A stretch of 64,000 nucleotides of DNA, taken from NCBI RefSeq assembly GCF_002307355.1, contig NZ_CP017481.1, forward strand, positions 3,410,001-3,474,000. Reading direction: 5' to 3'. The position numbers were made by a program, and so were the translations under genes. Positions 1-64,000 of the stretch are shown here, piece by piece. The notes beneath the pieces are model-generated. The model ran no database searches. It had not been told where the DNA came from and saw only the letters and a list, made by a program, of their open reading frames with translations. Source of the stretch: Pectobacterium polaris (GTDB lineage: Bacteria; Pseudomonadota; Gammaproteobacteria; Enterobacterales; Enterobacteriaceae). Numbering within the stretch: the first letter of the stretch is position 1; every line of letters begins with the position of its first letter.

Positions 1-877
1 ACAGCGCCTGAATGTCGTTGAGACGGGAAACGGCAATCGTAGACAGCTTCTCTTTAGAGATGTCTCGATCGAGTGAGATGCAATCCTTCCACAGAGAACG
101 TCCGGCAATCACGCCAGAGGCACCATTTTTCAACGCGCTTTCTACTTGAGGGAGAAACGTCGCGTGATCGACGCCAGCGGATAGGACGGCCCAGGGAATG
201 TTACCGCAGAGTGCGGTCACGCGTGCACAGGCCTCATCAGATCCAGGGTAAGGAATTTTTAAGACCTTTGCGCCTTGGTCGATACAAGCCTGACAGCCTG
301 CTGGAATGAGTTCGGGCAGGAGGCGGGTATAGTCTTCACGAGATTCATTTTCCAGCGGATAGGTCAGGAATTCGACGACGAGCAGTAAATCTTCCTGCGC
401 AAAATCCTGAATCACGGTACGAAGTGTGGCAAGGTTACGGGTATTGGCGGCTGGTCTATCTGGGCGAAGGTAGATCATGATTTTTCCGCCAGTGGCACCC
501 CATTCGCGCACTTTACGTGCCGTTACGCCTTCAACCATCGTGGAGATCCGGTAGCCTTCTGGCGTTGTTTCCCACCCTGATGCGTCAAGCCCGATGAGCA
601 GGCCCGTATCGCGGGGCAGAATGTCTTCGTCTATCAGACCGGGTATGGCGCAGATCGGATCAACCAGCACACAGCCAGCCTTTGCCGCCAGATAGCGAGT
701 GATGTCATATTTTGTTTTTCCTAATGTTTCATTGGTAATCGCGGCCTGTGCTTCTGATGTCGGTGCCAATACTGTTCGCATACCGCCACGTTGATCGCAG
801 GCAATAACCATCATAGCGCCTGTCGCGTTACAAATTAATTGATATCCTCGGTGTTCAGCAGTTGTCATGGTGTTCAT
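1..877 (-). CDS. Class I aldolase, LacD/YihT-like (3' end beyond window)
   Basis: This gene is cut by the left window edge, with about 292 residues visible. The product resembles the class I aldolases LacD (tagatose 1,6-bisphosphate) and YihT (6-deoxy-6-sulfofructose-1-phosphate). Shared segments are an early VIACDQRGGMR, a KVLKIPYPG stretch that should hold the Schiff-base lysine, and a late WAVLSAGVD followed by GASGVIAGRSLW. The start at 877 has GAGGG just upstream; a second ATG lies at 868. It is the last visible gene of the PTS operon, 36 bases after the P-loop kinase. The context suggests it cleaves a ketose bisphosphate made by the PTS and the PFK-like enzyme. The exact substrate is an open inference. 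Confidence 0.8.
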   Translation of the reverse strand, partial: MNTMTTAEHRGYQLICNATGAMMVIACDQRGGMRTVLAPTSEAQAAITNETLGKTKYDITRYLAAKAGCVLVDPICAIPGLIDEDILPRDTGLLIGLDASGWETTPEGYRISTMVEGVTARKVREWGATGGKIMIYLRPDRPAANTRNLATLRTVIQDFAQEDLLLVVEFLTYPLENESREDYTRLLPELIPAGCQACIDQGAKVLKIPYPGSDEACARVTALCGNIPWAVLSAGVDHATFLPQVESALKNGASGVIAGRSLWKDCISLDRDISKEKLSTIAVSRLNDIQAL

Positions 878-913
878 AATAATTACCCTCATAAAAGTAA
901 TATAAATAAGCGA

Positions 914-1447
914 TTAATCCAGGTGTGTTTTGATCCATTGAATTAATTCCTGATGATTAATTTCCTTATCCTGATCAACCGTGTAACACTTTCCAATACG
1001 CATCGGTTGGGCCTGATGCGCGAGTGACATTAATTCTGGGAGATATTCATCGCCGGGATGGCCTTTTATTCTTTCATTAACTCTGGCTTGATATCGCTCT
1101 GCTACCCGATCAGATGAGATGGCATTCCATATTTCAAGCGTATGGTGGATATCACATGAAGCCAGATAATCTTGCAATACGGCTTTCTCGCGAAATCCGA
1201 ACCAAGCATCAAGAATCAGGATGCTATTTTCAGGAGCCTGTCTAACAATATTAAACATGGCCTGATAGGCGGCGTATCCCAGCTTTCTGTTTAACGTTCT
1301 ATTAATCACATCGCAAAACTGCATCATGAACGGCTCTTTTATTTCATCAAGACTTAACCGATAGAGACTCAATTCGTCCGCAATGATACGTGCTACCGTG
1401 CTTTTCCCTGATGCGGGAATACCATTGACTAAAATAAGCTTTTTCAT
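914..1447 (-). CDS. Small P-loop kinase in PTS operon
   Basis: This 177-residue protein has a Walker A motif GIPASGKS at residues 9-16 near the N-terminus, as in small-molecule kinases of the zeta-toxin/gluconate kinase-like P-loop group. An ILDAWFGFRE segment may serve as the Walker B region. Its start overlaps the stop of the PTS IIA gene by four bases (ATGA), which suggests translational coupling. It probably phosphorylates a metabolite of the imported sugar, but no substrate can be read from the sequence. I do not recognise a named orthologue. Confidence 0.7.
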   Translation of the reverse strand: MKKLILVNGIPASGKSTVARIIADELSLYRLSLDEIKEPFMMQFCDVINRTLNRKLGYAAYQAMFNIVRQAPENSILILDAWFGFREKAVLQDYLASCDIHHTLEIWNAISSDRVAERYQARVNERIKGHPGDEYLPELMSLAHQAQPMRIGKCYTVDQDKEINHQELIQWIKTHLD

Positions 1448-1881
1448 AATACTCCGACAATATCATCTGACGTAGTGGCGCTTCGAATACGAGAGAGCAT
1501 ATCGTCCTTTTCCAATAGATTGATGATTGAGGCGATACCCTCTGTAATATGCGCATCGCTGTTAACGCCGCCGAACATAATTAAAATATCCACCGGTTCA
1601 CTTCCCTGAATCGAGAGCGGAGTCTGTAGCGTCAGTAAACTGAAACAATTCTCCTTAACCCCGCATTCAGGGCGCGCATGGGGAATAGCGATGCCTTCAT
1701 CAAAAACATAATAAGGCCCGTATTCCTTCGTACTTTCTATCACCGCGATGGGATAGTTCTTCGTAATACATCCTGCACGGATTAACGGTTGTGCGGCGCA
1801 ATAAATAGCCTCTTCCCATGTCTTACATATCACGCCCAGTTGAATGCAATCGTGCTGCAAAAGGAAATTTTTTATGCTCAT
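1444..1881 (-). CDS. PTS EIIA component, mannitol/fructose/ascorbate type
   Basis: This 145-residue cytoplasmic protein has the fold of PTS EIIA type 2 (PtsN/UlaC-like). The IAIPHARPE motif contains the histidine, about residue 68, that accepts phosphate from HPr. It should pass phosphate to the IIB protein encoded two genes upstream. GAGGA sits four bases before the ATG. It lies between the 92-residue coiled-coil gene and the P-loop kinase. As a separate polypeptide it matches the IIA/IIB/IIC arrangement of the ascorbate (Ula) family. Confidence 0.85.
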   Translation of the reverse strand: MSIKNFLLQHDCIQLGVICKTWEEAIYCAAQPLIRAGCITKNYPIAVIESTKEYGPYYVFDEGIAIPHARPECGVKENCFSLLTLQTPLSIQGSEPVDILIMFGGVNSDAHITEGIASIINLLEKDDMLSRIRSATTSDDIVGVL

Positions 1882-1887
1882 AAATCC

Positions 1888-2166
1888 TCATATATTTTTC
1901 CGAATGGTGTTTCTGAGTTCATCTATCTGAATAAAAATATCATCAACGCGATCCCGATAGTCAGGATGAGAAGAAAATACCTGAATGGCCTGATTGTATT
2001 TAATCATTAGCGCTTTTTGCGTTTCACTATGTGCCGGATCTTGAACTAAACGAGACTCAAGCTCCGCTAATTCTTCCTCAATTTCCCTGACGCGATTGTC
2101 ATCCTTATTATCGCGAGGGCCGGAAGAGGGACCCGGGGATAAAAAGCGTTTGAGTAGAGAAAACAT
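1888..2166 (-). CDS. Small charged coiled-coil protein in PTS operon, unknown function
   Basis: This 92-residue soluble protein has a short hydrophobic N-terminus (MFSLLKRFL), then a Ser/Pro/Gly-rich linker. A heptad-like charged helix (EIEEELAELESRL, residues about 29-41) follows, then a second amphipathic region. The start has GGAG five bases upstream. It sits between the IIC and IIA genes with short spacing, so it is almost certainly co-transcribed and may scaffold or regulate the transporter. No known domain was recognised and no function is claimed. Confidence 0.6.
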   Translation of the reverse strand: MFSLLKRFLSPGPSSGPRDNKDDNRVREIEEELAELESRLVQDPAHSETQKALMIKYNQAIQVFSSHPDYRDRVDDIFIQIDELRNTIRKNI

Positions 2167-2210
2167 AGTGACTCCTTAAGCTATTTGCATAATGACGACA
2201 GGCCAATACG

Positions 2211-3548
2211 CTATTGCGATAGTTTACGATTCGCAATAAAGGCAATGAATGCAACGAATGCGACAAAGGCGGCGACAAATAACCAGTCTTGCTGGAAAGC
2301 GTGTCCTAATATCAGGCCAGTACTGATGACATCAGAATCACTGAAGGTGACGCCGGTAAATCCGAAATCTTCCAGTAATGGCACCAGAATGGCGGGCAAG
2401 AGCGTAATGAAAAGGCCATGCACGACACCGCCGATGACTGCGCCGCGCCGTCCTCCCAGCGCGTTACCGAAAATACCGGCTGTGCCGCCCGCGAAGAAGT
2501 TGGTCAATAAACCTGGCAAAATCATCGCCAGCCCAAACATCGGGAAGATCAACATTCCGAGAATAGAACCGGCGGTGGTGGCGAGGAACCCGACAATGAC
2601 GGCGTTAGGCGCATAGGGGAAGAGAACCGGGCAATCCAACGCGGGTTTGGCATTAGGGACCAGCCGCATGGCGATCCCTCGAAATGCGGGAACCAGCTCA
2701 TTAAGCAGCAGACGGACACCGCTGTAGAGAACGAAAACGCCTGCGACAAACTGCATGGACTGCATGAAGGAATACATCAGATAGTTGACGCCGTTGGCGT
2801 ACTGCGCGATGTAGGCTGGCCCCGCTGCTACGGCTGGGATGAGGTACATCGGCACCATGACGACGGCCATCGACAGGTAGGTATCCTGCAAAAATTTGAA
2901 GTTATCGGGCAGCGTTAAATCTTCTGTGGATTTGGAGTTTTTGCCGACTAACCGCGCAACGGCGGCCTGCACCAGATACCCGATGGTACAAAAATGCCCC
3001 AGAGCTACATCATCGGAATTCGTGATTTTACGGACAATCGGCTGTGCTAGCGCGGGCATCAGCACGGCCATAATGCCGCCAAATATGCCGCCGGTTAGGA
3101 TCAGCGTTGCGCCGGTCAAACCTGCCTTATAGCCAATTACGGTACCGATTGTTGCCATCCACAGCAGAGCCTGTCCCGTCAGGAAGATATATTTAAAGGG
3201 GGTAATGCGCGCAATAAGGATGTTGACGGCAAAGATCACCATGAGCGTTAACGCGACTTCTGACCCAAGTTCGCGGTTTGCCAACCCGGCGATGGCGGCG
3301 ACATCGGTGATGTAGCCTTTCATGCCAAAGCCTTGAGTGAAGATACTGTTCAAATAAGTCAGGGTATCAACGATGATGTTAATCCCTGCCATCATGATGA
3401 GGAAACCCAGCAGCGTCTTGAACGTCCCCTCTGCGGTTTTTCCTACCGATTTTTTCTGCAAAATCAACCCGATCATGGCGATCAGTGCGATTAATATGGA
3501 TGCCTGGCCTAATAAATCTTTCACAATGAAATTGATAACGGTGTTCAT
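2211..3548 (-). CDS. PTS EIIC component, UlaA/SgaT (ascorbate) family
   Basis: This 445-residue inner-membrane protein has about ten to eleven hydrophobic segments. It resembles UlaA, the ascorbate PTS permease: an early GTFKTLLGFLIMMAG, a central SVEDL-like STEDLTLPDNFKFLQD, and ALDCPVLFPYAPNAVIVGF near residue 310. It should translocate and phosphorylate its sugar together with the IIB encoded just upstream. The family is clear, but the substrate need not be ascorbate, because the neighbours are a PFK-like kinase and an aldolase rather than ula pathway enzymes. Confidence 0.85.
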   Translation of the reverse strand: MNTVINFIVKDLLGQASILIALIAMIGLILQKKSVGKTAEGTFKTLLGFLIMMAGINIIVDTLTYLNSIFTQGFGMKGYITDVAAIAGLANRELGSEVALTLMVIFAVNILIARITPFKYIFLTGQALLWMATIGTVIGYKAGLTGATLILTGGIFGGIMAVLMPALAQPIVRKITNSDDVALGHFCTIGYLVQAAVARLVGKNSKSTEDLTLPDNFKFLQDTYLSMAVVMVPMYLIPAVAAGPAYIAQYANGVNYLMYSFMQSMQFVAGVFVLYSGVRLLLNELVPAFRGIAMRLVPNAKPALDCPVLFPYAPNAVIVGFLATTAGSILGMLIFPMFGLAMILPGLLTNFFAGGTAGIFGNALGGRRGAVIGGVVHGLFITLLPAILVPLLEDFGFTGVTFSDSDVISTGLILGHAFQQDWLFVAAFVAFVAFIAFIANRKLSQ

Positions 3549-3561
3549 ATTTCACCTCATG

Positions 3562-3855
3562 CTATTGATGAGCCTGGATATACGTTAAAATTTTTTCTTC
3601 TATTTCATCTTTATCAGTCAGTTTATTAAGAATGATGACTCTTTTTTTCTCATCTTCACTGGCATCGCTGTTCAGAATGTCAGCAAATATTTTCTGGGTT
3701 AGGATGACGTCATAATTGAAGGCAGAGGCCTCTGAAATCGTGGTGTGATTTATTTCTGCATCAATACCTAATTTTTTTAGTACGGACTTGGCTGTCATTT
3801 CGATAGCGAAACTGGAACCTAATCCACAACCGCAAACGCAAAGTACTTTCAACAT
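3562..3855 (-). CDS. PTS EIIB component, UlaB/lactose-IIB-like
   Basis: This protein of about 97 residues begins MLKVLCVCGCGLGSS, the phosphocysteine loop of PTS EIIB (compare AVCGNGQGSS of UlaB). Cys8 is the expected phosphorylated residue. An in-frame ATG lies six bases earlier, at 3861. The start at 3855 is preferred because GAGG then lies eight bases upstream instead of two. The gene lies 10 bases after the PFK-like gene and 13 bases before the IIC gene. Confidence 0.85.
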   Translation of the reverse strand: MLKVLCVCGCGLGSSFAIEMTAKSVLKKLGIDAEINHTTISEASAFNYDVILTQKIFADILNSDASEDEKKRVIILNKLTDKDEIEEKILTYIQAHQ

Positions 3856-3865
3856 AATCATGGCC

Positions 3866-4846
3866 TCATATAAGGTGATGGGCTTTCGCGAGCTTATAAA
3901 AATGACTTTCTACATCAACCAAACGTCGTTCTGAATCCTCCAGGTCGATAGGAATAGCCTTGTTGTTATTATTGATAATGATGATTTTATTGGTCAGTCC
4001 GGAATTAATACACCGAACGACTTCTTCTGCTAACAGGGTGCCCTGAATAATTTCTTCCCCGGTGGGCGCGCCATTTCGTAAACCATATCCCAAAATGGTT
4101 TTTCGGATACGGATGCCAATCTTGTGCTCTAGTTTCTTGATAATGGTATCGATAGCGCCCTGAAAGCCAGGAGTATATTCATGGGTATAGCCTTCAGAGC
4201 ATAAAATAATCACGCTGTTTTGTTCTGCGATTTTCTCCCGAATACATTGTGATAATTTATCAATCTCCCACGGTGATTCTGGAATGAGTGCGATGTCTGC
4301 GTTGCTCTTTAATGCTGCCTGCAAGGTTAATTCGCCACAATATCCACCGAGTAATTCGATCATGAATACCCGGCCTTGTAACCCCCGGCCTGTATTTCGC
4401 AATTTTTCTACTTCACTCATTACCTGCTCGCAGGCGGTAGAAAAACCGATCGTATAGCTATTCCCTGAAATATCATTATCAATCGTCATGCCTACGCCAT
4501 AGCAATGAACGCCATAGTGACTGAGTTTTTTTAAAAACTGGAATGAGCCATCTCCGCCAGCCATAATGAGCGCGTCGAGTTTTTGTTTTTGAATGTTTTT
4601 GACGATTTGCTCATAGTCTGTTTTTCTGCATTTCCCAGTTTTTCTCCCTGACGTAATCAGGGGCATTGCTGAGATGGAGTAATCCACCAAATCGCGGCGA
4701 GTGAGGACTTTACAGCAGTTATCGATCAGGCCATTAATTCCGCCATCGAAAATGACGATATCAGAGGCAGTCATTCTATTCACCTGAAAGATGAAATTAT
4801 TTATTCCGCTAACGTCGCCGCCGCTAATGACTAATCCAATTTTCAT
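3866..4846 (-). CDS. Divergent ATP-dependent phosphofructokinase-family sugar kinase
   Basis: This 326-residue protein of the PfkA family is the first gene of the PTS operon. Clear landmarks are SGGDVSG (residues 8-14), the nucleotide motif GGDGS (97-101), and TIDNDISG, where Asp123 matches the catalytic Asp127 of E. coli PfkA. Arg159, Arg248 and Arg257 match PfkA Arg162, Arg243 and Arg252. Other fructose-6-phosphate contacts differ: Met169 to Leu166, Arg171 to Gly168 and His249 to Tyr254. It is therefore probably a sugar-phosphate kinase with altered specificity. The start at 4846 has AGAGGG upstream; the open frame extends to 4930 without a better start. Confidence 0.8.
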   Translation of the reverse strand: MKIGLVISGGDVSGINNFIFQVNRMTASDIVIFDGGINGLIDNCCKVLTRRDLVDYSISAMPLITSGRKTGKCRKTDYEQIVKNIQKQKLDALIMAGGDGSFQFLKKLSHYGVHCYGVGMTIDNDISGNSYTIGFSTACEQVMSEVEKLRNTGRGLQGRVFMIELLGGYCGELTLQAALKSNADIALIPESPWEIDKLSQCIREKIAEQNSVIILCSEGYTHEYTPGFQGAIDTIIKKLEHKIGIRIRKTILGYGLRNGAPTGEEIIQGTLLAEEVVRCINSGLTNKIIIINNNNKAIPIDLEDSERRLVDVESHFYKLAKAHHLI

Positions 4847-4987
4847 CGTCGCCCTCTGGAAATATGAATAACCATCGTGTGAACACAATGTTATTAAACT
4901 GATAAGGCGTTTTTTTGATGAATGTCGCAATTTTGTATTTAACTACGAGGTCGTGTGTCTTGACAGTGATGTTGTTGGTTCTATTGC

Positions 4988-5003
4988 TGTGATGATTATC
5001 ACG
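4988..5003. promoter_or_regulatory. Putative CRP site, PTS operon side
   Basis: TGTGA-N6-TCACG is nearly the full CRP consensus TGTGA-N6-TCACA. Its centre is about 150 bases from the PFK-like gene start. It lies about 60-65 bases upstream of a plausible -10 and start site, the usual class I distance. It would place the sugar operon under catabolite control. Confidence 0.55.
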
Positions 5004-5109
5004 ATTTAAAAATAAGCAATATAACTAACTTATTAATTAAATTGATATTTAACATTTTCACCTTTTTTATCTTTATTACTCTTTTCAGCTAAAAACTGAA
5101 TACATATTT

Positions 5110-5125
5110 TGTGAATGATTTCACA
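5110..5125. promoter_or_regulatory. Putative CRP site upstream of dadA
   Basis: TGTGAATGATTTCACA is a perfect TGTGA-N6-TCACA palindrome, 205 bases before the dadA start. E. coli dadA is known to be CRP-dependent and Lrp-regulated, so this site fits that gene. It could also influence the divergent PTS operon. Confidence 0.65.
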
Positions 5126-5330
5126 GTTATTTCGTTACGATCTCAGTGGAGAATCTTCGGATCGAAGAGATAACAATAGATAAATGTTATCGTCGAGACG
5201 GGTGACAATTCCTTCCCAACTGCTAGAGTAGTCTTCAGTTTTACCTTTTAACTAGTGTTTTATTCCATTCAATAAGCATTTTTCCAGCAGATTAGACGGT
5301 CTTTGGCGGAGCGAAAGGGAGAGCGGTAGC

Positions 5331-6584
5331 ATGCGGGTTGTGATTCTGGGAAGTGGTGTAGTTGGCGTAAGTACCGCCTGGTATCTTGCGCAGGCAGGGC
5401 ATGATGTTACCGTTATAGACAGACAACCGGAGCCCGCGTTGGAAACCAGCGCCGGGAATGCCGGACAGATTTCCCCCGGCTATGCCGCACCTTGGGCTGC
5501 ACCGGGAATACCGCTGAAAGCGATAAAGTGGATGTTTCAGCGTCATGCACCGCTGGCCATCCGGCCGGATTTCACGGCCGCACAGCTGTGCTGGATGTGG
5601 CAAATGTTGCTCAACTGTGACGCGCGCCACTATAAAACCAATAAAGCGCGGATGGTGCGTCTGGCGGAATACAGCCGCGATTGTTTGCAAGCGCTGCGGC
5701 GAGATACTGGTATCCAGTACGAAGGTCGGCAAGGTGGAACGCTGCAACTGTTCCGCACTGAGCAGCAGTATGAAAACGCGACACGTGATATCGCCGTGCT
5801 GGAAGAGGCTGGCGTACCGTATCAATTGTTGACTCGCCATGAGCTGGCCACGGTTGAACCTGCGTTGGCGCACGTAGCGGGAAAACTGACCGGCGGGCTG
5901 CGTTTACCGCATGATGAGACGGGCGACTGCCAGCTGTTCACTCGCCAACTGGCGGCGATGGCTGCCGATGCCGGTGTTATCTTTAAACTGGGGCGTAACG
6001 TTCGCCAGCTGCGAGTGGAAGGGCAAAGCGTTACGGGCGTGCAGTGTGACGATGAAATGATTGTGGCAGATGCCTATGTGATGGCCTGCGGCTCCTATTC
6101 CACCGGATTACTGCATCAGTGGTTCGATATTCCGGTTTATCCGCTGAAAGGCTATTCACTGACGATTCCGCTGGCGGATGACGCTTTTGCACCGGTTTCT
6201 ACCGTATTGGATGAAACCTATAAAATAGCGATTACTCGCTTTGATCGTCGCATTCGCGTCGGAGGAATGGCCGAGGTCGTGGGTTTCAACACCGAGCTGA
6301 ATCCCAAGCGCCGTGAAACGCTGGAAATGGTGGTGCGCGATCTGTATCCCCATTGTGGCCCGATTGAGCAAGCAACATTCTGGACGGGATTGCGTCCGAT
6401 GACGCCAGACGGCACGCCGCTGGTAGGGCGCTCACCGCTGAAAAATCTGTACCTGAATACGGGGCATGGCACGTTGGGCTGGACGATGGCTTGTGGATCG
6501 GGGAAATTGCTGGCGGATATTCTGTCGAACAAATCACCGGAGATTGAGTCCGATGATTTGTCCGTGGAAAGATATGCTCGTTAG
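5331..6584 (+). CDS. dadA: D-amino acid dehydrogenase, small subunit DadA
   Basis: This 417-residue FAD-dependent enzyme oxidises D-amino acids, mainly D-alanine, to 2-oxo acids and ammonia and passes electrons to the respiratory chain. It starts with the dinucleotide-binding fold [19 protein letters not shown], and a second family segment, [14 protein letters not shown], lies near the C-terminus. AGGGAGAG precedes the ATG. In E. coli it forms an operon with the alanine racemase dadX. Here no dadX follows, because the next gene is convergent. Confidence 0.95.
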
Positions 6585-6608
6585 GTGAGCTGTATTCGAT
6601 ACTTTGAA

Positions 6609-7808
6609 CTAGGTGCGGGGCAGTGACGTAATGCTGCTCTTGTGGTGCCGCGTCAGCAGGCGGGCGCGTACCGCTAGCAGAGCGGCACAGAGCATCACCA
6701 GCGCCAGTGATACTTTTGACGGCAGAGGAATAGCCATAGCCATCAAGCCCAGCGCTGCGCCGCCCGCCATCTGCACAAATCCTACCATCGCTGACGCAAT
6801 CCCCGCCTCATTGGAATAAGGCTCCAGCGCATAGCTGGTGGACGGCCCGATCAAAAATGCCAGACCGGCACAGGCCAGCGCGACGGGCAGCATGTAGGTC
6901 GGCCAGGTGTCTTGCATCGCGTCGGGTAAGAGAACGACGCCGCTCAGCAGCGAAACAAACCCAGCACCCATCAGCAGGCTACCGATAGCCAGACAGCGGG
7001 GTCGGCCGACTTTGCGAATGATGCGATTTGCAAAGAAGCTGACCAGCATGATCCAAAAACCGTTTACGCCAAAGGCAATCGAAAACTCAAGCGGCGTGAG
7101 CTGAGCCTCGTTCATCAATACCACGGGAGAGAAGGTGACATAGGTCAATGCCATCCCCATGGCTCCCGCGTTGACTGAGGAGAATCCCAAAAATTGGCGA
7201 TCGGACAACAGACGTGCGTATTGGCGCAGCGGCAAGCCGTGTACGGGCAACGTTGAATCCGGGCGCGTTTCGGGCAGGAAGCGGATGACGAGTGCCAGTA
7301 CCAGAATGCTGTAGCCTGCGAGGAACCAGAAGGGGGCTCGCCAGCCGAAGGCTTCGGCCAAAAGCCCACCTAATAGCGGCGCCAGCGCTGGCACAATGTT
7401 CAGCGTGCCGTTAAGAAAACCATAGGTTCTGGCGGCATCGTCGCCGTTCAGTTTGTCACGCACGCTGCTGAAAATGGCGACGGCGGTACAACAGACGGCC
7501 AGTCCCTGAAAAAGGCGTGAGAGGATGAACAGCGTGGCGCTGGTAGCCAGCGCGGCCATGATCGCACCGATGAGGTAGATAATCACGCCAGCCAGCGCCA
7601 TAGGGCGTCGACCGTACTTATCGACCAGTGGCCCCGCCAGCAGCTGGCCTAATCCCATGATCAGAATGAAAAGTGCGACGGTGGATTGAATCAGCGATTC
7701 AGGGCTGTTCAGCGCCACGGCGATGGCGGGAATAAGCGGTAAATAGATGTCGATGCCCAGAGGGCCGAGTAGAACCAGAGTCAGTAAAATCAGAACAAAT
7801 CGTTGCAT
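6609..7808 (-). CDS. Bcr/CflA-family MFS drug efflux transporter
   Basis: This 399-residue inner-membrane protein has about twelve hydrophobic segments. The MFS signature GPLVDKYGRRPMALAG lies after the second helix. The GIDIYLPLIPAIA segment at the N-terminus is typical of the Bcr/CflA drug-proton antiporters (Bcr, CmlA, PunC/YdhC). It probably exports small hydrophobic compounds or antibiotics. It is convergent with dadA and stands alone. The specific substrate is unknown. Confidence 0.8.
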   Translation of the reverse strand: MQRFVLILLTLVLLGPLGIDIYLPLIPAIAVALNSPESLIQSTVALFILIMGLGQLLAGPLVDKYGRRPMALAGVIIYLIGAIMAALATSATLFILSRLFQGLAVCCTAVAIFSSVRDKLNGDDAARTYGFLNGTLNIVPALAPLLGGLLAEAFGWRAPFWFLAGYSILVLALVIRFLPETRPDSTLPVHGLPLRQYARLLSDRQFLGFSSVNAGAMGMALTYVTFSPVVLMNEAQLTPLEFSIAFGVNGFWIMLVSFFANRIIRKVGRPRCLAIGSLLMGAGFVSLLSGVVLLPDAMQDTWPTYMLPVALACAGLAFLIGPSTSYALEPYSNEAGIASAMVGFVQMAGGAALGLMAMAIPLPSKVSLALVMLCAALLAVRARLLTRHHKSSITSLPRT

Positions 7809-7949
7809 AACAAAAGCAGAAATCTATGTTTTATGGGTTCGACAGGGTAATGCGCACACAGGCGGAAAGAAAGCGTTATCTTTGTGACAATGTCACTATG
7901 ATGCGAAGGGAACTGGCGTGGCGAGGTTGCATGAAGACGCTAATCAACA

Positions 7950-7973
7950 GGGCGGAGCAGAGATTTTCCGCCC
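7950..7973. terminator. Inverted repeat downstream of the hemerythrin gene
   Basis: GGGCGGA and TCCGCCC form a seven-base stem around a ten-base loop, 25 bases beyond the hemerythrin gene stop. No strong T-run follows on the minus strand, so its role as a terminator is uncertain. Confidence 0.35.
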
Positions 7974-7997
7974 TTTAGTCAAACGTGCTTAATCCAC

Positions 7998-8408
7998 TCA
8001 GGCCGTTTCAATGCGGGGATAAAAATCATGATTCTCCCGTTGCATGCGTTCATAGACCTTACGCAACACGTTATTGGCATCCGCCCGGAAATCCCTGTCG
8101 TGACCCATCAGCTGTGAAGCTGTATTCCAGCGACGGGAAAACGCATCGTAATCGGCGGCAATGGTTTGCATTTCATTCTGATAATGCTGACTCATCTTCG
8201 TTAACTGCTCGTCACCGCTACGCTGAAGTGAAGGGTAAAGCACGCGATCTTCTGCGGAAAGGTGCAGCTTGATGGTTGAGCTCATGGCGACGATGGCGCG
8301 GGCGATGTCAGTGGCGTTCTCTGTCACACCGGCCCGGGATAGCTGACGCAGGGTATCAATACTTTCGAGTATTTCGTTGTGCTGGTGTTTGAATTTATCA
8401 ATGTTCAT
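7998..8408 (-). CDS. Hemerythrin HHE-domain protein
   Basis: This 136-residue helical protein carries hemerythrin-like metal-ligand motifs: HQHNEIL near residue 8, HLSAEDRVLYP in the middle, HYQNEM, and ENHDFYP close to the C-terminus. Such proteins bind a di-iron centre and are linked to oxygen, nitric oxide or iron-sulfur stress responses. The start at 8408 (MNIDKFKHQH) is preferred over an upstream in-frame start because AGAGAA lies just before it. It is a single-gene unit. The precise role is not determined. Confidence 0.8.
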   Translation of the reverse strand: MNIDKFKHQHNEILESIDTLRQLSRAGVTENATDIARAIVAMSSTIKLHLSAEDRVLYPSLQRSGDEQLTKMSQHYQNEMQTIAADYDAFSRRWNTASQLMGHDRDFRADANNVLRKVYERMQRENHDFYPRIETA

Positions 8409-8545
8409 AAGCGATTCTCTGTGCAGGTATAATGCCATTTATAATACATGTATTTTAAATACATGTTTATAGAAAAATGCCCAGAGAGAAAAAATCAGCC
8501 AGCTAACGATTAATCATTAACAGATAACTGGCCGATCGAGAGGGG

Positions 8546-9820
8546 TCAATGCCCTACCGTTTGTTTACGGAAGAGTTCACGGAAGACAGGGTAGATATCA
8601 TCCTGATCGCGAATATGTTGCATGGCGAAATTATCGAATTTATCGCGCAGCGTTTCATATTCACGCCAGAGCGTCTGGTGTGAACGCCTGGTGATTTCAA
8701 TGTAGCTATAGTAACGCACCATCGGCAGAAGTTGATTTGCCAGAATCTGGTGGCACAGCGGTGAGTCATCAGCCCAGTTATCGCCATCCGAGGCCTGTGC
8801 TGCGTAGATATTCCATTGCGACGGATCGTAACGCTCGCGAACCACTTCCTCCATCAGCTTTAACGCGCTGGAGACAATGGTGCCGCCGGTTTCCTGAGAG
8901 TAGAAGAACTCCTGTTCATCGACCTCTTTGGCCTGGGTATGGTGGCGAATGTAGACGACGTCGACGTTTTTATAATTTCGGCTGAGGAACAGATACAGCA
9001 GAATATAAAAGCGCTTCGCCATGTCTTTCGTCGCCTGATCCATCGAGCCGGACACGTCCATCAAACAGAACATCACGGCCTGGCTCGACGGCTCGGCTCG
9101 GCGCTCGTAGTTCTTGTAGCGCAGGTCAAAGGTATCGATAAAAGGCACGCGGGCGATTTTCTGGCGTAGTTCGGTAATCTCCTGCCGCAGCCGTTCCTCT
9201 TCCAGCAACTGTGCGGGTTCGGTATGCGCCAGCTGTTCCAGTGATTCTTCCAACTCATGCAGCGTGCGCCGTTTACCCGCTGTCATCGCCATACGGCGTG
9301 CCAGCGAGTTTTGCAGCGACCGCACCACGCTGATATTGGCAGGAACGCCGTTAGCGGTGTACCCGGCGCGGTGCGTTTTGTACTCGTTCATCTGCCGATG
9401 CTGGGTCTTCTTCAGATTCGGCAGCGCCAGATCTTCAAACAGCAAGTCCAGATATTCATCTTTGGAGATCTGAAAGACAAACTCATCTTCGCCTTCGCCA
9501 TCTTTACTGGCGTCCCCCTGACCGGAACCACCGCCGCCACCTCCTTGTGGCCGCTCGATTTTGTCATTCTGTACGAAGTGATCGTTGCCCGGGTGGACGC
9601 GGTGTCGGCGTCCTCCACGGCCCTGATGGAACATCGGTTCGTTGATGTCTGCATTGGGGATCGAGACTGACTCCCCGCTTTCGATGTCGGTCACCGAACG
9701 CTTATTAATGGCCTCGGAAATCGACTGTTTTATTTGCGACTTATAGCGGCGCAGAAAGCGTTGGCGGTTCACCGTGCTTTTGTTTTTGCCGTTCAGTCGT
9801 CGGTCAATAAAATAGGCCAT
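8546..9820 (-). CDS. yeaH: DUF444 protein YeaH (VWA-domain)
   Basis: This 424-residue protein is of the UPF0229/DUF444 family, close to the length of E. coli YeaH. A Gly-rich linker lies near residues 80-95. A VWA-like MIDAS motif, MDVSGSM, lies in the C-terminal half. The start at 9820 (MAYFIDRRL) has GGGGG upstream and matches the family start. It lies 36 bases downstream of prkA and forms the conserved prkA-yeaH pair, linked to nitrogen starvation and stress. The molecular function is poorly defined. Confidence 0.93.
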
Positions 9821-9856
9821 GTTTCCCCCAAACGCTGTCGCCAGCATCGTGCGTCA

Positions 9857-11791
9857 TTATGATGACTTCCTCACCCGCAGATACCATTCGCACAGCAAAC
9901 GAACCTGTTTCCGGGTGTAGCCTTTCTCCATCATGCGATCGACGAAGTCGTCATGTTTTTTCTGTTCATCCGTTGAGGTTTTGGTATTAAACGAAATCAC
10001 AGGCAGCAGCTCTTCCGTATTGGAGAACATCTTTTTCTCAATGACCGTACGCAGCTTCTCGTAACTGGTCCAGTTTGGATTCCGGCCGCTATTGCTGGCA
10101 CGGGCGCGCAGGACGAAGTTGACAATCTCGTTACGGAAGTCTTTAGGGTTGCTGATGCCCGCAGGCTTCTCGATTTTTTCCAGCTCGGCGTTTAACGATT
10201 CGCGGTCAAACAGCTGGCCAGTATCTGGGTCACGGTACTCCTGATCCTGAATCCAGAAATCCGCATAGGTAACATAACGGTCAAAAATGTTCTGGCCGTA
10301 TTCGGAATAGGATTCGAGGTAGGCGGTCTGGATTTCTTTACCGATAAATTCGGCGTATTTCGGCGTCAGATAGCCTTTCAGGTGCTCTAAATACTTCTCT
10401 GCCAGCTCCTGTGGGAACTGTTCGCGCTCGATCTGCTGCTCCAGCACGTAGAACAGGTGTACTGGGTTGGCCGCAACTTCACTGTGATCGAAGTTAAAGA
10501 CGCGCGACAGAATCTTGAACGCGAAGCGAGTCGACAGACCGTTCATTCCCTCATCGACGCCCGCATAATCGCGATACTCCTGATAGGACTTCGCCTTCGG
10601 ATCGGTATCTTTCAGGCTTTCTCCGTCGTAAACCCGCATCTTGGAGTAGATGCTGGAGTTTTCGGGATCTTTCAGACGCGACAGAATGGAGAAACGGGCT
10701 AGCGTTTCCAGCGTGCCGGGTGCGCAAGGGGCGTGCGTCAGTTCGCTGTGATCCAGCAGCTTGTCGTAGATCTTGACCTCTTCAGATACGCGCAGGCAGT
10801 ACGGCACTTTCACGATATACACGCGGTCAAGAAACGCTTCATTGTTCTTGTTGTTACGGAACTGCACCCATTCGGATTCATTGGAGTGCGCCAGAATAAT
10901 CCCGTTGAACGGCAGGGCGGCAATGCCTTCCGTCCCGTTATAGTTGCCTTCTTGTGTCGCAGTCAGCAGCGGGTGAAGCACCTTGATTGGCGCTTTGAAC
11001 ATTTCGACGAATTCCATAATGCCCTGGTTCGCGCGGCACAATGCGCCGGAGTAGCCGTAGGCATCGGGATCGTTCTGAGCATAATGCTCCAGCTTGCGGA
11101 TATCGACTTTACCGACCAGCGCTGAAATGTCCTGATTGTTCTCATCGCCGGGCTCGGTTTTCGCGATCCCAATCTGTGCCAGAATCGATGGCCACACTTT
11201 GACGACTTTGAACTTGGTAATGTCGCCGCCGAAATCCTGGAGACGCTTAGCCGCCCACGGCGACATAATGGTGCCGAGATAGCGACGTGGAATGGCATAC
11301 TCTTTCTCAAGTATCGCGGCATCTTCCTGCGGATTGAACAGGCAGAGCGGATGGTCATTCACTGGGCTGCGTTCGCCGTTGGCGCTGAGGATGTAAATCG
11401 GTACGCGCTGCATCAGCGCTTTCAGGCGTTCGGCCAGAGAAGATTTCCCGCCGCCGACCGGCCCCAACAGATACAGAATTTGTTTCTTCTCTTCCAGTCC
11501 CTGCGCGGCATGTTTCAGGTAAGAGACAATCTGTTCGATAGCCTCTTCCATGCCGTAAAATTCTTCAAAAGCAGGGTAGCGAGCAATCACCCGGTTCGAG
11601 AATAGGCGTGACATTCGTGATTCTTGGGCGGTATCCACCATTACAGGCTCACCGATAGCCGTTAACAATCGTTCAGCCGCGTTCGCATACGCGTTGCGAT
11701 CCTGCTGACAGATGGTAAGGAATTCCTGCAGAGTGAACTCTTCGTCCTTGGCAGCGTCGTAGCGCTGGCGGTAGTGATCAAATATGTTCAT
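9857..11791 (-). CDS. prkA: PrkA-family serine protein kinase YeaG
   Basis: This 644-residue protein has the same length as E. coli YeaG. The N-terminal AAA-type region has the P-loop GPVGGGKSSLAERL near residue 110; the C-terminal part is the PrkA kinase-like domain. In E. coli it is induced by nitrogen limitation and stationary phase. It is the first gene of the prkA-yeaH operon and has a sigma-54 promoter match about 100 bases upstream. The target proteins are not evident from sequence. Confidence 0.95.
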   Translation of the reverse strand: MNIFDHYRQRYDAAKDEEFTLQEFLTICQQDRNAYANAAERLLTAIGEPVMVDTAQESRMSRLFSNRVIARYPAFEEFYGMEEAIEQIVSYLKHAAQGLEEKKQILYLLGPVGGGKSSLAERLKALMQRVPIYILSANGERSPVNDHPLCLFNPQEDAAILEKEYAIPRRYLGTIMSPWAAKRLQDFGGDITKFKVVKVWPSILAQIGIAKTEPGDENNQDISALVGKVDIRKLEHYAQNDPDAYGYSGALCRANQGIMEFVEMFKAPIKVLHPLLTATQEGNYNGTEGIAALPFNGIILAHSNESEWVQFRNNKNNEAFLDRVYIVKVPYCLRVSEEVKIYDKLLDHSELTHAPCAPGTLETLARFSILSRLKDPENSSIYSKMRVYDGESLKDTDPKAKSYQEYRDYAGVDEGMNGLSTRFAFKILSRVFNFDHSEVAANPVHLFYVLEQQIEREQFPQELAEKYLEHLKGYLTPKYAEFIGKEIQTAYLESYSEYGQNIFDRYVTYADFWIQDQEYRDPDTGQLFDRESLNAELEKIEKPAGISNPKDFRNEIVNFVLRARASNSGRNPNWTSYEKLRTVIEKKMFSNTEELLPVISFNTKTSTDEQKKHDDFVDRMMEKGYTRKQVRLLCEWYLRVRKSS

Positions 11792-12246
11792 AGCGATGCC
11801 CGTCCTTCGTCGATTAGCACAGATTAAGAGAGCGTGTGGAATATATGCCTATTAATGTATTGCCCTCCGAAAGAAGAAATCTCCTGAGTCCAGCAACCCT
11901 TATGCCAACTTGTAGCGTCAGGGCGTCGTGATTTTATTCATACCGGCTGGTCAGGAAGACGTCACCTTCTGTATTAAAGCGTAGTTTGCATCCGTAAAAT
12001 TTCCTCTAGTCCACAGACGTATTTTTAAGATATTTCAAGGACTCACTTTCAGGAAAATCCGTGTAACATTATAGGGAATGGGCGTTCAGCCTTAAGGACA
12101 CTGCCTATTACCGACGTTAGCGCACGTAAAACCTATCGAATATATAGGTTATTCGTTAATGTTATTTTTATATAACCTGAACGCGAACGTGTGTAATTGG
12201 CTTATCATGTTTCATGATATTTATCTGTAATAGGAAATAGAAAACT
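11792..12246. other. Intergenic region between prkA and mipA
   Basis: This 455-base region separates divergent genes. It contains the sigma-54 promoter match for prkA (listed separately). An AGGAAAT motif lies shortly before the GTG start of mipA. I found no clear NtrC enhancer palindrome and no credible ORF. Confidence 0.5.
11892..11908 (-). promoter_or_regulatory. Sigma-54 (RpoN) promoter of prkA-yeaH
   Basis: On the minus strand the sequence reads TTGGCATAAGGGTTGCT. It matches the -24/-12 consensus YTGGCACGNNNTTGCW, with GG and GC twelve bases apart. Only two positions, the C and G after TGGCA, differ. Transcription would begin near 11880, about 90 bases before prkA. E. coli yeaGH is known to belong to the nitrogen-regulated (NtrC/RpoN) response, which supports the call. 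Confidence 0.72.
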
Positions 12247-12996
12247 GTGAAAAAACCTCAACTATGTGTGCTGGCCGCACTGATTTCTGGTGCTGTGCTC
12301 CTGCCTTCAGCCTATGCCGCAGATGTCTCTCTGGGCCTTGGCGCTGCGGGTTCAACGTCCGTATACCGTGGTGTTGATAATGATGTTTATCCGCTTCCTG
12401 TACTGAATTATGAAAGTGAAAGTTTTTATTTCCGCGGGCTGGGTGGTGGATACTACCTGTGGAATGACGGCGCAAATCGTTTCTCTTTAACGGCGTACTA
12501 CCTGCCTTTAGGGTTTAAGCCGGGAGATAGCGACGATCTGCGTATGAAGCAGTTGGACAAACGCCGCAGTACGCTGATGGCGGGTGCGGCTTATCGTCAT
12601 ACCGCCGACTGGGGTGAAATTCGTACTGTGCTGGCCGGTGACACGCTGGATTACAGCAACGGCTTTGCGTGGGATACCGCTTACCTTTACCGCTTCTCAA
12701 TGGGCGATCTGAGTCTCACTCCCGGTATCGGTGCCACCTGGTTCAGTGAAAACATGAACCAGTATTACTACGGCGTTAGCGCACAGGAGTCAGCCCGTTC
12801 TGGCTTTAACCAGTATAGCCCTGGCGATGGCTGGGCCCCGTATCTTGAACTGAGCGCGGGTTATCAGATTAACCAAAGCTGGAGCGCCTGGGCCGTGGGC
12901 CGTTACACGCGTCTGTCTGACGAAATGAAAGACAGCCCGATTGTTGATAGTAACCACAGCATCTTAATGAGCGCAGGCGTCAGCTATCGCTTCTGA
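12247..12996 (+). CDS. mipA: MipA/OmpV-family outer membrane protein
   Basis: This 249-residue protein begins with a GTG codon. The Sec signal peptide ends at ...LPSAYA, before ADVSLGLG. The rest is rich in aromatic and alternating beta-strand segments and ends in SYRF, as expected for an outer-membrane barrel. E. coli MipA links murein polymerase and hydrolase (PBP1B and MltA). It sits between prkA and yeaE as in E. coli. Confidence 0.9.
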   Translation: MKKPQLCVLAALISGAVLLPSAYAADVSLGLGAAGSTSVYRGVDNDVYPLPVLNYESESFYFRGLGGGYYLWNDGANRFSLTAYYLPLGFKPGDSDDLRMKQLDKRRSTLMAGAAYRHTADWGEIRTVLAGDTLDYSNGFAWDTAYLYRFSMGDLSLTPGIGATWFSENMNQYYYGVSAQESARSGFNQYSPGDGWAPYLELSAGYQINQSWSAWAVGRYTRLSDEMKDSPIVDSNHSILMSAGVSYRF

Positions 12997-13054
12997 TGCT
13001 TTTCGTGAGCGCTTTTAATGCTCTTCGTAAGCATAGTGCATCTGCCGTACAATA

Positions 13055-13074
13055 ATGGGGTGATATCACCCCAT
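13055..13074. terminator. Palindromic hairpin after mipA
   Basis: ATGGGGTGATATCACCCCAT is a perfect 20-base palindrome 59 bases after the mipA stop and before yeaE. It can form a strong hairpin, but only a short T-rich tract follows. It may be a terminator or a protein-binding site. Confidence 0.45.
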
Positions 13075-13154
13075 TTGCACATTTATGGTGCACTGAATGC
13101 CATGTTAGGTTTAACGGCAAACTCGTTACGTTGACGGCAAACACGGAGGAACGC

Positions 13155-14006
13155 ATGACAAAAGCGATTCGTTTTCCAGATGACACCCGCGTACCGGCGA
13201 TCGGTCAGGGAACGTGGTACATGGGCGAAGATGCTCGAATGAAAGCGCAGGAAGTAACGGCGCTGCAAGCGGGCATCGACCTTGGATTAACGCTGATTGA
13301 TACGGCCGAAATGTATGCGGAAGGCCGAGCGGAGGAGGTCGTCGGCGAAGCGATACGTGGCCGCCGTGACCGCGTTTATCTGGTGTCGAAAGTCTATCCG
13401 CACAATGCGGGAGGCGAAAAGGCGATACAGGCGTGTGAACGCAGCCTGAAGCGACTGCAAACCGAGCGTATTGACCTGTATCTGCTGCACTGGCGCGGTG
13501 GTATCCCGTTAGTGGATACAATTGCGGCGATGGAGCGATTGCAGCAGGCGGGGAAAATCGGCCAGTGGGGTGTCTCCAATCTCGACCTTGAGGATATGCA
13601 GGAGCTGTGGTCGCTAAATGGCGGGCAGCGTTGCATGACCAATCAGGTGCTTTACCATTTGGCATCGCGCGGTATTGAGTTTGATTTGTTACCGTGGTGT
13701 CAGCAACAACAGCTTCCGGTAATGGCGTATTGTCCGCTGGCGCAGGCAGGGCGCTTACGTGATGGATTATTCTCGCATCCGGTGGTGAACCGCATTGCAC
13801 GCGAACATAGCATCACGTCTGCTCAACTTTTACTGGCGTGGGCAATTCGTCAACCGGGCGTGATCGCGATTCCTAAAGCCAGCTCTGTGAAGCATGTTCA
13901 GGAGAATGCGAAAGCGCTGGACGTGGTGCTATCGACGGAAGATATCGCGCAGCTCGATCAGGCTTTTCCACCGCCGACGCGTAAGCAGCATCTGGACGTG
14001 GTGTAG
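13155..14006 (+). CDS. yeaE: Aldo/keto reductase YeaE
   Basis: This 283-residue NADPH-dependent aldo/keto reductase is of the type that reduces methylglyoxal and other aldehydes. Family signatures are IDTAEMYAEGRAEEVVGEAI early and LYLLHWRG in the middle, with the catalytic Asp and Tyr in the first. The start at 13155 has GGAGGA upstream and is preferred to the in-frame ATG at 13131. It is convergent with yeaD, in conserved synteny. Confidence 0.93.
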   Translation: MTKAIRFPDDTRVPAIGQGTWYMGEDARMKAQEVTALQAGIDLGLTLIDTAEMYAEGRAEEVVGEAIRGRRDRVYLVSKVYPHNAGGEKAIQACERSLKRLQTERIDLYLLHWRGGIPLVDTIAAMERLQQAGKIGQWGVSNLDLEDMQELWSLNGGQRCMTNQVLYHLASRGIEFDLLPWCQQQQLPVMAYCPLAQAGRLRDGLFSHPVVNRIAREHSITSAQLLLAWAIRQPGVIAIPKASSVKHVQENAKALDVVLSTEDIAQLDQAFPPPTRKQHLDVV

Positions 14007-14047
14007 CGAAAGCGAAAGGATTGGCGGAAAAGGATTTGCAGAAATAG

Positions 14048-14073
14048 GGTGTATGGCGACATCGCCATACACC
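14048..14073. terminator. Hairpin between convergent yeaE and yeaD
   Basis: GGTGTATGGCGA and TCGCCATACACC form a perfect twelve-base stem with a two-base loop. The site lies between the stops of yeaE and yeaD. It lacks a T-run on either side, so termination is plausible but unproven. Confidence 0.45.
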
Positions 14074-14097
14074 GATATAGCTAAGGTATCGCTGTGG

Positions 14098-14967
14098 TTA
14101 TTTCTTGATGCGGATAACCGTCGCCAGACGCGCTGGTGCGTTGGCGGATGCGACAAACGGTTGATTAATGCGCGCAGTTTCCACACACACGAACGTTTTA
14201 TATCCCTCATCGGTCATATCGCTAATCGTACGAGAGAGCTCTGCACCGGGGTTCCATGATACGACATCGCTATGGTGCGTATGGTGCACTTCGATAGCAC
14301 GTTTCAGCACAGCGTCATGTACCACACTGGTGTCCTGCGGCTGGGTATAAATGCGGTCTGTACGGTCGGTAAAGACCAGATCGCCTTGCTGCGTTGCCAG
14401 CTTGCCCTGATCCACCTTATCAATGAATGTCTCACCCAGACCCGCAATGCGGATATCGCTGATATCGCCGATATTGAAATAGGTGTGCAGCGCGCTGGTA
14501 ATGCTGTAATCGCCATGCGCTTCCAGTTCAATGCCACATTCCTTGCCCAGCTTGAAACGGGCGATGAGCGTGAATGCATGCGGCCAGCTCTTGCGCGTTT
14601 CTTCATTGTCTTGCAGCGTGAACGTGAGCTGTACGCCGTGTTCATCTTCGCTGTGGGCGGTAAATTCCCACGGCAGCAGACGGGCAAAACCGTGATTAGG
14701 ATCGGCGAAAGGGCCGAACCAAGGGAAACAGATCGGGACACCGCCGCGAATCGCAACGTGATGAGTAAAAGGCGTATTGTCGCTCAGCCAGAGCACCGGC
14801 TCTTCGTTTGTTGGCTGCCAGCTAAGCAGGTGCGCACCTTGTAAGGCGACTGCCGCGCGAACTTCAGGATGGTCAACGACGATAATAGGTAATTGGTCCA
14901 ACTGACGTTGGGTGAGGGTTGCGCTAATTTGCTTCGTGACGGGGAGTGAGAACATTGTGTTATGCAT
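14098..14967 (-). CDS. yeaD: D-hexose-6-phosphate mutarotase YeaD
   Basis: This 289-residue cytoplasmic enzyme is of the aldose-1-epimerase superfamily and interconverts alpha and beta anomers of hexose 6-phosphates. It aligns well with E. coli YeaD: VDHPEVRAAVALQGAHLLSW, then AIRGGVPICFPWFGPF, and ALHTYFNIGDI with a conserved His. The start at 14967 (MHNTMFSLP) has AAGG upstream; an open frame upstream to 15057 is unlike the family. It follows gapA across a terminator. Confidence 0.93.
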   Translation of the reverse strand: MHNTMFSLPVTKQISATLTQRQLDQLPIIVVDHPEVRAAVALQGAHLLSWQPTNEEPVLWLSDNTPFTHHVAIRGGVPICFPWFGPFADPNHGFARLLPWEFTAHSEDEHGVQLTFTLQDNEETRKSWPHAFTLIARFKLGKECGIELEAHGDYSITSALHTYFNIGDISDIRIAGLGETFIDKVDQGKLATQQGDLVFTDRTDRIYTQPQDTSVVHDAVLKRAIEVHHTHHSDVVSWNPGAELSRTISDMTDEGYKTFVCVETARINQPFVASANAPARLATVIRIKK

Positions 14968-15023
14968 GATAGTGCCTTTTTTTGATTGTTTTTCGTGGTA
15001 AAAAGAAATCTGCAATAGACAAT

Positions 15024-15054
15024 AAAAAAGGGCGACATCACGTCGCCCTTTTTT
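15024..15054. terminator. Rho-independent terminator of gapA
   Basis: GGGCGAC and GTCGCCC form a seven-base stem with a five-base loop. A-runs and T-runs of six bases flank it, so it can work in both directions. It lies 20 bases beyond the gapA stop, between gapA and yeaD. Confidence 0.85.
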
Positions 15055-15074
15055 CACAGAATCATCGCTGACGC

Positions 15075-16413
<1,339 letters not shown>

Positions 16414-16833
16414 ATGACTAACGACTCCGCTTCACGTACTCCGTCCGACAATACTGAATTGACAGAGATGCAGCGCTATGTCACCCAGCAACGTGGTACG
16501 GAACCTGCGTTTTCAGGCAAATTGCTGCATAACAAGCGCACTGGCGCTTATCACTGCCTGTGCTGCCAGGCTCCGCTGTTTTATTCCGACAGCAAATACG
16601 ACTCCGGCTGTGGCTGGCCGAGCTTCGATCAACCGGTCTCCTCAGAGGCTATTCGCTATCTGGAAGATGAGTCACACAACATGCGCCGTATCGAGATCCG
16701 CTGCGGGCAGTGTGATGCGCACCTGGGGCACGTGTTCCCTGATGGCCCGAAAACCACGGGCGAACGCTACTGCGTGAATTCGGCTTCACTGAGTTTCATC
16801 GACGACGTTGATGGCGAACGCGTTGACGGGTAA
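16414..16833 (+). CDS. msrB: Peptide-methionine (R)-S-oxide reductase MsrB
   Basis: This 139-residue enzyme reduces methionine R-sulfoxide in proteins. Two zinc-binding pairs are visible, CLCCQAP and [12 protein letters not shown]. The catalytic cysteine is in RYCVNSASL near the C-terminus. The gene is divergent from gapA, as in E. coli. Confidence 0.96.
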
Positions 16834-16964
16834 TCTGTCTGCGATAGGTGCGACGGCGGTAAGCTAGATGATAGCTTGCTTTAAACGATTCAGCTACTAA
16901 AAACGCTTTTAGCACAAGAACCCAGTAAGAATAAATCTGACCTTTCTCGGAGCAGAAACCGGAT

Positions 16965-17243
16965 ATGGAACTCAATGATCTGATCGACGCCATGACGCCA
17001 GAAATTTACCAACGGTTAGTCACGGCGGTGGAGCTGGGCAAATGGCCAGACGGTGTCGCGTTGACAGCTGAACAGAAAGAAAACTGTCTGCAAATGGTGA
17101 TGATGTGGCAGGCTCGCCATAACGAACAGGCTGAGCACATGACGATTGGCACCGATGGCGAAATCGTGATGAAGAGCAAGCAGGAGCTTAAGCGCGAGTT
17201 TAACATCGCTGACGCCATTATTACGCTGAAACCCAACGCGTAA
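16965..17243 (+). CDS. yeaC: DUF1315 family protein YeaC
   Basis: This 92-residue protein closely resembles E. coli YeaC, with the shared core AVELGKWPDGVALT, the WQARHN segment and MTIGTDGEIVMKSKQELK. It follows msrB on the same strand. Its function is unknown. Confidence 0.92.
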   Translation: MELNDLIDAMTPEIYQRLVTAVELGKWPDGVALTAEQKENCLQMVMMWQARHNEQAEHMTIGTDGEIVMKSKQELKREFNIADAIITLKPNA

Positions 17244-17253
17244 AACATAAGCA

Positions 17254-17272
17254 GGCAGCCGCAACGGCTGCC
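17254..17272. terminator. Hairpin between yeaC and pncA
   Basis: GGCAGCCG and CGGCTGCC form an eight-base stem with a CAA loop. The site lies between the convergent yeaC and pncA genes. A loose T-rich tract (TATTTGTTG) follows on the plus strand. Confidence 0.5.
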
Positions 17273-17300
17273 GCTATTTGTTGTCAGTAGCCGTAGCGCG

Positions 17301-17948
17301 TTAGTGGGCGGCAGACAACGTAGTAAGAAACTGCGTCATATCCGTCAGTATCGCCCCACGCTGCGCCATTTCCCGTAATGCGAATTCACTGTCATCGGGC
17401 GAAAGATTTACGCCACGACAGCCATCCACCAAGACTTCAGTGTGATAGCCCAGAGCAATCGCATCCAACACGCTGAACTTGACGCAATAATCGGTCGCCA
17501 GCCCCAGAATAATCAGATGGGTGATGTAGTTGGCATGTAGCCACTCATCTAATTCGGTTTTCACCCGATGTCCGTTATCGAAAAAAGCGCTATAGCTATC
17601 GATCTCCGGCTGGGTTCCTTTTTGCACCACCCACTGAATAGCCGACTGATTCAGTGCTGGATGAAAATCAGCGCCGGATGTTCCCTGTACGCAGTGAATC
17701 GGCCACCAAATCTGTGGCCACCCGTTTAACTCACCGAGTTCTCCGATCTTGGTATTTGCATTAACCGCAAAGCTGCCGTGATTAGCGGGGTGCCAATCCT
17801 GACTGGCAATTACCGCGATGCCAGCGGCTATGCAGGCCTCAATAGCGCGGTTAGCCACCTCGATGACGCGGTCGCCTTCGTTAACAGCCAATGCACCGTC
17901 GGGACAAAAATCATTTTGCAGATCAACTAATAGCAATGCTTTTTTCAT
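17301..17948 (-). CDS. pncA: Nicotinamidase PncA
   Basis: This 215-residue hydrolase converts nicotinamide to nicotinic acid in the NAD salvage pathway. It has the active-site Asp in LLVDLQNDFCPDGAL, metal ligands in SQDWHPANHGSFA, and the catalytic Cys in ATDYCVKFSVLDA. It follows ansA by 18 bases and is probably co-transcribed. Confidence 0.95.
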   Translation of the reverse strand: MKKALLLVDLQNDFCPDGALAVNEGDRVIEVANRAIEACIAAGIAVIASQDWHPANHGSFAVNANTKIGELGELNGWPQIWWPIHCVQGTSGADFHPALNQSAIQWVVQKGTQPEIDSYSAFFDNGHRVKTELDEWLHANYITHLIILGLATDYCVKFSVLDAIALGYHTEVLVDGCRGVNLSPDDSEFALREMAQRGAILTDMTQFLTTLSAAH

Positions 17949-17966
17949 TACGACTCCGTGATTAAC

Positions 17967-18986
17967 TCAATCTTTATCGCTCAATTCCCCGTGCAGGTTT
18001 TGCTGCATCAACTGGCGAATGTCATCGGCGCTTAAGTCTTGCTGGCTCAGTAAGTAATGCAGCTTGGTCAATGCGGCTTCGACGGTCATGTCAAAGCCAC
18101 TGATAACGCCCGCATGCGCCAGCGCATTGCCTGTCGCATAGCCGCCCATATTTACGCGCCCAGAAATACACTGTGTCAGGTTGACGACCACAATGCCGCG
18201 TGCGGAGGCTTCACGTAATTCATGCAGCAGCCCGGGGCTTTGCGGCGCGTTGCCAACGCCGTAGGAGCGCAGGATAAGCGCCTTCACTGGCTGACGGAGG
18301 AAATTGCTGATGACATCTGCAGAAATGCCGGGGTAAATCGTAATCACCCCGATAGGCTGTGGCGTAATGTGATGTACTTTTAGCGGCGGACAGTTGCTGC
18401 ATTCTACGGTCGGTGCCAGCCGACGAATATGGATACCGGCTTCCAGCAGTGGTGGATAATTGGGGGAGGCGAAGGCATCAAAGCCATCCGCGTGAGCTTT
18501 GGTGGTGCGGTTGCCGCGCAGCAGTTTGTTATTGAAGAAGAGGGCGACTTCATTAATCGGATGGTTAGCCGCAACGTACAGCGCGTTCAGCAGGTTGGTC
18601 TGGCCGTCCGAGCGCAATTCCGCTAACGGAATTTGTGACCCTGTCACGATAACCGGCTTGGCAAGATTTTCCAGCATAAACGAGAGCGCGGATGCGGTGA
18701 ACGCCATCGTGTCAGTACCATGCAGAATCACGAAACCGTCGTAATCATCGTAATGGTTTTGAATATCGTCCGCGATGGATTGCCAATCTGCTGGCGTCAT
18801 ATCAGACGAATCGATCAGCGGGTCATATTCATGAATCGTGAACGACGGCATCTCTTCACGGTGGAATTCCGGCATTTTTGCCAACTGCTGCTGTAAATGA
18901 CCGGATACCGGAACATAGCCATTGGCCGAGCGCTGCATACCGATGGTGCCGCCCGTGTAGGCGACATAAATGGATTTCTTTCGCAT
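17967..18986 (-). CDS. ansA: Cytoplasmic L-asparaginase I
   Basis: This 339-residue type I asparaginase hydrolyses L-asparagine to aspartate and ammonia. It has YTGGTIGMQ at the N-terminus with the nucleophilic Thr, and the second active-site motif HGTDTMAF around residue 90. No signal peptide is present, in keeping with the cytoplasmic enzyme. It lies between sppA and pncA, the usual enterobacterial order. Confidence 0.95.
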   Translation of the reverse strand: MRKKSIYVAYTGGTIGMQRSANGYVPVSGHLQQQLAKMPEFHREEMPSFTIHEYDPLIDSSDMTPADWQSIADDIQNHYDDYDGFVILHGTDTMAFTASALSFMLENLAKPVIVTGSQIPLAELRSDGQTNLLNALYVAANHPINEVALFFNNKLLRGNRTTKAHADGFDAFASPNYPPLLEAGIHIRRLAPTVECSNCPPLKVHHITPQPIGVITIYPGISADVISNFLRQPVKALILRSYGVGNAPQSPGLLHELREASARGIVVVNLTQCISGRVNMGGYATGNALAHAGVISGFDMTVEAALTKLHYLLSQQDLSADDIRQLMQQNLHGELSDKD

Positions 18987-19030
18987 GGTGGTGTGAGTCA
19001 GGATTAAACCGAAAATTATAGAGGGAAAAG

Positions 19031-19076
19031 TAGCCCGATAATATCATCATAAGTAATGACTATTACTACCGGGCTA
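19031..19076. terminator. Hairpin between sppA and ansA
   Basis: TAGCCCG and CGGGCTA arms, extended by G-T pairs, enclose an AT-rich middle. The site lies 22 bases after the sppA stop. On the minus strand it is followed by CTTTTC. It may weaken read-through from sppA into ansA. Confidence 0.4.
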
Positions 19077-19097
19077 GACTTGAGGTCTGTCTAAACG

Positions 19098-20948
19098 CTA
19101 CCGGACTTCTCCGCAGTTGAGGCAAAATGCGTACCGGTTCTGCGGGTCGTTCAGGTTATTCATGATGGACGGCTGTGACCGCATGACTTCCGCCAGCTGT
19201 GCGACCGGCGCTGGCAGCATAGACTGGACGGCAACGGGCAGCAGGGTATAAACGGAAGCGTTCACCTGATTCAGCATCGTGTCGAGCAGGCCTGGCTGTT
19301 CGGCATACCAGTTCAACTGATATTGTCCCAGTTTTGCCAACTCAGCGGCTTTCTTCACGGCATCATCAAAATCGCCGATCTGATCGACCAAACCATTTTC
19401 TTTCGCATCGCTACCGACCCAAACGTGACCTTGTGCGATCTGATCGATTTGCTCAGGCGTTTTCTTACGAGCCTGCGCCACGATATCGATGAAGTTCTTA
19501 TAACCGCGTTCGATACTCAACTGCATCATCTGGGAAAATTCAGGCGGCAGTGATTTCGTAATCGACAGATCGGCCAACGGCGAGGTAGCCACGCCATCCG
19601 TGTGGACGCCAAGGTTTTCCAGCGAATCTTCGAACGTGGTAATCACGCCAAAAATACCGATAGAACCGGTCAGCGTACTGGCGCTGGAGATGATTGCGTT
19701 CGCAGGCGTTGAGATCCAGTAGCCGCCTGATGCCGCCATGCCGCCCATGGATACCACGATCGGTTTACCCGCCAAACGGAGCGCCATCAGTTCTGAGCGA
19801 ATCAGCTCCGACGCGGTAACGCTACCGCCGGGGCTATTGACGCGTAATACCAGCGCTTTGACTTTAGGATCGAGGCGCGCGGCGCGGATTTGTGCTGCCG
19901 TGGTATCACCGCCGACCATTCCCGGCGTTTCCGGACCATCAATGATTGCGCCATTGGCAAACACAACCGCGATCTGGTTGTTGTTTTGTACCGGTGGTTT
20001 GATGGTGTAGTCGTAAATGCTGATGAAGTTGAAGTTGTTCTTCTGACTATTCCAGCCGAACGCTTTAACCAGCGATTGCTCAGTCACGGAACGTGATGCC
20101 ACTTCATCGACCAGTTTGTTATCCAGCGCATAGCGTGCGGTATCGCCCTGAACGGCCTGCAAGCCTGCAAGGATGCTGGTTGCGCCCGGGAAGAGCTGCT
20201 GAGGTGTAATCTGGCGGTTAGCAGAAACGGTATTTAAATACTGCTGCCACAGGGCATTGATCCAACGGCCATCGGCATCGCGCGCAGCAGGAGACATATC
20301 GTCACGCAGATACGGCTCAACGGCTGATTTATAGGTTCCCACACGGAAGATATTGGTGGTCACTTTCAGCTTGTCCAGCATGGACTTGAAGTAGAGGTTG
20401 TTGGTTGCGAAACCGTGCAGATCAACACTGCCTTGTGGCGTCAATGACACCGTATTGGCAAAACTGGCCAAATAGTATTGAGACTGGTTGTAGCTGTCGC
20501 CGACTGCATAAATAGGTTTGCCGCTATCGCGAAATTCGCGCAGCGCCTTACCGATGTATTGCATAGACGGTTGGTCGGCACCGGTAAAGTCGCTGAGATC
20601 CAGCACCATTCCCGTGATGTTGTCGTCACTCTTTGCCTGACGAATACTGTCGACAATATCGAACAGTGAGTTCTCCTGGCGACGGTTGTTCGATGCGCCG
20701 AAGAATTCGCGTCCTAATTGACGCAATTTGTTGTTAACGGTGGGTTGATCAACGACCACGCCCGTCAGATCGACCAGCAGCGCACCCTTCGTGGCTTCTT
20801 CAGGCGTCGTTTTTACCTGTGAGTAGATCCCAACACCCACTAAAATCAGAGCAATAAGGAAAATATTGAGAATAAATTCTCTGATAAAATTAAGCAGACG
20901 CCATGTCCACTTAAAAAATCCGCTAAAAATTCGCCACAATGTGCGCAT
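19098..20948 (-). CDS. sppA: Signal peptide peptidase SppA (protease IV)
   Basis: This 616-residue inner-membrane serine protease degrades cleaved signal peptides. A single N-terminal membrane anchor (about residues 23-42) precedes two tandem SppA repeats. The catalytic lysine lies in VGTYKSAVEPYLRDD in the first repeat. The nucleophilic serine lies in MGGMAASGGYWIS in the second. GGAG lies just before the ATG. The length matches the 618-residue E. coli protein. Confidence 0.95.
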   Translation of the reverse strand: MRTLWRIFSGFFKWTWRLLNFIREFILNIFLIALILVGVGIYSQVKTTPEEATKGALLVDLTGVVVDQPTVNNKLRQLGREFFGASNNRRQENSLFDIVDSIRQAKSDDNITGMVLDLSDFTGADQPSMQYIGKALREFRDSGKPIYAVGDSYNQSQYYLASFANTVSLTPQGSVDLHGFATNNLYFKSMLDKLKVTTNIFRVGTYKSAVEPYLRDDMSPAARDADGRWINALWQQYLNTVSANRQITPQQLFPGATSILAGLQAVQGDTARYALDNKLVDEVASRSVTEQSLVKAFGWNSQKNNFNFISIYDYTIKPPVQNNNQIAVVFANGAIIDGPETPGMVGGDTTAAQIRAARLDPKVKALVLRVNSPGGSVTASELIRSELMALRLAGKPIVVSMGGMAASGGYWISTPANAIISSASTLTGSIGIFGVITTFEDSLENLGVHTDGVATSPLADLSITKSLPPEFSQMMQLSIERGYKNFIDIVAQARKKTPEQIDQIAQGHVWVGSDAKENGLVDQIGDFDDAVKKAAELAKLGQYQLNWYAEQPGLLDTMLNQVNASVYTLLPVAVQSMLPAPVAQLAEVMRSQPSIMNNLNDPQNRYAFCLNCGEVR

Positions 20949-21216
20949 GATATCTCCATGAACGGGTAAACAGCGTGTGCCCTACGTCCTTCAACTCGCC
21001 CTCTGGCAAGTGATGAAGCACAAGGAGTGATAGTATCCTAATGAGCGGACAGTAAAAAGTCAGCATTAAATCACCGTGGGAGCGCGCGCTGGCGGGGTTA
21101 TCTTGTAACAAAACTTCTACTTGTGCTAACGTGGCGCGCAACGTTGCCGTTCAGTCGTTTCTACCGTAGAAATGGGTTGTACCGCAGAAATTATATTGCC
21201 AGACAGGAGATGTGCG

Positions 21217-21768
21217 ATGGATGCTCTTGAATTGCTATTGAATCGTCGTTCGGCCTCGCGCCTGACCGCGCCAGCACCGACGGGTGACGCATTGAATAAC
21301 ATTATCCACGCCGGTATGCGTGCGCCGGATCATGGCGCAATGAAGCCGTGGCGCTTTTTTATGATCGAAAATGACGGTTTGGATCGTTTTAGTTCGCTAC
21401 TGACCCGTGCAGCACAGCAGGAAGGGTTGGACGACGCCGGTATCGATAAAGCGCGTCAGGCACCTTATCGCGCACCGCTGATTATCACCGTTGTTGCGCA
21501 TTGTGAAGAGAACCCGAAAGTCCCGCTTTGGGAACAAATTGTTTCCGCTGGCTGTGCGGTTCAGGCCATGCAGATGGCGGCATTGGCGCAGGGCTTTAAC
21601 GGTGTCTGGCGTAGCGGTGCCTGGACGCACAATACGCTGGTGCGTGAAGCGTTCAACTGCCGTGAACAGGATGAAATCGTCGGTTTCCTCTATCTGGGGA
21701 CGCCCGTGCTCAAAGCCTCGACAACGGTCACGCCGCTTGATCCCGACGCGTTTGTTCACTACTTCTGA
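21217..21768 (+). CDS. ydjA: Nitroreductase-family protein YdjA
   Basis: This 183-residue FMN-binding nitroreductase-like protein is equal in length to E. coli YdjA. It begins with [16 protein letters not shown] and contains [14 protein letters not shown]. The start at 21217 is preferred to an in-frame one at 21172 because AGGAGA lies seven bases upstream. In E. coli ydjA is followed by selD, but here topB follows after 96 bases. The physiological substrate is unknown. Confidence 0.92.
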
Positions 21769-21864
21769 TCGTCATCTCTTGAAGAATATCGATTTCCACC
21801 CTGTTTTACAGCGTGCTTTCCCGCGAGTTACGCGGGAAATGCCCAGTCTGCTTGATGGTGAATA

Positions 21865-23790
21865 ATGCGACTTTTTATTGCCGAAAAGCCCAGCCTTGCG
21901 CGGGCGATTGCAGACGTGTTACCCAAACCGCATCGACGCGGCGATGGCTTTATTGCCTGCGGTCAAAATGATGTTGTGACGTGGTGCGTGGGGCACCTGC
22001 TGGAGCAGGCGCAACCGGATGTTTATGATGCGCGCTATGCTCGTTGGTCGCTTGCCGATCTCCCTATCATTCCCCAGAAATGGCTATTGCAGCCGCGACC
22101 CTCGGTTAGTAAGCAGCTCAACGCCATAAAAAAGCTCCTGAATGATGCCACCGAAGTGATTCACGCGGGAGACCCCGATCGTGAAGGACAACTGCTGGTG
22201 GATGAGGTGCTGGAATATCTTTCGCTGCCGGAAGAAAAACGCCAGCAGGTACGTCGTTGCCTGGTTAACGATCTCAATCCACAGGCGGTAGAACGTGCTG
22301 TTTCTCGTCTTCGTGAGAACCGAGAATTCATCCCTTTGTGCGTGTCGGCGCTGGCGCGTTCCCGTGCAGATTGGCTCTATGGCATTAACATGACCCGCGC
22401 CTATACGATATTAGGGCGCAATGCGGGCTATGACGGCGTGCTGTCGGTTGGCCGCGTGCAAACGCCGGTGCTGGGACTGGTGGTGCGCCGAGATGAAGAG
22501 ATAGAAAACTTCGTTTCCAAAGATTACTTTGAAGTGAAAGCCCATATCGTGACGCCTGCCGATGAGCGTTTTGTCGCGATGTGGCAGCCCAGCGAATCCT
22601 GTGAACCTTATCAGGATGAAGAAGGGCGATTGCTGCATCGATCGTTGGCGGATCATGTCGTCAAGCGTATCGAAGGCCAGCCCGCGATTGTCACCAGCTA
22701 TAATGATAAACGGGAATCAGAAATCGCGCCGTTGCCTTATTCGCTGTCGACGTTACAGATCGAAGCCGCGAAGCGTTTCGGGCTGAGTGCGCAGCAGGTA
22801 CTGGACGTGTGCCAGAAGCTCTATGAAACCCATAAGCTGATTACGTACCCGCGTTCTGACTGTCGCTATCTGCCAGAGGAGCATTTTGCCGGGCGTCATG
22901 CCGTCTTGAATGCGATATCCGTACACCAGCCCGATCTGTTGCCACAACCGGTCATGGATGTGGATCGACGTAATCGCTGCTGGGACGATGGTAAGGTTGA
23001 TGCTCACCACGCGATTATTCCCACCGCCCGCAGCGCAAGTGCCTCGCTGACGGAGAATGAGCGCAAGGTGTATGGTTTAGTCGCGCGGCAGTACATCATG
23101 CAATTCTGCCCGGACGCCGTGTTTCGCAAGTGTGTCATTGAACTGGATATTGCGGGTGGTAAATTTATTGCCAAAGCGCGATTCCTGGCCGAAGCCGGTT
23201 GGCGCACGTTGTTAGGTGGCAAAGAGCGGGACGAAGAAAACGAAGGGACGCCGCTGCCCGTGGTGGCAAAAGGTGATGAGCTATTGTGTGAGCGCGGCGA
23301 GGTAGTCGAGCGTCAAACACAGCCGCCGCGGCCTTTTACCGATGCCACGCTGTTGTCAGCGATGACAGGCATCGCGCGTTTTGTGCAGGATAAAGAACTA
23401 AAGAAAATCCTGCGGGCGACCGATGGGTTAGGAACCGAGGCGACGCGCGCGGGTATTATCGAGCTATTGTTTAAACGGACATTTCTGTTTAAGAAAGCCC
23501 GCTATATTCACGCGAGCGAAGCGGGGCGGGCGTTGATTCACTCACTGCCTGCGAGCGCGGCGCACCCTGACATGACAGCACATTGGGAAGCTACGTTGAC
23601 GCAAATCAGCGAGAAGAAATGTCGCTATCAGGATTTTATGCAACCGTTGACCCACTCCTTGCAGGAACTGATTCAGCAAGCGAAACAGAACGGCGCGGTG
23701 AGGGCGTTTAAAGGGCTTTCTGCACCGCCGTCAGGTGCTTCAAAACGGCGTAAGCCTCAGACTAAAAAAGCGAAGGAGCAGGAGCAATGA
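21865..23790 (+). CDS. topB: DNA topoisomerase III
   Basis: This 641-residue type IA topoisomerase decatenates replication intermediates. The N-terminal TOPRIM motif is [18 protein letters not shown] (around residue 100), and the active-site tyrosine lies in [14 protein letters not shown]. It has the short basic C-terminal tail without the zinc fingers of TopA. Its last four bases overlap the start of ynjH (ATGA). Confidence 0.96.
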
Positions 23791-24077
23791 AATCGTTAGT
23801 GTCTTTGTGTTTCGCCAGTGTGATGCTGGTACTGCCTACGCTGGCACAGGCTAATCGTGGCGGAACGGATATTGTTGTTCCTGTTCCACCGGAAGTGTGG
23901 GGCGCTGGGACCGCGGTGCGTGAGCAAAGTAACAACTGCCTGCGCTGCTGCGTGTATGAAAACCGGAACTATTCTGAGGGCGCGGTGGTAAAGGTTGAAG
24001 GGGTGATTCTGCAATGCGTGCGCGACAAGCAAACGCTGGGAACGAATAACCTGATATGGCAGTTGGTTAAGCAATAA
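23787..24077 (+). CDS. ynjH: DUF1496 exported protein YnjH
   Basis: This 96-residue protein has a Sec signal peptide ending at ...PTLAQA. The mature part contains the DUF1496 core: [12 protein letters not shown], then [18 protein letters not shown] with three close cysteines, and a final [10 protein letters not shown]. It resembles E. coli YnjH. Its start overlaps the topB stop. Its function is unknown. Confidence 0.87.
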
Positions 24078-24121
24078 TCTTGCGTTAAAAAGCACTACGA
24101 CTAATATTTCTGCTAATTTTA

Positions 24122-24160
24122 ATCACCGCTGTGGCTTTAATGCACAGCGGTGATGTTATT
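24122..24160. terminator. Bidirectional terminator between ynjH and xthA
   Basis: ATCACCGCTGTG and CACAGCGGTGAT form a perfect twelve-base stem around a nine-base loop. The plus side is followed by GTTATTTC. It separates two convergent genes. Confidence 0.6.
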
Positions 24161-24194
24161 TCTACTGCGTACGATCTTTTACAACGTACGATTT

Positions 24195-25001
24195 CTACAA
24201 CGAAAACTGTGCCCAGATCGGTGCATGGTCAGACGGTTTTTCCATCCCTCGGATATCGTAATCAATACCGGTAGCGACGCAGCGTTCGGCCAGGAACGTA
24301 CTGGCGAGAATCAGGTCAATACGCAGGCCTCGGTTGTCATCGAACCCGGCAGAACGGTAGTCAAACCACGAAAAACGATCGTTGCTGTCGGGATTCGCGG
24401 CACGGAAGGTGTCGATAAGCCCCCAGCCTTGCAAACGCGCCATCCATTCACGCTCTTCCGGCAGGAAAGAACATTTACCCGTACGCAACCAGCGCTTACG
24501 GTTCTCTTCGCCGATGCCGATATCCAGATCGGTAGGGCTAATATTGACATCACCCATCACGATCAGCGGTTGTGTCGCGCTGTGGTGCTGTTCCAGATAG
24601 GTTTGGAGGTCCTGATAAAAGCGCGTCTTGGCGGGGAATTTCACCGGATGGTCGCGGCTTTCTCCCTGCGGGAAATACCCGTTAACGACCGTGAGCGTGC
24701 CGTGCTCAGTGGCAAAATCCGCCATGATGATCCGGCGCTGTGCGTCTTCTTCATCCGTTGGGAAACCGCGACGAACCTCAATGGGCTGCGTTTTACACAG
24801 CAACGCGACGCCGTAGTGACCTTTTTGTCCGTGATAATAAACGTGGTAGCCGTACTGGCTGACATCCTCTAACGGAAACATGTCATCGTGGACTTTGGTT
24901 TCCTGCAACCCGATCACATCCGGCTGGTGTTGTTCGATAATGGCGGCTAACTGATGAGGGCGCGCCCGCAGGCCATTGATATTAAAAGATACAAATTTCA
25001 T
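24195..25001 (-). CDS. xthA: Exodeoxyribonuclease III
   Basis: This 268-residue AP endonuclease and 3'-5' exonuclease acts in base-excision repair. It starts at [14 protein letters not shown], with catalytic residues visible in GLQETKVHD, the mid-protein [13 protein letters not shown], and the C-terminal [10 protein letters not shown]. An in-frame ATG lies four codons upstream at 25013. The start at 25001 fits the family start. Confidence 0.96.
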
Positions 25002-25204
25002 GTTCGCTGCCATTCGCTAAAAAATGTGACCAGATGGTAGCAGAAAATGAGGGATGCCGTCACGGTGAGGCGGCACTTTCTAACGGCGTTGATGGGCTTA
25101 TTGCTGTGGCTTCAGAGACGGTTGGCGCAGATGAGAATCGTTAAAAATAAGATTCACTTATATTCAGTTGAACACGAGGCTTGTCGACCGCTATACTCCG
25201 CTCC

Positions 25205-25296
25205 TCGCAGGAGAGAGGGCGTATAGTATCAGTAATACTATGACGCTCCGCCGAAGGCGCAAACTCCCATAATCGCTCAGGCTACCCTAACTGCGA
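25205..25296 (+). ncRNA. Glycine riboswitch, aptamer I
   Basis: The RNA shows GGAGAGAG, then the conserved CCGCCGAAGGCGCAAAC, and CTCAGGCTACC. The ends TCGCAG and CTGCGA pair as the closing helix P1. It lacks the usual GGACAGA block at the 3' side, so it is a degenerate aptamer. It is followed after about eleven bases by aptamer II, the arrangement of a tandem glycine riboswitch. Confidence 0.75.
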
Positions 25297-25307
25297 ATTC
25301 CATTGAA

Positions 25308-25398
25308 GCCAACTGGAGAGAGGTTGCAATGCAACCCACCGAAGGGGCAAGCAGCACTGCTGCGTAAACTCTCAGGTAAAGCGGACAGAGGGAGTGGC
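25308..25398 (+). ncRNA. Glycine riboswitch, aptamer II
   Basis: All glycine aptamer landmarks are present: GGAGAG, CACCGAAGGGGCAAGC, CTCTCAGGTAAA and GCGGACAGAGG. GCCAACT at the 5' end pairs with AGTGGC at the 3' end, allowing one bulge, just before the AGGA ribosome-binding site of the TRIC gene. The position fits control of translation initiation by glycine. Confidence 0.87.
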
Positions 25399-25419
25399 AC
25401 ATTTCACAGGATAACTTGT

Positions 25420-26046
25420 GTGCTGACTTACATCTATCTGATCGCGATTACGGCTGAAGGGATGTCCGGGGCGCTGGCCGCTGGACGTCGTAATATGGAT
25501 ATTTTTGGCGTAGGCATGATTGCCTTTATCACCGCGCTTGGCGGTGGCACCGTTCGCGATATTCTCCTCGGTAATTATCCCATTGGCTGGACGCAACATC
25601 CCGGCTATATCTACCTCACCATTGGTGCGGGTCTTTTCACAATTATCATTGCACGCTTCATGCATCATCTGCACCGACTCTTTCTGGTTCTGGATGCGAT
25701 GGGGCTGATTGCTTTTACGGTTATTGGCTGCAACGTCGCACTGCAACTGAATTACTCAACGACGGTGGTGGTGATGGCGGGTATCGTAACCGGAATTTTC
25801 GGTGGAATATTGCGTGATATTTTCTGCAACCGTACGCCAATGGTGCTGAAGAAAGAGCTGTACGCCAGCGTCTCGCTTTTAGTCGCACTTTTATATCTGG
25901 GACTAAAGTCGCTTAATATTAATCACGATATTAACCTGCTGGCGTCATTCACGATTGGTTTGGCCGTGCGTCTGGCAGCAATTCGCTGGTCGTGGCAGCT
26001 CCCTGTATTTTCTTATGTTCCTGGGCGCTGGAAAGGGAAGGCGTAA
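25420..26046 (+). CDS. yicG: TRIC-family channel YicG (UPF0126), GTG start
   Basis: This 208-residue inner-membrane protein has two repeats of three helices. It carries the TRIC/UPF0126 signature GGGTVRDILLGNYP and its second copy FGGILRDIFCNRTP. It aligns with YicG from LTYIYLIAITAEGMSGALAAG onward. An open frame runs through the riboswitch to 25303. The GTG at 25420, with AGGA eight bases upstream, matches the family start. The tandem glycine riboswitch upstream suggests the channel takes part in glycine or small-ion homeostasis. Confidence 0.9.
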   Translation: MLTYIYLIAITAEGMSGALAAGRRNMDIFGVGMIAFITALGGGTVRDILLGNYPIGWTQHPGYIYLTIGAGLFTIIIARFMHHLHRLFLVLDAMGLIAFTVIGCNVALQLNYSTTVVVMAGIVTGIFGGILRDIFCNRTPMVLKKELYASVSLLVALLYLGLKSLNINHDINLLASFTIGLAVRLAAIRWSWQLPVFSYVPGRWKGKA

Positions 26047-26196
26047 GGTTATATTTTCCCACCGAATGAGATGTTGTGTCGATTATTTCGGTGGGGTGGC
26101 ACAGTTAGTAAATTGCATATTTCCGCCATACTTCAAGCTGTATGTGTGTTAGCTGGACGAATTCGTCCAGCCTTGCTGCCTTCCTGGGGCTTATTT

Positions 26197-26469
26197 TTAA
26201 TTTTTGTGATGAGCCGCCCAGCCTATAAATCCACTGATAAACCCAAATATGATGGCGCTGTAATACATTGCATCGTTATCTACGATAGATATATTAAGAA
26301 AAGGAATTCTTTCAGCATGATGGGTGTAAAAATGAAAAGACATAAATACACAGGAAGCAAGAACTCCAAAGAACTTATGGTAAATATCTTCGGATGAGGT
26401 GAGTTTTTTTATGATCAAGTAAGTTGGAGTGAGCATGAGTAATGATAAGAAGATGTAAGTTAATGTCAT
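26197..26469 (-). CDS. Small three-helix membrane protein, tandem paralogue 1
   Basis: This 90-residue protein has three hydrophobic segments (about residues 3-20, 33-50 and 67-86). It aligns position by position with the two genes at 26513 and 26808, sharing KKLTSS, FHFYTHH, and IPF..I.I..ND before helix 3. The start at 26469 is chosen because all three copies then measure 90 residues; an in-frame ATG lies upstream at 26502. About half its positions are identical to copy 2. No known family was recognised. Confidence 0.7.
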   Translation of the reverse strand: MTLTYIFLSLLMLTPTYLIIKKLTSSEDIYHKFFGVLASCVFMSFHFYTHHAERIPFLNISIVDNDAMYYSAIIFGFISGFIGWAAHHKN

Positions 26470-26512
26470 TTTTATCAATCTTTTCAATGTGTTTGATGTC
26501 ATTTATGAGCTG

Positions 26513-26785
26513 TTAGTCCTCGTGGTACGCTGCCCAACCTACAAACCCGCTAATTAATCCCAATATGAAGGCGCTGTAATGGGCGACATCATTATTTTCA
26601 ATGGGTATGCCAAAAAATGGTATTTTTCCATCATGATAGGTATAAAAGTGAAAAAACATGAATGTGCAAGAGATGACAATACCAAGAAATTTATAGTAAA
26701 CATCGCCGGATTCGGTAAGTTTTTTTATAGAAAAATAGGCGGGAATGAAAGCGAGTGTTGATATGGATATATAAAAAAATGCCAT
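26513..26785 (-). CDS. Small three-helix membrane protein, tandem paralogue 2
   Basis: This 90-residue paralogue of its two neighbours has three predicted membrane segments and the shared sequence blocks YFSIKKLTES, FFHFYTYHDG, GIPIENND and GLISGFVGWAAYHED. It lies 43 bases upstream of copy 1, in the same direction. It is clearly homologous but has no recognisable function. Confidence 0.72.
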   Translation of the reverse strand: MAFFYISISTLAFIPAYFSIKKLTESGDVYYKFLGIVISCTFMFFHFYTYHDGKIPFFGIPIENNDVAHYSAFILGLISGFVGWAAYHED

Positions 26786-26807
26786 CTTGATTAACCCTCT
26801 AAATTAT

Positions 26808-27080
26808 TTAATTTCTATTGTGAGCGACTGCGCAAGTCATCGCGCACAGTAAGGCGAATATAAATGAACTATTGAAGATGAAATCATTGTCTTTTATGGA
26901 AATGCCTAAGATTGGTATTTCCCCTGCATGGAATATATAAAGGTGAAAAAGCATAAAAATCGTGGCTAATATAATTGCAGTAAGTCTGCTATAAATGAAG
27001 TTAGAGGATGTCAACTTTTTAATAAGTATGTAAAGAGGGGCAAGCATGGCGCTTGATAGTAGAATATATAAAAAGCTCAT
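26808..27080 (-). CDS. Small three-helix membrane protein, tandem paralogue 3
   Basis: The start at 27080 (MSFLYILLSS) gives 90 residues, as in copies 1 and 2. The open frame extends to 27221 but the extra N-terminus has no counterpart in the paralogues. Shared blocks are ILIKKLTSSNFIY, LFHLYIFHAG, IPILGISIKDND. Helix 3 is the most diverged, and the terminal GW motif is lost. It is the first gene of the cluster and the most divergent. Confidence 0.65.
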   Translation of the reverse strand: MSFLYILLSSAMLAPLYILIKKLTSSNFIYSRLTAIILATIFMLFHLYIFHAGEIPILGISIKDNDFIFNSSFIFALLCAMTCAVAHNRN

Positions 27081-27391
27081 GATTTTTCTTAGCGATAATT
27101 TTGATAGGGTAATTTCACAAACAAAGTCCCTATGCCTTAAATAATTCGAGTTGGGTAAGAGGAGCCAACGCACAAGCAGTTTGAGGTCTGATGGGTATAA
27201 AATTACGGCTGTAATATTCACTCATAGTATCGAGTCTCAAGAATTCCCTTTCTGGACAATAATGCTATTAATGCATATAACTTATTCATTGTGAAGTCTA
27301 TTTTTACTCATTGGGCGTTTTTGGATAAGGGAGAGACTAAGCAAAACTGCTGAAATTATGGGCGGGATATGTTGGGGAAAATGCATTGAGT
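27081..27391. other. AT-rich region upstream of the membrane-protein cluster
   Basis: This 311-base stretch lies between the first small membrane-protein gene and the rtT-like repeats. It is AT-rich and likely includes the promoter of the cluster. I saw no convincing ORF, RNA or hairpin in it. Confidence 0.4.
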
Positions 27392-27522
27392 GTTGCTCAA
27401 AACCATACCGGTTTTGTCGAACCTTGGTCGAAGGTTATCACCTTCCCCTGATGGGAATCTGATGCTTTAGCGTTGGGATTTAATTCAGAAGTATTACTTT
27501 GAAATGGTGGTGGGGGAAGGAT
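27392..27522 (-). repeat. rtT-like repeat, unit B (distal)
   Basis: This 131-base copy is almost identical to the unit next to tRNA-Tyr, offset by 173 bases. It contains the last 18 or so bases of tRNA-Tyr followed by its flank. Only scattered substitutions separate the copies. In E. coli the tyrT operon has repeats of about 178 bp that begin with the tRNA 3' end and give rtT RNA. This array resembles it. Confidence 0.75.
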
Positions 27523-27564
27523 AATTCGGTGCTTCGCACCTCACCCTGCGGGTCAACGCTGCGC

Positions 27565-27677
27565 GTTGCTCAAAACCGTGCCGGTTTTGTCGAACCTTGG
27601 TCGAAGGTTCTCACCTTCCCCTGATGGGAATCTGATGCTTTAGCGTTGGAGTTTAATTCAGAAGTACTGCTTTGAAA

Positions 27678-27695
<18 letters not shown>
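27565..27695 (-). repeat. rtT-like repeat, unit A (includes tRNA-Tyr 3' end)
   Basis: This is the copy that begins inside the real tRNA-Tyr gene (its last 18 bases) and runs into the downstream flank. It matches unit B over 131 bases. The 42-base spacer between units contains a small inverted repeat (GGTGCTTCGCACC). The transcript could be an rtT-type RNA processed from the tRNA precursor. Confidence 0.75.
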
Positions 27696-27762
<67 letters not shown>

Positions 27763-27916
27763 ACTGGCCTTGCTGCAATAAGCTTTCGCTTCAAGCGGGG
27801 CGCATCATATCAAATGACGCGCCCCTGTAAAGCGGTATATATCAAAAATAAATGCGGTTGCCGTTTTTTTATTCCGTTCGACGCATCCTTATACAAAAAG
27901 ATGCCCGATCAACCAA

Positions 27917-28765
27917 TTACAGAATAATGGTGCGGTTACCGTAGACAAAAACACGCTGTCCCAGCACGCGGTACAACGCACGACTCAGGACATTTTTCTC
28001 AACGTCACGGCCTGCACGCATCATGTCGTCGCCTGAATAAGTATGGTCGACGTGAATGACGTCCTGCATGATGATTGGGCCTTCATCCAGATTATCGTTG
28101 ACGTAGTGTGCTGTCGCGCCAATGATTTTTACTCCGCGCTCATAAGCCTGGTGGTACGGGCGAGCACCGATAAAGGCGGGTAAGAACGAATGGTGAATGT
28201 TGATCACCTGATTCGGGTAGTGCTGAACAAACGCTGGTGTCAGAACGCGCATATATTTCGCCAGCACGACGTAATCGGGTTTGTATTGATCGATCTGCGC
28301 GATCATTTTTTGATCGTGCTCTTCGCGAGTCAGCCCTTCATGGCTAACCAGATGGAAAGGAATATCAAACCGCTCGACCAGCGTCTGCAAGGTATCGTGG
28401 TTGCCGATGACGGCAGAGATTTCGACGTCCAAACCACCATAGGCGCTTTTCATCAACAGATCGCCCAGACAGTGGGCTTCTTTTGTCACCAGAACGACAA
28501 TGCGACGACGACCAGCTGCGGTTAATTCGCGAGAAGACCCTTCGGGAAGCGCGCTATCTAGATCGGCTAACAGCGTAGTGTCGTTGAAAATCCCTTCCAA
28601 CTCGGTCCGCATGAAAAAGCGCCCCGTGCGATGATCGACAAACTCATTGTTTTGCACGATGTTCAGTTCGTGCTTATAACAAATATTCGTAATTTTCGCG
28701 ATGAGCCCTTTTGCGTCGGGGCAAATGGTTCGTAATACTTTTCTTTGTATATTTTGGGATTGCAT
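27917..28765 (-). CDS. purU: Formyltetrahydrofolate deformylase PurU
   Basis: This 282-residue enzyme hydrolyses 10-formyl-THF to formate for PurT-dependent purine synthesis and one-carbon balance. An N-terminal ACT domain (residues about 10-85) precedes the formyltransferase-like hydrolase domain. Its catalytic Asn/His/Asp are seen in INIHHSFLPAF and VNDNLDEGPI. The ATG at 28765 is preferred; the frame also allows a TTG at 28786. It lies upstream of tRNA-Tyr, as in E. coli. Confidence 0.95.
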   Translation of the reverse strand: MQSQNIQRKVLRTICPDAKGLIAKITNICYKHELNIVQNNEFVDHRTGRFFMRTELEGIFNDTTLLADLDSALPEGSSRELTAAGRRRIVVLVTKEAHCLGDLLMKSAYGGLDVEISAVIGNHDTLQTLVERFDIPFHLVSHEGLTREEHDQKMIAQIDQYKPDYVVLAKYMRVLTPAFVQHYPNQVINIHHSFLPAFIGARPYHQAYERGVKIIGATAHYVNDNLDEGPIIMQDVIHVDHTYSGDDMMRAGRDVEKNVLSRALYRVLGQRVFVYGNRTIIL

Positions 28766-28851
28766 GAGCGTGTGGATCCTGTCCAAAAACTAAAATAACG
28801 ATCTTATGGTAACGCAGCGGTAAGGCTGCGTGGGCGACTGCTGCCTGTGTT

Positions 28852-29319
28852 CTATTGTCCGCAACACTTTTTGTATTTTTTGCCGGAACCACACGGGCAA
28901 GGTTCATTTCTGCCAGTCTGCAAATGAACGCCGTCTATATAGTACCAGCGATTATGCTGGCGAAGGAAGCGTGAGCGCTCTCGCATCACTTCTGTTCGCT
29001 GGTTGTCGGTTTCCGATATATAACGTGCGGCGAATTCCACATAGCCCTCATCGGGCGTTTTTCCGGGAGACGTTGCTAGTATAGTAAGGCCGAGCCACTG
29101 CGAATGCTGGCAGCTTTCAGCGAGGGACCCGCGCCATTGCTCGGGTTGAAGATCGGGATGCCAGGTGGCGATAAGGTAATCGACATCGCGTTTGACATAG
29201 GCGGTATAGCGCGATCGCATTAATATGGCTGGCTCAGCCGCTGTTGCGGCATGCGTGAGGTACGGTTGACAGCATGCGTTATACTGCAACCCACTGCAAC
29301 AGGGGCAAGATTCTGACAC
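28852..29319 (-). CDS. ychJ: YchJ family SEC-C motif protein
   Basis: This 155-residue protein has zinc-binding cysteine clusters at both ends: [11 protein letters not shown] at the N-terminus and the SEC-C motif [14 protein letters not shown] at the C-terminus. The start is a GTG at 29319 with AGGAG seven bases before it. The longer frame to 29373 adds a hydrophobic stretch absent from the family. It follows rssA divergently, as in E. coli. Confidence 0.87.
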
Positions 29320-29451
29320 AACGTCTCCTGAAGAAAATTTAAGATAAAAACTGATAGATAATAAACAGATCACTATGCAGGATGCCGATATGTTACCTAA
29401 GAAACTCTACGTGTAGCAATGTGCGCTAAAATGAAGGCAGGTGGATCGATC

Positions 29452-30357
29452 ATGCAGCGGAAAAAAATTGGAATAGCCTTGGGATCTGGGGCAGCGAAAG
29501 GATGGGCGCATATTGGTGTATTTAATGCGTTAACAGAAATGGGGGTAAAGGTTGATGTTGTGGCCGGTTGTTCTATCGGTGCGCTGGTTGGTGCGGCGTA
29601 TGCCACAAACAATTTATCCTCAATGGATCGCTGGGTGAGGGCGTTTGGCTACTGGGACGTGATTCGACTGATGGATCTCTCTTGGCAGCGCGGTAGTTTG
29701 TTGCGTGGCGATCGTGTTTTTAATAGTGTGAAGCATTTGTTACATACAACACAGATTGAAGACTGTGATATCAAATACGGCGTAGTGACGACAAACCTCA
29801 GCACAGGGCGTGAACTCTGGCTGACGGAAGGCGACTTGCATCAGGCTATGCGGGCGTCTTGCAGTATGCCAGGCCTGCTATCCCCCGTTCGATTTAACGA
29901 TTACTGGCTGGTGGATGGCGCGGTGGTAAACCCTGTTCCCGTGTCTCTGGCGCGGGCAATGGGGGCCGACATTGTTATCGCAGTTGATCTCCAGCACGAC
30001 GCCAGTCTTAATCATCAGGATTTGCTGTCGATCAAACCGACAGCGTCAGACATTGATGTGGAGAATGTTCCGCAAGGTTGGCGTAGCAGAATTCGGGAAC
30101 GCTTACTGCGGGGCCGCCGTCAGCCAGCGGAAAGTTCGCCAACGGCGATGGAGATAATGAGTACGTCGATCCAAATTCTGGAAAATCGGTTGAAGATGAC
30201 GCGGATGGCGGGCGATCCGCCGGATGTGCTGCTGCAACCGCATTGTCCCCAGATTGCTACCTTAGATTTTCATCGGGCGCAGGAGGCGATTGAGGCGGGT
30301 TATAAGGCGGTGGAAAAGATGCGTGATGAATTGTTGCCGCTCGCCAAAGAGGCATAG
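29452..30357 (+). CDS. rssA: Patatin-like phospholipase RssA
   Basis: This 301-residue protein has the same length as E. coli RssA. It is a patatin-type acyl hydrolase with the oxyanion loop SGAAKGWAH, nucleophile Ser41 in GCSIG, and Asp155 in VDGAVVNP. The start at 29452 (MQRKKIG) fits the family; two in-frame ATG codons lie upstream. It forms a pair with rssB. Its biochemical substrate is unknown. Confidence 0.92.
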   Translation: MQRKKIGIALGSGAAKGWAHIGVFNALTEMGVKVDVVAGCSIGALVGAAYATNNLSSMDRWVRAFGYWDVIRLMDLSWQRGSLLRGDRVFNSVKHLLHTTQIEDCDIKYGVVTTNLSTGRELWLTEGDLHQAMRASCSMPGLLSPVRFNDYWLVDGAVVNPVPVSLARAMGADIVIAVDLQHDASLNHQDLLSIKPTASDIDVENVPQGWRSRIRERLLRGRRQPAESSPTAMEIMSTSIQILENRLKMTRMAGDPPDVLLQPHCPQIATLDFHRAQEAIEAGYKAVEKMRDELLPLAKEA

Positions 30358-30404
30358 TGAAGCGCGCTGCATGTAGTTAAAGTACATGTAGCGAAGAAGA
30401 CAGG

Positions 30405-30426
30405 GTGTGCCGTCTATCCGGCACAC
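30405..30426. other. Hairpin between rssA and rssB
   Basis: GTGTGCCG and CGGCACAC form an eight-base stem with a six-base loop, 47 bases after the rssA stop. It has no T-run. It may weaken read-through between rssA and rssB or help an rssB promoter. Confidence 0.35.
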
Positions 30427-30475
30427 TGGCGCTAAAGCAGGTGTGATTATTCGGTGTTTGAAGTAAGGGGTACTG

Positions 30476-31492
30476 ATGGAACAACCACTAGCGGGTAAGC
30501 ATATTTTAGTCATTGATGACGAGGCCGTTTTTAGATCTGTGCTCGCTGGTTATCTGACTTCTCTTGGGGCTTCAGTTCAGGAAGCGATTAACGGATTAGA
30601 TGCGCTAAGCACTCTTGAACATTACCAACCCGATTTAATGATTTGCGATCTGAGTATGCCGACGATGGGAGGAATCGAGTTCCTTGAACGTCTGCGCTTG
30701 AAAGACAACGACACGCCAATACTGATCATTTCTGCAACCAGCCAGATGGCGGACATTGCCAAAGTCTTGCGGCTTGGTGTTCAGGATGTGTTGCTAAAAC
30801 CGATTCGTGATTATGCACGTTTGCGTGAAGCTGTGATGTCCTGCCTATATCCTGATATGTTCACCTCACAGCTGAATGAGATGGATCAACTCATGCAGGA
30901 CATGGATTCCCTGAATCAATCTCCTGAAGCCGTCACCAAACTGCTTGCCCAACTACAGCCGCCCGTTCAGCAAACGCTTGCTCGGTGCCGTATTAACTAT
31001 CGTCAGTTGACGGCAGCGGAACAACCGGGGCTAGTGTTGGATATTGCCGCGCTTTCGGAGACTGAGCTGGCATTCTATTGTCTTGATGTCACTCAGGGCG
31101 TCAATAATAGTGGGACGCTGGCAGCGTTACTGCTTCGAACCTTGTTCAATGGGGTGCTTCAGGAGCATTTGGCCGATCAACAACACCGTTTGCCGTATCT
31201 GCCAACGCTATTAAAGCAGGTAAACCAGTTGTTGCGGCAGGCGAGTCTGGACGGTCGTTTTCCTTTGCTTGTGGGGTATTACCATCAGCAGTTAAAACAG
31301 CTGATACTGATTTCCGCCGGGCTAAATGCGACGTTGAATGTTAACGAACAGCAGATAGCGCTGAATAGTGGCGTCCCTTTAGGCACGCTTGAAGGTGCTT
31401 ATCTCAACCAGTTGAATTATCAGTGCGAAGCATGGCAATGCCAGATATGGGGCGGCGGCGGCCGTTTACGACTGATGTTGACTACAGAATAG
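30476..31492 (+). CDS. rssB: Sigma-S degradation adaptor RssB
   Basis: This 338-residue response-regulator protein delivers RpoS to the ClpXP protease. The receiver domain (about 1-125) has the acidic pair D14/D15 and phosphoacceptor Asp58 in CDLSMPTMGG, with a Lys in LLKPIRD. A helical linker and the degenerate phosphatase-like domain follow. Length and gene order match E. coli. Confidence 0.94.
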   Translation: MEQPLAGKHILVIDDEAVFRSVLAGYLTSLGASVQEAINGLDALSTLEHYQPDLMICDLSMPTMGGIEFLERLRLKDNDTPILIISATSQMADIAKVLRLGVQDVLLKPIRDYARLREAVMSCLYPDMFTSQLNEMDQLMQDMDSLNQSPEAVTKLLAQLQPPVQQTLARCRINYRQLTAAEQPGLVLDIAALSETELAFYCLDVTQGVNNSGTLAALLLRTLFNGVLQEHLADQQHRLPYLPTLLKQVNQLLRQASLDGRFPLLVGYYHQQLKQLILISAGLNATLNVNEQQIALNSGVPLGTLEGAYLNQLNYQCEAWQCQIWGGGGRLRLMLTTE

Positions 31493-31523
31493 TCTGATAG
31501 CGCGAGATGGTGCCGGTTTCAGG

Positions 31524-31553
31524 TAATACCCATCTTTCGGTATTATTTTTTAT
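31524..31553 (+). terminator. Terminator of rssB
   Basis: AATACC and GGTATT form a short stem around an eight-base loop, followed by ATTTTTTATTT. It lies 32 bases after the rssB stop and ahead of galU. Confidence 0.6.
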
Positions 31554-31697
31554 TTCCTACTATGTAGGGAGTTATCTTATTTTTATTGAACGGTAACGTT
31601 GGGACAAGCGTGCTCTTGTTAAAGTCGTTATACTCTTGCGGTTATCTTGATTAGATAAATAAAGTTCATTATTTGAACGGTATATAAGAGGCTGTTT

Positions 31698-32609
31698 ATG
31701 TCTATTGTGAATAAAAAAGTAAAAAAAGCGGTCATACCGGTTGCTGGATTAGGGACGCGTATGCTGCCTGCCACCAAAGCCATTCCTAAAGAAATGCTGC
31801 CGTTGGTAGATAAACCGCTGATCCAATATGTTGTTAATGAGTGTATCGCAGCAGGGATTAATGAAATTATTCTCGTTACACACTCTTCTAAAAATTCTAT
31901 CGAAAACCATTTCGATACCAGTTTTGAACTGGAAGCCATACTAGAAAAACGCGTTAAACGTCAGCTGTTGGAAGAGATTCAGTCCATCTGTCCTAAGCAC
32001 GTCACCATTATGCAAGTACGTCAGGGGTTAGCCAAAGGGCTTGGCCATGCCGTATTGTGCGCGCACCCGTTAGTTGGGGATGAGCCTGTTGCGGTTATTC
32101 TGCCGGATGTGATTATTGATGAATATGAATCCGATCTGAAGAAAGATAACCTGAGCGAAATGCTGCAGCGCTTTTCTACGACAGGCCGTAGCCAGATTAT
32201 GGTTGAGCCCGTTGAAAATGTAAGTAGCTATGGCGTGGTTGACTGCAAAGGTGTGGAATTAAAAGCAGGGGATAGCGCACCGATGGTTGGTGTGGTTGAA
32301 AAACCTAAAGCTTCCGAAGCCCCGTCTAATTTAGCCGTCGTTGGCCGTTATGTCCTCTCTGCGGATATTTGGTCTCTGCTGGAGAAAACACCGCCTGGCG
32401 CTGGTAATGAAATTCAGTTAACCGATGCCATCGCGATGTTGATGGAAAAAGAAACAGTAGAAGCGTATCACCTGAAAGGTGTGAGCCATGACTGTGGTAA
32501 TAAATTAGGCTATATGCAGGCATTTGTGGAATATGGTTTACGCCATGATGGATTAGGCCAGGAATTTGCGCAGTGGCTGCAGGAAACGATTGAAGCAGAA
32601 GAAAAATAA
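31698..32609 (+). CDS. galU: UTP-glucose-1-phosphate uridylyltransferase
   Basis: This 303-residue cytoplasmic enzyme makes UDP-glucose from UTP and glucose 1-phosphate. UDP-glucose feeds cell-envelope polysaccharide and osmoregulated glucan synthesis. The nucleotide-binding motif [19 protein letters not shown] is at residues 17-35. AGAGG lies upstream. It is followed by a bidirectional terminator shared with hns. Confidence 0.96.
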
Positions 32610-32701
32610 CAGAATGTAATGATTGCTCTCTGTTTACAAAAACAGAGAGCAGCCAAAAAACGGCGACATATCTGTTTCTCTTTGCAATATGCGTTATCAA
32701 A

Positions 32702-32733
32702 GAAAAACCCCCGATAATTATCGGGGTTTTTTT
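32702..32733. terminator. Bidirectional terminator galU/hns
   Basis: CCCCGATAATTATCGGGG is a perfect palindrome with an A-run before and seven Ts after it. It separates the convergent galU and hns genes and can serve both. Confidence 0.9.
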
Positions 32734-32754
32734 GTATTCAGTACTTATAAACGA

Positions 32755-33162
32755 TTACAGCAGGAAATCGTCTAAAGATTTACCTTGCTCTTCGATTGCT
32801 TTCTTGATTACTGCCGGTGTACGACCCTGGCCAGTCCAGGTTTTAAGTTCGCCGTTTTCGTCAGTGTATTGATATTTTGCCGGGCGGGCAGCGCGCTTGC
32901 TTTTACCTGCAACCTTAACTGAACCTAAAGACTGCAATAATTCGTTAGGGTCAATACCGTCTGCAATCAGCATGTCGCGATATTGCTGCAATTTACGCGC
33001 ACGTTCTTCAACTTCAGCCTGAACCTGGCTATCTTCTTCGCGGCGTTCATTAACCACGACTTCCAGTTTTTCCAGCATTTCTTCCAAAGTATCCAGGGTA
33101 CATTCTCTTGCCTGGGCACGCAGAGTACGGATGTTGTTAAGAATCTTTAGTGCTTCGCTCAT
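32755..33162 (-). CDS. hns: DNA-binding protein H-NS
   Basis: This 135-residue nucleoid protein silences AT-rich and horizontally acquired genes. The N-terminal helices form the dimerisation coiled coil (about 1-80), then a basic linker ([10 protein letters not shown]). The C-terminal DNA-binding motif is TWTGQGRTP. The length is close to the 137 residues of E. coli. It lies between galU and tdk. Confidence 0.96.
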
Positions 33163-33555
33163 TGTGATAATCTCAAATAATATTATTGGTGGCGTGTAGT
33201 GTGATAATAGAGTGCTATTTTCCTTTCTGCAATAGTCAAATTTGTAAGTTTGTTAAAAAACGTCATTTTTAAAACAGATCTCACATCCTATGTTACATAA
33301 ATATAAATACTTTCCTGTTATCAAAAAAATACATTTGGTATGCCGCTTTTCTACCTCAAAAGGCAGAGAATGACTTATTGATGCCGCACCGTTGTTATAA
33401 GGAACGTTTATATCTTTTATCATAACAGGCCGTCGCTGGCGGGCGTATGGTCAAAATGTGGCCGAGGAATAGCCCATTGCGCAGCGTGAAGACGAGTTGT
33501 TACAATAAGTTTTTACGACCCGAAGATCATATAGCCTGCCTTTTGGAGTGACCGA
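33163..33555. other. Divergent region between hns and tdk
   Basis: This 393-base AT-rich region contains the hns and tdk promoters. No ORF or RNA is supported. I could not fix -10/-35 elements with confidence. Autoregulatory H-NS and Fis sites are known upstream of E. coli hns, but none could be shown here. Confidence 0.4.
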
Positions 33556-34152
33556 GTGGCCCAACTTTATTTTTATTATTCTGCAATGAATGCAGGGAAA
33601 TCGACGGCACTATTGCAGTCGTCATATAACTACCAGGAGCGTGGGATGCGCACGCTGGTGTTCACTGCAGAAATAGATAATCGGCATGGCGTGGGGATAG
33701 TCAGTTCACGGATCGGCCTTTCTTCTCCGGCATTATTGTTTAATCCGCAGACATCCTTATTTGGATTGCTGGAGAAAGATCATCGCGCTCAGCCCGTAGA
33801 TTGTGTATTAATTGATGAATGTCAATTTTTAACCCGCGAGCAGGTGGGGGAGCTTTCCGATGTCGTGGACCAATTAGATATCCCGGTATTGTGTTACGGA
33901 TTGCGTACTGATTTCCGTGGTGATTTGTTTTCCGGAAGTCACTATTTATTAGCGTGGGCAGATAAGCTGATCGAGTTAAAAACGGTCTGTCATTGCGGCC
34001 GTAAAGCCAACTGTGTATTGCGGTTAGATGCACAAGGTAATGCCGTCCACGAAGGAGAGCAGGTCGTTATTGGCGGCAATGAGAGCTATGTTTCTGTGTG
34101 CCGTAAGCATTATAAAATTGCGCTGGGATTAACCCGTAAAGAAAGCGAGTAA
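33556..34152 (+). CDS. tdk: Thymidine kinase
   Basis: This 198-residue kinase salvages thymidine. It has a P-loop SAMNAGKST (residues 9-17), the catalytic-region LIDECQFLT, and a zinc-binding CHCGRKANC near residue 145. The start codon is GTG, with GGAG nine bases upstream (TTTTGGAGTGACCGA). Confidence 0.95.
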
Positions 34153-34232
34153 GGCGGTTAAATATCCGGCAGGTAGGGCGAGTAATAAACGGCGTATTGG
34201 TGCGTGTCGATGCGGAGTACGAGTAATAAAAA

Positions 34233-34293
34233 TGCCCAACCTTAAAAGGTTGGGCATCGTTGAGAGATAAACCGCCTTTAGGTTAAGGCGGTT
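34233..34293. terminator. Tandem hairpins between tdk and adhE
   Basis: Two hairpins lie between the convergent genes: TGCCCAACCT/AGGTTGGGCA at 34233-34256 and AACCGCCTT/AAGGCGGTT at 34270-34293. Neither has a long T-run. They probably terminate or stabilise the adhE and tdk transcripts. Confidence 0.55.
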
Positions 34294-34305
34294 ACAGCCA
34301 GAACG

Positions 34306-36981
34306 TTAATGTGCGGCTTTCTTGCTGGTTTTAGCGGCTTTTGCTACAGGTTCAACCGCTTCTGCTTTTTCTTCTTCAGAGAACTTACGACCATAGTAAG
34401 TATCCAGCAGAATCTGTTTCAGTTCGGAAATCAGCGGGTAACGCGGGTTAGCGCCAGTACACTGATCGTCGAACGCATCTTCTGACAGCTTATCGACCTT
34501 AGCCAGGAAATCGGCTTCCTGTACGCCCGCTTCACGAATGGACGTTGGGATCCCCAGCTCAGTCTTCATTTCTTCCAGCCAGTTCAGCAATTTCTCGATT
34601 TTCTGCGCGGTACGATCGCTTGGAGCAGTCAAACGCAGGTGGTCGGCTATTTCCGCGTAACGACGGCGAGCCTGCGGACGGTCATACTGGCTGAACGTCG
34701 TCTGCTTGGTCGGGTTGTCGTTTGCGTTATAGCGAATCACGTTTGAGATCAGTAGGGCATTAGCCAAGCCGTGCGGAATATGGAATTCAGAGCCCAGTTT
34801 ATGCGCCATGGAGTGACAAACGCCGAGGAAGGCGTTGGCAAACGCGATACCTGCAATCGTTGCGGCGTTATGCACACGCTCACGGGCAACCGGGTTTTTC
34901 GCGCCGTCGCGGTAGCTGTCTGGCAGGTTTTCCTTCAGGAGTTTCAGCGCTTGTAACGCCTGGCCATCTGAATATTCGTTTGCCAGCACAGAAACATAGG
35001 CTTCCAGCGAGTGGGTTACAGCATCGAGTCCGCCAAACGCACACAGCGATTTCGGCATATTCATGACCAAATTGGCATCAACAATCGCCATATCTGGCGT
35101 CAGCGCGTAGTCCGCCAGTGGATATTTCTGTCCAGTTGCATCGTCGGTCACCACGGCAAACGGCGTGACTTCAGAACCGGTACCGGATGTGGTGGTTATC
35201 GCCACCATCTTGGCTTTGACGCCCATTTTCGGGAACTTGTAGATACGCTTACGGATATCCATAAAGCGCAGCGCCAGCTCTTCGAAGTGTGTCGTCGGGT
35301 GTTCATACATCACCCACATGATCTTCGCGGCATCCATTGGAGAACCGCCACCCAGCGCAATAATCACATCCGGTTTGAAGGAATGCATTTGTTCCGCACC
35401 TTTACGCACGATGCTCAGCGTCGGGTCAGCTTCAACTTCGAAGAACACTTCGGTTTCCAGTCCGTGCTGTTTCAGTACGGACGTCACCTGATCGACATAG
35501 CCGTTGTTGAACAAGAAGCGGTCGGTCACGATAAATGCACGTTTTGCACCATCGGAGGCGACTTCTTCCAGTGCGATAGGCAGTGAGCCACGACGGAAAT
35601 AAATGGATTTAGGAAGTTTATGCCACAACATATTCTCTGCTCGCTTGGCTACCGTTTTCTTGTTGATCAAGTGCTTCGGACCGACGTTTTCGGAGATGGA
35701 GTTTCCGCCCCAGGAGCCACAGCCCAGCGTCAGAGACGGAGCGAGTTTGAAGTTGTAGAGATCGCCGATACCACCCTGAGAAGCTGGGGTGTTAATCAGG
35801 ATACGCGCCGTTTTCATCATATTACCGAAATGATTCACGCGCTCTGGCTGATTGTCCTGATCGGTATACAGGCAGGATGTGTGACCGATGCCACCCATTG
35901 CGACCAGTTTTTCCGCTTTAATGACGGCATCGTTGAAGTCTTTCGCACGGTACATCGCCAGCGTCGGCGACAGTTTTTCATGCGCAAACGGTTCGGATTC
36001 ATCGACGGCCGTCACTTCACCGATCAGCACTTTGGTGTTCGCTGGGACGGTGATGCCCGCCATTTCTGCGATCTTCGGTGCAGGCTGGCCAACAATGTCG
36101 GCGTTCAGTGAACCGTTTTTCAGCAAGATACCCTGTACGGCATGCAGTTCTTTGCCTTTCAGCATGTAGCCGCCGTGGGTGGCAAAACGCTCACGCACAG
36201 CATCATAGACGCTGTCTACCACGATGACGGACTGTTCTGACGCGCAAATTACGCCGTTATCGAAGGTTTTCGACATCAGAATAGACGCCACGGCACGCTT
36301 GATATCCGCGGTTTCGTCAACGACAACAGGCGTGTTACCGGCACCTACGCCGATTGCTGGTTTACCGGAACTGTATGCGGCTTTCACCATGCCCGGGCCG
36401 CCAGTCGCCAGAATCAGGTTGATATCTGGGTGGTGCATAAGCTGGTTGGACAGGTCGACAGAAGGCTGATCGATCCAGCCGATGATATCTTTCGGTGCAC
36501 CTGCCGCAATTGCCGCTTGCAGAACAATGTCAGCGGCTTTATTGGTCGCATTTTTTGCACGTGGATGGGGAGAGAAGATAATCCCGTTACGGGTCTTCAG
36601 GCTGATCAACGCTTTAAAAATTGCGGTAGAAGTGGGGTTGGTGGTGGGAACAATACCGCAGATCAGACCAATCGGCTCGGCAATCGTAATGGTACCAAAA
36701 GTGTCATCAGTAGAGAGGACGCCGCAGGTTTTTTCATCCTGGTAGGCGTTATAAATGTACTCAGATGCGAAGTGGTTTTTGATGACTTTGTCTTCCACGA
36801 TCCCCATGCCAGATTCGGCAACCGCCATTTTTGCCAGCGGGATACGGGCATCCGATGCAGCGAGTGCGGCGGCGCGGAAGATTTTGTCCACTTGTTCCTG
36901 AGTGTAAGTGGCAAATTCCTGCTGTGCCTTTTTCACTCTTTCGACCAATGCGTTAAGTTCAGCAACGTTGGTTACGGCCAT
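34306..36981 (-). CDS. adhE: Bifunctional acetaldehyde-CoA/alcohol dehydrogenase AdhE
   Basis: This 891-residue fermentative enzyme reduces acetyl-CoA to acetaldehyde and then ethanol. It has the N-terminal aldehyde dehydrogenase domain (about 1-440), with the catalytic Cys in NGVICASEQ, and the C-terminal iron-dependent alcohol dehydrogenase domain (about 450-870), with FGGLDAVTHSLEAYVS holding metal ligands. The length equals the E. coli protein. It polymerises into spirosomes in other species. Expression under anaerobiosis is expected but the upstream signals are unclear. Confidence 0.98.
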   Translation of the reverse strand: MAVTNVAELNALVERVKKAQQEFATYTQEQVDKIFRAAALAASDARIPLAKMAVAESGMGIVEDKVIKNHFASEYIYNAYQDEKTCGVLSTDDTFGTITIAEPIGLICGIVPTTNPTSTAIFKALISLKTRNGIIFSPHPRAKNATNKAADIVLQAAIAAGAPKDIIGWIDQPSVDLSNQLMHHPDINLILATGGPGMVKAAYSSGKPAIGVGAGNTPVVVDETADIKRAVASILMSKTFDNGVICASEQSVIVVDSVYDAVRERFATHGGYMLKGKELHAVQGILLKNGSLNADIVGQPAPKIAEMAGITVPANTKVLIGEVTAVDESEPFAHEKLSPTLAMYRAKDFNDAVIKAEKLVAMGGIGHTSCLYTDQDNQPERVNHFGNMMKTARILINTPASQGGIGDLYNFKLAPSLTLGCGSWGGNSISENVGPKHLINKKTVAKRAENMLWHKLPKSIYFRRGSLPIALEEVASDGAKRAFIVTDRFLFNNGYVDQVTSVLKQHGLETEVFFEVEADPTLSIVRKGAEQMHSFKPDVIIALGGGSPMDAAKIMWVMYEHPTTHFEELALRFMDIRKRIYKFPKMGVKAKMVAITTTSGTGSEVTPFAVVTDDATGQKYPLADYALTPDMAIVDANLVMNMPKSLCAFGGLDAVTHSLEAYVSVLANEYSDGQALQALKLLKENLPDSYRDGAKNPVARERVHNAATIAGIAFANAFLGVCHSMAHKLGSEFHIPHGLANALLISNVIRYNANDNPTKQTTFSQYDRPQARRRYAEIADHLRLTAPSDRTAQKIEKLLNWLEEMKTELGIPTSIREAGVQEADFLAKVDKLSEDAFDDQCTGANPRYPLISELKQILLDTYYGRKFSEEEKAEAVEPVAKAAKTSKKAAH

Positions 36982-37991
36982 AATGCTCTCCTGATAAATG
37001 TTAAACTCTTTCAGTCAATTGTTCGCCGGATAGAACAGTATAGATAAACGAGCGGGGGGCGTTTTCGTTACCTTGCTATTCTTTTCTGCCTATTTCGCAT
37101 TAATTGACTCAAAGAGCTTGTTAGCCGCCGTTGTGGCGCGATTGTTGCTTTTTAAAATACTGTAACCGCCGATATCGTAAATTTTTGAAATATTGTTTTG
37201 AAATTACGTCAAAATTAAGAAGATCTACGCGTCCGTTACGGTATGAAATGAGCATACCTATTTATAGGTGCCTTTTTTGTGATCTATATCGACTTTTCTT
37301 TAAGCTGACACCATTCAGCAGGCTGGTATTGATAACGCCTATCATTAACCAGACAAAATCAGCGGCTTTTCTACCTAAAAGGGATTGTAAGGGATGAGGT
37401 GGGTACCGGAGCAGGACATTGTTAGGGGGGAAATTCCGGGCACGATGTTGTGCACATAATCGGAATGATCTGTTCGTATAAAACGTGTTCGCATAAACGA
37501 CGCTTATATCTTAATCGAGTTAGTTATTTTACGTGTGGCCTACCGTAAGGGAATCGTGTGCTATTGTCGTGCAAGATGAGTAACGGAGTTGTTAAAATAA
37601 TAACATTCTGCTCAGATAATGACGCGGACAGGTAAGCATGCATCATCATTTTTGTGCTGTGAAAATGATGAAACCCACTACGATGTTTTTTTGTCCAAAA
37701 TCTATAAATTGCTGAATATTTAAAAAATATCTGCAAATAAACAGAAAAAACATTGTTTATCATGGGGTTAATGAACGTATCGAATGATTGAAATAAAACG
37801 TTTACCAAGCTGTAGTAAAGAAAATTAAGCAACATCAATGTAAAAATATTGGCGAATGTGTCTGCTTTTGATAGCTTCGAGTATCGACCTGCTATTCGTT
37901 ATTCACCCATAAATTAATTTTATGATTTATTTGGATAATAGGCGATCTTTTCTGCTCTATGTGACGGCGATTTTTATACATAGGGTCCGGT
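36982..37991. other. Gene-poor kilobase between adhE and oppA
   Basis: This roughly 1-kb AT-rich region contains the adhE promoter on the left and the first oppA promoter on the right. In E. coli the membrane protein gene ychE lies here, but no homologue is seen. The one long frame, a minus-strand ORF at 37524-37838, shows no membrane or domain pattern and I do not call it. Confidence 0.5.
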
Positions 37992-39662
37992 ATGGCGTTG
38001 TATCAAGACAGGGGCGTTTATAAAGTGAAAATTCGCAAAACAAAACGATGCTTTGTTACCAGTATGATTGCCGCAGCAGTGATGGCGTCATGCGTGAATG
38101 TTCAGGCTGCTAATGTACCTGCCGGTGTTGAGCTGGCGAAAGAACAGGTTCTGGTGAGAAACAATGGCGCTGAGGTGTCATCACTGGATCCGCATAAAAT
38201 AGAAGGTGTGCCGGAATCCAACGTCGCGCGCGATTTATATGAAGGGCTGGTGATTTCCGATCCTGATGGACACCCGATTCCTGGCGTCGCTGAGAAGTGG
38301 GAAAGCAGCGATTTTAAAGTCTGGACGTTCCATTTACGTAAAGATGCCAAATGGTCCAATGGCGAGCCGGTTACCGCACAAGATTTCGTTTATAGCTGGC
38401 AGCGTTTGGCCGATCCGAAAACCGTTTCTCCTTACGCCAGCTATTTACAATATGGTCATCTGCTGAATATCGATGACATTATCGCCAGCAAGAAATCTCC
38501 CGATACGCTGGGCGTAAAAGCCCTCGACGACCATACGCTGGAAGTCACATTAAGCGAACCGATCCCTTACTTTTATAAATTACTCAATCACTCGTCCCTG
38601 TCGCCAGTAAATAAAGCCGCGGTGGAGAAGTTTGGTGATAAATGGACCCAGCCGGAAAACTGGGTAGGGAATGGCGCCTATCGCCTTAAATCTTGGGTTG
38701 TGAATGAGCGGCTTGTGCTGGAGCGTAATACCCAATATTGGGATAACGCCAAGACCGTGATTAATCAGGTCACCTATCTGCCGATTGCTTCTGAAGTGAC
38801 GGATGTTAACCGCTACCGTGCGGGTGAAATTGATGTCACCAATAATAAATTACCCATCGAGCTATTTCAGAAGCTGAAAAAAGAAATCCCACAAGAAGTT
38901 AACATCAATCCCTACCTCTGCACGTATTATTACGAAATCAATAATCAGAAACCGCCATTTAACGATGTTCGAGTACGTACGGCTCTGCGCATGGGGCTTG
39001 ATCAAGACATATTGACCAATAAAGTGAAAAATCAGGGCGATATTCCTGCCTATGGCTATATTCCTCCGTTTACGGACGGCTTGAAAGCGCATACGCCAGA
39101 GTGGTTTACCTGGCCACAGGCGAAACGTAATGAAGAAGCAAAAAAACTGCTGGCGGAAGCGGGTTATACCGCCGAGAAACCGCTGACATTTAATTTGCTC
39201 TATAACTCGTCAGATCTGCATAAAAAGATGGCGATCGCGGCGGCATCGATCTGGAGACAGAATCTGGGCGTTGACGCGAAGTTGGAAAACCAAGAGTGGA
39301 AAACTTATCTCAGCACGCGTCATCAGGGCAATTATGACGTTGCGCGTGCCGGATGGTGTGCGGACTATAATGAACCGACATCGTTCCTGAACAGCATGCT
39401 GTCAGACAGTAGCAACAACACCGCGCATTATAAGAGCGCGGCGTTCGACAAACTGATGGAGCAGGCGGTTCAGGCGAAAACGGACGACGAACGTGCGCAA
39501 GTTTATCAGCAGGCAGAATCGCAGTTGGATAAAGATGCCGCGATTGTACCGGTCTATTATTACGCGAACGCTAGACTGATCAAACCTTATGTCGGTGGCA
39601 TCACTGGCAAGGATCCGTTGGATAATATACGGGTGAAGGATCTCTATATCATTAAGCATTAA
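37992..39662 (+). CDS. oppA: Oligopeptide-binding periplasmic protein OppA, first copy
   Basis: This protein of 545-556 residues is a periplasmic peptide receptor for the Opp ABC transporter. A Sec signal peptide ends near ...VNVQA, before ANVPAGVELA. The typical family segment SLDPHKIEGVPESN lies at about residue 70. The ATG at 37992 has AGGG six bases upstream. A GTG at 38025 would give exactly 545 residues, the length of copy 2, and aligns with it. It is in tandem with a second, similar oppA. Confidence 0.93.
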   Translation: MALYQDRGVYKVKIRKTKRCFVTSMIAAAVMASCVNVQAANVPAGVELAKEQVLVRNNGAEVSSLDPHKIEGVPESNVARDLYEGLVISDPDGHPIPGVAEKWESSDFKVWTFHLRKDAKWSNGEPVTAQDFVYSWQRLADPKTVSPYASYLQYGHLLNIDDIIASKKSPDTLGVKALDDHTLEVTLSEPIPYFYKLLNHSSLSPVNKAAVEKFGDKWTQPENWVGNGAYRLKSWVVNERLVLERNTQYWDNAKTVINQVTYLPIASEVTDVNRYRAGEIDVTNNKLPIELFQKLKKEIPQEVNINPYLCTYYYEINNQKPPFNDVRVRTALRMGLDQDILTNKVKNQGDIPAYGYIPPFTDGLKAHTPEWFTWPQAKRNEEAKKLLAEAGYTAEKPLTFNLLYNSSDLHKKMAIAAASIWRQNLGVDAKLENQEWKTYLSTRHQGNYDVARAGWCADYNEPTSFLNSMLSDSSNNTAHYKSAAFDKLMEQAVQAKTDDERAQVYQQAESQLDKDAAIVPVYYYANARLIKPYVGGITGKDPLDNIRVKDLYIIKH

Positions 39663-39734
39663 TCCGCAGCTGTTTACGGTTTGATGCAAATGAAGTGAGC
39701 AAGCAGTGATTAATTTGGTGTTTAATCTCTGGTT

Positions 39735-39761
39735 ACCCATTCCTGCCATGTGGGAATGGGT
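39735..39761. other. Hairpin between the two oppA genes
   Basis: ACCCATTCC and GGAATGGGT form a nine-base stem around a nine-base loop, 72 bases after oppA copy 1. It has no T-run. Such hairpins often stabilise an upstream high-level transcript or partly terminate it. Confidence 0.45.
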
Positions 39762-39853
39762 CGTGAGTCGAATCGATTAATCGTTTTCTCACCGGGCTCT
39801 AATTCAGGAATCGTGCTGGGATAACTAGCACGACAACATTACAGGAGAAAATA

Positions 39854-41491
39854 ATGACACACATCACAACTAAAAAAAGAGTAGCTGCCGCTATTATCGC
39901 GGCATTAAGTAGCACGATGGCTGTTTCTGCCTTCGCCGCGACCGTTCCCGCAGGCGTTCAGTTAGCAGAAAAACAGGAGTTGGTCCGTAACAACGGTGCT
40001 GAAGTTTCCTCCCTTGACCCGCATAAAATCGAAGGTGTACCGGAATCCAACGTGTCGCGCGATCTGCTGGAAGGGTTGGTTATTTCCGACGTTAACGGTA
40101 AAACCAGTCCCGGCGTAGCAGAAAGCTGGGATAACAAAGATTTTAAAGTGTGGACGTTCCACCTGCGTAAAGATGCCAAATGGTCCAACGGTGAGCCGGT
40201 TACCGCACAAGATTTCGTCTATAGCTGGCAGCGTCTGGCCGATCCAAAGACAGCATCGCCTTACGCTAGCTATCTGCAATATGGTCATCTGCTGAATATC
40301 GATGACATCATCGCTGGCAAAAAATCCCCAGATACGCTGGGCGTGAAAGCGATCGACGATCATACCTTTGAGGTGACGCTTTCTGAAGCGGTGCCTTACT
40401 TCTATAAGCTGCCTGTTTACGTCGCGATGTCCCCAATCAATAAAGCCGTCGTTGAAAAATTCGGTGAAAAATGGACGCAGCCGCAAAACTGGGTCGGCAA
40501 CGGTGCCTACAAGCTGAAAAGCTGGGTCGTAAACGAAAAAATGGTGCTGGAGCGTAACCCGCAATATTGGGATAACGCCCACACCGTGATTAATCAGGTG
40601 ACGTATCTGCCGATTGCGTCTGAAGTGACGGACGTCAACCGCTACCGCAGCGGTGAAATCGACATGACGTACAACAACCTGCCAATTGAGCTCTTCCAAA
40701 AGCTGAAGAAAGAAATCCCGGATGAAGTGAAGGTTAACCCGTACCTGTGTACCTATTACTACGAAGTTAACAACCAGAAGCCGCCGTTTAACGATGTACG
40801 AGTCCGTACCGCGCTGCGTCTGGGCCTGAGCCAGGATATTCTGACCAACAAGGTGAAGAATCAGGGCGATATTCCTGCCTATGGCTTTGTTCCACCGTAT
40901 ATCGATGGTCTGAAAGCATCCGTTCCAGAGTGGTTCACCTGGCCACAGGCGAAACGTAATGAAGAAGCGAAAAAACTGCTGGCAGAAGCGGGCTATACCG
41001 CAGACAAACCGCTGACGCTGAACCTGCTGTATAACACCTCCGATTTGCACAAGAAAATGGCGATCGCGGCGGCTTCTATCTGGAAACAGAATATCGGTGT
41101 GGACGTTAAGCTGGAAAATCAGGAATGGAAAACCTTCCTCAGCACGCGTCATCAGGGTACCTATGATGTTGCACGCGCCGGATGGTGTGCCGACTATAAC
41201 GAACCTTCAACCTTCCTGAACAGCATGCTGTCTGACAGCAGCAGTAACACCTCGCACTATAAGAGCAAAGAGTTTGATGCACTGGTGGCGAAATCCTTGC
41301 AGGTGAAAACCGATGAGGAGCGCGCTGCGGTTTACCAGCAGGCGGAATCGCAGCTGGATAAAGACGCTGTCACCATACCGGTCTATTACTATGCGAATAC
41401 CCGACTGGTGAAACCTTATGTGGGTGGATTAACGGGCAATGATCCGCAGGATAATGTTTACGTGAAAGATCTTTATATCATCAAGCACTAA
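39854..41491 (+). CDS. oppA: Oligopeptide-binding periplasmic protein OppA, second copy
   Basis: This 545-residue protein has a Sec signal ending in ...VSAFA before ATVPAGVQLA. It shares most of its length with copy 1, including YLCTYYYE.NNQKPPFNDVR. Differences cluster in segments such as YKLPVYVAMSPINKA against YKLLNHSSLSPVNKA. It is adjacent to oppB, so it may be the main partner of the transporter. AGGAG lies nine bases upstream of the ATG. Confidence 0.95.
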   Translation: MTHITTKKRVAAAIIAALSSTMAVSAFAATVPAGVQLAEKQELVRNNGAEVSSLDPHKIEGVPESNVSRDLLEGLVISDVNGKTSPGVAESWDNKDFKVWTFHLRKDAKWSNGEPVTAQDFVYSWQRLADPKTASPYASYLQYGHLLNIDDIIAGKKSPDTLGVKAIDDHTFEVTLSEAVPYFYKLPVYVAMSPINKAVVEKFGEKWTQPQNWVGNGAYKLKSWVVNEKMVLERNPQYWDNAHTVINQVTYLPIASEVTDVNRYRSGEIDMTYNNLPIELFQKLKKEIPDEVKVNPYLCTYYYEVNNQKPPFNDVRVRTALRLGLSQDILTNKVKNQGDIPAYGFVPPYIDGLKASVPEWFTWPQAKRNEEAKKLLAEAGYTADKPLTLNLLYNTSDLHKKMAIAAASIWKQNIGVDVKLENQEWKTFLSTRHQGTYDVARAGWCADYNEPSTFLNSMLSDSSSNTSHYKSKEFDALVAKSLQVKTDEERAAVYQQAESQLDKDAVTIPVYYYANTRLVKPYVGGLTGNDPQDNVYVKDLYIIKH

Positions 41492-41498
41492 TAATAAT

Positions 41499-41531
41499 GG
41501 CTGGCGCACGCTGCTGTGCTGCCAGCCTTTT
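41499..41531 (+). terminator. Partial terminator between oppA copy 2 and oppB
   Basis: GGCTGGC and GCCAGCC form a seven-base stem, 5 bases after the oppA stop, followed by TTTTA. A leaky terminator here would give much more OppA than OppBCDF, as in other opp operons. Confidence 0.6.
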
Positions 41532-41544
41532 ATAGGTACGAGCA

Positions 41545-42465
41545 ATGTTAAAATTTATTCTTCGCCGCTGTTTAGAGGCGATTCCAACGCTATTTATCCT
41601 GATCACCATCTCGTTTTTCATGATGCGATTGGCACCCGGTAGCCCTTTTACCGGTGAGCGCAATTTACCGCCGGAAGTGATGGCGAATATTGAAGCCAAA
41701 TACCATCTGAATGACCCCATTATGACGCAGTACGGCAACTACTTGCTGCAATTGGTGCAGGGTGATTTCGGTCCTTCTTTTAAATACAAAGACTATTCCG
41801 TGAACGATCTGGTCGCGACGTCTTTCCCTGTTTCTGCAAAACTGGGGGCTGCGGCATTCGTTCTGGCCGTTATTTTTGGTGTGAGTGCCGGTGTGATCGC
41901 CGCGCTGAATCAGAATACGAAATGGGACTATACCGTGATGGGCTTTGCCATGACGGGGGTGGTGATTCCCAGCTTTGTCGTCGCGCCGTTGCTGGTGCTG
42001 GTTTTCGCCATTACGCTGCGGTGGCTACCCGGCGGAGGGTGGAACGGTGGGGCACCCAAATACATGATTTTACCGATGGTGGCACTGTCTCTGTCTTATA
42101 TCGCCAGCATCGCGCGTATTACCCGAGGATCGATGATCGAGGTTTTACACTCTAACTTTATTCGCACCGCGCGCGCTAAAGGGTTGCCGATGCGCCGCAT
42201 CGTCCTGCGCCATGCGTTAAAACCTGCGCTGCTGCCCGTGCTCTCTTATATGGGGCCGGCGTTTGTGGGGATTATTACCGGTTCGATGGTTGTTGAAACC
42301 ATTTTTGGTTTACCCGGTATTGGGCAACTGTTCGTAAACGGTGCACTGAACCGCGACTATTCACTGGTACTGAGCCTGACGATTCTGGTCGGCGGCTTAA
42401 CCATTCTATTTAATGCGATCATTGACGTGCTCTACGCTGTTATCGATCCGAAAATTCGCTATTAA
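41545..42465 (+). CDS. oppB: Oligopeptide ABC transporter permease OppB
   Basis: This 306-residue inner-membrane permease has about six helices. The first helix is at about residues 9-30. The EAA loop (RTARAKGLPMRRIVLRHALK) near residue 210 contacts the ATPase subunits. It forms the translocation channel with OppC. It lies 12 bases before oppC. Confidence 0.95.
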   Translation: MLKFILRRCLEAIPTLFILITISFFMMRLAPGSPFTGERNLPPEVMANIEAKYHLNDPIMTQYGNYLLQLVQGDFGPSFKYKDYSVNDLVATSFPVSAKLGAAAFVLAVIFGVSAGVIAALNQNTKWDYTVMGFAMTGVVIPSFVVAPLLVLVFAITLRWLPGGGWNGGAPKYMILPMVALSLSYIASIARITRGSMIEVLHSNFIRTARAKGLPMRRIVLRHALKPALLPVLSYMGPAFVGIITGSMVVETIFGLPGIGQLFVNGALNRDYSLVLSLTILVGGLTILFNAIIDVLYAVIDPKIRY

Positions 42466-42476
42466 TTGGGGGCGTT

Positions 42477-43385
42477 ATGTTTTGGAATCGAAAAAACGTT
42501 GAAGCGTTAGAGAACTTCACCGAGCAGTCTGAGATTGAAGGACGCAGTTTGTGGCAGGATGCGCGTCTGCGCTTTATCCACAACCGTGCGGCGCTGGCTA
42601 GCCTGCTTGTTTTGGCCGTGATTACCGTGTTCGTGATTTTCGCCCCGATGCTGTCTGCATTTGACTACGCCGATACGGACTGGGGAATGATGTCAGCTGC
42701 GCCGGATATGACGTCTGGTCACTATTTTGGTACGGACTCCTCGGGTCGTGATCTGCTGGTCCGCGTTGCCATCGGGGGCCGCGTCTCGCTGATGGTTGGC
42801 GTCGCGGCGGCGCTGGTTGCGGTGATCGTCGGAACGCTGTACGGCGCGATGTCGGGTTATCTGGGCGGGAAAGTGGATTCGGTGATGATGCGTCTGCTGG
42901 AAATCCTCAACTCATTCCCGTTCATGTTCTTCGTTATTCTGCTGGTGACGTTCTTCGGGCAGAACATGCTGTTGATCTTCGTGGCTATCGGCATGGTGTC
43001 CTGGCTGGATATGGCGCGTATCGTGCGCGGCCAGACGCTGAGCCTGAAACGTAAAGAGTTCATTGAAGCAGCGATGGTTTCCGGTGTCTCCACGCGCGGT
43101 ATCGTGCTGCGCCACATTGTGCCTAACGTGCTGGGCGTAGTGGTCGTTTACGCCTCTCTGCTGGTGCCAAGCATGATCCTGTTCGAATCCTTCCTGAGCT
43201 TCCTGGGTCTGGGAACGCAGGAACCGTTAAGCAGCTGGGGGGCCTTGCTGAATGATGGTGCGAACTCAATGGAAGTGTCGCCGTGGTTACTGTTCTATCC
43301 GGCGGCGTTTCTGGTTGTCACGCTGTTTTGTTTTAACTTTATCGGCGATGGCCTGCGTGATGCCCTCGACCCGAAAGATCGCTGA
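42477..43385 (+). CDS. oppC: Oligopeptide ABC transporter permease OppC
   Basis: This 302-residue inner-membrane permease has an N-terminal cytoplasmic stretch, then about six helices. The EAA loop includes FIEAAMVSGVSTRGIVLRHI. It ends with LRDALDPKDR. The gene lies between oppB and oppD with very short gaps. Confidence 0.95.
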   Translation: MFWNRKNVEALENFTEQSEIEGRSLWQDARLRFIHNRAALASLLVLAVITVFVIFAPMLSAFDYADTDWGMMSAAPDMTSGHYFGTDSSGRDLLVRVAIGGRVSLMVGVAAALVAVIVGTLYGAMSGYLGGKVDSVMMRLLEILNSFPFMFFVILLVTFFGQNMLLIFVAIGMVSWLDMARIVRGQTLSLKRKEFIEAAMVSGVSTRGIVLRHIVPNVLGVVVVYASLLVPSMILFESFLSFLGLGTQEPLSSWGALLNDGANSMEVSPWLLFYPAAFLVVTLFCFNFIGDGLRDALDPKDR

Positions 43386-43396
43386 GGAATATCGAC

Positions 43397-44392
43397 ATGA
43401 GCAAGATTGAATTAACTGGCGCGCACGACGCGCTGCTACATGTTCAGGATCTCCGGGTAACGTTCAAAACGCAGGATGGTGATGTGACGGCGGTTAACGA
43501 CCTGAACTTCACGCTCAACGCCGGTGAAACGCTGGGGATTGTTGGTGAGTCCGGCTCCGGTAAATCACAAACCGCGTTTGCGTTGATGGGGCTGCTGGCT
43601 CGCAATGGTCGTATTGGTGGATCGGCACGTTTTCGTGGCAAAGAGATTCTCAATTTGCCTGAAAGCCAGCTGAATAAGCTGCGCGCTGAAGAAATCAGCA
43701 TGATCTTCCAGGACCCGATGACCTCGCTGAACCCTTACATGCGCGTTGGCGAACAGCTGATGGAAGTGCTGATGTTGCACAAACGCCTGAGCAAAAGCGA
43801 AGCGTTTGAAGAATCCGTCAAAATGCTGGATGCGGTCAAAATGCCGGAAGCGCGCAAGCGTATGAAGATGTATCCGCATGAGTTTTCCGGTGGGATGCGT
43901 CAGCGCGTGATGATCGCAATGGCACTGCTGTGTCGTCCGAAGCTGCTGATTGCCGATGAACCGACAACAGCGCTGGATGTGACGGTTCAGGCACAGATTA
44001 TGACGCTGCTGAACGAGCTGAAACGTGAGTTCAATACATCCATCATCATGATCACCCACGACCTGGGCGTGGTGGCGGGTATTTGTGACAAAGTGCTGGT
44101 GATGTACGCCGGACGTACCATGGAATACGGCGCTGCACGCGACGTCTTTTATCATCCGAGCCACCCGTATTCTGTCGGCCTGCTCAACGCCGTGCCGCGT
44201 CTGGATGCGGAAGATGACGTGCTGGCAACCATTCCGGGCAATCCGCCTAACTTATTACGTTTGCCGAAAGGCTGTCCGTTCCAACCACGCTGCCCGTATT
44301 CAATGGATGTCTGCCATAGCGCACCGGCGCTGGAATCTTTTGGTGATGGCCGCTTGCGCGCCTGCTTTAGAGCGATTGAGGAGGTGGTATGA
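43397..44392 (+). CDS. oppD: Oligopeptide ABC transporter ATPase OppD
   Basis: This 331-residue ATPase has Walker A GESGSGKS near residue 55, the signature SGGMRQRV, and Walker B LLIADEPTTALD. A C-terminal cysteine cluster (CPFQPRCPYSMDVC) is typical of Opp/Dpp ATPases and may bind an iron-sulfur centre. Its stop overlaps the oppF start by four bases. Confidence 0.95.
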   Translation: MSKIELTGAHDALLHVQDLRVTFKTQDGDVTAVNDLNFTLNAGETLGIVGESGSGKSQTAFALMGLLARNGRIGGSARFRGKEILNLPESQLNKLRAEEISMIFQDPMTSLNPYMRVGEQLMEVLMLHKRLSKSEAFEESVKMLDAVKMPEARKRMKMYPHEFSGGMRQRVMIAMALLCRPKLLIADEPTTALDVTVQAQIMTLLNELKREFNTSIIMITHDLGVVAGICDKVLVMYAGRTMEYGAARDVFYHPSHPYSVGLLNAVPRLDAEDDVLATIPGNPPNLLRLPKGCPFQPRCPYSMDVCHSAPALESFGDGRLRACFRAIEEVV

Positions 44393-45423
44393 ACAACGCG
44401 GACGAGAAAAAGGTGTTGTTAGAAGTGGACGATCTGAAAGTCCACTTTGATGTCAGAGATGATAAACAGTGGTTCTGGCAGCCGCCGAAAAAACTGAAAG
44501 CCGTTGATGGCGTGACGCTACGTTTATATGAAGGCGAAACGCTGGGCGTGGTGGGTGAATCCGGCTGCGGCAAGTCCACGCTTGCGCGTGCGATTATTGG
44601 TCTGGTAAAAGCGACCGACGGACGCGTCACCTGGCTGGGCAAAGACTTGCTGGGTATGAGCGCTGCTCAATGGCGTGCTGCGCGTAGCGATATTCAGATG
44701 ATATTCCAGGATCCGCTGGCATCACTGAATCCGCGTATGACCATTGGCGAAATTATTGCCGAGCCGTTAAAGGTTTATCACCCAGAGCTGGATCGACAGA
44801 CGGTAAAAGATCGTGTGAAAGCGATGATGCTGAAGGTTGGGCTGCTGCCGAACCTGATCAACCGCTATCCGCATGAATTCTCTGGCGGGCAGTGTCAGCG
44901 TATTGGCATCGCGCGCGCGCTGATTCTGGAGCCGAAACTGATTATCTGTGATGAGCCGGTTTCCGCGTTGGACGTGTCGATTCAGGCGCAGGTGGTTAAC
45001 CTGCTGCGTCAGCTACAGCGCGAAATGCGTCTGTCGCTGATTTTCATCGCTCATGACTTATCGGTTGTGAAACACATCTCCGATCGCGTGTTGGTGATGT
45101 ATCTGGGTCATGCGGTAGAACTGGGAACATACGATCAGGTCTATAAAAACCCGCAGCACCCGTATACCCGCGCGCTGATGTCCGCTGTGCCGACGCCCGA
45201 TCCCGATCAGGAGCGGAACAAGAAGATACAGCTGCTGGAAGGGGATTTGCCTTCGCCAATCAATCCGCCATCGGGCTGTGTGTTCTGCACGCGTTGCCCG
45301 ATTGTCGGTCCTGAGTGCTCGAAAACCCGTCCCTTGCTGGAAGGGAGCTTTACGCATGCCGTTTCGTGTCTGAAGGTCGATCCGCAGGCGTTATTACCGG
45401 TGGCAGAAGCTGAAGCACAGTAA
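44389..45423 (+). CDS. oppF: Oligopeptide ABC transporter ATPase OppF
   Basis: This 344-residue ATPase partners OppD. It has Walker A GESGCGKS, the signature SGGQCQRIGIARAL, Walker B LIICDEPVSALD, and the C-terminal cysteine motif CVFCTRCPIVGPEC. It ends the opp operon, followed by a strong terminator. The start is GGAGGTGGTATGA, coupled to the oppD stop. Confidence 0.95.
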   Translation: MNNADEKKVLLEVDDLKVHFDVRDDKQWFWQPPKKLKAVDGVTLRLYEGETLGVVGESGCGKSTLARAIIGLVKATDGRVTWLGKDLLGMSAAQWRAARSDIQMIFQDPLASLNPRMTIGEIIAEPLKVYHPELDRQTVKDRVKAMMLKVGLLPNLINRYPHEFSGGQCQRIGIARALILEPKLIICDEPVSALDVSIQAQVVNLLRQLQREMRLSLIFIAHDLSVVKHISDRVLVMYLGHAVELGTYDQVYKNPQHPYTRALMSAVPTPDPDQERNKKIQLLEGDLPSPINPPSGCVFCTRCPIVGPECSKTRPLLEGSFTHAVSCLKVDPQALLPVAEAEAQ

Positions 45424-45444
45424 TCTGTTTTATCGGCTATCGAT

Positions 45445-45484
45445 GTAAAAAAGGCGTCTCCTGCGGGAGACGCCTTACTTTTAA
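45445..45484. terminator. Bidirectional terminator oppF/yciU
   Basis: AAGGCGTCTCC and GGAGACGCCTT form a perfect eleven-base stem with a TGCG loop. An A-run precedes it and ACTTTT follows. It lies between convergent oppF and yciU. Confidence 0.85.
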
Positions 45485-45494
45485 GTAAGCGGAA

Positions 45495-45818
45495 TTACTC
45501 TTTCCACAAAATGTGGCAAAGTTTGTGGTCTTTTTCCCGGCAAATCAGCACGCGGGCAAAAATATCCGTAATTTCTTCACCGTCTTCTTCGGCCAGCCCA
45601 ATCACGACTTCGGCAAAAAAGTCAGGATTCAGGTCAAAATCAACGTGCTCGGCCCAGTCTTCAGCAGGGTCGAATAACTCTGCACCACCGCGCTCTTCAA
45701 ATTGCAGGTTGAATAGCAGAATATCTGCCGGATCGAGGTTATCAGCCGCGAGTTCCAAAAAGATATCGTAGGCCTGTTCCAATGCTTCGTCTTCGGTCAG
45801 GCGATTATTCAAATCCAT
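45495..45818 (-). CDS. yciU: UPF0263 protein YciU, dsDNA-mimic type
   Basis: This 107-residue strongly acidic protein matches E. coli YciU and H. influenzae HI1450, whose negative surface mimics DNA. Conserved stretches are [19 protein letters not shown] and [19 protein letters not shown]. The start at 45818 (MDLNNRL) has AGGAA upstream and fits the family. Partners are unknown. Confidence 0.9.
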
Positions 45819-45873
45819 AACGTCATTCCTGTTAATTCCCAATAGCCTTATTAGAACACGGGAAAACGCGTAT

Positions 45874-47334
45874 TTATAGCAGAGGGCTGAAAAAGTAGAA
45901 CAGCCGCTCGACGATGCGTTGCCAGTAAGGGCGATTTTGCCACTGCGTCGCGTTTAACAGGCGTGAACGGGCGATGTAATCTTCCTGTACGCAGGCTAAA
46001 TCGCTGCCGAACCCGGCATCGTCAATCACCAACGTAATTTCAAAATTCAGCCACAGACTGCGCATATCCAGATTCACCGTGCCGACCAGGCTGAGTTGTC
46101 CATCAACCAGTACGCTTTTGGTGTGCAGCAGCCCGTCCTTGAATTGATAAATTTTTACGCCAGCGGCCAGCAGTTCCGTGAAGAATGCGCGACTGGCCCA
46201 GCCGACCAGCACGGAGTCATTTTTGTGTGGAACGATAATGCTGACATCGACCCCGCGCTGAGCGGCGGTACAGATGGCGTGCAGCAAATCGTCGCTGGGC
46301 ACGAAGTAGGGGGTCGTCATGATCAACTGCTTACGTGCCGAATAGACGGACGTCAGCAGCGCCTGATGAATCATTTCTTCCGGGTAACCGGGGCCAGAAG
46401 CAATAACCTGAATGGTGTGGCCGCTCTCCTGTTCGAACGGCATAACGTTAACATCCGGCGGCGGCGGAAGCAGGCGCTTGCCTGTCTCCATTTCCCAGTC
46501 GCAGCAGTAAATAATCCCCAGCGTGGTCGCTACCGGGCCTTCAATACGCGCCATCAGGTCAATCCATTGCCCAACGCCAGCATCTTGTTTGAATAAACGG
46601 GGATCGACCATGTTCATGCTGCCGGTATAGGCAATACGGTTGTCGATCAGGATGATTTTACGGTGCTGTCGCAAATCCATGCGGCGAAGGAAAGCACGGA
46701 ACAGATTCACTTTCAGGGCTTCAACCACCTCGATCCCGGCGGTGCGCATCAGCTCGGGGTGATGCTGGCGGAAAAATTGTACGCTGCCGGCAGAGTCCAA
46801 CAGAATACGGCAGTGTACCCCGCGTCGTGCCGCGGCGATAAGGGAAGAGGAGACTTGCTCAACCAGACCGCCGGGTTGCCAGATGTAGAACACCATTTCG
46901 ATGTTGCTGCGTGCGAGTTCAATATCACGCAATAACGCTTTAATGGTGTCATCAAACGTGGTCATTAACTGCAACTGGTTGCCTTTTACGCCGCCAACCC
47001 CTTGCCGTCTCTCACACAGCTGAAATAAAGAGCTGGCGACTTCACTATTTTCCGTCGCGAAAATACGGCGATATTCTTTTAATTCGCGTAGCCATTTTGC
47101 CGTTGATGGCCACATTTTGCTGGCACGTTCGGCTCGGCGTTTGCCGAGATGGAGCTCGCCAAACGAAAGATAAGCGACAATACCGACAAGTGGCAGAATA
47201 TAAATCACCAACAGCCAAGCCATCGCAGAAGGCACCGCCCGACGTTTCATTAAAATACGCAGGGTCACACCTGCAATCAGCAACCAGTAGCTAAAAACCA
47301 GTAACCAACTTATTACAGTATAAAATGTCGACAT
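45874..47334 (-). CDS. clsA: Cardiolipin synthase A
   Basis: This 486-residue phospholipase D-type enzyme joins two phosphatidylglycerols to form cardiolipin. Two N-terminal membrane helices (about 3-60) precede two HKD motifs: [18 protein letters not shown] near residue 220 and [18 protein letters not shown] near 400. The length equals E. coli Cls. It is divergent from yciY, as in E. coli. Confidence 0.96.
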
Positions 47335-47529
47335 AAAAGCAGCACAGTTCCCTTCTGCAAAGAATTAACAAAGTGTACGCATAGATTTATAAAAGGGGAA
47401 ATGCCTTTCCTCTGAATAAAATAGCGTAGCGGGCTAAGAAGAGAATGGCGGAGAAAGGGATTCACTGATTGTCGCCGCGAATGAGGGGGGTATAATGCCC
47501 CGCGCGAGTGTATTAACAAGAGTCGCATA

Positions 47530-47706
47530 ATGAAACGCAGTCGGAATGAAGTGGGTCGCTGGCGGATGTTACGTCAGGTCCAGCGTAGAAGAAGTCGCTG
47601 GTTAGAGGCTCAATCACGTACGTATCGTCATATTCGCTCTGCCCGTTATCTGCAACAAAAGCAGCAGCGACGGGCATTGCTCTATGCGGTAACCTACGAC
47701 TGGTAA
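47530..47706 (+). CDS. yciY: Small basic protein YciY
   Basis: This 58-residue Arg-rich protein was found by reading the plus strand divergently from clsA. It begins MKRSRNEVGRWRMLRQ and shares the start MKRSR.EVGRWRM and the RWLE.QSR block with E. coli YciY. The C-terminus is AVTYDW. Its function is unknown. A terminator follows 10 bases after the stop. Confidence 0.82.
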   Translation: MKRSRNEVGRWRMLRQVQRRRSRWLEAQSRTYRHIRSARYLQQKQQRRALLYAVTYDW

Positions 47707-47716
47707 GCCAGTGAGG

Positions 47717-47752
47717 AAAATAGCGACCCGAGGTATGGTCGCTATTTTTTTA
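47717..47752 (+). terminator. Terminator of yciY
   Basis: AAAATAGCGACC and GGTCGCTATTTT form a strong twelve-base stem with an eight-base loop, followed by a T-run. It can also act on the minus strand for the chemoreceptor gene. Confidence 0.85.
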
Positions 47753-47793
47753 TCACATGGTTTATTACGCTCTGAGTTTATTCCCTCATCGGC

Positions 47794-49467
47794 TCATCCC
47801 ATTACTGGAATGCGCTGTGCCATTTCTCTCTGATCGATCATCGGGTTAATGTCATCTTCCGTCGAGGGTAGGATGAACAGCGATACCGACGTATTTAAGC
47901 GTTCCGTTTGCTCCAGCAGTGAAGCGAAGGTGTGTGCGGAGGCTTCAACCTGTCCCGCATTTTCTCTGACGGTGTCGTTCAGCGTGCTGAGCCGGGCGGT
48001 GACTTCATGGATGCTCTCGTTCTGCTGGTGTGATATTTCCGAAATCTCGCTCAGAAACGTGCCCGTGCCTTTCGCGGTCTGAATGATGTGTTGCAGGCTG
48101 TCATTCAGTTTGTTCACCAGTCGCGTTCCGGCGGTGACGCTGTTATCAGAATCACGAATCAGCACATTAATATTTTGTGCAGAATGGCTGCTTTGCGAGG
48201 CCAGCGTGCCAACTTCCCGCGCGACAACGGCAAAGCCGCGTCCCATCGTCCCAGCTCGTGCGGCTTCAATGGAGGCGTTCAACGACAGAATGTGCGTCTG
48301 GAACGCCACGTTCTCAATCATCCCAATCGCTTCCGTCATCTCACGCGTTCTGCCTGCAATGTCTGACATCGCCACCTTTACGTCATTCATCATTGTCTCA
48401 CCCTGAGTGGCGATTTTACTGGTGTCTTCCGCGTGCAAATTGGCCTGTTGGGTATGCTGGGTATTTTGTTCCAGATGTTGGCTAAGCTGAATAATATGTT
48501 CTGTGGTGACTTTGAGCTCGTGGGATTGGCGGTTTGCCTGTTCGGAAAGCCGATGGTTATCTGCCGCGACCCGATCGACCTGCGTCACCATATGGTCAAC
48601 GCCTTGGCGAACCTGATTGACCAAGGTCACCAGACCTTCCTGCATTTGAATGACGCTAGCATTAAGCTGTTCAACTTCGCGTGTACCGCGCGTTTTTGTA
48701 TTGACCGCATGCGAAAGGTCACCCGCGGCGATCAGTTTTAAATGAGCGATGATGTGCGTCAGCGGACGAATAATGATCCGACTCACGCCAATCCACACGG
48801 CGATGGCGATCGCCAGCAAGAGCCCCAGAACCGTAATGAAAATCGTTTTTGCGTTATCGAGAGAGGATAAAAATTGTTGGCCATGCTGCTTTTGCAGCGC
48901 ATCGGTATCTTGCAGATAGTGTGAATACTTCTGGGTAAAATCGCTTTGGTATGCCTGTACCGGAACGGCAAAGAAAATATCGATCTGATTCGTGGTCTTT
49001 ATTCCCTCGGCCAGCTCGACAAGCCCGGAATAAAGCTGGCTATAGCTCTTTTTCAAATCGATAAAAGCCGCGGAGTCCGCTTCAGCTGTTGTGACCGTCC
49101 CCAACAATTGGTAGTGCTCCTGCGCCTGTTTTAGAGACACTTCCGCCTCATCCATCAGGCTGTGCCAACTGCCTTCAGACCCCGTTTCTTTGTCTACTAA
49201 CAGATAAATGCCCGCGCGGTTGAGCTTATCGCTGGCACTCATCACTTCCATCCGCGCTTTATCCATTAAGGCTTGTTGCTGGCGAAGGCTCTCGTTAGCG
49301 GAAATATCCTGCCGAACCTGAGTCATCGTTTGCGAAATGACGCCGACGGAAACCAATTGCAGTAAAGAAAATAACCCAATGATCAATAACAATCCGGAGA
49401 GAATACTGAGGCGATGACGGCGGCGGATAGTAGCAACTCCGTTTTGCAAAATCGCAGGCATTAACAT
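47794..49467 (-). CDS. Methyl-accepting chemotaxis protein
   Basis: This 557-residue chemoreceptor has TM1 (about residues 22-48), a periplasmic ligand-binding helical-bundle region, TM2 (about 207-230), a HAMP region and a long cytoplasmic coiled coil. The hairpin tip reads AFQTHILSLNASIEAARAG, then GRGFAVVAREVGTLASQS. It lacks the C-terminal NWETF-type pentapeptide, ending in RIPVMG. It sits between yciY and yciI, where E. coli has kch. The ligand is unknown. Confidence 0.92.
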   Translation of the reverse strand: MLMPAILQNGVATIRRRHRLSILSGLLLIIGLFSLLQLVSVGVISQTMTQVRQDISANESLRQQQALMDKARMEVMSASDKLNRAGIYLLVDKETGSEGSWHSLMDEAEVSLKQAQEHYQLLGTVTTAEADSAAFIDLKKSYSQLYSGLVELAEGIKTTNQIDIFFAVPVQAYQSDFTQKYSHYLQDTDALQKQHGQQFLSSLDNAKTIFITVLGLLLAIAIAVWIGVSRIIIRPLTHIIAHLKLIAAGDLSHAVNTKTRGTREVEQLNASVIQMQEGLVTLVNQVRQGVDHMVTQVDRVAADNHRLSEQANRQSHELKVTTEHIIQLSQHLEQNTQHTQQANLHAEDTSKIATQGETMMNDVKVAMSDIAGRTREMTEAIGMIENVAFQTHILSLNASIEAARAGTMGRGFAVVAREVGTLASQSSHSAQNINVLIRDSDNSVTAGTRLVNKLNDSLQHIIQTAKGTGTFLSEISEISHQQNESIHEVTARLSTLNDTVRENAGQVEASAHTFASLLEQTERLNTSVSLFILPSTEDDINPMIDQREMAQRIPVMG

Positions 49468-49548
49468 GATTGCTGACCCTCTATGAATGAATAGCGGTCA
49501 AACTATCACTGTTAAATGACTAAAATATTTCAGCTTTTAGCGGGGGCG

Positions 49549-49582
49549 AAAAGGGTCATGGTTTTTTAGTACAACCATGACC
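49549..49582 (-). terminator. Terminator of yciI
   Basis: On the minus strand GGTCATGGTT and AACCATGACC form a perfect ten-base stem with a nine-base loop, followed by CTTTTCG. It lies 17 bases after the yciI stop. Confidence 0.6.
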
Positions 49583-49598
49583 TGTATCAAGGGAACCC

Positions 49599-49895
49599 TT
49601 AAAACACTTTCTTGAATGGTTTCACGCTGACGTTTTTATAGACGCCTGCCGCGATGTAAGGGTCGGCGTTGGCCCATGCCGTTGCCTCATTCAGCGATGT
49701 GAATTCGGCGATAATCACGGAGCCGCTAAAGCCAGCCTGACCGGGATCTTCGCTGTCGATAGCAGGCAAAGGGCCCGCGGTAATCAGTCGACCCTGATCA
49801 CGCAATGCCTGTAAACGGGCAAGATGGTCCGGTCTGACCGACAGGCGTTTTGCTAATGAATCAACATTATCTTCAGCATAAATGACATAGAGCAT
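49599..49895 (-). CDS. yciI: YCII-domain protein YciI
   Basis: This 98-residue small protein of the YCII family begins [20 protein letters not shown]. It contains [19 protein letters not shown] and ends VKPFKKVF, close to E. coli YciI. It may bind a small metabolite; a function is not established. It is divergent from tonB, as in E. coli. Confidence 0.9.
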
Positions 49896-50098
49896 AGCGA
49901 CCTCACAGGTGGGAAGGTACCCTTTATCGTTTGGGGTGCCGGGTTTGAGACCCCAGCGGTCAAACGCTATCGGGTAAGAGAAACGAGTTTATATCATCAT
50001 ACGTGATGTTGTTTGAAGACAATAGTACGAGGACAATAGGTTGATTTGCCAGAGTAATCCCCCACGATTTCTGTTTTTTTAACAATTCCACGGGTTGT

Positions 50099-50130
50099 TA
50101 TTGAATATGATTGCTATTTGCATTTAAACT
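50099..50130 (+). promoter_or_regulatory. tonB promoter with putative Fur site
   Basis: The sequence around GAATATGATTGCTATTTG, then CATTTAAA, strongly resembles the known E. coli tonB promoter, where a Fur operator overlaps the -35/-10. It lies 30 bases upstream of tonB. The Fur match to the 19-base consensus is imperfect. Confidence 0.5.
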
Positions 50131-50159
50131 TGGGCGGCATAAGAGGATAAAGACAGACT

Positions 50160-50918
50160 ATGCCGCAAAAAAAGTTCTTTTTGACCCGCCGTTACTCATG
50201 GCCATTCATACTTTCAGTCGGTTTTCACGGTTCACTGATTGCAGGTTTGCTGTACGCATCATTTAATAATTCAATCGAATTACCGCAGGAATCTAAGCCC
50301 ATCAGCGTTGTGATGGTGAACCCTGCGGCCTATGAAGCGGCACCTGCTGCTAAATCTGCCCCGGAGCCAGAGCCGGTTAAGCAGCCCGAACCTGAGCCGG
50401 AACCGATTCCAGAACCGGAGCCATTGCCGCAGCCGGTTCCTATGCCATTACCTGAACCAAAGCCCAAGCCGCCGAAACCTAAACCGGAGCCTAAGCCGGT
50501 GAAGAAGGTTGAGCAACCGAAGCCGGTTAAACGGGAACCGACGGTTGAAAAACAGCCGCCTTCGCCGTTTACCAGCACAGAGCCAACGCGTAATGTGACG
50601 AATGCGCCAGTGAAGCAGGCTCCGGCACCCGCAGCAAGCACGCAGTCAAGCGGGCCACGTCCGTTGAGCCGCGCACAGCCTCAGTATCCGGCTCGCGCGT
50701 TTTCTCTGCGCGTTGAAGGGCGGGTAAAAATGCAGTTTGATGTGGACGAGTCTGGGCGCGTGGACAACGTGCGCGTGCTTTCTGCTGAGCCACGTAATAT
50801 GTTCGAGCGTGATATCAAACAAGCCATGCGTAAATGGCGTTATGAAGCGGGTAAACCGGGCAAAGATTTGGTTGTGACCATCGTCTTTAAAATTGACGGC
50901 GGGGCGGCAGTCGAATAA
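50160..50918 (+). CDS. tonB: TonB energy-transducing protein
   Basis: This 252-residue protein has an N-terminal membrane anchor ([20 protein letters not shown], residues about 14-33). A long periplasmic linker of Glu-Pro and Lys-Pro repeats follows (about 60-125). The C-terminal domain contains [20 protein letters not shown] and [11 protein letters not shown]. It transfers proton-motive energy from ExbBD to outer-membrane siderophore receptors. It is slightly longer than E. coli TonB. Confidence 0.95.
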
Positions 50919-50939
50919 TTCACGCCGATATGAAAAAGA

Positions 50940-50975
50940 AACGGGGCGCCATCTGTGTAGATAGCGCCCCGTTTT
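50940..50975. terminator. Terminator of tonB
   Basis: ACGGGGCGC and GCGCCCCGT form the stem, extended by ATCT/AGAT pairing, with GTTTTCG downstream. It lies 21 bases after the tonB stop. Confidence 0.8.
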
Positions 50976-51074
50976 CGTTATGTCTTTATATCAGGTAACG
51001 ATATATCTGGTAACAATGCATCCGGTAATAATTTAGGCACTTGCGCCAGCGAATGCTGAGTCTGATGCCAGACG

Positions 51075-51497
51075 TTACTCGCTTGGCGTGAAGTTGCTTT
51101 TACCCGCAGGCAACTCACGCGGATGGCCTTCTTCATCTACGGCGACGTAGGTGAATAACGCTTCGGTAGCCCGATAGCGCTGACCAATCGGCTCAGAGGA
51201 GACTTTCTTCACCCACACTTCAACGTTGACGTTGATAGAGCTGCGGCCCGTGCGTAAGCAACGTGCATAGCAGCAAACCACATCGCCGACGGCGACAGGC
51301 TTTAAAAATGACATCCCATCAACCCGTACGGTAACGACACGCCCTTCGGCAATTTCTTTCGCCAGGATCGCGCCGCCCATGTCCATTTGTGACATCAGCC
51401 AGCCGCCAAAAATATCGCCGTTCGCATTGGTATCGGCTGGCATTGCCAGCGTGCGGAGAACCAGTTCGCCCTGTGGTAACACGTTTTGTGTGCTCAT
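51075..51497 (-). CDS. yciA: Acyl-CoA thioesterase YciA
   Basis: This 140-residue hotdog-fold thioesterase hydrolyses a range of acyl-CoA esters. The motif NANGDIFGGWLMSQMD holds catalytic Asn/Asp, near residue 25. The start at 51497 (MSTQNVLPQG) fits the family. An upstream open frame reads through the yciB C-terminus in another frame. It follows yciB by 19 bases and is probably in the same operon. Confidence 0.94.
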   Translation of the reverse strand: MSTQNVLPQGELVLRTLAMPADTNANGDIFGGWLMSQMDMGGAILAKEIAEGRVVTVRVDGMSFLKPVAVGDVVCCYARCLRTGRSSINVNVEVWVKKVSSEPIGQRYRATEALFTYVAVDEEGHPRELPAGKSNFTPSE

Positions 51498-51516
51498 TGT
51501 GTCTATCTCGCTTTGG

Positions 51517-52086
51517 CTATTGCTGCTGTTCGCTTTTTTCTTCTTCTGACTTTTCCTGATCGTTAGGCAAGTGACGATAGATATAAACGCCACAAATCAG
51601 CGTAAACAGCAGCGTCACACCGGTCAGACCAAAGACTTTGAAATTAACCCAAACGTTTTGCGGTAACCAGAAAGCAATATAGATGTTAACCAGCCCACAC
51701 ACCAGAAAGAACATGGCCCAGGCGAAATTCAGTTTCCCCCAAACGGGCTGCGGCAAGGTTAACTCTTTACCCAGCATTTTCTGAATCAGGGTTTGTTTCA
51801 TTACAAACTGGCTAACCAGCAGGGCAATGGCGAACAAGCCGTAGATGATGGTGACTTTCCACTTGATAAACAGGTCGTTATGGAACACCAGCGTTAGCGA
51901 ACCGAAAACGACGACCATGGCAAAGGTGACCAGCGTCATTTTCTCTATTTTACGATACATCACCCAGGTGACCACGAGTGACAGCGCCGTTGCCGCAATC
52001 AGTGCACCCGATGCGATATAGATGTCATAAAGTTTATAGGCCGCAAAAAAAACGACCAACGGTATAAAATCAAGAAGTTGCTTCAT
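51517..52086 (-). CDS. yciB: Septation/envelope protein YciB
   Basis: This 189-residue inner-membrane protein has about five helices. It begins [25 protein letters not shown], typical of the YciB/IspZ/ispA family. In E. coli it affects cell-envelope and cell-division integrity. It is the first gene before yciA, and the yciC gene lies about 200 bases upstream. Confidence 0.93.
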
Positions 52087-52245
52087 TATGTCAATCCATC
52101 ACTCAACAGTGTCGTAATCATAACCCGCGAGAGTTATCCGATAGCTCATGCCATTATCCTTTATTGTGGAACACCATTCCCGAGATATTGTAATAATTTG
52201 CAGAAAATTACGATTGGGTAGATAGCGAACGGGGATCTGGCGGAA

Positions 52246-52272
52246 CCTATGCCACCAGAGCGATGGCATAGG
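52246..52272. terminator. Hairpin after yciC
   Basis: CCTATGCCA and TGGCATAGG form a nine-base stem with a nine-base loop, 14 bases after the yciC stop. No T-run follows on the minus strand. Confidence 0.4.
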
Positions 52273-52285
52273 CAGAGAGCGGCAG

Positions 52286-53038
52286 TTAAGTGCGCAGCAG
52301 CATATAAAGGCGGAACAGATAAATGAGCAGGATCGCGGAGATCAGGTTGCCCAAGCCGTTCAGAACCACGCCGAGCACGGTCGGTGAGGAAATCGGTAAC
52401 TTCGACACGATCAGCAAAATAGCGATTTTAGCCAGTAGCCACATCACGATGGCAGGCGCGGTTGCACGCAAGTTACCGTAAGCCAGTTTGGTACTCACTT
52501 TAATCGCATTGAAAATCCCGCTTTTTTCCGTAACGACAATCACGGGTGACAAACTCAGCGCAATAGCGAGCAGCACGCCAGGAATGATCAAAAGCATCAT
52601 GCCAAGCTGGATGAGCAGGGTGCACAGCAGGATCAGGATAAGCAGACGCAGTAAAAAGGGTGCAGAGGCGCCAATTGCTCGCAGTGCACTGGTGCGCTGT
52701 CCGTCAGAAACCAGCTGGATCAGCATCAGAACCCCGCCCGTCAGCAGCGCATTGCCCACTAACGCAGCAAAGGTGCCTGCTGCCGACATTTTCAGTAACA
52801 CGGTTTGTTGTTCCGGCGTCATCTGCTGAATCATATCCATCAAGCCAGCTTCGACAGAAGATGACAGATCGCTGCTGGAACTGCTCAGAATCTGTAACTC
52901 GTCTCCAGAAGGCGATAGTGCATGATTCAGTATGACAGTAATGAATGCCGTCAACAGTGACATCATTAAGATGCTGATGAACTGGTTGCGGGTGAAATTC
53001 ATTGTGTCACGGTACAACGTGTTAGCCGTGATAGGCAT
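52286..53038 (-). CDS. yciC: Inner membrane protein YciC (UPF0259)
   Basis: This 250-residue multispanning membrane protein has about six hydrophobic segments. It begins [20 protein letters not shown], as in the UPF0259 family (247 residues in E. coli). The start at 53038 has AAGGAG just upstream; the longer frame to 53116 is unlike the family. It is divergent from ompW. Its function is unknown. Confidence 0.92.
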
Positions 53039-53388
53039 GCAGGCTCCTTGAAAAAAGATAAATCGACAGAGAGAACTTAACTCCCAATTGTAACCTGTTA
53101 ATTCGCGCTGTGGCACCCCGTCAACGATGCAATGCTGCTTTTCCCCTCACTATGAGGTCAGTGCGGCGTGGTTGCTCATAATGGCGCTCATCGCCACCTG
53201 CGGCGCATTTGATGTCCTTACGTCACTATTGATCTAGATCAATTTCATTAATTTTAATGAGTTAGCGATAAATGATTCAGTTCAATTTAGGTCTAAAATC
53301 TTTAAAAGATGTGATCTGGCTTAAAACAAGAATACCTACTTAGGGGTATATTTCGCTCGAAATTTAAACCCTATAAATGGAGTGGGTA
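53039..53388. other. Divergent region yciC/ompW
   Basis: This 350-base region contains a perfect FNR box (listed). The remainder is AT-rich, and no ORF is supported. Confidence 0.45.
53229..53242. promoter_or_regulatory. FNR box upstream of ompW
   Basis: TTGATCTAGATCAA is a perfect match to TTGAT-N4-ATCAA. It is centred about 153 bases before the ompW start. ompW expression is FNR-dependent in E. coli and Salmonella, which fits. Confidence 0.75.
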
Positions 53389-54021
53389 ATGAAAAAGACA
53401 TCTTTCTTATTGTTGGCAGCGGCGCTCATGCCTGCATTGGCGCAGGCTCATCAAGCGGGTGATTTCATTGTTCGGGCGGGTTCAACAACCGTACGGCCTG
53501 CTGAAAGCTCGGACAACGTACTGGGTTTAGGTGAGTTTCAGGTGAGTAACAATACTCAACTGGGTCTGACGTTTAGCTACATGGTGACGGACAATATTGG
53601 GGTTGAATTACTTGCCGCCACGCCGTTCAAACATAAAGTCGGAACACCGGGAACGGGGACTATTGCGGAAGTTAAACACCTGCCGCCTTCACTGGTCGCG
53701 CAGTACTATTTTGGTGATACTCAAGATAAATTACGTCCCTATTTAGGTGTTGGCCTGAATTACACCCTGTTCTTCGATGAGAAATTTAATGATACGGGGA
53801 AAGGTGCAGGGCTGAGCGATCTGAGCCTGAAGAATTCCTGGGGTCTTGCTGCGCAGGCAGGATTGGATTACAACCTGGATAAAAACTGGCTGCTTAATAT
53901 GTCCGTGTGGTGGATGGATATTGATACTGATGTGAAATTTAAAGCCGGTAACGATCAGCAAAGCATCCATACTAAACTTGATCCATGGGCCTTTATGTTT
54001 GGCGTAGGCTATCGCTTCTGA
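53389..54021 (+). CDS. ompW: Outer membrane protein OmpW
   Basis: This 210-residue eight-stranded barrel protein has a Sec signal ending at ...LAQA before HQAGDF. It contains FIVRAGSTTVRP and AQYYFGD, and ends PWAFMFGVGYRF. The start at 53389 has GGAGTGGG upstream. In other enterics it is a receptor for colicin S4 and supports anaerobic and stress adaptation. Confidence 0.94.
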   Translation: MKKTSFLLLAAALMPALAQAHQAGDFIVRAGSTTVRPAESSDNVLGLGEFQVSNNTQLGLTFSYMVTDNIGVELLAATPFKHKVGTPGTGTIAEVKHLPPSLVAQYYFGDTQDKLRPYLGVGLNYTLFFDEKFNDTGKGAGLSDLSLKNSWGLAAQAGLDYNLDKNWLLNMSVWWMDIDTDVKFKAGNDQQSIHTKLDPWAFMFGVGYRF

Positions 54022-54125
54022 TTGTTAATTTGATTTGATGTGAAGAATAAAAAATTTCCGGGAGAAATTTTTAACGTTGCGTTAGCAACGGCCCGTAAGG
54101 GTGGCGGCCATGGATGGCACGCCAT

Positions 54126-54161
54126 AAAAAAACGGCGACGTGAATAACGTCGCCGTTTTTA
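54126..54161. terminator. Bidirectional terminator ompW/kdgM
   Basis: AACGGCGACGT and ACGTCGCCGTT form an eleven-base stem with a short loop, flanked by A-run and T-run. It lies between the convergent ompW and kdgM. Confidence 0.87.
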
Positions 54162-54233
54162 TAGACAGGAAATAACAAACCAATAAAGAGAACGCTATTT
54201 TTATTACAGCAATTATCTAGATGGCGTTAGCCA

Positions 54234-54965
54234 TTAGAAATTGTATTGTACGCCAACACGGTAGCGAGTTTGACGCTCGTCAGTGTTTTTGCTGCCAACA
54301 ACGTTGCCGACTTCAGCATAAGGCGTCCAGTTTTTGTCATATTTATACGCTAACTTAACGTTGTGAGTCAGGCCATAGTTGTCGTTGTCGGCAATGTAAC
54401 CAGGAGCTCCAGCTTTGGTCTTCTTGTCGTATTCAAATTCGTATTCAACCACAAAGTTCGCAGGCAGTTTATAACCCAGCGTACTGGTGATGGTGTAGCC
54501 TTTAATATCGGTAGGGTTCGCAGCTGTACTGGTATTACCGATGTTGTTACTTTTACGCAGGTAAGATGCACGGTAGCGCAGACCATAGTATAAGGAATCG
54601 GTAATGTTGGCCGTGCCTTTGAGGTAAGGACGGTAATTGTTATCGTCTGAAGTGGTAACCATGTTTAAGCCGGCTTCCAATCCAAAAGTTTTATCGAATT
54701 TGTACTGATAGCTGGCGGTCACTTCAGTACCGTTGCTGACCGTTTCGTTATACGGTTTATTTGGGGTGGTATCATTTTTTGATTGACCCCATTTGCCTTC
54801 CAGTGACAAGCCAAAACCGTTGTCAAAACGGTGAGACATCAGCAGGCGATCTTTATGATCGTTCTTTGCCGAATCATTCATTTCATGACGATAGTCAATC
54901 GTCACAGCCATGGAGCTTAAGCTGATTAAGGAGGTTACCACCATCGTCAATATTTTAACTTTCAT
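54234..54965 (-). CDS. kdgM: Oligogalacturonate-specific porin, KdgM family
   Basis: This 243-residue outer-membrane barrel protein has a signal peptide ending at ...SLSSMA before VTIDYRHEM. Repeated alternating strands with many Tyr and charged residues follow, ending VGVQYNF. It fits the KdgM family that admits oligogalacturonates released from plant pectin. The start at 54965 has GGGAT upstream. In E. coli yciEFG lie at this place between ompW and trpA. Confidence 0.87.
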   Translation of the reverse strand: MKVKILTMVVTSLISLSSMAVTIDYRHEMNDSAKNDHKDRLLMSHRFDNGFGLSLEGKWGQSKNDTTPNKPYNETVSNGTEVTASYQYKFDKTFGLEAGLNMVTTSDDNNYRPYLKGTANITDSLYYGLRYRASYLRKSNNIGNTSTAANPTDIKGYTITSTLGYKLPANFVVEYEFEYDKKTKAGAPGYIADNDNYGLTHNVKLAYKYDKNWTPYAEVGNVVGSKNTDERQTRYRVGVQYNF

Positions 54966-55301
54966 TTTATTATCCCAAGTCAAAGAGAATTATTATTTAA
55001 AAACGCGCTGCCACTTTTGTTCAGCGATTCCATTCTATTTATTATTTCTTACAGTAATGTGAACAAGATCGTTAAAAAGAGAAAATTTTAAATGATCTCA
55101 GTTCTGTGATTTTCTTCGTATTTTATTCGTGGGATTTATGCGGTTTAAAAGTTAAGGGGTAATTAATTTATTTTGTTGATGCGGAATTAAATAATTATTT
55201 CAATTTGAAAACATTTCTTACAATTATAATAAAGTGGAAACTAAATAATAATTGAAGATGCTTCGCGTTAATTAAATAAGAAATAATTTGAAACATTATT
55301 C
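54966..55301. other. Upstream region of kdgM
   Basis: This roughly 340-base AT-rich region lies between kdgM and the trp terminator hairpin. A weak KdgR-like partial palindrome, TTTGAAAACATTTC, lies at 55204-55217. A half CRP-like TGTGAACAAGATCG lies at 55059. Neither is strong enough for a firm call. No ORF is supported. Confidence 0.35.
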
Positions 55302-55341
55302 GGCGCGCGATAGGACTTGTGTGAAGCACAAATCGCGCGCC
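55302..55341 (-). terminator. trp operon distal hairpin
   Basis: GGCGCGCGA and TCGCGCGCC form a nine-base GC-rich stem, with further inner pairing CTTGTG/CACAA. It lies ten bases after the trpA stop. No uninterrupted T-run follows on the minus strand, so rho may assist. Confidence 0.6.
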
Positions 55342-55350
55342 TGAAACGTG

Positions 55351-56157
55351 TTATGAACGCGTAGCCGCTTTCATTTCACTCACAAAGGCGTGTAATTCTG
55401 ACAGCATGACGTCGGGCTGGTTCAGATTTTTTTCGATAATCCGTACGATCGCGGAGCCAGAAATGGCACCCGCGGCACCTGATGCTAACGTTTCCCGCAC
55501 TTGAGCAGGATCGGAAATGCCAAATCCTTGCAGCGGGGGGGCTGCATGATACGCGTTCAGTTTGGCAACCAGATGACTCAGCGGCAGTTGCGCACGCTTT
55601 TCTGCCCCAGTCACGCCCGCACGTGACACTAAATAGGTGTAGCCGCGGCCATAAGAGGCGATCTCGCGCAGCAGTTCATCGTCAGCATTGGGTGGACAAA
55701 TAAAAATGGGGGCAATGCCGTGTCGCATCGCAGCTGTACGGAACGGTGCAGACTCGACCACTGGCACATCTGCCACTAAAACTGAATCGACACCAACCTG
55801 CGCACAGCGCTGATAAAATTCATCAATACCGTTGCTGAAGACCAGATTGGCATACATCAGCAGGCCAATCGGGATTTCCGGGTATTTTTGACGTATGGCC
55901 GCCAGCATTTCGAAGCATTGGTCTGGTGTGACACCTGCTGCAAAGGCGCGCAGGTTGGCATCCTGAATGGTCGGGCCATCCGCCAACGGGTCAGAGAAGG
56001 GCACGCCCAGCTCCAACGCATCGGCACCGGCTGCAATCAGCGTGTCGATAATTTTCAGGGACTGCTCGGGAGAGGGATCGCCCAGCGTAACAAACGGAAC
56101 GAACGCGCCTTCTTTTTTCTCTGACAGGCGGTTAAATAACTGTTGATAGCGTTCCAT
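55351..56157 (-). CDS. trpA: Tryptophan synthase alpha chain
   Basis: This 268-residue TIM-barrel enzyme cleaves indole-3-glycerol phosphate to indole. The catalytic acids lie in [18 protein letters not shown] (residues about 48-65). Its ATG overlaps the TGA of trpB by one base. It is the last gene of the trp operon and has the same length as E. coli TrpA. Confidence 0.97.
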
Positions 56158-57347
56158 CAGATTTCTCCCCGATCTTTCAAAATATCGTGCACGGTAAAGA
56201 TGTCTTTATCACCACGGCCGGACAGGTTGACCACCAGCAGTTGCTCTTTTTCCGGTTCCGCTTTGATCATCTTCAAGGCGTGCGCCAGAGCGTGGGAGGA
56301 TTCCAGCGCGGGAATAATCCCTTCACCGCGGCAGAGCGCTTTGAAAGCATCCAACGCTTCATCATCGGTAATTGAGACATAGTCGGCGCGACCAATGCTG
56401 TTCAGATAGGCGTGCTGCGGCCCTACGGACGGGAAATCCAGCCCGGCAGAAATAGAATAGGACTCTTCAATTTGCCCGTCAGACGTTTGCATCATCGGAG
56501 ACTTCATACCGAAATAAATACCCACGCGGCCGTGTTTTAACGGTGCGCCGTGCTGCCCGGATTCAATGCCCAAGCCGCCCGGCTCAATGCCGATCAGACG
56601 GACATCGGTATCATCGATAAAATCAGCGAACATCCCAATCGCGTTAGAACCACCGCCGACACAGGCCAGTACTGCATCTGGCAAACGACCTTCTTTTTCC
56701 AGGATCTGCGCTTTGGTTTCCTCACCAATCATGCGTTGAAACTCGCGCACGATAGTCGGATAAGGATGCGGGCCAGCGGCCGTTCCCAGCAGATAGTGTG
56801 CTGTTTCATAGCTGCCGGACCAGTCACGCAGCGCTTCGTTGCAGGCATCTTTCAGCGTGGAAGAACCGCTGTGAACGGGAATTACTTCTGCCCCCATCAA
56901 ACGCATGCGGAACACGTTCGGCGACTGGCGCTCAACGTCTTTGGCACCCATATAGACGCGGCATTTCAGGCCGAGCAGGGCGCAAGCCAGCGCCGTTGCG
57001 ACACCGTGTTGGCCCGCCCCGGTTTCGGCGATGATTTCGCTTTTACCCATGCGTTTAGCCAGCAGCGCCTGTCCGAGTACCTGATTGGTTTTGTGCGCAC
57101 CGCCGTGCAGTAGATCTTCGCGTTTCAGGTACAGCTTAGTTTTCGTCCCAGCGGTCAGGTTTTTACACAGGGTTAACGCTGTCGGGCGACCCGCGTAGTT
57201 TTTCAATAGATCGGTAAATTCGGCCTGAAACTCAGGATCTTTTTGTGCGCTGACGAAAGCCTCTTCCAGCTGGCGTAGCGCCGGGATGAGGATCTGCGGA
57301 ACAAACTGTCCGCCGAATTCACCGAAATAAGGGTTGAGTAATGTCAT
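56157..57347 (-). CDS. trpB: Tryptophan synthase beta chain
   Basis: This 396-residue PLP enzyme joins indole and serine to give tryptophan. The PLP lysine is in [17 protein letters not shown] near residue 86, with the phosphate loop [11 protein letters not shown]. The start at 57347 ([14 protein letters not shown]) fits the family. An upstream frame to 57404 overlaps trpCF and is not used. It lies 16 bases after trpCF. Confidence 0.97.
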
Positions 57348-57363
57348 AATTTTCCCGTCTGTT

Positions 57364-58731
57364 TTAGTGCTGCGGTTGACGTAATGTCGCAAAAACCGCA
57401 GCAATTTTATGTGAGTCTTTTTTTCCCGGTTCGCTTTCTACCCCGGAATTGAAATCCAGTCCTGCGCAACCTTGCTGTGCTGCCAGTGCGCAGTTATCGC
57501 TATTCAGGCCACCGGCCAACAGCACGTTATCCAATGACTGATTCGCCAGCAGCGACCAGTTGAAGGTTTTACCGCTGCCGCCCTGACCGTTGTCAAACAC
57601 GTAGCGATCGACGTGGGCGAGATTGCGCTCAGGCAGGACATCCTCGATGCTCAGCGCTTTCCAAATCTGGCAAGCCGCCGGTAATTGCTGACGTAGCTGG
57701 TTGATGATCTGTTGATCTTCATCGCCGTGGAGTTGAACGGCTGCTAATCCCAACTGAGTCGTGATAGCAACGATGTGTTCGACAGGCGCATTGCGGAAAA
57801 CACCGACATAGCGCAGTGGGGCACCCGTCATAACGTCGGCGGCTTGTTTGGCGTCAACATAGCGTGGGGAACTGGCGACAAAGATTAAACCGCCGTAGAG
57901 CGCACCCGCTTGATAGGCGGCCTGTGCATCTGCTGCACGCGTTAGTCCACAAACTTTGTTCTCACCCAGAATAACGCGACGTACCGCGCCGTTCAGATCC
58001 GGCTCAGACATCAGTGAGCTGCCGATCAGGAAGCCCTGAGCAAACGCGCTGAGTTCACGAATCTGTGCCTGGCAGTTGATACCGGATTCACTGATCACGG
58101 TGACGCCTGCGGGCAGACGCGGTGCGAGCGTCCGGGTACGGTTGAGGTCAATAGAGAGATCGCGCAGGTCGCGGTTGTTGATCCCAACGACGCGTGCTTC
58201 GAGCTGAATGGCCCGCAGCAGTTCTTCTTCATTACTGACTTCTGTCAACACGCCCAGCTTCAGGCTGTGCGCTACTTCGGCCAGTTGCTGATACTGCTCG
58301 TCGTCCAGCACGGACAACATCAGCAGAATGGCATCGGCCTGATAGTAACGAGCCAGATAGATCTGGTAGGGCGAAATAATAAAGTCTTTGCACAACACCG
58401 GCTGATGTACTGCCGCGCTAACCTGCGGCAGGAAAGCAAAATCGCCCTGAAAATACTTCTCGTCGGTCAAAACGGAAATGGCAGACGCGTAATCTTTATA
58501 GACCTGGGCTATCGCTACCGGGTCGAAATCATCGCGAATCAATCCCTTCGACGGTGAAGCCTTTTTGCATTCAAGAATAAAGGCGGGCTTATCTTGTTTC
58601 AGCGCCTGATAAAAGTCGCGCTGGCTGGGAACGATCTCATGCTGAAAAGAGGCCAGCGGCTGTGCTTTTTCTCGTTCCGCAACCCAGAGCGCTTTATCAC
58701 GCACAATTTTATGTAATACGGTTTCCTGCAT
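57364..58731 (-). CDS. trpC: Bifunctional indole-3-glycerol-phosphate synthase / PRA isomerase
   Basis: This 455-residue fusion has two TIM barrels. The N-terminal IGPS domain (about 1-255) carries [27 protein letters not shown] and the GVNNRDL-like VGINNRDL. The C-terminal PRAI domain (about 256-455) carries KVCGLTR and QLHGDE. The start at 58731 (MQETVLHKI) fits. This TrpC-TrpF fusion is standard for enterobacteria. Confidence 0.96.
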
Positions 58732-58738
58732 GGTTCCA

Positions 58739-59805
58739 TTATCCTCTGGCGGACAGGGCGATAACGCGCTGATAAGCCTGTCCACTATGAATGACTTCAA
58801 GCGCCTGTTGCGCATTCTGGCGCAGATCTTCTTGTCCGAATAATCTCAGGAGCAGCGCAACGTTGGCGGCAACCGCAGCGGCGTGCGCGCGTTCACCTTT
58901 ACCTTGTAGCAGTGACGCGAGAATGTCACGATTTTCTTCTGGCGTACCGCCTTGTAATGCCGACAGCGGATACGCATCCAGACCGAAATCGCGGTGCGTC
59001 AGTTCGTAAATTTCGATCTCGCCATTGTTCAACTCAGCAACCTGCGTCGGTGCATGAAGCGCGACTTCATCCATCCCGCCGCCGTGTACGACGGCAGCAC
59101 GTTGGTAGCCCAACACCTTCAGCGTTTCGGCGATAGGGCGAACCAATTCGGGCTATACACGCCAATCAGCGCCAGCGGCGGGCGAGCGGGGTTAACCAAC
59201 GGCCCCAGCACGTTGAAGACGGTGCGTGTTTTGAGCTGCTGACGAACTGGCATGGCATGACGGAAGCCCAGATGGTATTGCGGAGCAAACAGGAAACACA
59301 CGCCCAGATCGTCCAGCGCCTGACGGGAATCCTGCGCGCTCATATCCAGCTTAATACCGAAAGCGGAGAGCAAGTCGGAGGAACCGGAACGGCTGGATAC
59401 GCTGCGGTTGCCGTGCTTGGCGATTTTCAGGCCACAGCTGGCAGCAACGAAGGCACTGGCCGTCGAAATGTTGATGCTGTTGGTACCGTCGCCGCCTGTG
59501 CCGACGATATCGGCAAATAAATAGTCAGGGCGTGGGAACGGCTGCGCATCGGCCAGCAAGGCCGTGGCGGCGCCGGCGATCTCATCGGGATGCTCGCCGC
59601 GCACTTTCATGCTAATCAACGCCGCTGCCAGCTGGCTGGCTTCCAGTTCACCGCGAATAATGGCACCAAACAATGCCTGACTTTCCTGACGGCTGATAGG
59701 GTTCGCGCCGTATAATTTTTCCAATATGTGTTGCATGGTCATGACATCCTGAGCAGTAGACGGTTCCCGGGTCTTAGAAGACGGTTGTGTAGCAGACAGT
59801 TGCAT
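58739..59805 (-). pseudogene. trpD: Anthranilate phosphoribosyltransferase TrpD, frameshifted
   Basis: Two overlapping frames together encode TrpD, which transfers phosphoribose from PRPP to anthranilate. The 5' part (59805 to about 59150) holds the PRPP loop [11 protein letters not shown] and ends in GVYSPN, then an aberrant WFALSPKR and stop at 59119. The rest continues in another frame as [15 protein letters not shown] to 58739. One base is missing near 59148-59151, where GAATTGG is expected after CCCG. The start at 59805 has GAGGG eight bases upstream; starts at 59742 and 59736 fit the usual 332-residue length. The disrupted gene is either real or a sequencing error. Confidence 0.85.
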
Positions 59806-59819
59806 AATCGTATCCCTCG

Positions 59820-60398
59820 TTAAGCCAACGCCCAGTCCAGCGTTTGTTCCAGCAGTCGAGCGCCGTGCGTGGTCAGAATCGACTCAGGATGGAATTGAAA
59901 ACCGCAGACGCGATCCGCATCGTTTCGCACGGCCATGACCATCGTGTTGAAGTGTGCGTTGACGGTCAGCGTCGAAGGAATGTTGCTGCCGACCAGCGAG
60001 TGGTAGCGGGCAACGGGCAACGGATGCGGTAAACCGGTAAACATGCCGCTGGCATCGTGATCGATGGCTGACGCTTTGCCGTGCAGGATTTCACCCGCCT
60101 GACCGACATGGCCGCCGTAGGCTTCCACGATGGCCTGATGGCCGAGGCAAATGCCGATGATCGGTAACTGACCGCGTAAACGTTGCAGCAGTTCCGGCAT
60201 ACAACCTGCTTCTGCCGGCGTGCCGGGGCCGGGGGAGAGCATCAGGATCGGTTTTTCCATTTGCTGTAACCGCGCGATGATGACGTCGGCAGGCAGATGG
60301 TTACGGTAAATCACGACCTGATGACCGCTGGCACGCAGCTGATCCACCAGGTTGTAGGTGAATGAATCGATATTATCGAGCAGCAGGATGTCGGCCAT
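59820..60398 (-). CDS. trpG: Anthranilate synthase glutamine amidotransferase TrpG
   Basis: This 192-residue class I glutamine amidotransferase supplies ammonia to TrpE. The triad is seen as Cys in [15 protein letters not shown] and His/Glu in [10 protein letters not shown]. The oxyanion strand is [11 protein letters not shown]. It is a separate gene, unlike the TrpGD fusion of E. coli, as in Serratia and other relatives. Its ATG overlaps the trpE TGA by one base. Confidence 0.96.
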
Positions 60399-61966
60399 CA
60401 GAAAATCTCCTTTGCATGGTGCGCACTGGCAATGGCTCGCAGTACGGCCCGAGCTTTATTACGCGTTTCGTCGGCTTCGGCCTGAGGGTTAGAATCCAGC
60501 ACCACGCCCGCACCGGCCTGAACGGTGGCAATACCATCTTCGACATAGGCGGAGCGAATGACGATGCAGGTGTCCAGATCGCCGTGAGCGGTGAAGTAGC
60601 CCACCGCGCCGCCGTAGCTGCCGCGTCGGGTTTTCTCACTTTCGGCAATCAGCTGCATGGCCCGGACTTTCGGTGCGCCGCTCAGCGTGCCCATGTTCAT
60701 GCAGGCGCGGTAGGCGTGCAGCACATCTAAATCTTCACGCAATGTGCCCACTACACGGGAGACCAGATGCATCACAAAGGAATAGCGGTCAACTTTGGTC
60801 AAATCAGCAACGTAACGGCTACCCGGCTGACAGATGCGCGCCAGATCGTTACGGGCTAAATCGACCAGCATCAAATGTTCAGCCAGCTCTTTATGGTCGG
60901 TACGCATTTCCAACTCAATGCGGCTATCGAGATCGCGATCCAGCGAGCCATCGGCACGGCGACCGCGCGGGCGGGTACCGGCAATGGGGTAAATTTCGAT
61001 TTGGCGGCTGTCAGCATCGTATTTCAGCGAGCTTTCCGGCGAGGCACCGAACAGCGTGAAGTCCTGATCCTGCATGTAAAACATGTAAGGGCTGGGATTG
61101 CTATCCTTCAGCGTTTGGTAGGCGGCCAGCGGTGAAGGACACGGCAGAGAGAAACGACGTGACGGCACGACCTGGAAAATTTCACCGATGCGGATGGCTT
61201 CTTGCATCTGACTGACGACTTCCCCGAAGGCTTCATCGCTCTGGTTGCAGCTCAGCGTCATATCTTCGATGGACTGACGCGGCAGCGCAGGCGCGGGTTG
61301 GGTGAGCTGAAGTTGCAGCTGTTCCAGACGCTGTTGCAGACGCTGCTTTTCGCTATGGTTCGGTGTAAACAGGCTGGCTTGCAGTGCGGTCACTCGTTTT
61401 TGGTGGTCAAGCACCAGCAGCGTTTCTGCCAGATAGAAGCAAAAATCTGGGCAACGCTGCTGCTGGCTCAGCGCAGGTAATTCTTCAAATCCTGCGACCA
61501 GATCGTAGGCGAACAGGCCGCCGAGGAACATGGCTTCACGCTCGTCTGTCGGGCAGGCGACGAGCGTCAAAATCTGGCGTAAGGCATCAAACACGGACAG
61601 CGAACGCAGGCGAGCATCTTCGTCCTGCATGGCGTCTGCCAGTGGGAACGTGAGTTCACGACCGTTCGGACGCGGTTGATTGATAATCTCCACCGGCAGC
61701 GCGGCATCCAGAAGCGGCAGGAGGCTGGCACCGTTTGCGGTTAATGCCTGAATGGAAACCTGCTGACCCAGTGCGGTGATGCGCAGTGCGCTATCGACGA
61801 TTAACAGGCTTTTCAGGTTTTGCTTGCTGTCGATTTCAGCCGACTCTAACAGCAACGTTGCCGGTCTGGCACCGCAGAGTTGATGGAAGATGGCGCTGGG
61901 GTCGTTACGATAAACGGCCTCGATACGCAGCAGTTCCAGTTCCAGTTTAGGTTGTGTTGTTTGCAT
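60398..61966 (-). CDS. trpE: Anthranilate synthase component I TrpE
   Basis: This 522-residue enzyme converts chorismate to anthranilate with TrpG. The N-terminal feedback site for tryptophan contains LLLESAEID (about residues 34-42). The C-terminal catalytic domain includes [19 protein letters not shown] and [16 protein letters not shown]. It is the first structural gene of the operon, 33 bases beyond the attenuator hairpin. Confidence 0.97.
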
Positions 61967-61998
61967 TCTTGCTACCCGTTTAATGTTGTGCCCATCAA

Positions 61999-62025
61999 AT
62001 AAAAAGCCCGCTTAGTTAAGCGGGC
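61999..62025 (-). terminator. trp attenuator (terminator 3:4)
   Basis: On the minus strand GCCCGCTTA and TAAGCGGGC form the terminator stem, followed by TTTTTATTTG. It lies 39 bases after the trpL stop and ahead of trpE, the expected place of the transcription attenuator. Confidence 0.9.
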
Positions 62026-62063
62026 CTGGGAATATCTGCATGTGTGATAACAGCGATGCGTGA

Positions 62064-62126
62064 TTAGTCCACCCGCGATAGGGAAGCGCGCCACCAACCA
62101 TGTTTCATCATTTTCTGCGTTGCCAT
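62064..62126 (-). CDS. trpL: trp operon leader peptide TrpL
   Basis: This 20-residue leader peptide has tandem Trp codons at residues 11-12 in the order MATQKMMKHGWWRASLSRVD. Ribosome stalling at these codons when tRNA-Trp is uncharged would favour the antiterminator. The upstream operator and downstream attenuator are as expected. Confidence 0.93.
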   Translation of the reverse strand: MATQKMMKHGWWRASLSRVD

Positions 62127-62168
62127 TATCATCATCTCACTGTTTATATACTGTCTGCGTACCGAGCT

Positions 62169-62190
62169 TGCGTACTAGTTAACTGGTTCG
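62169..62190 (-). promoter_or_regulatory. TrpR operator
   Basis: On the minus strand this reads CGAACCAGTTAACTAGTACG then CA. It matches the classical trp operator CGAACTAGTTAACTAGTACG with one change. It overlaps the -10 element. Confidence 0.9.
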
Positions 62191-62205
62191 GCGATAAAAT
62201 GTCAA
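62177..62205 (-). promoter_or_regulatory. trp operon promoter
   Basis: On the minus strand TTGACA (62205-62200) is followed by a 17-base spacer and TTAACT (62182-62177). The -10 lies within the TrpR operator, as in E. coli. Transcription would start near 62170 and read through trpL. Confidence 0.9.
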
Positions 62206-62303
62206 CACCTTCAATATGATTATTTTATTACTCAGGGAAACGGCGGGCATTACCATTTGCTTCCTATTAATGGCATCATGCGGCCTTCGCATTATTCTTG
62301 TTA

Positions 62304-63188
62304 ATGGATAGGCTTGTGCCAGAAGATTCTCAACCGATATCGTCATTTCCACTTTATGATTTGCATAGCCATACCACGGCATCTGATGGCCTTTTAACGC
62401 CGACGGCGCTGGTCAGTCGGGCGGTAGACATGCGGGTGAGCGTGCTGGCCATTACCGATCACGACACGACGGCTGGACTTGACGAAGCGCAGAATGCGAT
62501 TGCACAGCAGGGGTTGCCGCTGAGGTTGATTCCCGGCGTGGAGATCTCCACGCTGTGGGAAAATCATGAGATCCATATTGTCGGATTGGGGATGGATATT
62601 GCACACCCAGCGTTAACGGGGTTGCTGCAACAGCAGGCAGCGTGTCGGCAGAGTCGGGCGGAACAGATTGCGGCTCGACTGCAAAAAAACCGTATTCCCG
62701 ATGCGCTGGCTGGCGCACAGCGTCTGGCGACCGGAGGGCAGATTACACGTGCGCATTTTGCGCGTTATCTGATCGAACTGGGTATCGCGGCGAATATGAA
62801 TCAGGTGTTCAAAAAATATCTGGCGAAAGGCAAAATCGGCTATGTGCCACCGCAGTGGTGCACCATTCCGCAAGCGATTGAGGCGATTCATCAATCCGGC
62901 GGTGTGTCGGTGTTGGCGCATCCGGGGCGCTACGATTTGACAGCCAAATGGTTAAAGCGTCTATTAGCTACCTTCTCAGAAAGCGGCGGGATCGCGATGG
63001 AAGTGGCGCAATGCCAACAGGCACCGGATGAGCGTACGCAGCTGGGGCGCTATGCGCGCGACTTCAACCTAATGGCGTCGCAAGGATCGGATTTCCATCT
63101 GCCGTGCGCCTGGATTGAGCTGGGCCGCAAGCTGTGGCTACCTGCCGATGTCGAACCCGTTTGGCATCATCCCGTGTTGGTAGACTAG
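62304..63188 (+). CDS. rnm: 5'-3' exoribonuclease RNase AM (PHP domain, YciV)
   Basis: This 294-residue PHP-domain metalloenzyme has metal-binding motifs DLHSHTTASDG, ITDHDTT, PGVEIST, LAHPGRY and GSDFH. In E. coli RNase AM trims 5' ends of rRNA precursors and degrades short RNAs. The ATG at 62304 is chosen; the frame also opens at a TTG at 62298 and an in-frame GTG at 62316. It is divergent from the trp operon. Confidence 0.92.
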   Translation: MDRLVPEDSQPISSFPLYDLHSHTTASDGLLTPTALVSRAVDMRVSVLAITDHDTTAGLDEAQNAIAQQGLPLRLIPGVEISTLWENHEIHIVGLGMDIAHPALTGLLQQQAACRQSRAEQIAARLQKNRIPDALAGAQRLATGGQITRAHFARYLIELGIAANMNQVFKKYLAKGKIGYVPPQWCTIPQAIEAIHQSGGVSVLAHPGRYDLTAKWLKRLLATFSESGGIAMEVAQCQQAPDERTQLGRYARDFNLMASQGSDFHLPCAWIELGRKLWLPADVEPVWHHPVLVD

Positions 63189-63357
63189 CGGTGCATAGCC
63201 GTGTTGATGCCATGTCGTTCTTTTTGAAATAACAAATTCATGGAATAACAATCTTTTACCATCAACACGTTCTATAATAATCCTATTACACTATTTGCAC
63301 GATGAAGCGGGTTGGAATGCACAACGCCGCGAAATGTCAGACGTACGAGGTAGGGTC

Positions 63358-63978
63358 ATGAGCCAGTTTTTCTATATTCACCCACAGAATCCACAGCCGC
63401 GATTGATCAATCAGTCGGTGGAATTTTTGCATAAAGGTGGGGTGATTGTTTATCCAACGGATTCCGGTTACGCGTTGGGCTGTATGTTGGGCGAAAAGAA
63501 CGCGCTGGAACGCATCTGCCGGATTCGCGATCTTGGGAGCGATCATAACTTCACGTTGATGTGTCGCGATCTGTCCGAACTGTCGACATATGCCCATGTT
63601 GATAACTCGGCTTTCCGGTTGATTAAAAATAATACGCCGGGTAATTACACGTTTATTCTGAAAGCGACGAAAGAGGTGCCTCGCCGCTTAATGAATGAAA
63701 AGCGTAAAACCATCGGCCTGCGCGTGCCGTCTAATCCTATCGCACTGGAGTTGCTGGCCGCGCTGAATGAACCGCTGATGTCGACCACGCTGATGTTGCC
63801 GGGAAATGATTTTGCCGAATCCGATCCCGAAGAAATTCAGGACAGATTGGGAAAACTGGTGGATTTGATAATTCACGGTGGCTCACTGGGTCAACAGCCG
63901 ACGACGGTTATCGACTTGACCGAATCCGTGCCGCGCGTCGCCCGTGAAGGCACCGGTGATGTCACGCCGTTCCTATAA
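63358..63978 (+). CDS. yciO: Sua5/YciO/YrdC-family protein YciO
   Basis: This 206-residue protein of the YrdC/Sua5 family begins MSQFFYIHPQNPQPRLINQS. The RNA/nucleotide-binding block GGVIVYPTDSGYALGCMLG follows. The start at 63358 has GAGGTAGGG upstream; the longer frame to 63295 is not family-like. YrdC proteins make threonylcarbamoyl-AMP; YciO is a paralogue whose role is less clear. It follows rnm on the same strand. Confidence 0.93.
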   Translation: MSQFFYIHPQNPQPRLINQSVEFLHKGGVIVYPTDSGYALGCMLGEKNALERICRIRDLGSDHNFTLMCRDLSELSTYAHVDNSAFRLIKNNTPGNYTFILKATKEVPRRLMNEKRKTIGLRVPSNPIALELLAALNEPLMSTTLMLPGNDFAESDPEEIQDRLGKLVDLIIHGGSLGQQPTTVIDLTESVPRVAREGTGDVTPFL

Positions 63979-64000
63979 GTGCAGCGACGAGCGGTAACAA

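Follow-up and report, generated by a model that had tools for sequence, protein, structure and literature searches.

Among the closest described systems is a mannoheptulose pathway predicted in the Rhodobacteriaceae bin08 by Leyn et al. (2017; PMC5507952). In the portion of that article consulted, mannoheptulose is proposed to be converted (i) to its 7-phosphate by a ROK kinase, (ii) to the 1,7-bisphosphate by a COG0529 kinase, and (iii) to dihydroxyacetone phosphate (DHAP) and erythrose 4-phosphate; the assignment, which is based there on a quoted unpublished observation, concerns an ABC-transporter version and not a phosphotransferase system (PTS) version. The tagatose 6-phosphate pathway (LacC/LacD, GatY/KbaY) leads from a sugar phosphate through a bisphosphate to triose phosphates, and the L-ascorbate PTS UlaABC and the ATP-dependent 6-phosphofructokinase PfkA are known systems to which single components of the locus described here are related. 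Heptuloses are made by plants, and their use by bacteria has, to our knowledge, been little studied.

This locus comprises seven closely packed minus-strand genes at positions 1-4846 of the window, i.e., the whole 64,000-nucleotide stretch of Pectobacterium polaris DNA that was analysed. From the first gene on, they are as follows:

3866..4846, minus strand: PFK, 326-aa sugar-phosphate kinase of the PfkA family (PF00365)
3562..3861, minus strand: PTS IIB, 99 aa (PF02302)
2211..3548, minus strand: PTS IIC, ascorbate/EIIC-GAT family, 445 aa (PF03611)
1888..2166, minus strand: 92-aa helical protein (no family match)
1444..1881, minus strand: PTS IIA, 145 aa (EIIA-2, PF00359)
914..1447, minus strand: KIN, small P-loop kinase, 177 aa (AAA_33, PF13671)
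1..877, running past the left edge, minus strand: ALD, 299-aa class I aldolase of the DeoC/LacD type (PF01791)

All seven open reading frames and their families bear out the initial annotation, which had described a seven-gene minus-strand set. Intergenic spacing ranges from a 4-bp overlap, between KIN and IIA, up to 44 bp, and ALD is a complete open reading frame (L003:11978-12877) with a checked start codon, which extends 23 bases beyond the left edge of the window. In three comparisons within Pectobacterium, purifying selection acts on each of the seven genes (dN/dS 0.012 to 0.198); in a fourth comparison, to locus L034, synonymous sites were saturated in five of the seven genes. No isomerase, dehydrogenase, or regulator is encoded inside the operon, and inspection by eye of the genes in the adjoining 12 kb on the left, where an isomerase had been suggested as worth looking for, revealed no isomerase.

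Relatives of the operon were chosen by PFK (the best 80 of 99 relatives), yielding 79 complete loci and one cut by a contig end. Gene order, which the initial annotation had proposed to compare across genomes, is identical apart from the aldolase in 79/79 complete loci, and this conservation is far beyond chance. In type A (20/79), a class I ALD stands at the operon end, and in type B (59/79; Klebsiella, Pantoea, Serratia, and others) a class II aldolase takes its place; two further loci (L109 and L127), here termed type C, contain the PTS, KIN, and an aldolase without PFK. Of 198 genomes sampled from the host's family, 28 carry a PFK of the operon family (E at most 1e-60). Among 14 genomes with KIN, PFK is present in 11, two (G035 and G024) have none beside KIN, and one (G828) was left out. 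In the near search of E. coli, none of 20,395 records covers 80% of window positions 1-8000, and the 20 matches listed of 4,601 cover only dadA. The operon occurs in genera common in medicine and agriculture, and its two versions are common to many plant- and gut-associated bacteria.

We consider it probable that the operon serves the catabolism of an exogenous ketose by a PTS route, with two phosphorylations and a class I aldol cleavage, that the sugar is most likely of the D-manno-heptulose or D-tagatose type, and that KIN is ancestral and PFK later. Gene content, order, families, residues, phylogeny, and CRP-like sites were computed, and from these we infer the substrate, the phosphate positions, the division of labour between the kinases, and the role of the 92-aa protein. 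The ascorbate-family PTS would phosphorylate the sugar a first time on import, probably at the terminal carbon; a second phosphate, at C1, would come from an ATP kinase, which would thereby form a ketose bisphosphate; and the class I aldolase would cleave the latter into DHAP and an aldose phosphate, namely erythrose 4-phosphate from a heptulose or glyceraldehyde 3-phosphate from a hexulose, products usable in central metabolism. The initial annotation had proposed this succession of import with phosphorylation, second phosphorylation, and aldol cleavage, and it is supported chiefly by the class II aldolase that stands in for ALD in 59 loci, as well as by the pairing of KIN and ALD in alphaproteobacteria (described below). 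An aldolase of class I or class II at a fixed place is what would be expected if a bisphosphate is cleaved.

IIC matches PF03611 with 409 bits and NCBIfam PRK12997.1-3 with 822 bits (cut-off 657), and by these scores it is a member of the latter, an ascorbate-like sugar PTS family, whose cut-off is also exceeded by the type C IIC (731 bits). That the operon is an L-ascorbate system, as its PTS names suggest, is very improbable. IIC and IIA are indeed closest to ascorbate PTS families; UlaA is the best solved relative of IIC (148 bits), the operon has matching IIA and IIB components, and IIC passes the ascorbate-named model PRK09410.1-1 (482 bits, cut-off 380). However, IIC scores far higher on PRK12997.1-3, and the ascorbate equivalog models fail for both IIA (104 vs. 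187 bits) and IIB (25.4 vs. 138 bits). Unlike UlaABC, the operon contains no ascorbate catabolic enzymes, as the initial annotation had stated; lactonase, decarboxylase, and epimerase are absent from it, and none was seen by eye in the 12 kb leftward. We know of no use in ascorbate catabolism for a PFK and an aldolase of the operon kind. The ascorbate reading was set aside on the family cut-offs and the missing enzymes.

PFK (PF00365, 208 bits, cut-off 30.9) is, by its sequence, in the PfkA family. Its residues are given in PfkA numbering and with their PfkA roles, the letters having been checked on the host's own PfkA. PFK retains TIDND, with the catalytic aspartates, the ATP-type GGDGS, and the three arginines that bind the sugar phosphate (R162, R243, and R252), all of which it has in common with PfkA. 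It differs, however, in being only 31% identical to the host's housekeeping PfkA, in substitutions (H249Y, R171G, M169L, Y41I, F73K, and R77C), in a 9-residue insert after E222, and in its effector positions, of which 6 of 10 checked are changed (R21, S58, K211, K213, and H215 replaced, and E187 to D), while R25, R54, D59, and R154 are retained in the window PFK. Its score against the housekeeping 6-phosphofructokinase model TIGR02482 (168 bits) is below the equivalog cut-off of 371.

KIN (PF13671, 33 bits, cut-off 27) is an adenylate-kinase-like P-loop kinase by fold (structure model pLDDT 92.5) and by its Walker A motif, GxPASGKS, which is invariant in 19 rows. The names given to its family are generic (AAA family ATPase, putative kinase, chloramphenicol phosphotransferase-like protein), and 2rhm, the putative kinase Caur_3907, to which it is 26% identical, has no function given; the operon brings the function of this family within reach. 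An alternative, which we regard as unlikely, is that PFK is the sole sugar-phosphate kinase of types A and B, with KIN acting elsewhere, e.g., on an unphosphorylated aldehyde product or on the PTS itself. Such a role would fit the position of KIN directly after IIA in 79/79 complete loci (best 80 of 99 relatives), the intact appearance of PFK, and the faster evolution of KIN within Pectobacterium (dN/dS 0.074-0.104 vs. 0.025-0.040 for PFK and 0.052-0.066 for ALD), but it is at odds with the type C and alphaproteobacterial loci read, which have KIN and an aldolase with no PFK match, as well as with the invariant KIN residues common to rows of types A, B, and C. In the loci with KIN and an aldolase without PFK, the C1 phosphate would thus have to come from KIN or from the first kinase. 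Under the favoured ketose route, KIN would probably be the ancestral C1-kinase of the pathway, and PFK would have joined it later in types A and B, as a further kinase acting either at that step or on another ketose.

One observation on the kinases counts against a ketose route: a single ATP kinase would suffice after a PTS, yet KIN and PFK, both catalytically intact-looking, occur together in 79/79 complete loci.

ALD (PF01791, 53.5 bits, gathering cut-off 23.8) is placed by its score in the DeoC/LacD aldolase superfamily. Its best NCBIfam matches are tagatose-bisphosphate aldolases, with all models matched being below cut-off (47.6 bits for the LacD tagatose-bisphosphate aldolase TIGR01232, equivalog cut-off 432), and the exact sugar is therefore not readable from sequence. 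Among solved structures, the best relatives of ALD include a DUF2090 protein (71 bits), YihT and SFP aldolase (62 bits), and LacD-type chains (57 bits). The resemblance to the sulfofructose 1-phosphate aldolase YihT, which is among these best relatives, could point to a sulfosugar route, but we hold this to be extremely improbable, as LacD-type chains score nearly as high and the DUF2090 protein higher, the operon lacks a sulfo-sugar isomerase and exporter, and the sulfonate-bearing carbon is probably the one that a PTS would phosphorylate. This reading was likewise set aside, on family scores and missing enzymes.

The trees include the window and 16 of 21 type A loci, together with 28 of 59 type B loci and L124-L126. 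In the aldolase tree, type A falls inside the alphaproteobacterial rows (support 100/99 for type A, and 99/97 for type A with L146), and a split of alphaproteobacterial from all enterobacterial sequences is rejected (p-AU 0.0013, for one split of an unrooted tree). In the KIN tree, type A groups with type B (SH-aLRT 99), and a grouping of type A with L146 is rejected (p-AU 0.020). The class I aldolase of type A seems to have been swapped in from the alphaproteobacterial KIN/ALD pathway, given that it nests with rhizobial ALDs and that the KIN of the same loci clusters with type B. This apparent replacement of the class II aldolase by a rhizobial class I enzyme, in an otherwise fixed operon, amounts to a natural experiment on an interchangeable step.

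The search gave 15 distinct alphaproteobacterial loci, of which 13 were read (all but G1029 and G991), and in all 13 KIN lies within 1 kb of a class I aldolase on the same strand, with no PFK match. In 10/13, KIN forms a fusion with a ROK sugar kinase, with a sugar ABC transporter adjoining, and a substrate-binding protein of one family is present in 12/13; in L153, a search found no ROK kinase, and no binding protein lies within the stretch read. KIN is also within 1 kb of the aldolase in 25/25 plasmid records with an aldolase, many of which are near-identical strains. The best non-enterobacterial match among the plasmid records is an Agrobacterium rubi plasmid, whose aldolase is near a different, CUT1-like ABC transporter, suggesting that substrates may vary.

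The COG0529 kinase of Leyn et al. is, as we read the portion of the article consulted, KIN (PMC5507952). Their pathway resembles the operon in pairing a COG3684-type aldolase with a small P-loop kinase after the first sugar phosphorylation, as in the window, where KIN and ALD are adjacent, and in having a ketose bisphosphate as its proposed last intermediate. It differs in having an ABC transporter with an Avi_5339-type binding protein and a ROK kinase where the window operon has a PTS; in listing two separate kinases, which are fused in 10/13 of our loci; and in that the PTS, PFK, the 92-aa protein, and the class II variant go unnamed in that portion. The initial statement that no standard pathway with such a combination is known must be softened for the aldolase and small kinase, for which this predicted pathway (PMC5507952) is a likeness; it uses an ABC transporter and a ROK kinase, and the portion consulted mentions neither a PTS nor a PFK.

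With the same chemistry, the sugar might be a hexulose, above all D-tagatose, passing from its 6-phosphate through the 1,6-bisphosphate to DHAP and glyceraldehyde 3-phosphate, which we regard as possible though not likely. Pointing this way are the tagatose-bisphosphate aldolases that ALD matches best, the type B class II aldolase, which is near GatY/KbaY and fructose-bisphosphate aldolases, and the binding protein of L146, which is close to PDB 5dkv (529 bits), presumably solved with D-tagatose; a text search for 5dkv in the open-access literature listed 11 papers, none with a relevant title. The operon further shares with the tagatose 6-phosphate pathway the superfamilies of both aldolases (DeoC/LacD for ALD, GatY/KbaY/FbaA for type B). 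On the other hand, both aldolases are below the tagatose cut-offs, ALD by a wide gap on the LacD model, the second kinase is not PfkB-type, and the PTS is ascorbate-type; moreover, the one published assignment that we found for the binding-protein family, in the portion of the article consulted, is mannoheptulose (PMC5507952).

More tentatively than the ketose route itself, the operon may contain the first PTS for a seven-carbon ketose, by which mannoheptulose or another heptulose would be converted to its 7-phosphate, then to the 1,7-bisphosphate by a P-loop kinase family unlike known sugar-bisphosphate-forming kinases, and then to DHAP and erythrose 4-phosphate. Such a route would occur widely among soft-rot bacteria as well as in Klebsiella, Pantoea, and Serratia, with two unrelated aldolases, one of them from rhizobia. 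The operon offers a small, testable enzyme set for heptuloses, and an open-access literature search gave no paper on its substrate among the matches listed.

The 92-aa protein had initially been described as a coiled coil; its small, helical nature stands, but the model predicts a flexible N-terminus and a three-helix bundle (pLDDT 83, with residues 1-18 below 50) rather than a plain coiled coil. Profile searches found no family for it, and fold comparison of the model, with the three-helix MIT domain among the folds considered, gave no decisive match. The small protein of type C is not claimed as a relative (hhalign 72%, with 18% identity over 55 columns; no match by BLASTP or phmmer).

Upstream of PFK, three CRP-like sites were found:

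5110..5125, minus strand: CRP-like site TGTGAAATCATTCACA, 279 bp upstream of the PFK start, 10/10 core matches
4988..5003, minus strand: CRP-like site CGTGATAATCATCACA, 157 bp upstream of the PFK start, 9/10 core matches
4914..4929, minus strand: weak third CRP-like site TGCGACATTCATCAAA, 8/10 core matches

At least one CRP-like site (at least 9 matches, within 400 bp) is present in 76/80 loci, where 1.1 loci are expected from mononucleotide shuffles, which keep base content only; L042, L047, L048, and L055 have no site of at least 9 matches. Most loci share a site at -146 to -159, and the place of the third site has 9/10 core matches in L029, L030, L031, L034, and L037. The operon is probably CRP-activated, judging from these sites.

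The genes flanking the 80 operons, up to 3.5 kb away, were clustered into families, and among the 28 most-shared clusters, which were inspected, none is a regulator or isomerase at a constant place; thus, no common dedicated regulator was found, and single genera may have their own. LysR-type regulators are near 14 loci of both types, at variable distance, strand, and side, and in one Serratia locus, L041, a DeoR-type gene lies 385 bp upstream. A SorC-like regulator (best NCBIfam matches DeoR and LsrR, below cut-off) accompanies type C and 10/13 alphaproteobacterial loci, and its best match in the host genome is 26%. Of the clusters inspected, only a HAD phosphatase, in type A, directly follows the operon at a fixed position across several genera.

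The window spans G000:C1:3410001-3474000 of a 4.83-Mb, single-contig genome, and both PFK and aldolase share 93-98% identity with their counterparts in named Pectobacterium records. All seven operon genes lie on the minus strand, with a spacing that ranges from a 4-bp overlap up to 44 bp, and the aldolase ends 23 bases past the left edge of the window. The operon and its neighbours are as follows.

Window 1-4846, minus strand: seven-gene operon
L003:10194-11753 (locus extending left of the window): left neighbour, ycgB/spoVR
Window 5331-6584: right neighbour, dadA

Neither the operon nor the gaps that separate it from ycgB/spoVR (the name ycgB is our own) and dadA contain an isomerase, dehydrogenase, or regulator; past ycgB lies a GntR-type gene, which we take to resemble fadR. 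Elsewhere in this genome, a second ascorbate-like PTS (IIA, IIB, IIC; L004:5230-8111, G000:C1:315229-318110) is followed by a fructose-6-phosphate aldolase/transaldolase-like gene and has a LacI-type regulator upstream (all assigned by eye except IIC); it looks like another PTS-aldolase operon.

Relatives were collected by scanning genome contigs with a PFK alignment, and the best 80 of 99 loci were kept; PFK is present in all 80 by construction, as the search query, while the presence of the remaining genes is independent of selection. Among these best 80 of 99, 59 loci show the type B order, PFK-IIB-IIC-class II aldolase-92aa-IIA-KIN; 20 show the type A order of the window, PFK-IIB-IIC-92aa-IIA-KIN-class I aldolase; and one is interrupted by a contig end. 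Both type B class II aldolases that were scanned exceeded the cut-off of the cbbA ketose-bisphosphate aldolase subfamily (262 and 269 versus 216 bits). The type B arrangement also occurs in three genomes from other families of the order (L124-L126), with no 92aa match in L124. Two type C loci, with the order class I aldolase-KIN-IIA-IIB-IIC-small protein, have no PFK and are divergent from a SorC-like regulator; their small protein of ∼100 residues (hhalign 72% against 92aa, no BLASTP match) may or may not be related to 92aa, a family that in the loci read was seen nowhere but next to the PTS. One relative from the PFK search encodes a PFK-IIB fusion protein (P0071, 421 aa).

Phylum-wide and family-wide aldolase searches gave 15 distinct alphaproteobacterial loci, of which 13 were read (the aldolase position in one, L150, was taken from the aldolase search). 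In 13/13, KIN and the aldolase share a strand and are no more than 1 kb apart. KIN is fused to a ROK sugar kinase as its C-terminal domain in 10 and is a separate neighbour of ROK in two; ROK was not found in the remaining one of the 13 read. In the plasmid collection, KIN is likewise within 1 kb of the aldolase in all 25 aldolase-bearing records, and the one further KIN record, the 26th, comes from Klebsiella pneumoniae and has type B PTS genes. KIN and aldolase are thus the stable core, and the first phosphorylation alternates between PTS and ROK kinase. An Agrobacterium rubi plasmid also carries a pyridoxine 5'-phosphate synthase gene (L156:6715-7464) and a YvcK-family gene near aldolase and ROK-KIN. 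At another alphaproteobacterial locus (L155:9726-11948), the ROK and KIN genes precede an SDR gene and one resembling mannitol dehydrogenase (the second assigned by eye), suggesting oxidation of polyols to the ketose there.

Ribose-type binding proteins of one family occur in 12 of the 13 alphaproteobacterial loci, and two of them (L108, 537 bits; L146, 529 bits) match PDB 5dkv, presumably Avi_5339 with bound D-tagatose. D-manno-heptulose and D-tagatose have the same configuration at C3-C5, so one aldolase could serve both. A Rhodobacteriaceae locus treated by Leyn et al. (2017, PMC5507952) combines a COG3684 aldolase with two kinases (ROK and COG0529) and an ABC transporter. The binding protein of this locus shares 83% similarity with Avi_5339, which the paper cites as a mannoheptulose binder (unpublished observation of Almo and Gerlt), and the proposed route runs from mannoheptulose 7-phosphate through the 1,7-bisphosphate to DHAP and erythrose 4-phosphate. 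From the gene content given there, we read the COG0529 kinase as KIN.

For the window operon, PTS import with phosphorylation, a second phosphorylation yielding a bisphosphate, and its aldol cleavage are together very probable. The substrate would probably be a ketose with lyxo configuration, of the type of mannoheptulose or tagatose, with mannoheptulose or another heptulose in particular a tentative candidate. ROK kinases elsewhere phosphorylate the terminal carbon; provided that those in the ROK-KIN loci do so, these loci and type C argue for KIN as a C1 kinase. Every complete type A and B locus (79/79) retains KIN alongside PFK, and we can only guess that two ketoses each have their own kinase or that one kinase is relieved of feedback.

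In the aldolase tree, type A forms a clade (100/99) nested in alphaproteobacterial rows and sister to L146 (99/97), and a split between alphaproteobacterial and enterobacterial (A and C) sequences was rejected (p-AU 0.0013). The KIN tree places types A and B together (SH-aLRT 99, quick search); grouping type A with L146 was rejected (p-AU 0.020, an optimistic value because the pairing was noticed in the aldolase tree before testing). As the simplest account, a type B-like operon would have lost its class II aldolase and acquired a class I aldolase and a HAD phosphatase from a rhizobial-type cassette, although the trees are unrooted and the direction is therefore inferred. Such a swap would imply an identical or closely similar bisphosphate as product of the two pathways.

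The phosphatase gene, a relative of 6-phosphogluconate/hexitol phosphatases, directly follows the aldolase in 10 of the 20 complete type A loci (L028, L029, L030, L032, L033, L035, L036, L037, L039, and L040) and is absent from those of Pectobacterium, Samsonia, and Izhakiella. It is 42% identical to a HAD protein encoded two genes from the Agrobacterium rubi aldolase, and a relative adjoins the ROK-KIN gene in another locus (L147), consistent with co-transfer of aldolase and phosphatase. In Sodalis praecaptivus, the complete type A operon, HAD gene included, resides on a 450-kb plasmid (L157:4012-9675).

In 76 of the 80 loci, at least one CRP-like site that matches 9 or all 10 core positions lies no further than 400 bp from the start of PFK, versus 1.1 loci expected from shuffles. 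These sites lie mostly near -146 to -159 of the PFK start, and each of the 21 type A loci has one at -278 to -295. The window carries a site at either distance (9 of 10 matches for the nearer, 10 of 10 for the farther), plus a weaker third. Since no regulator recurs beside type A and B loci, cAMP-CRP control is the best-supported part of the regulation, and an unlinked or genus-specific regulator may act besides it.

Three comparisons within Pectobacterium indicated purifying selection on all seven genes, with the weakest constraint on KIN (dN/dS 0.074-0.104) and the 92-aa gene (0.135-0.198; other five, ≤0.087). Of 198 genomes sampled from the host's family, 28 have a PFK of this protein family (E ≤ 1e-60), and KIN (E ≤ 1e-25) occurs in 14 of 394 genomes of the order, a patchy spread that fits an optional carbon source.
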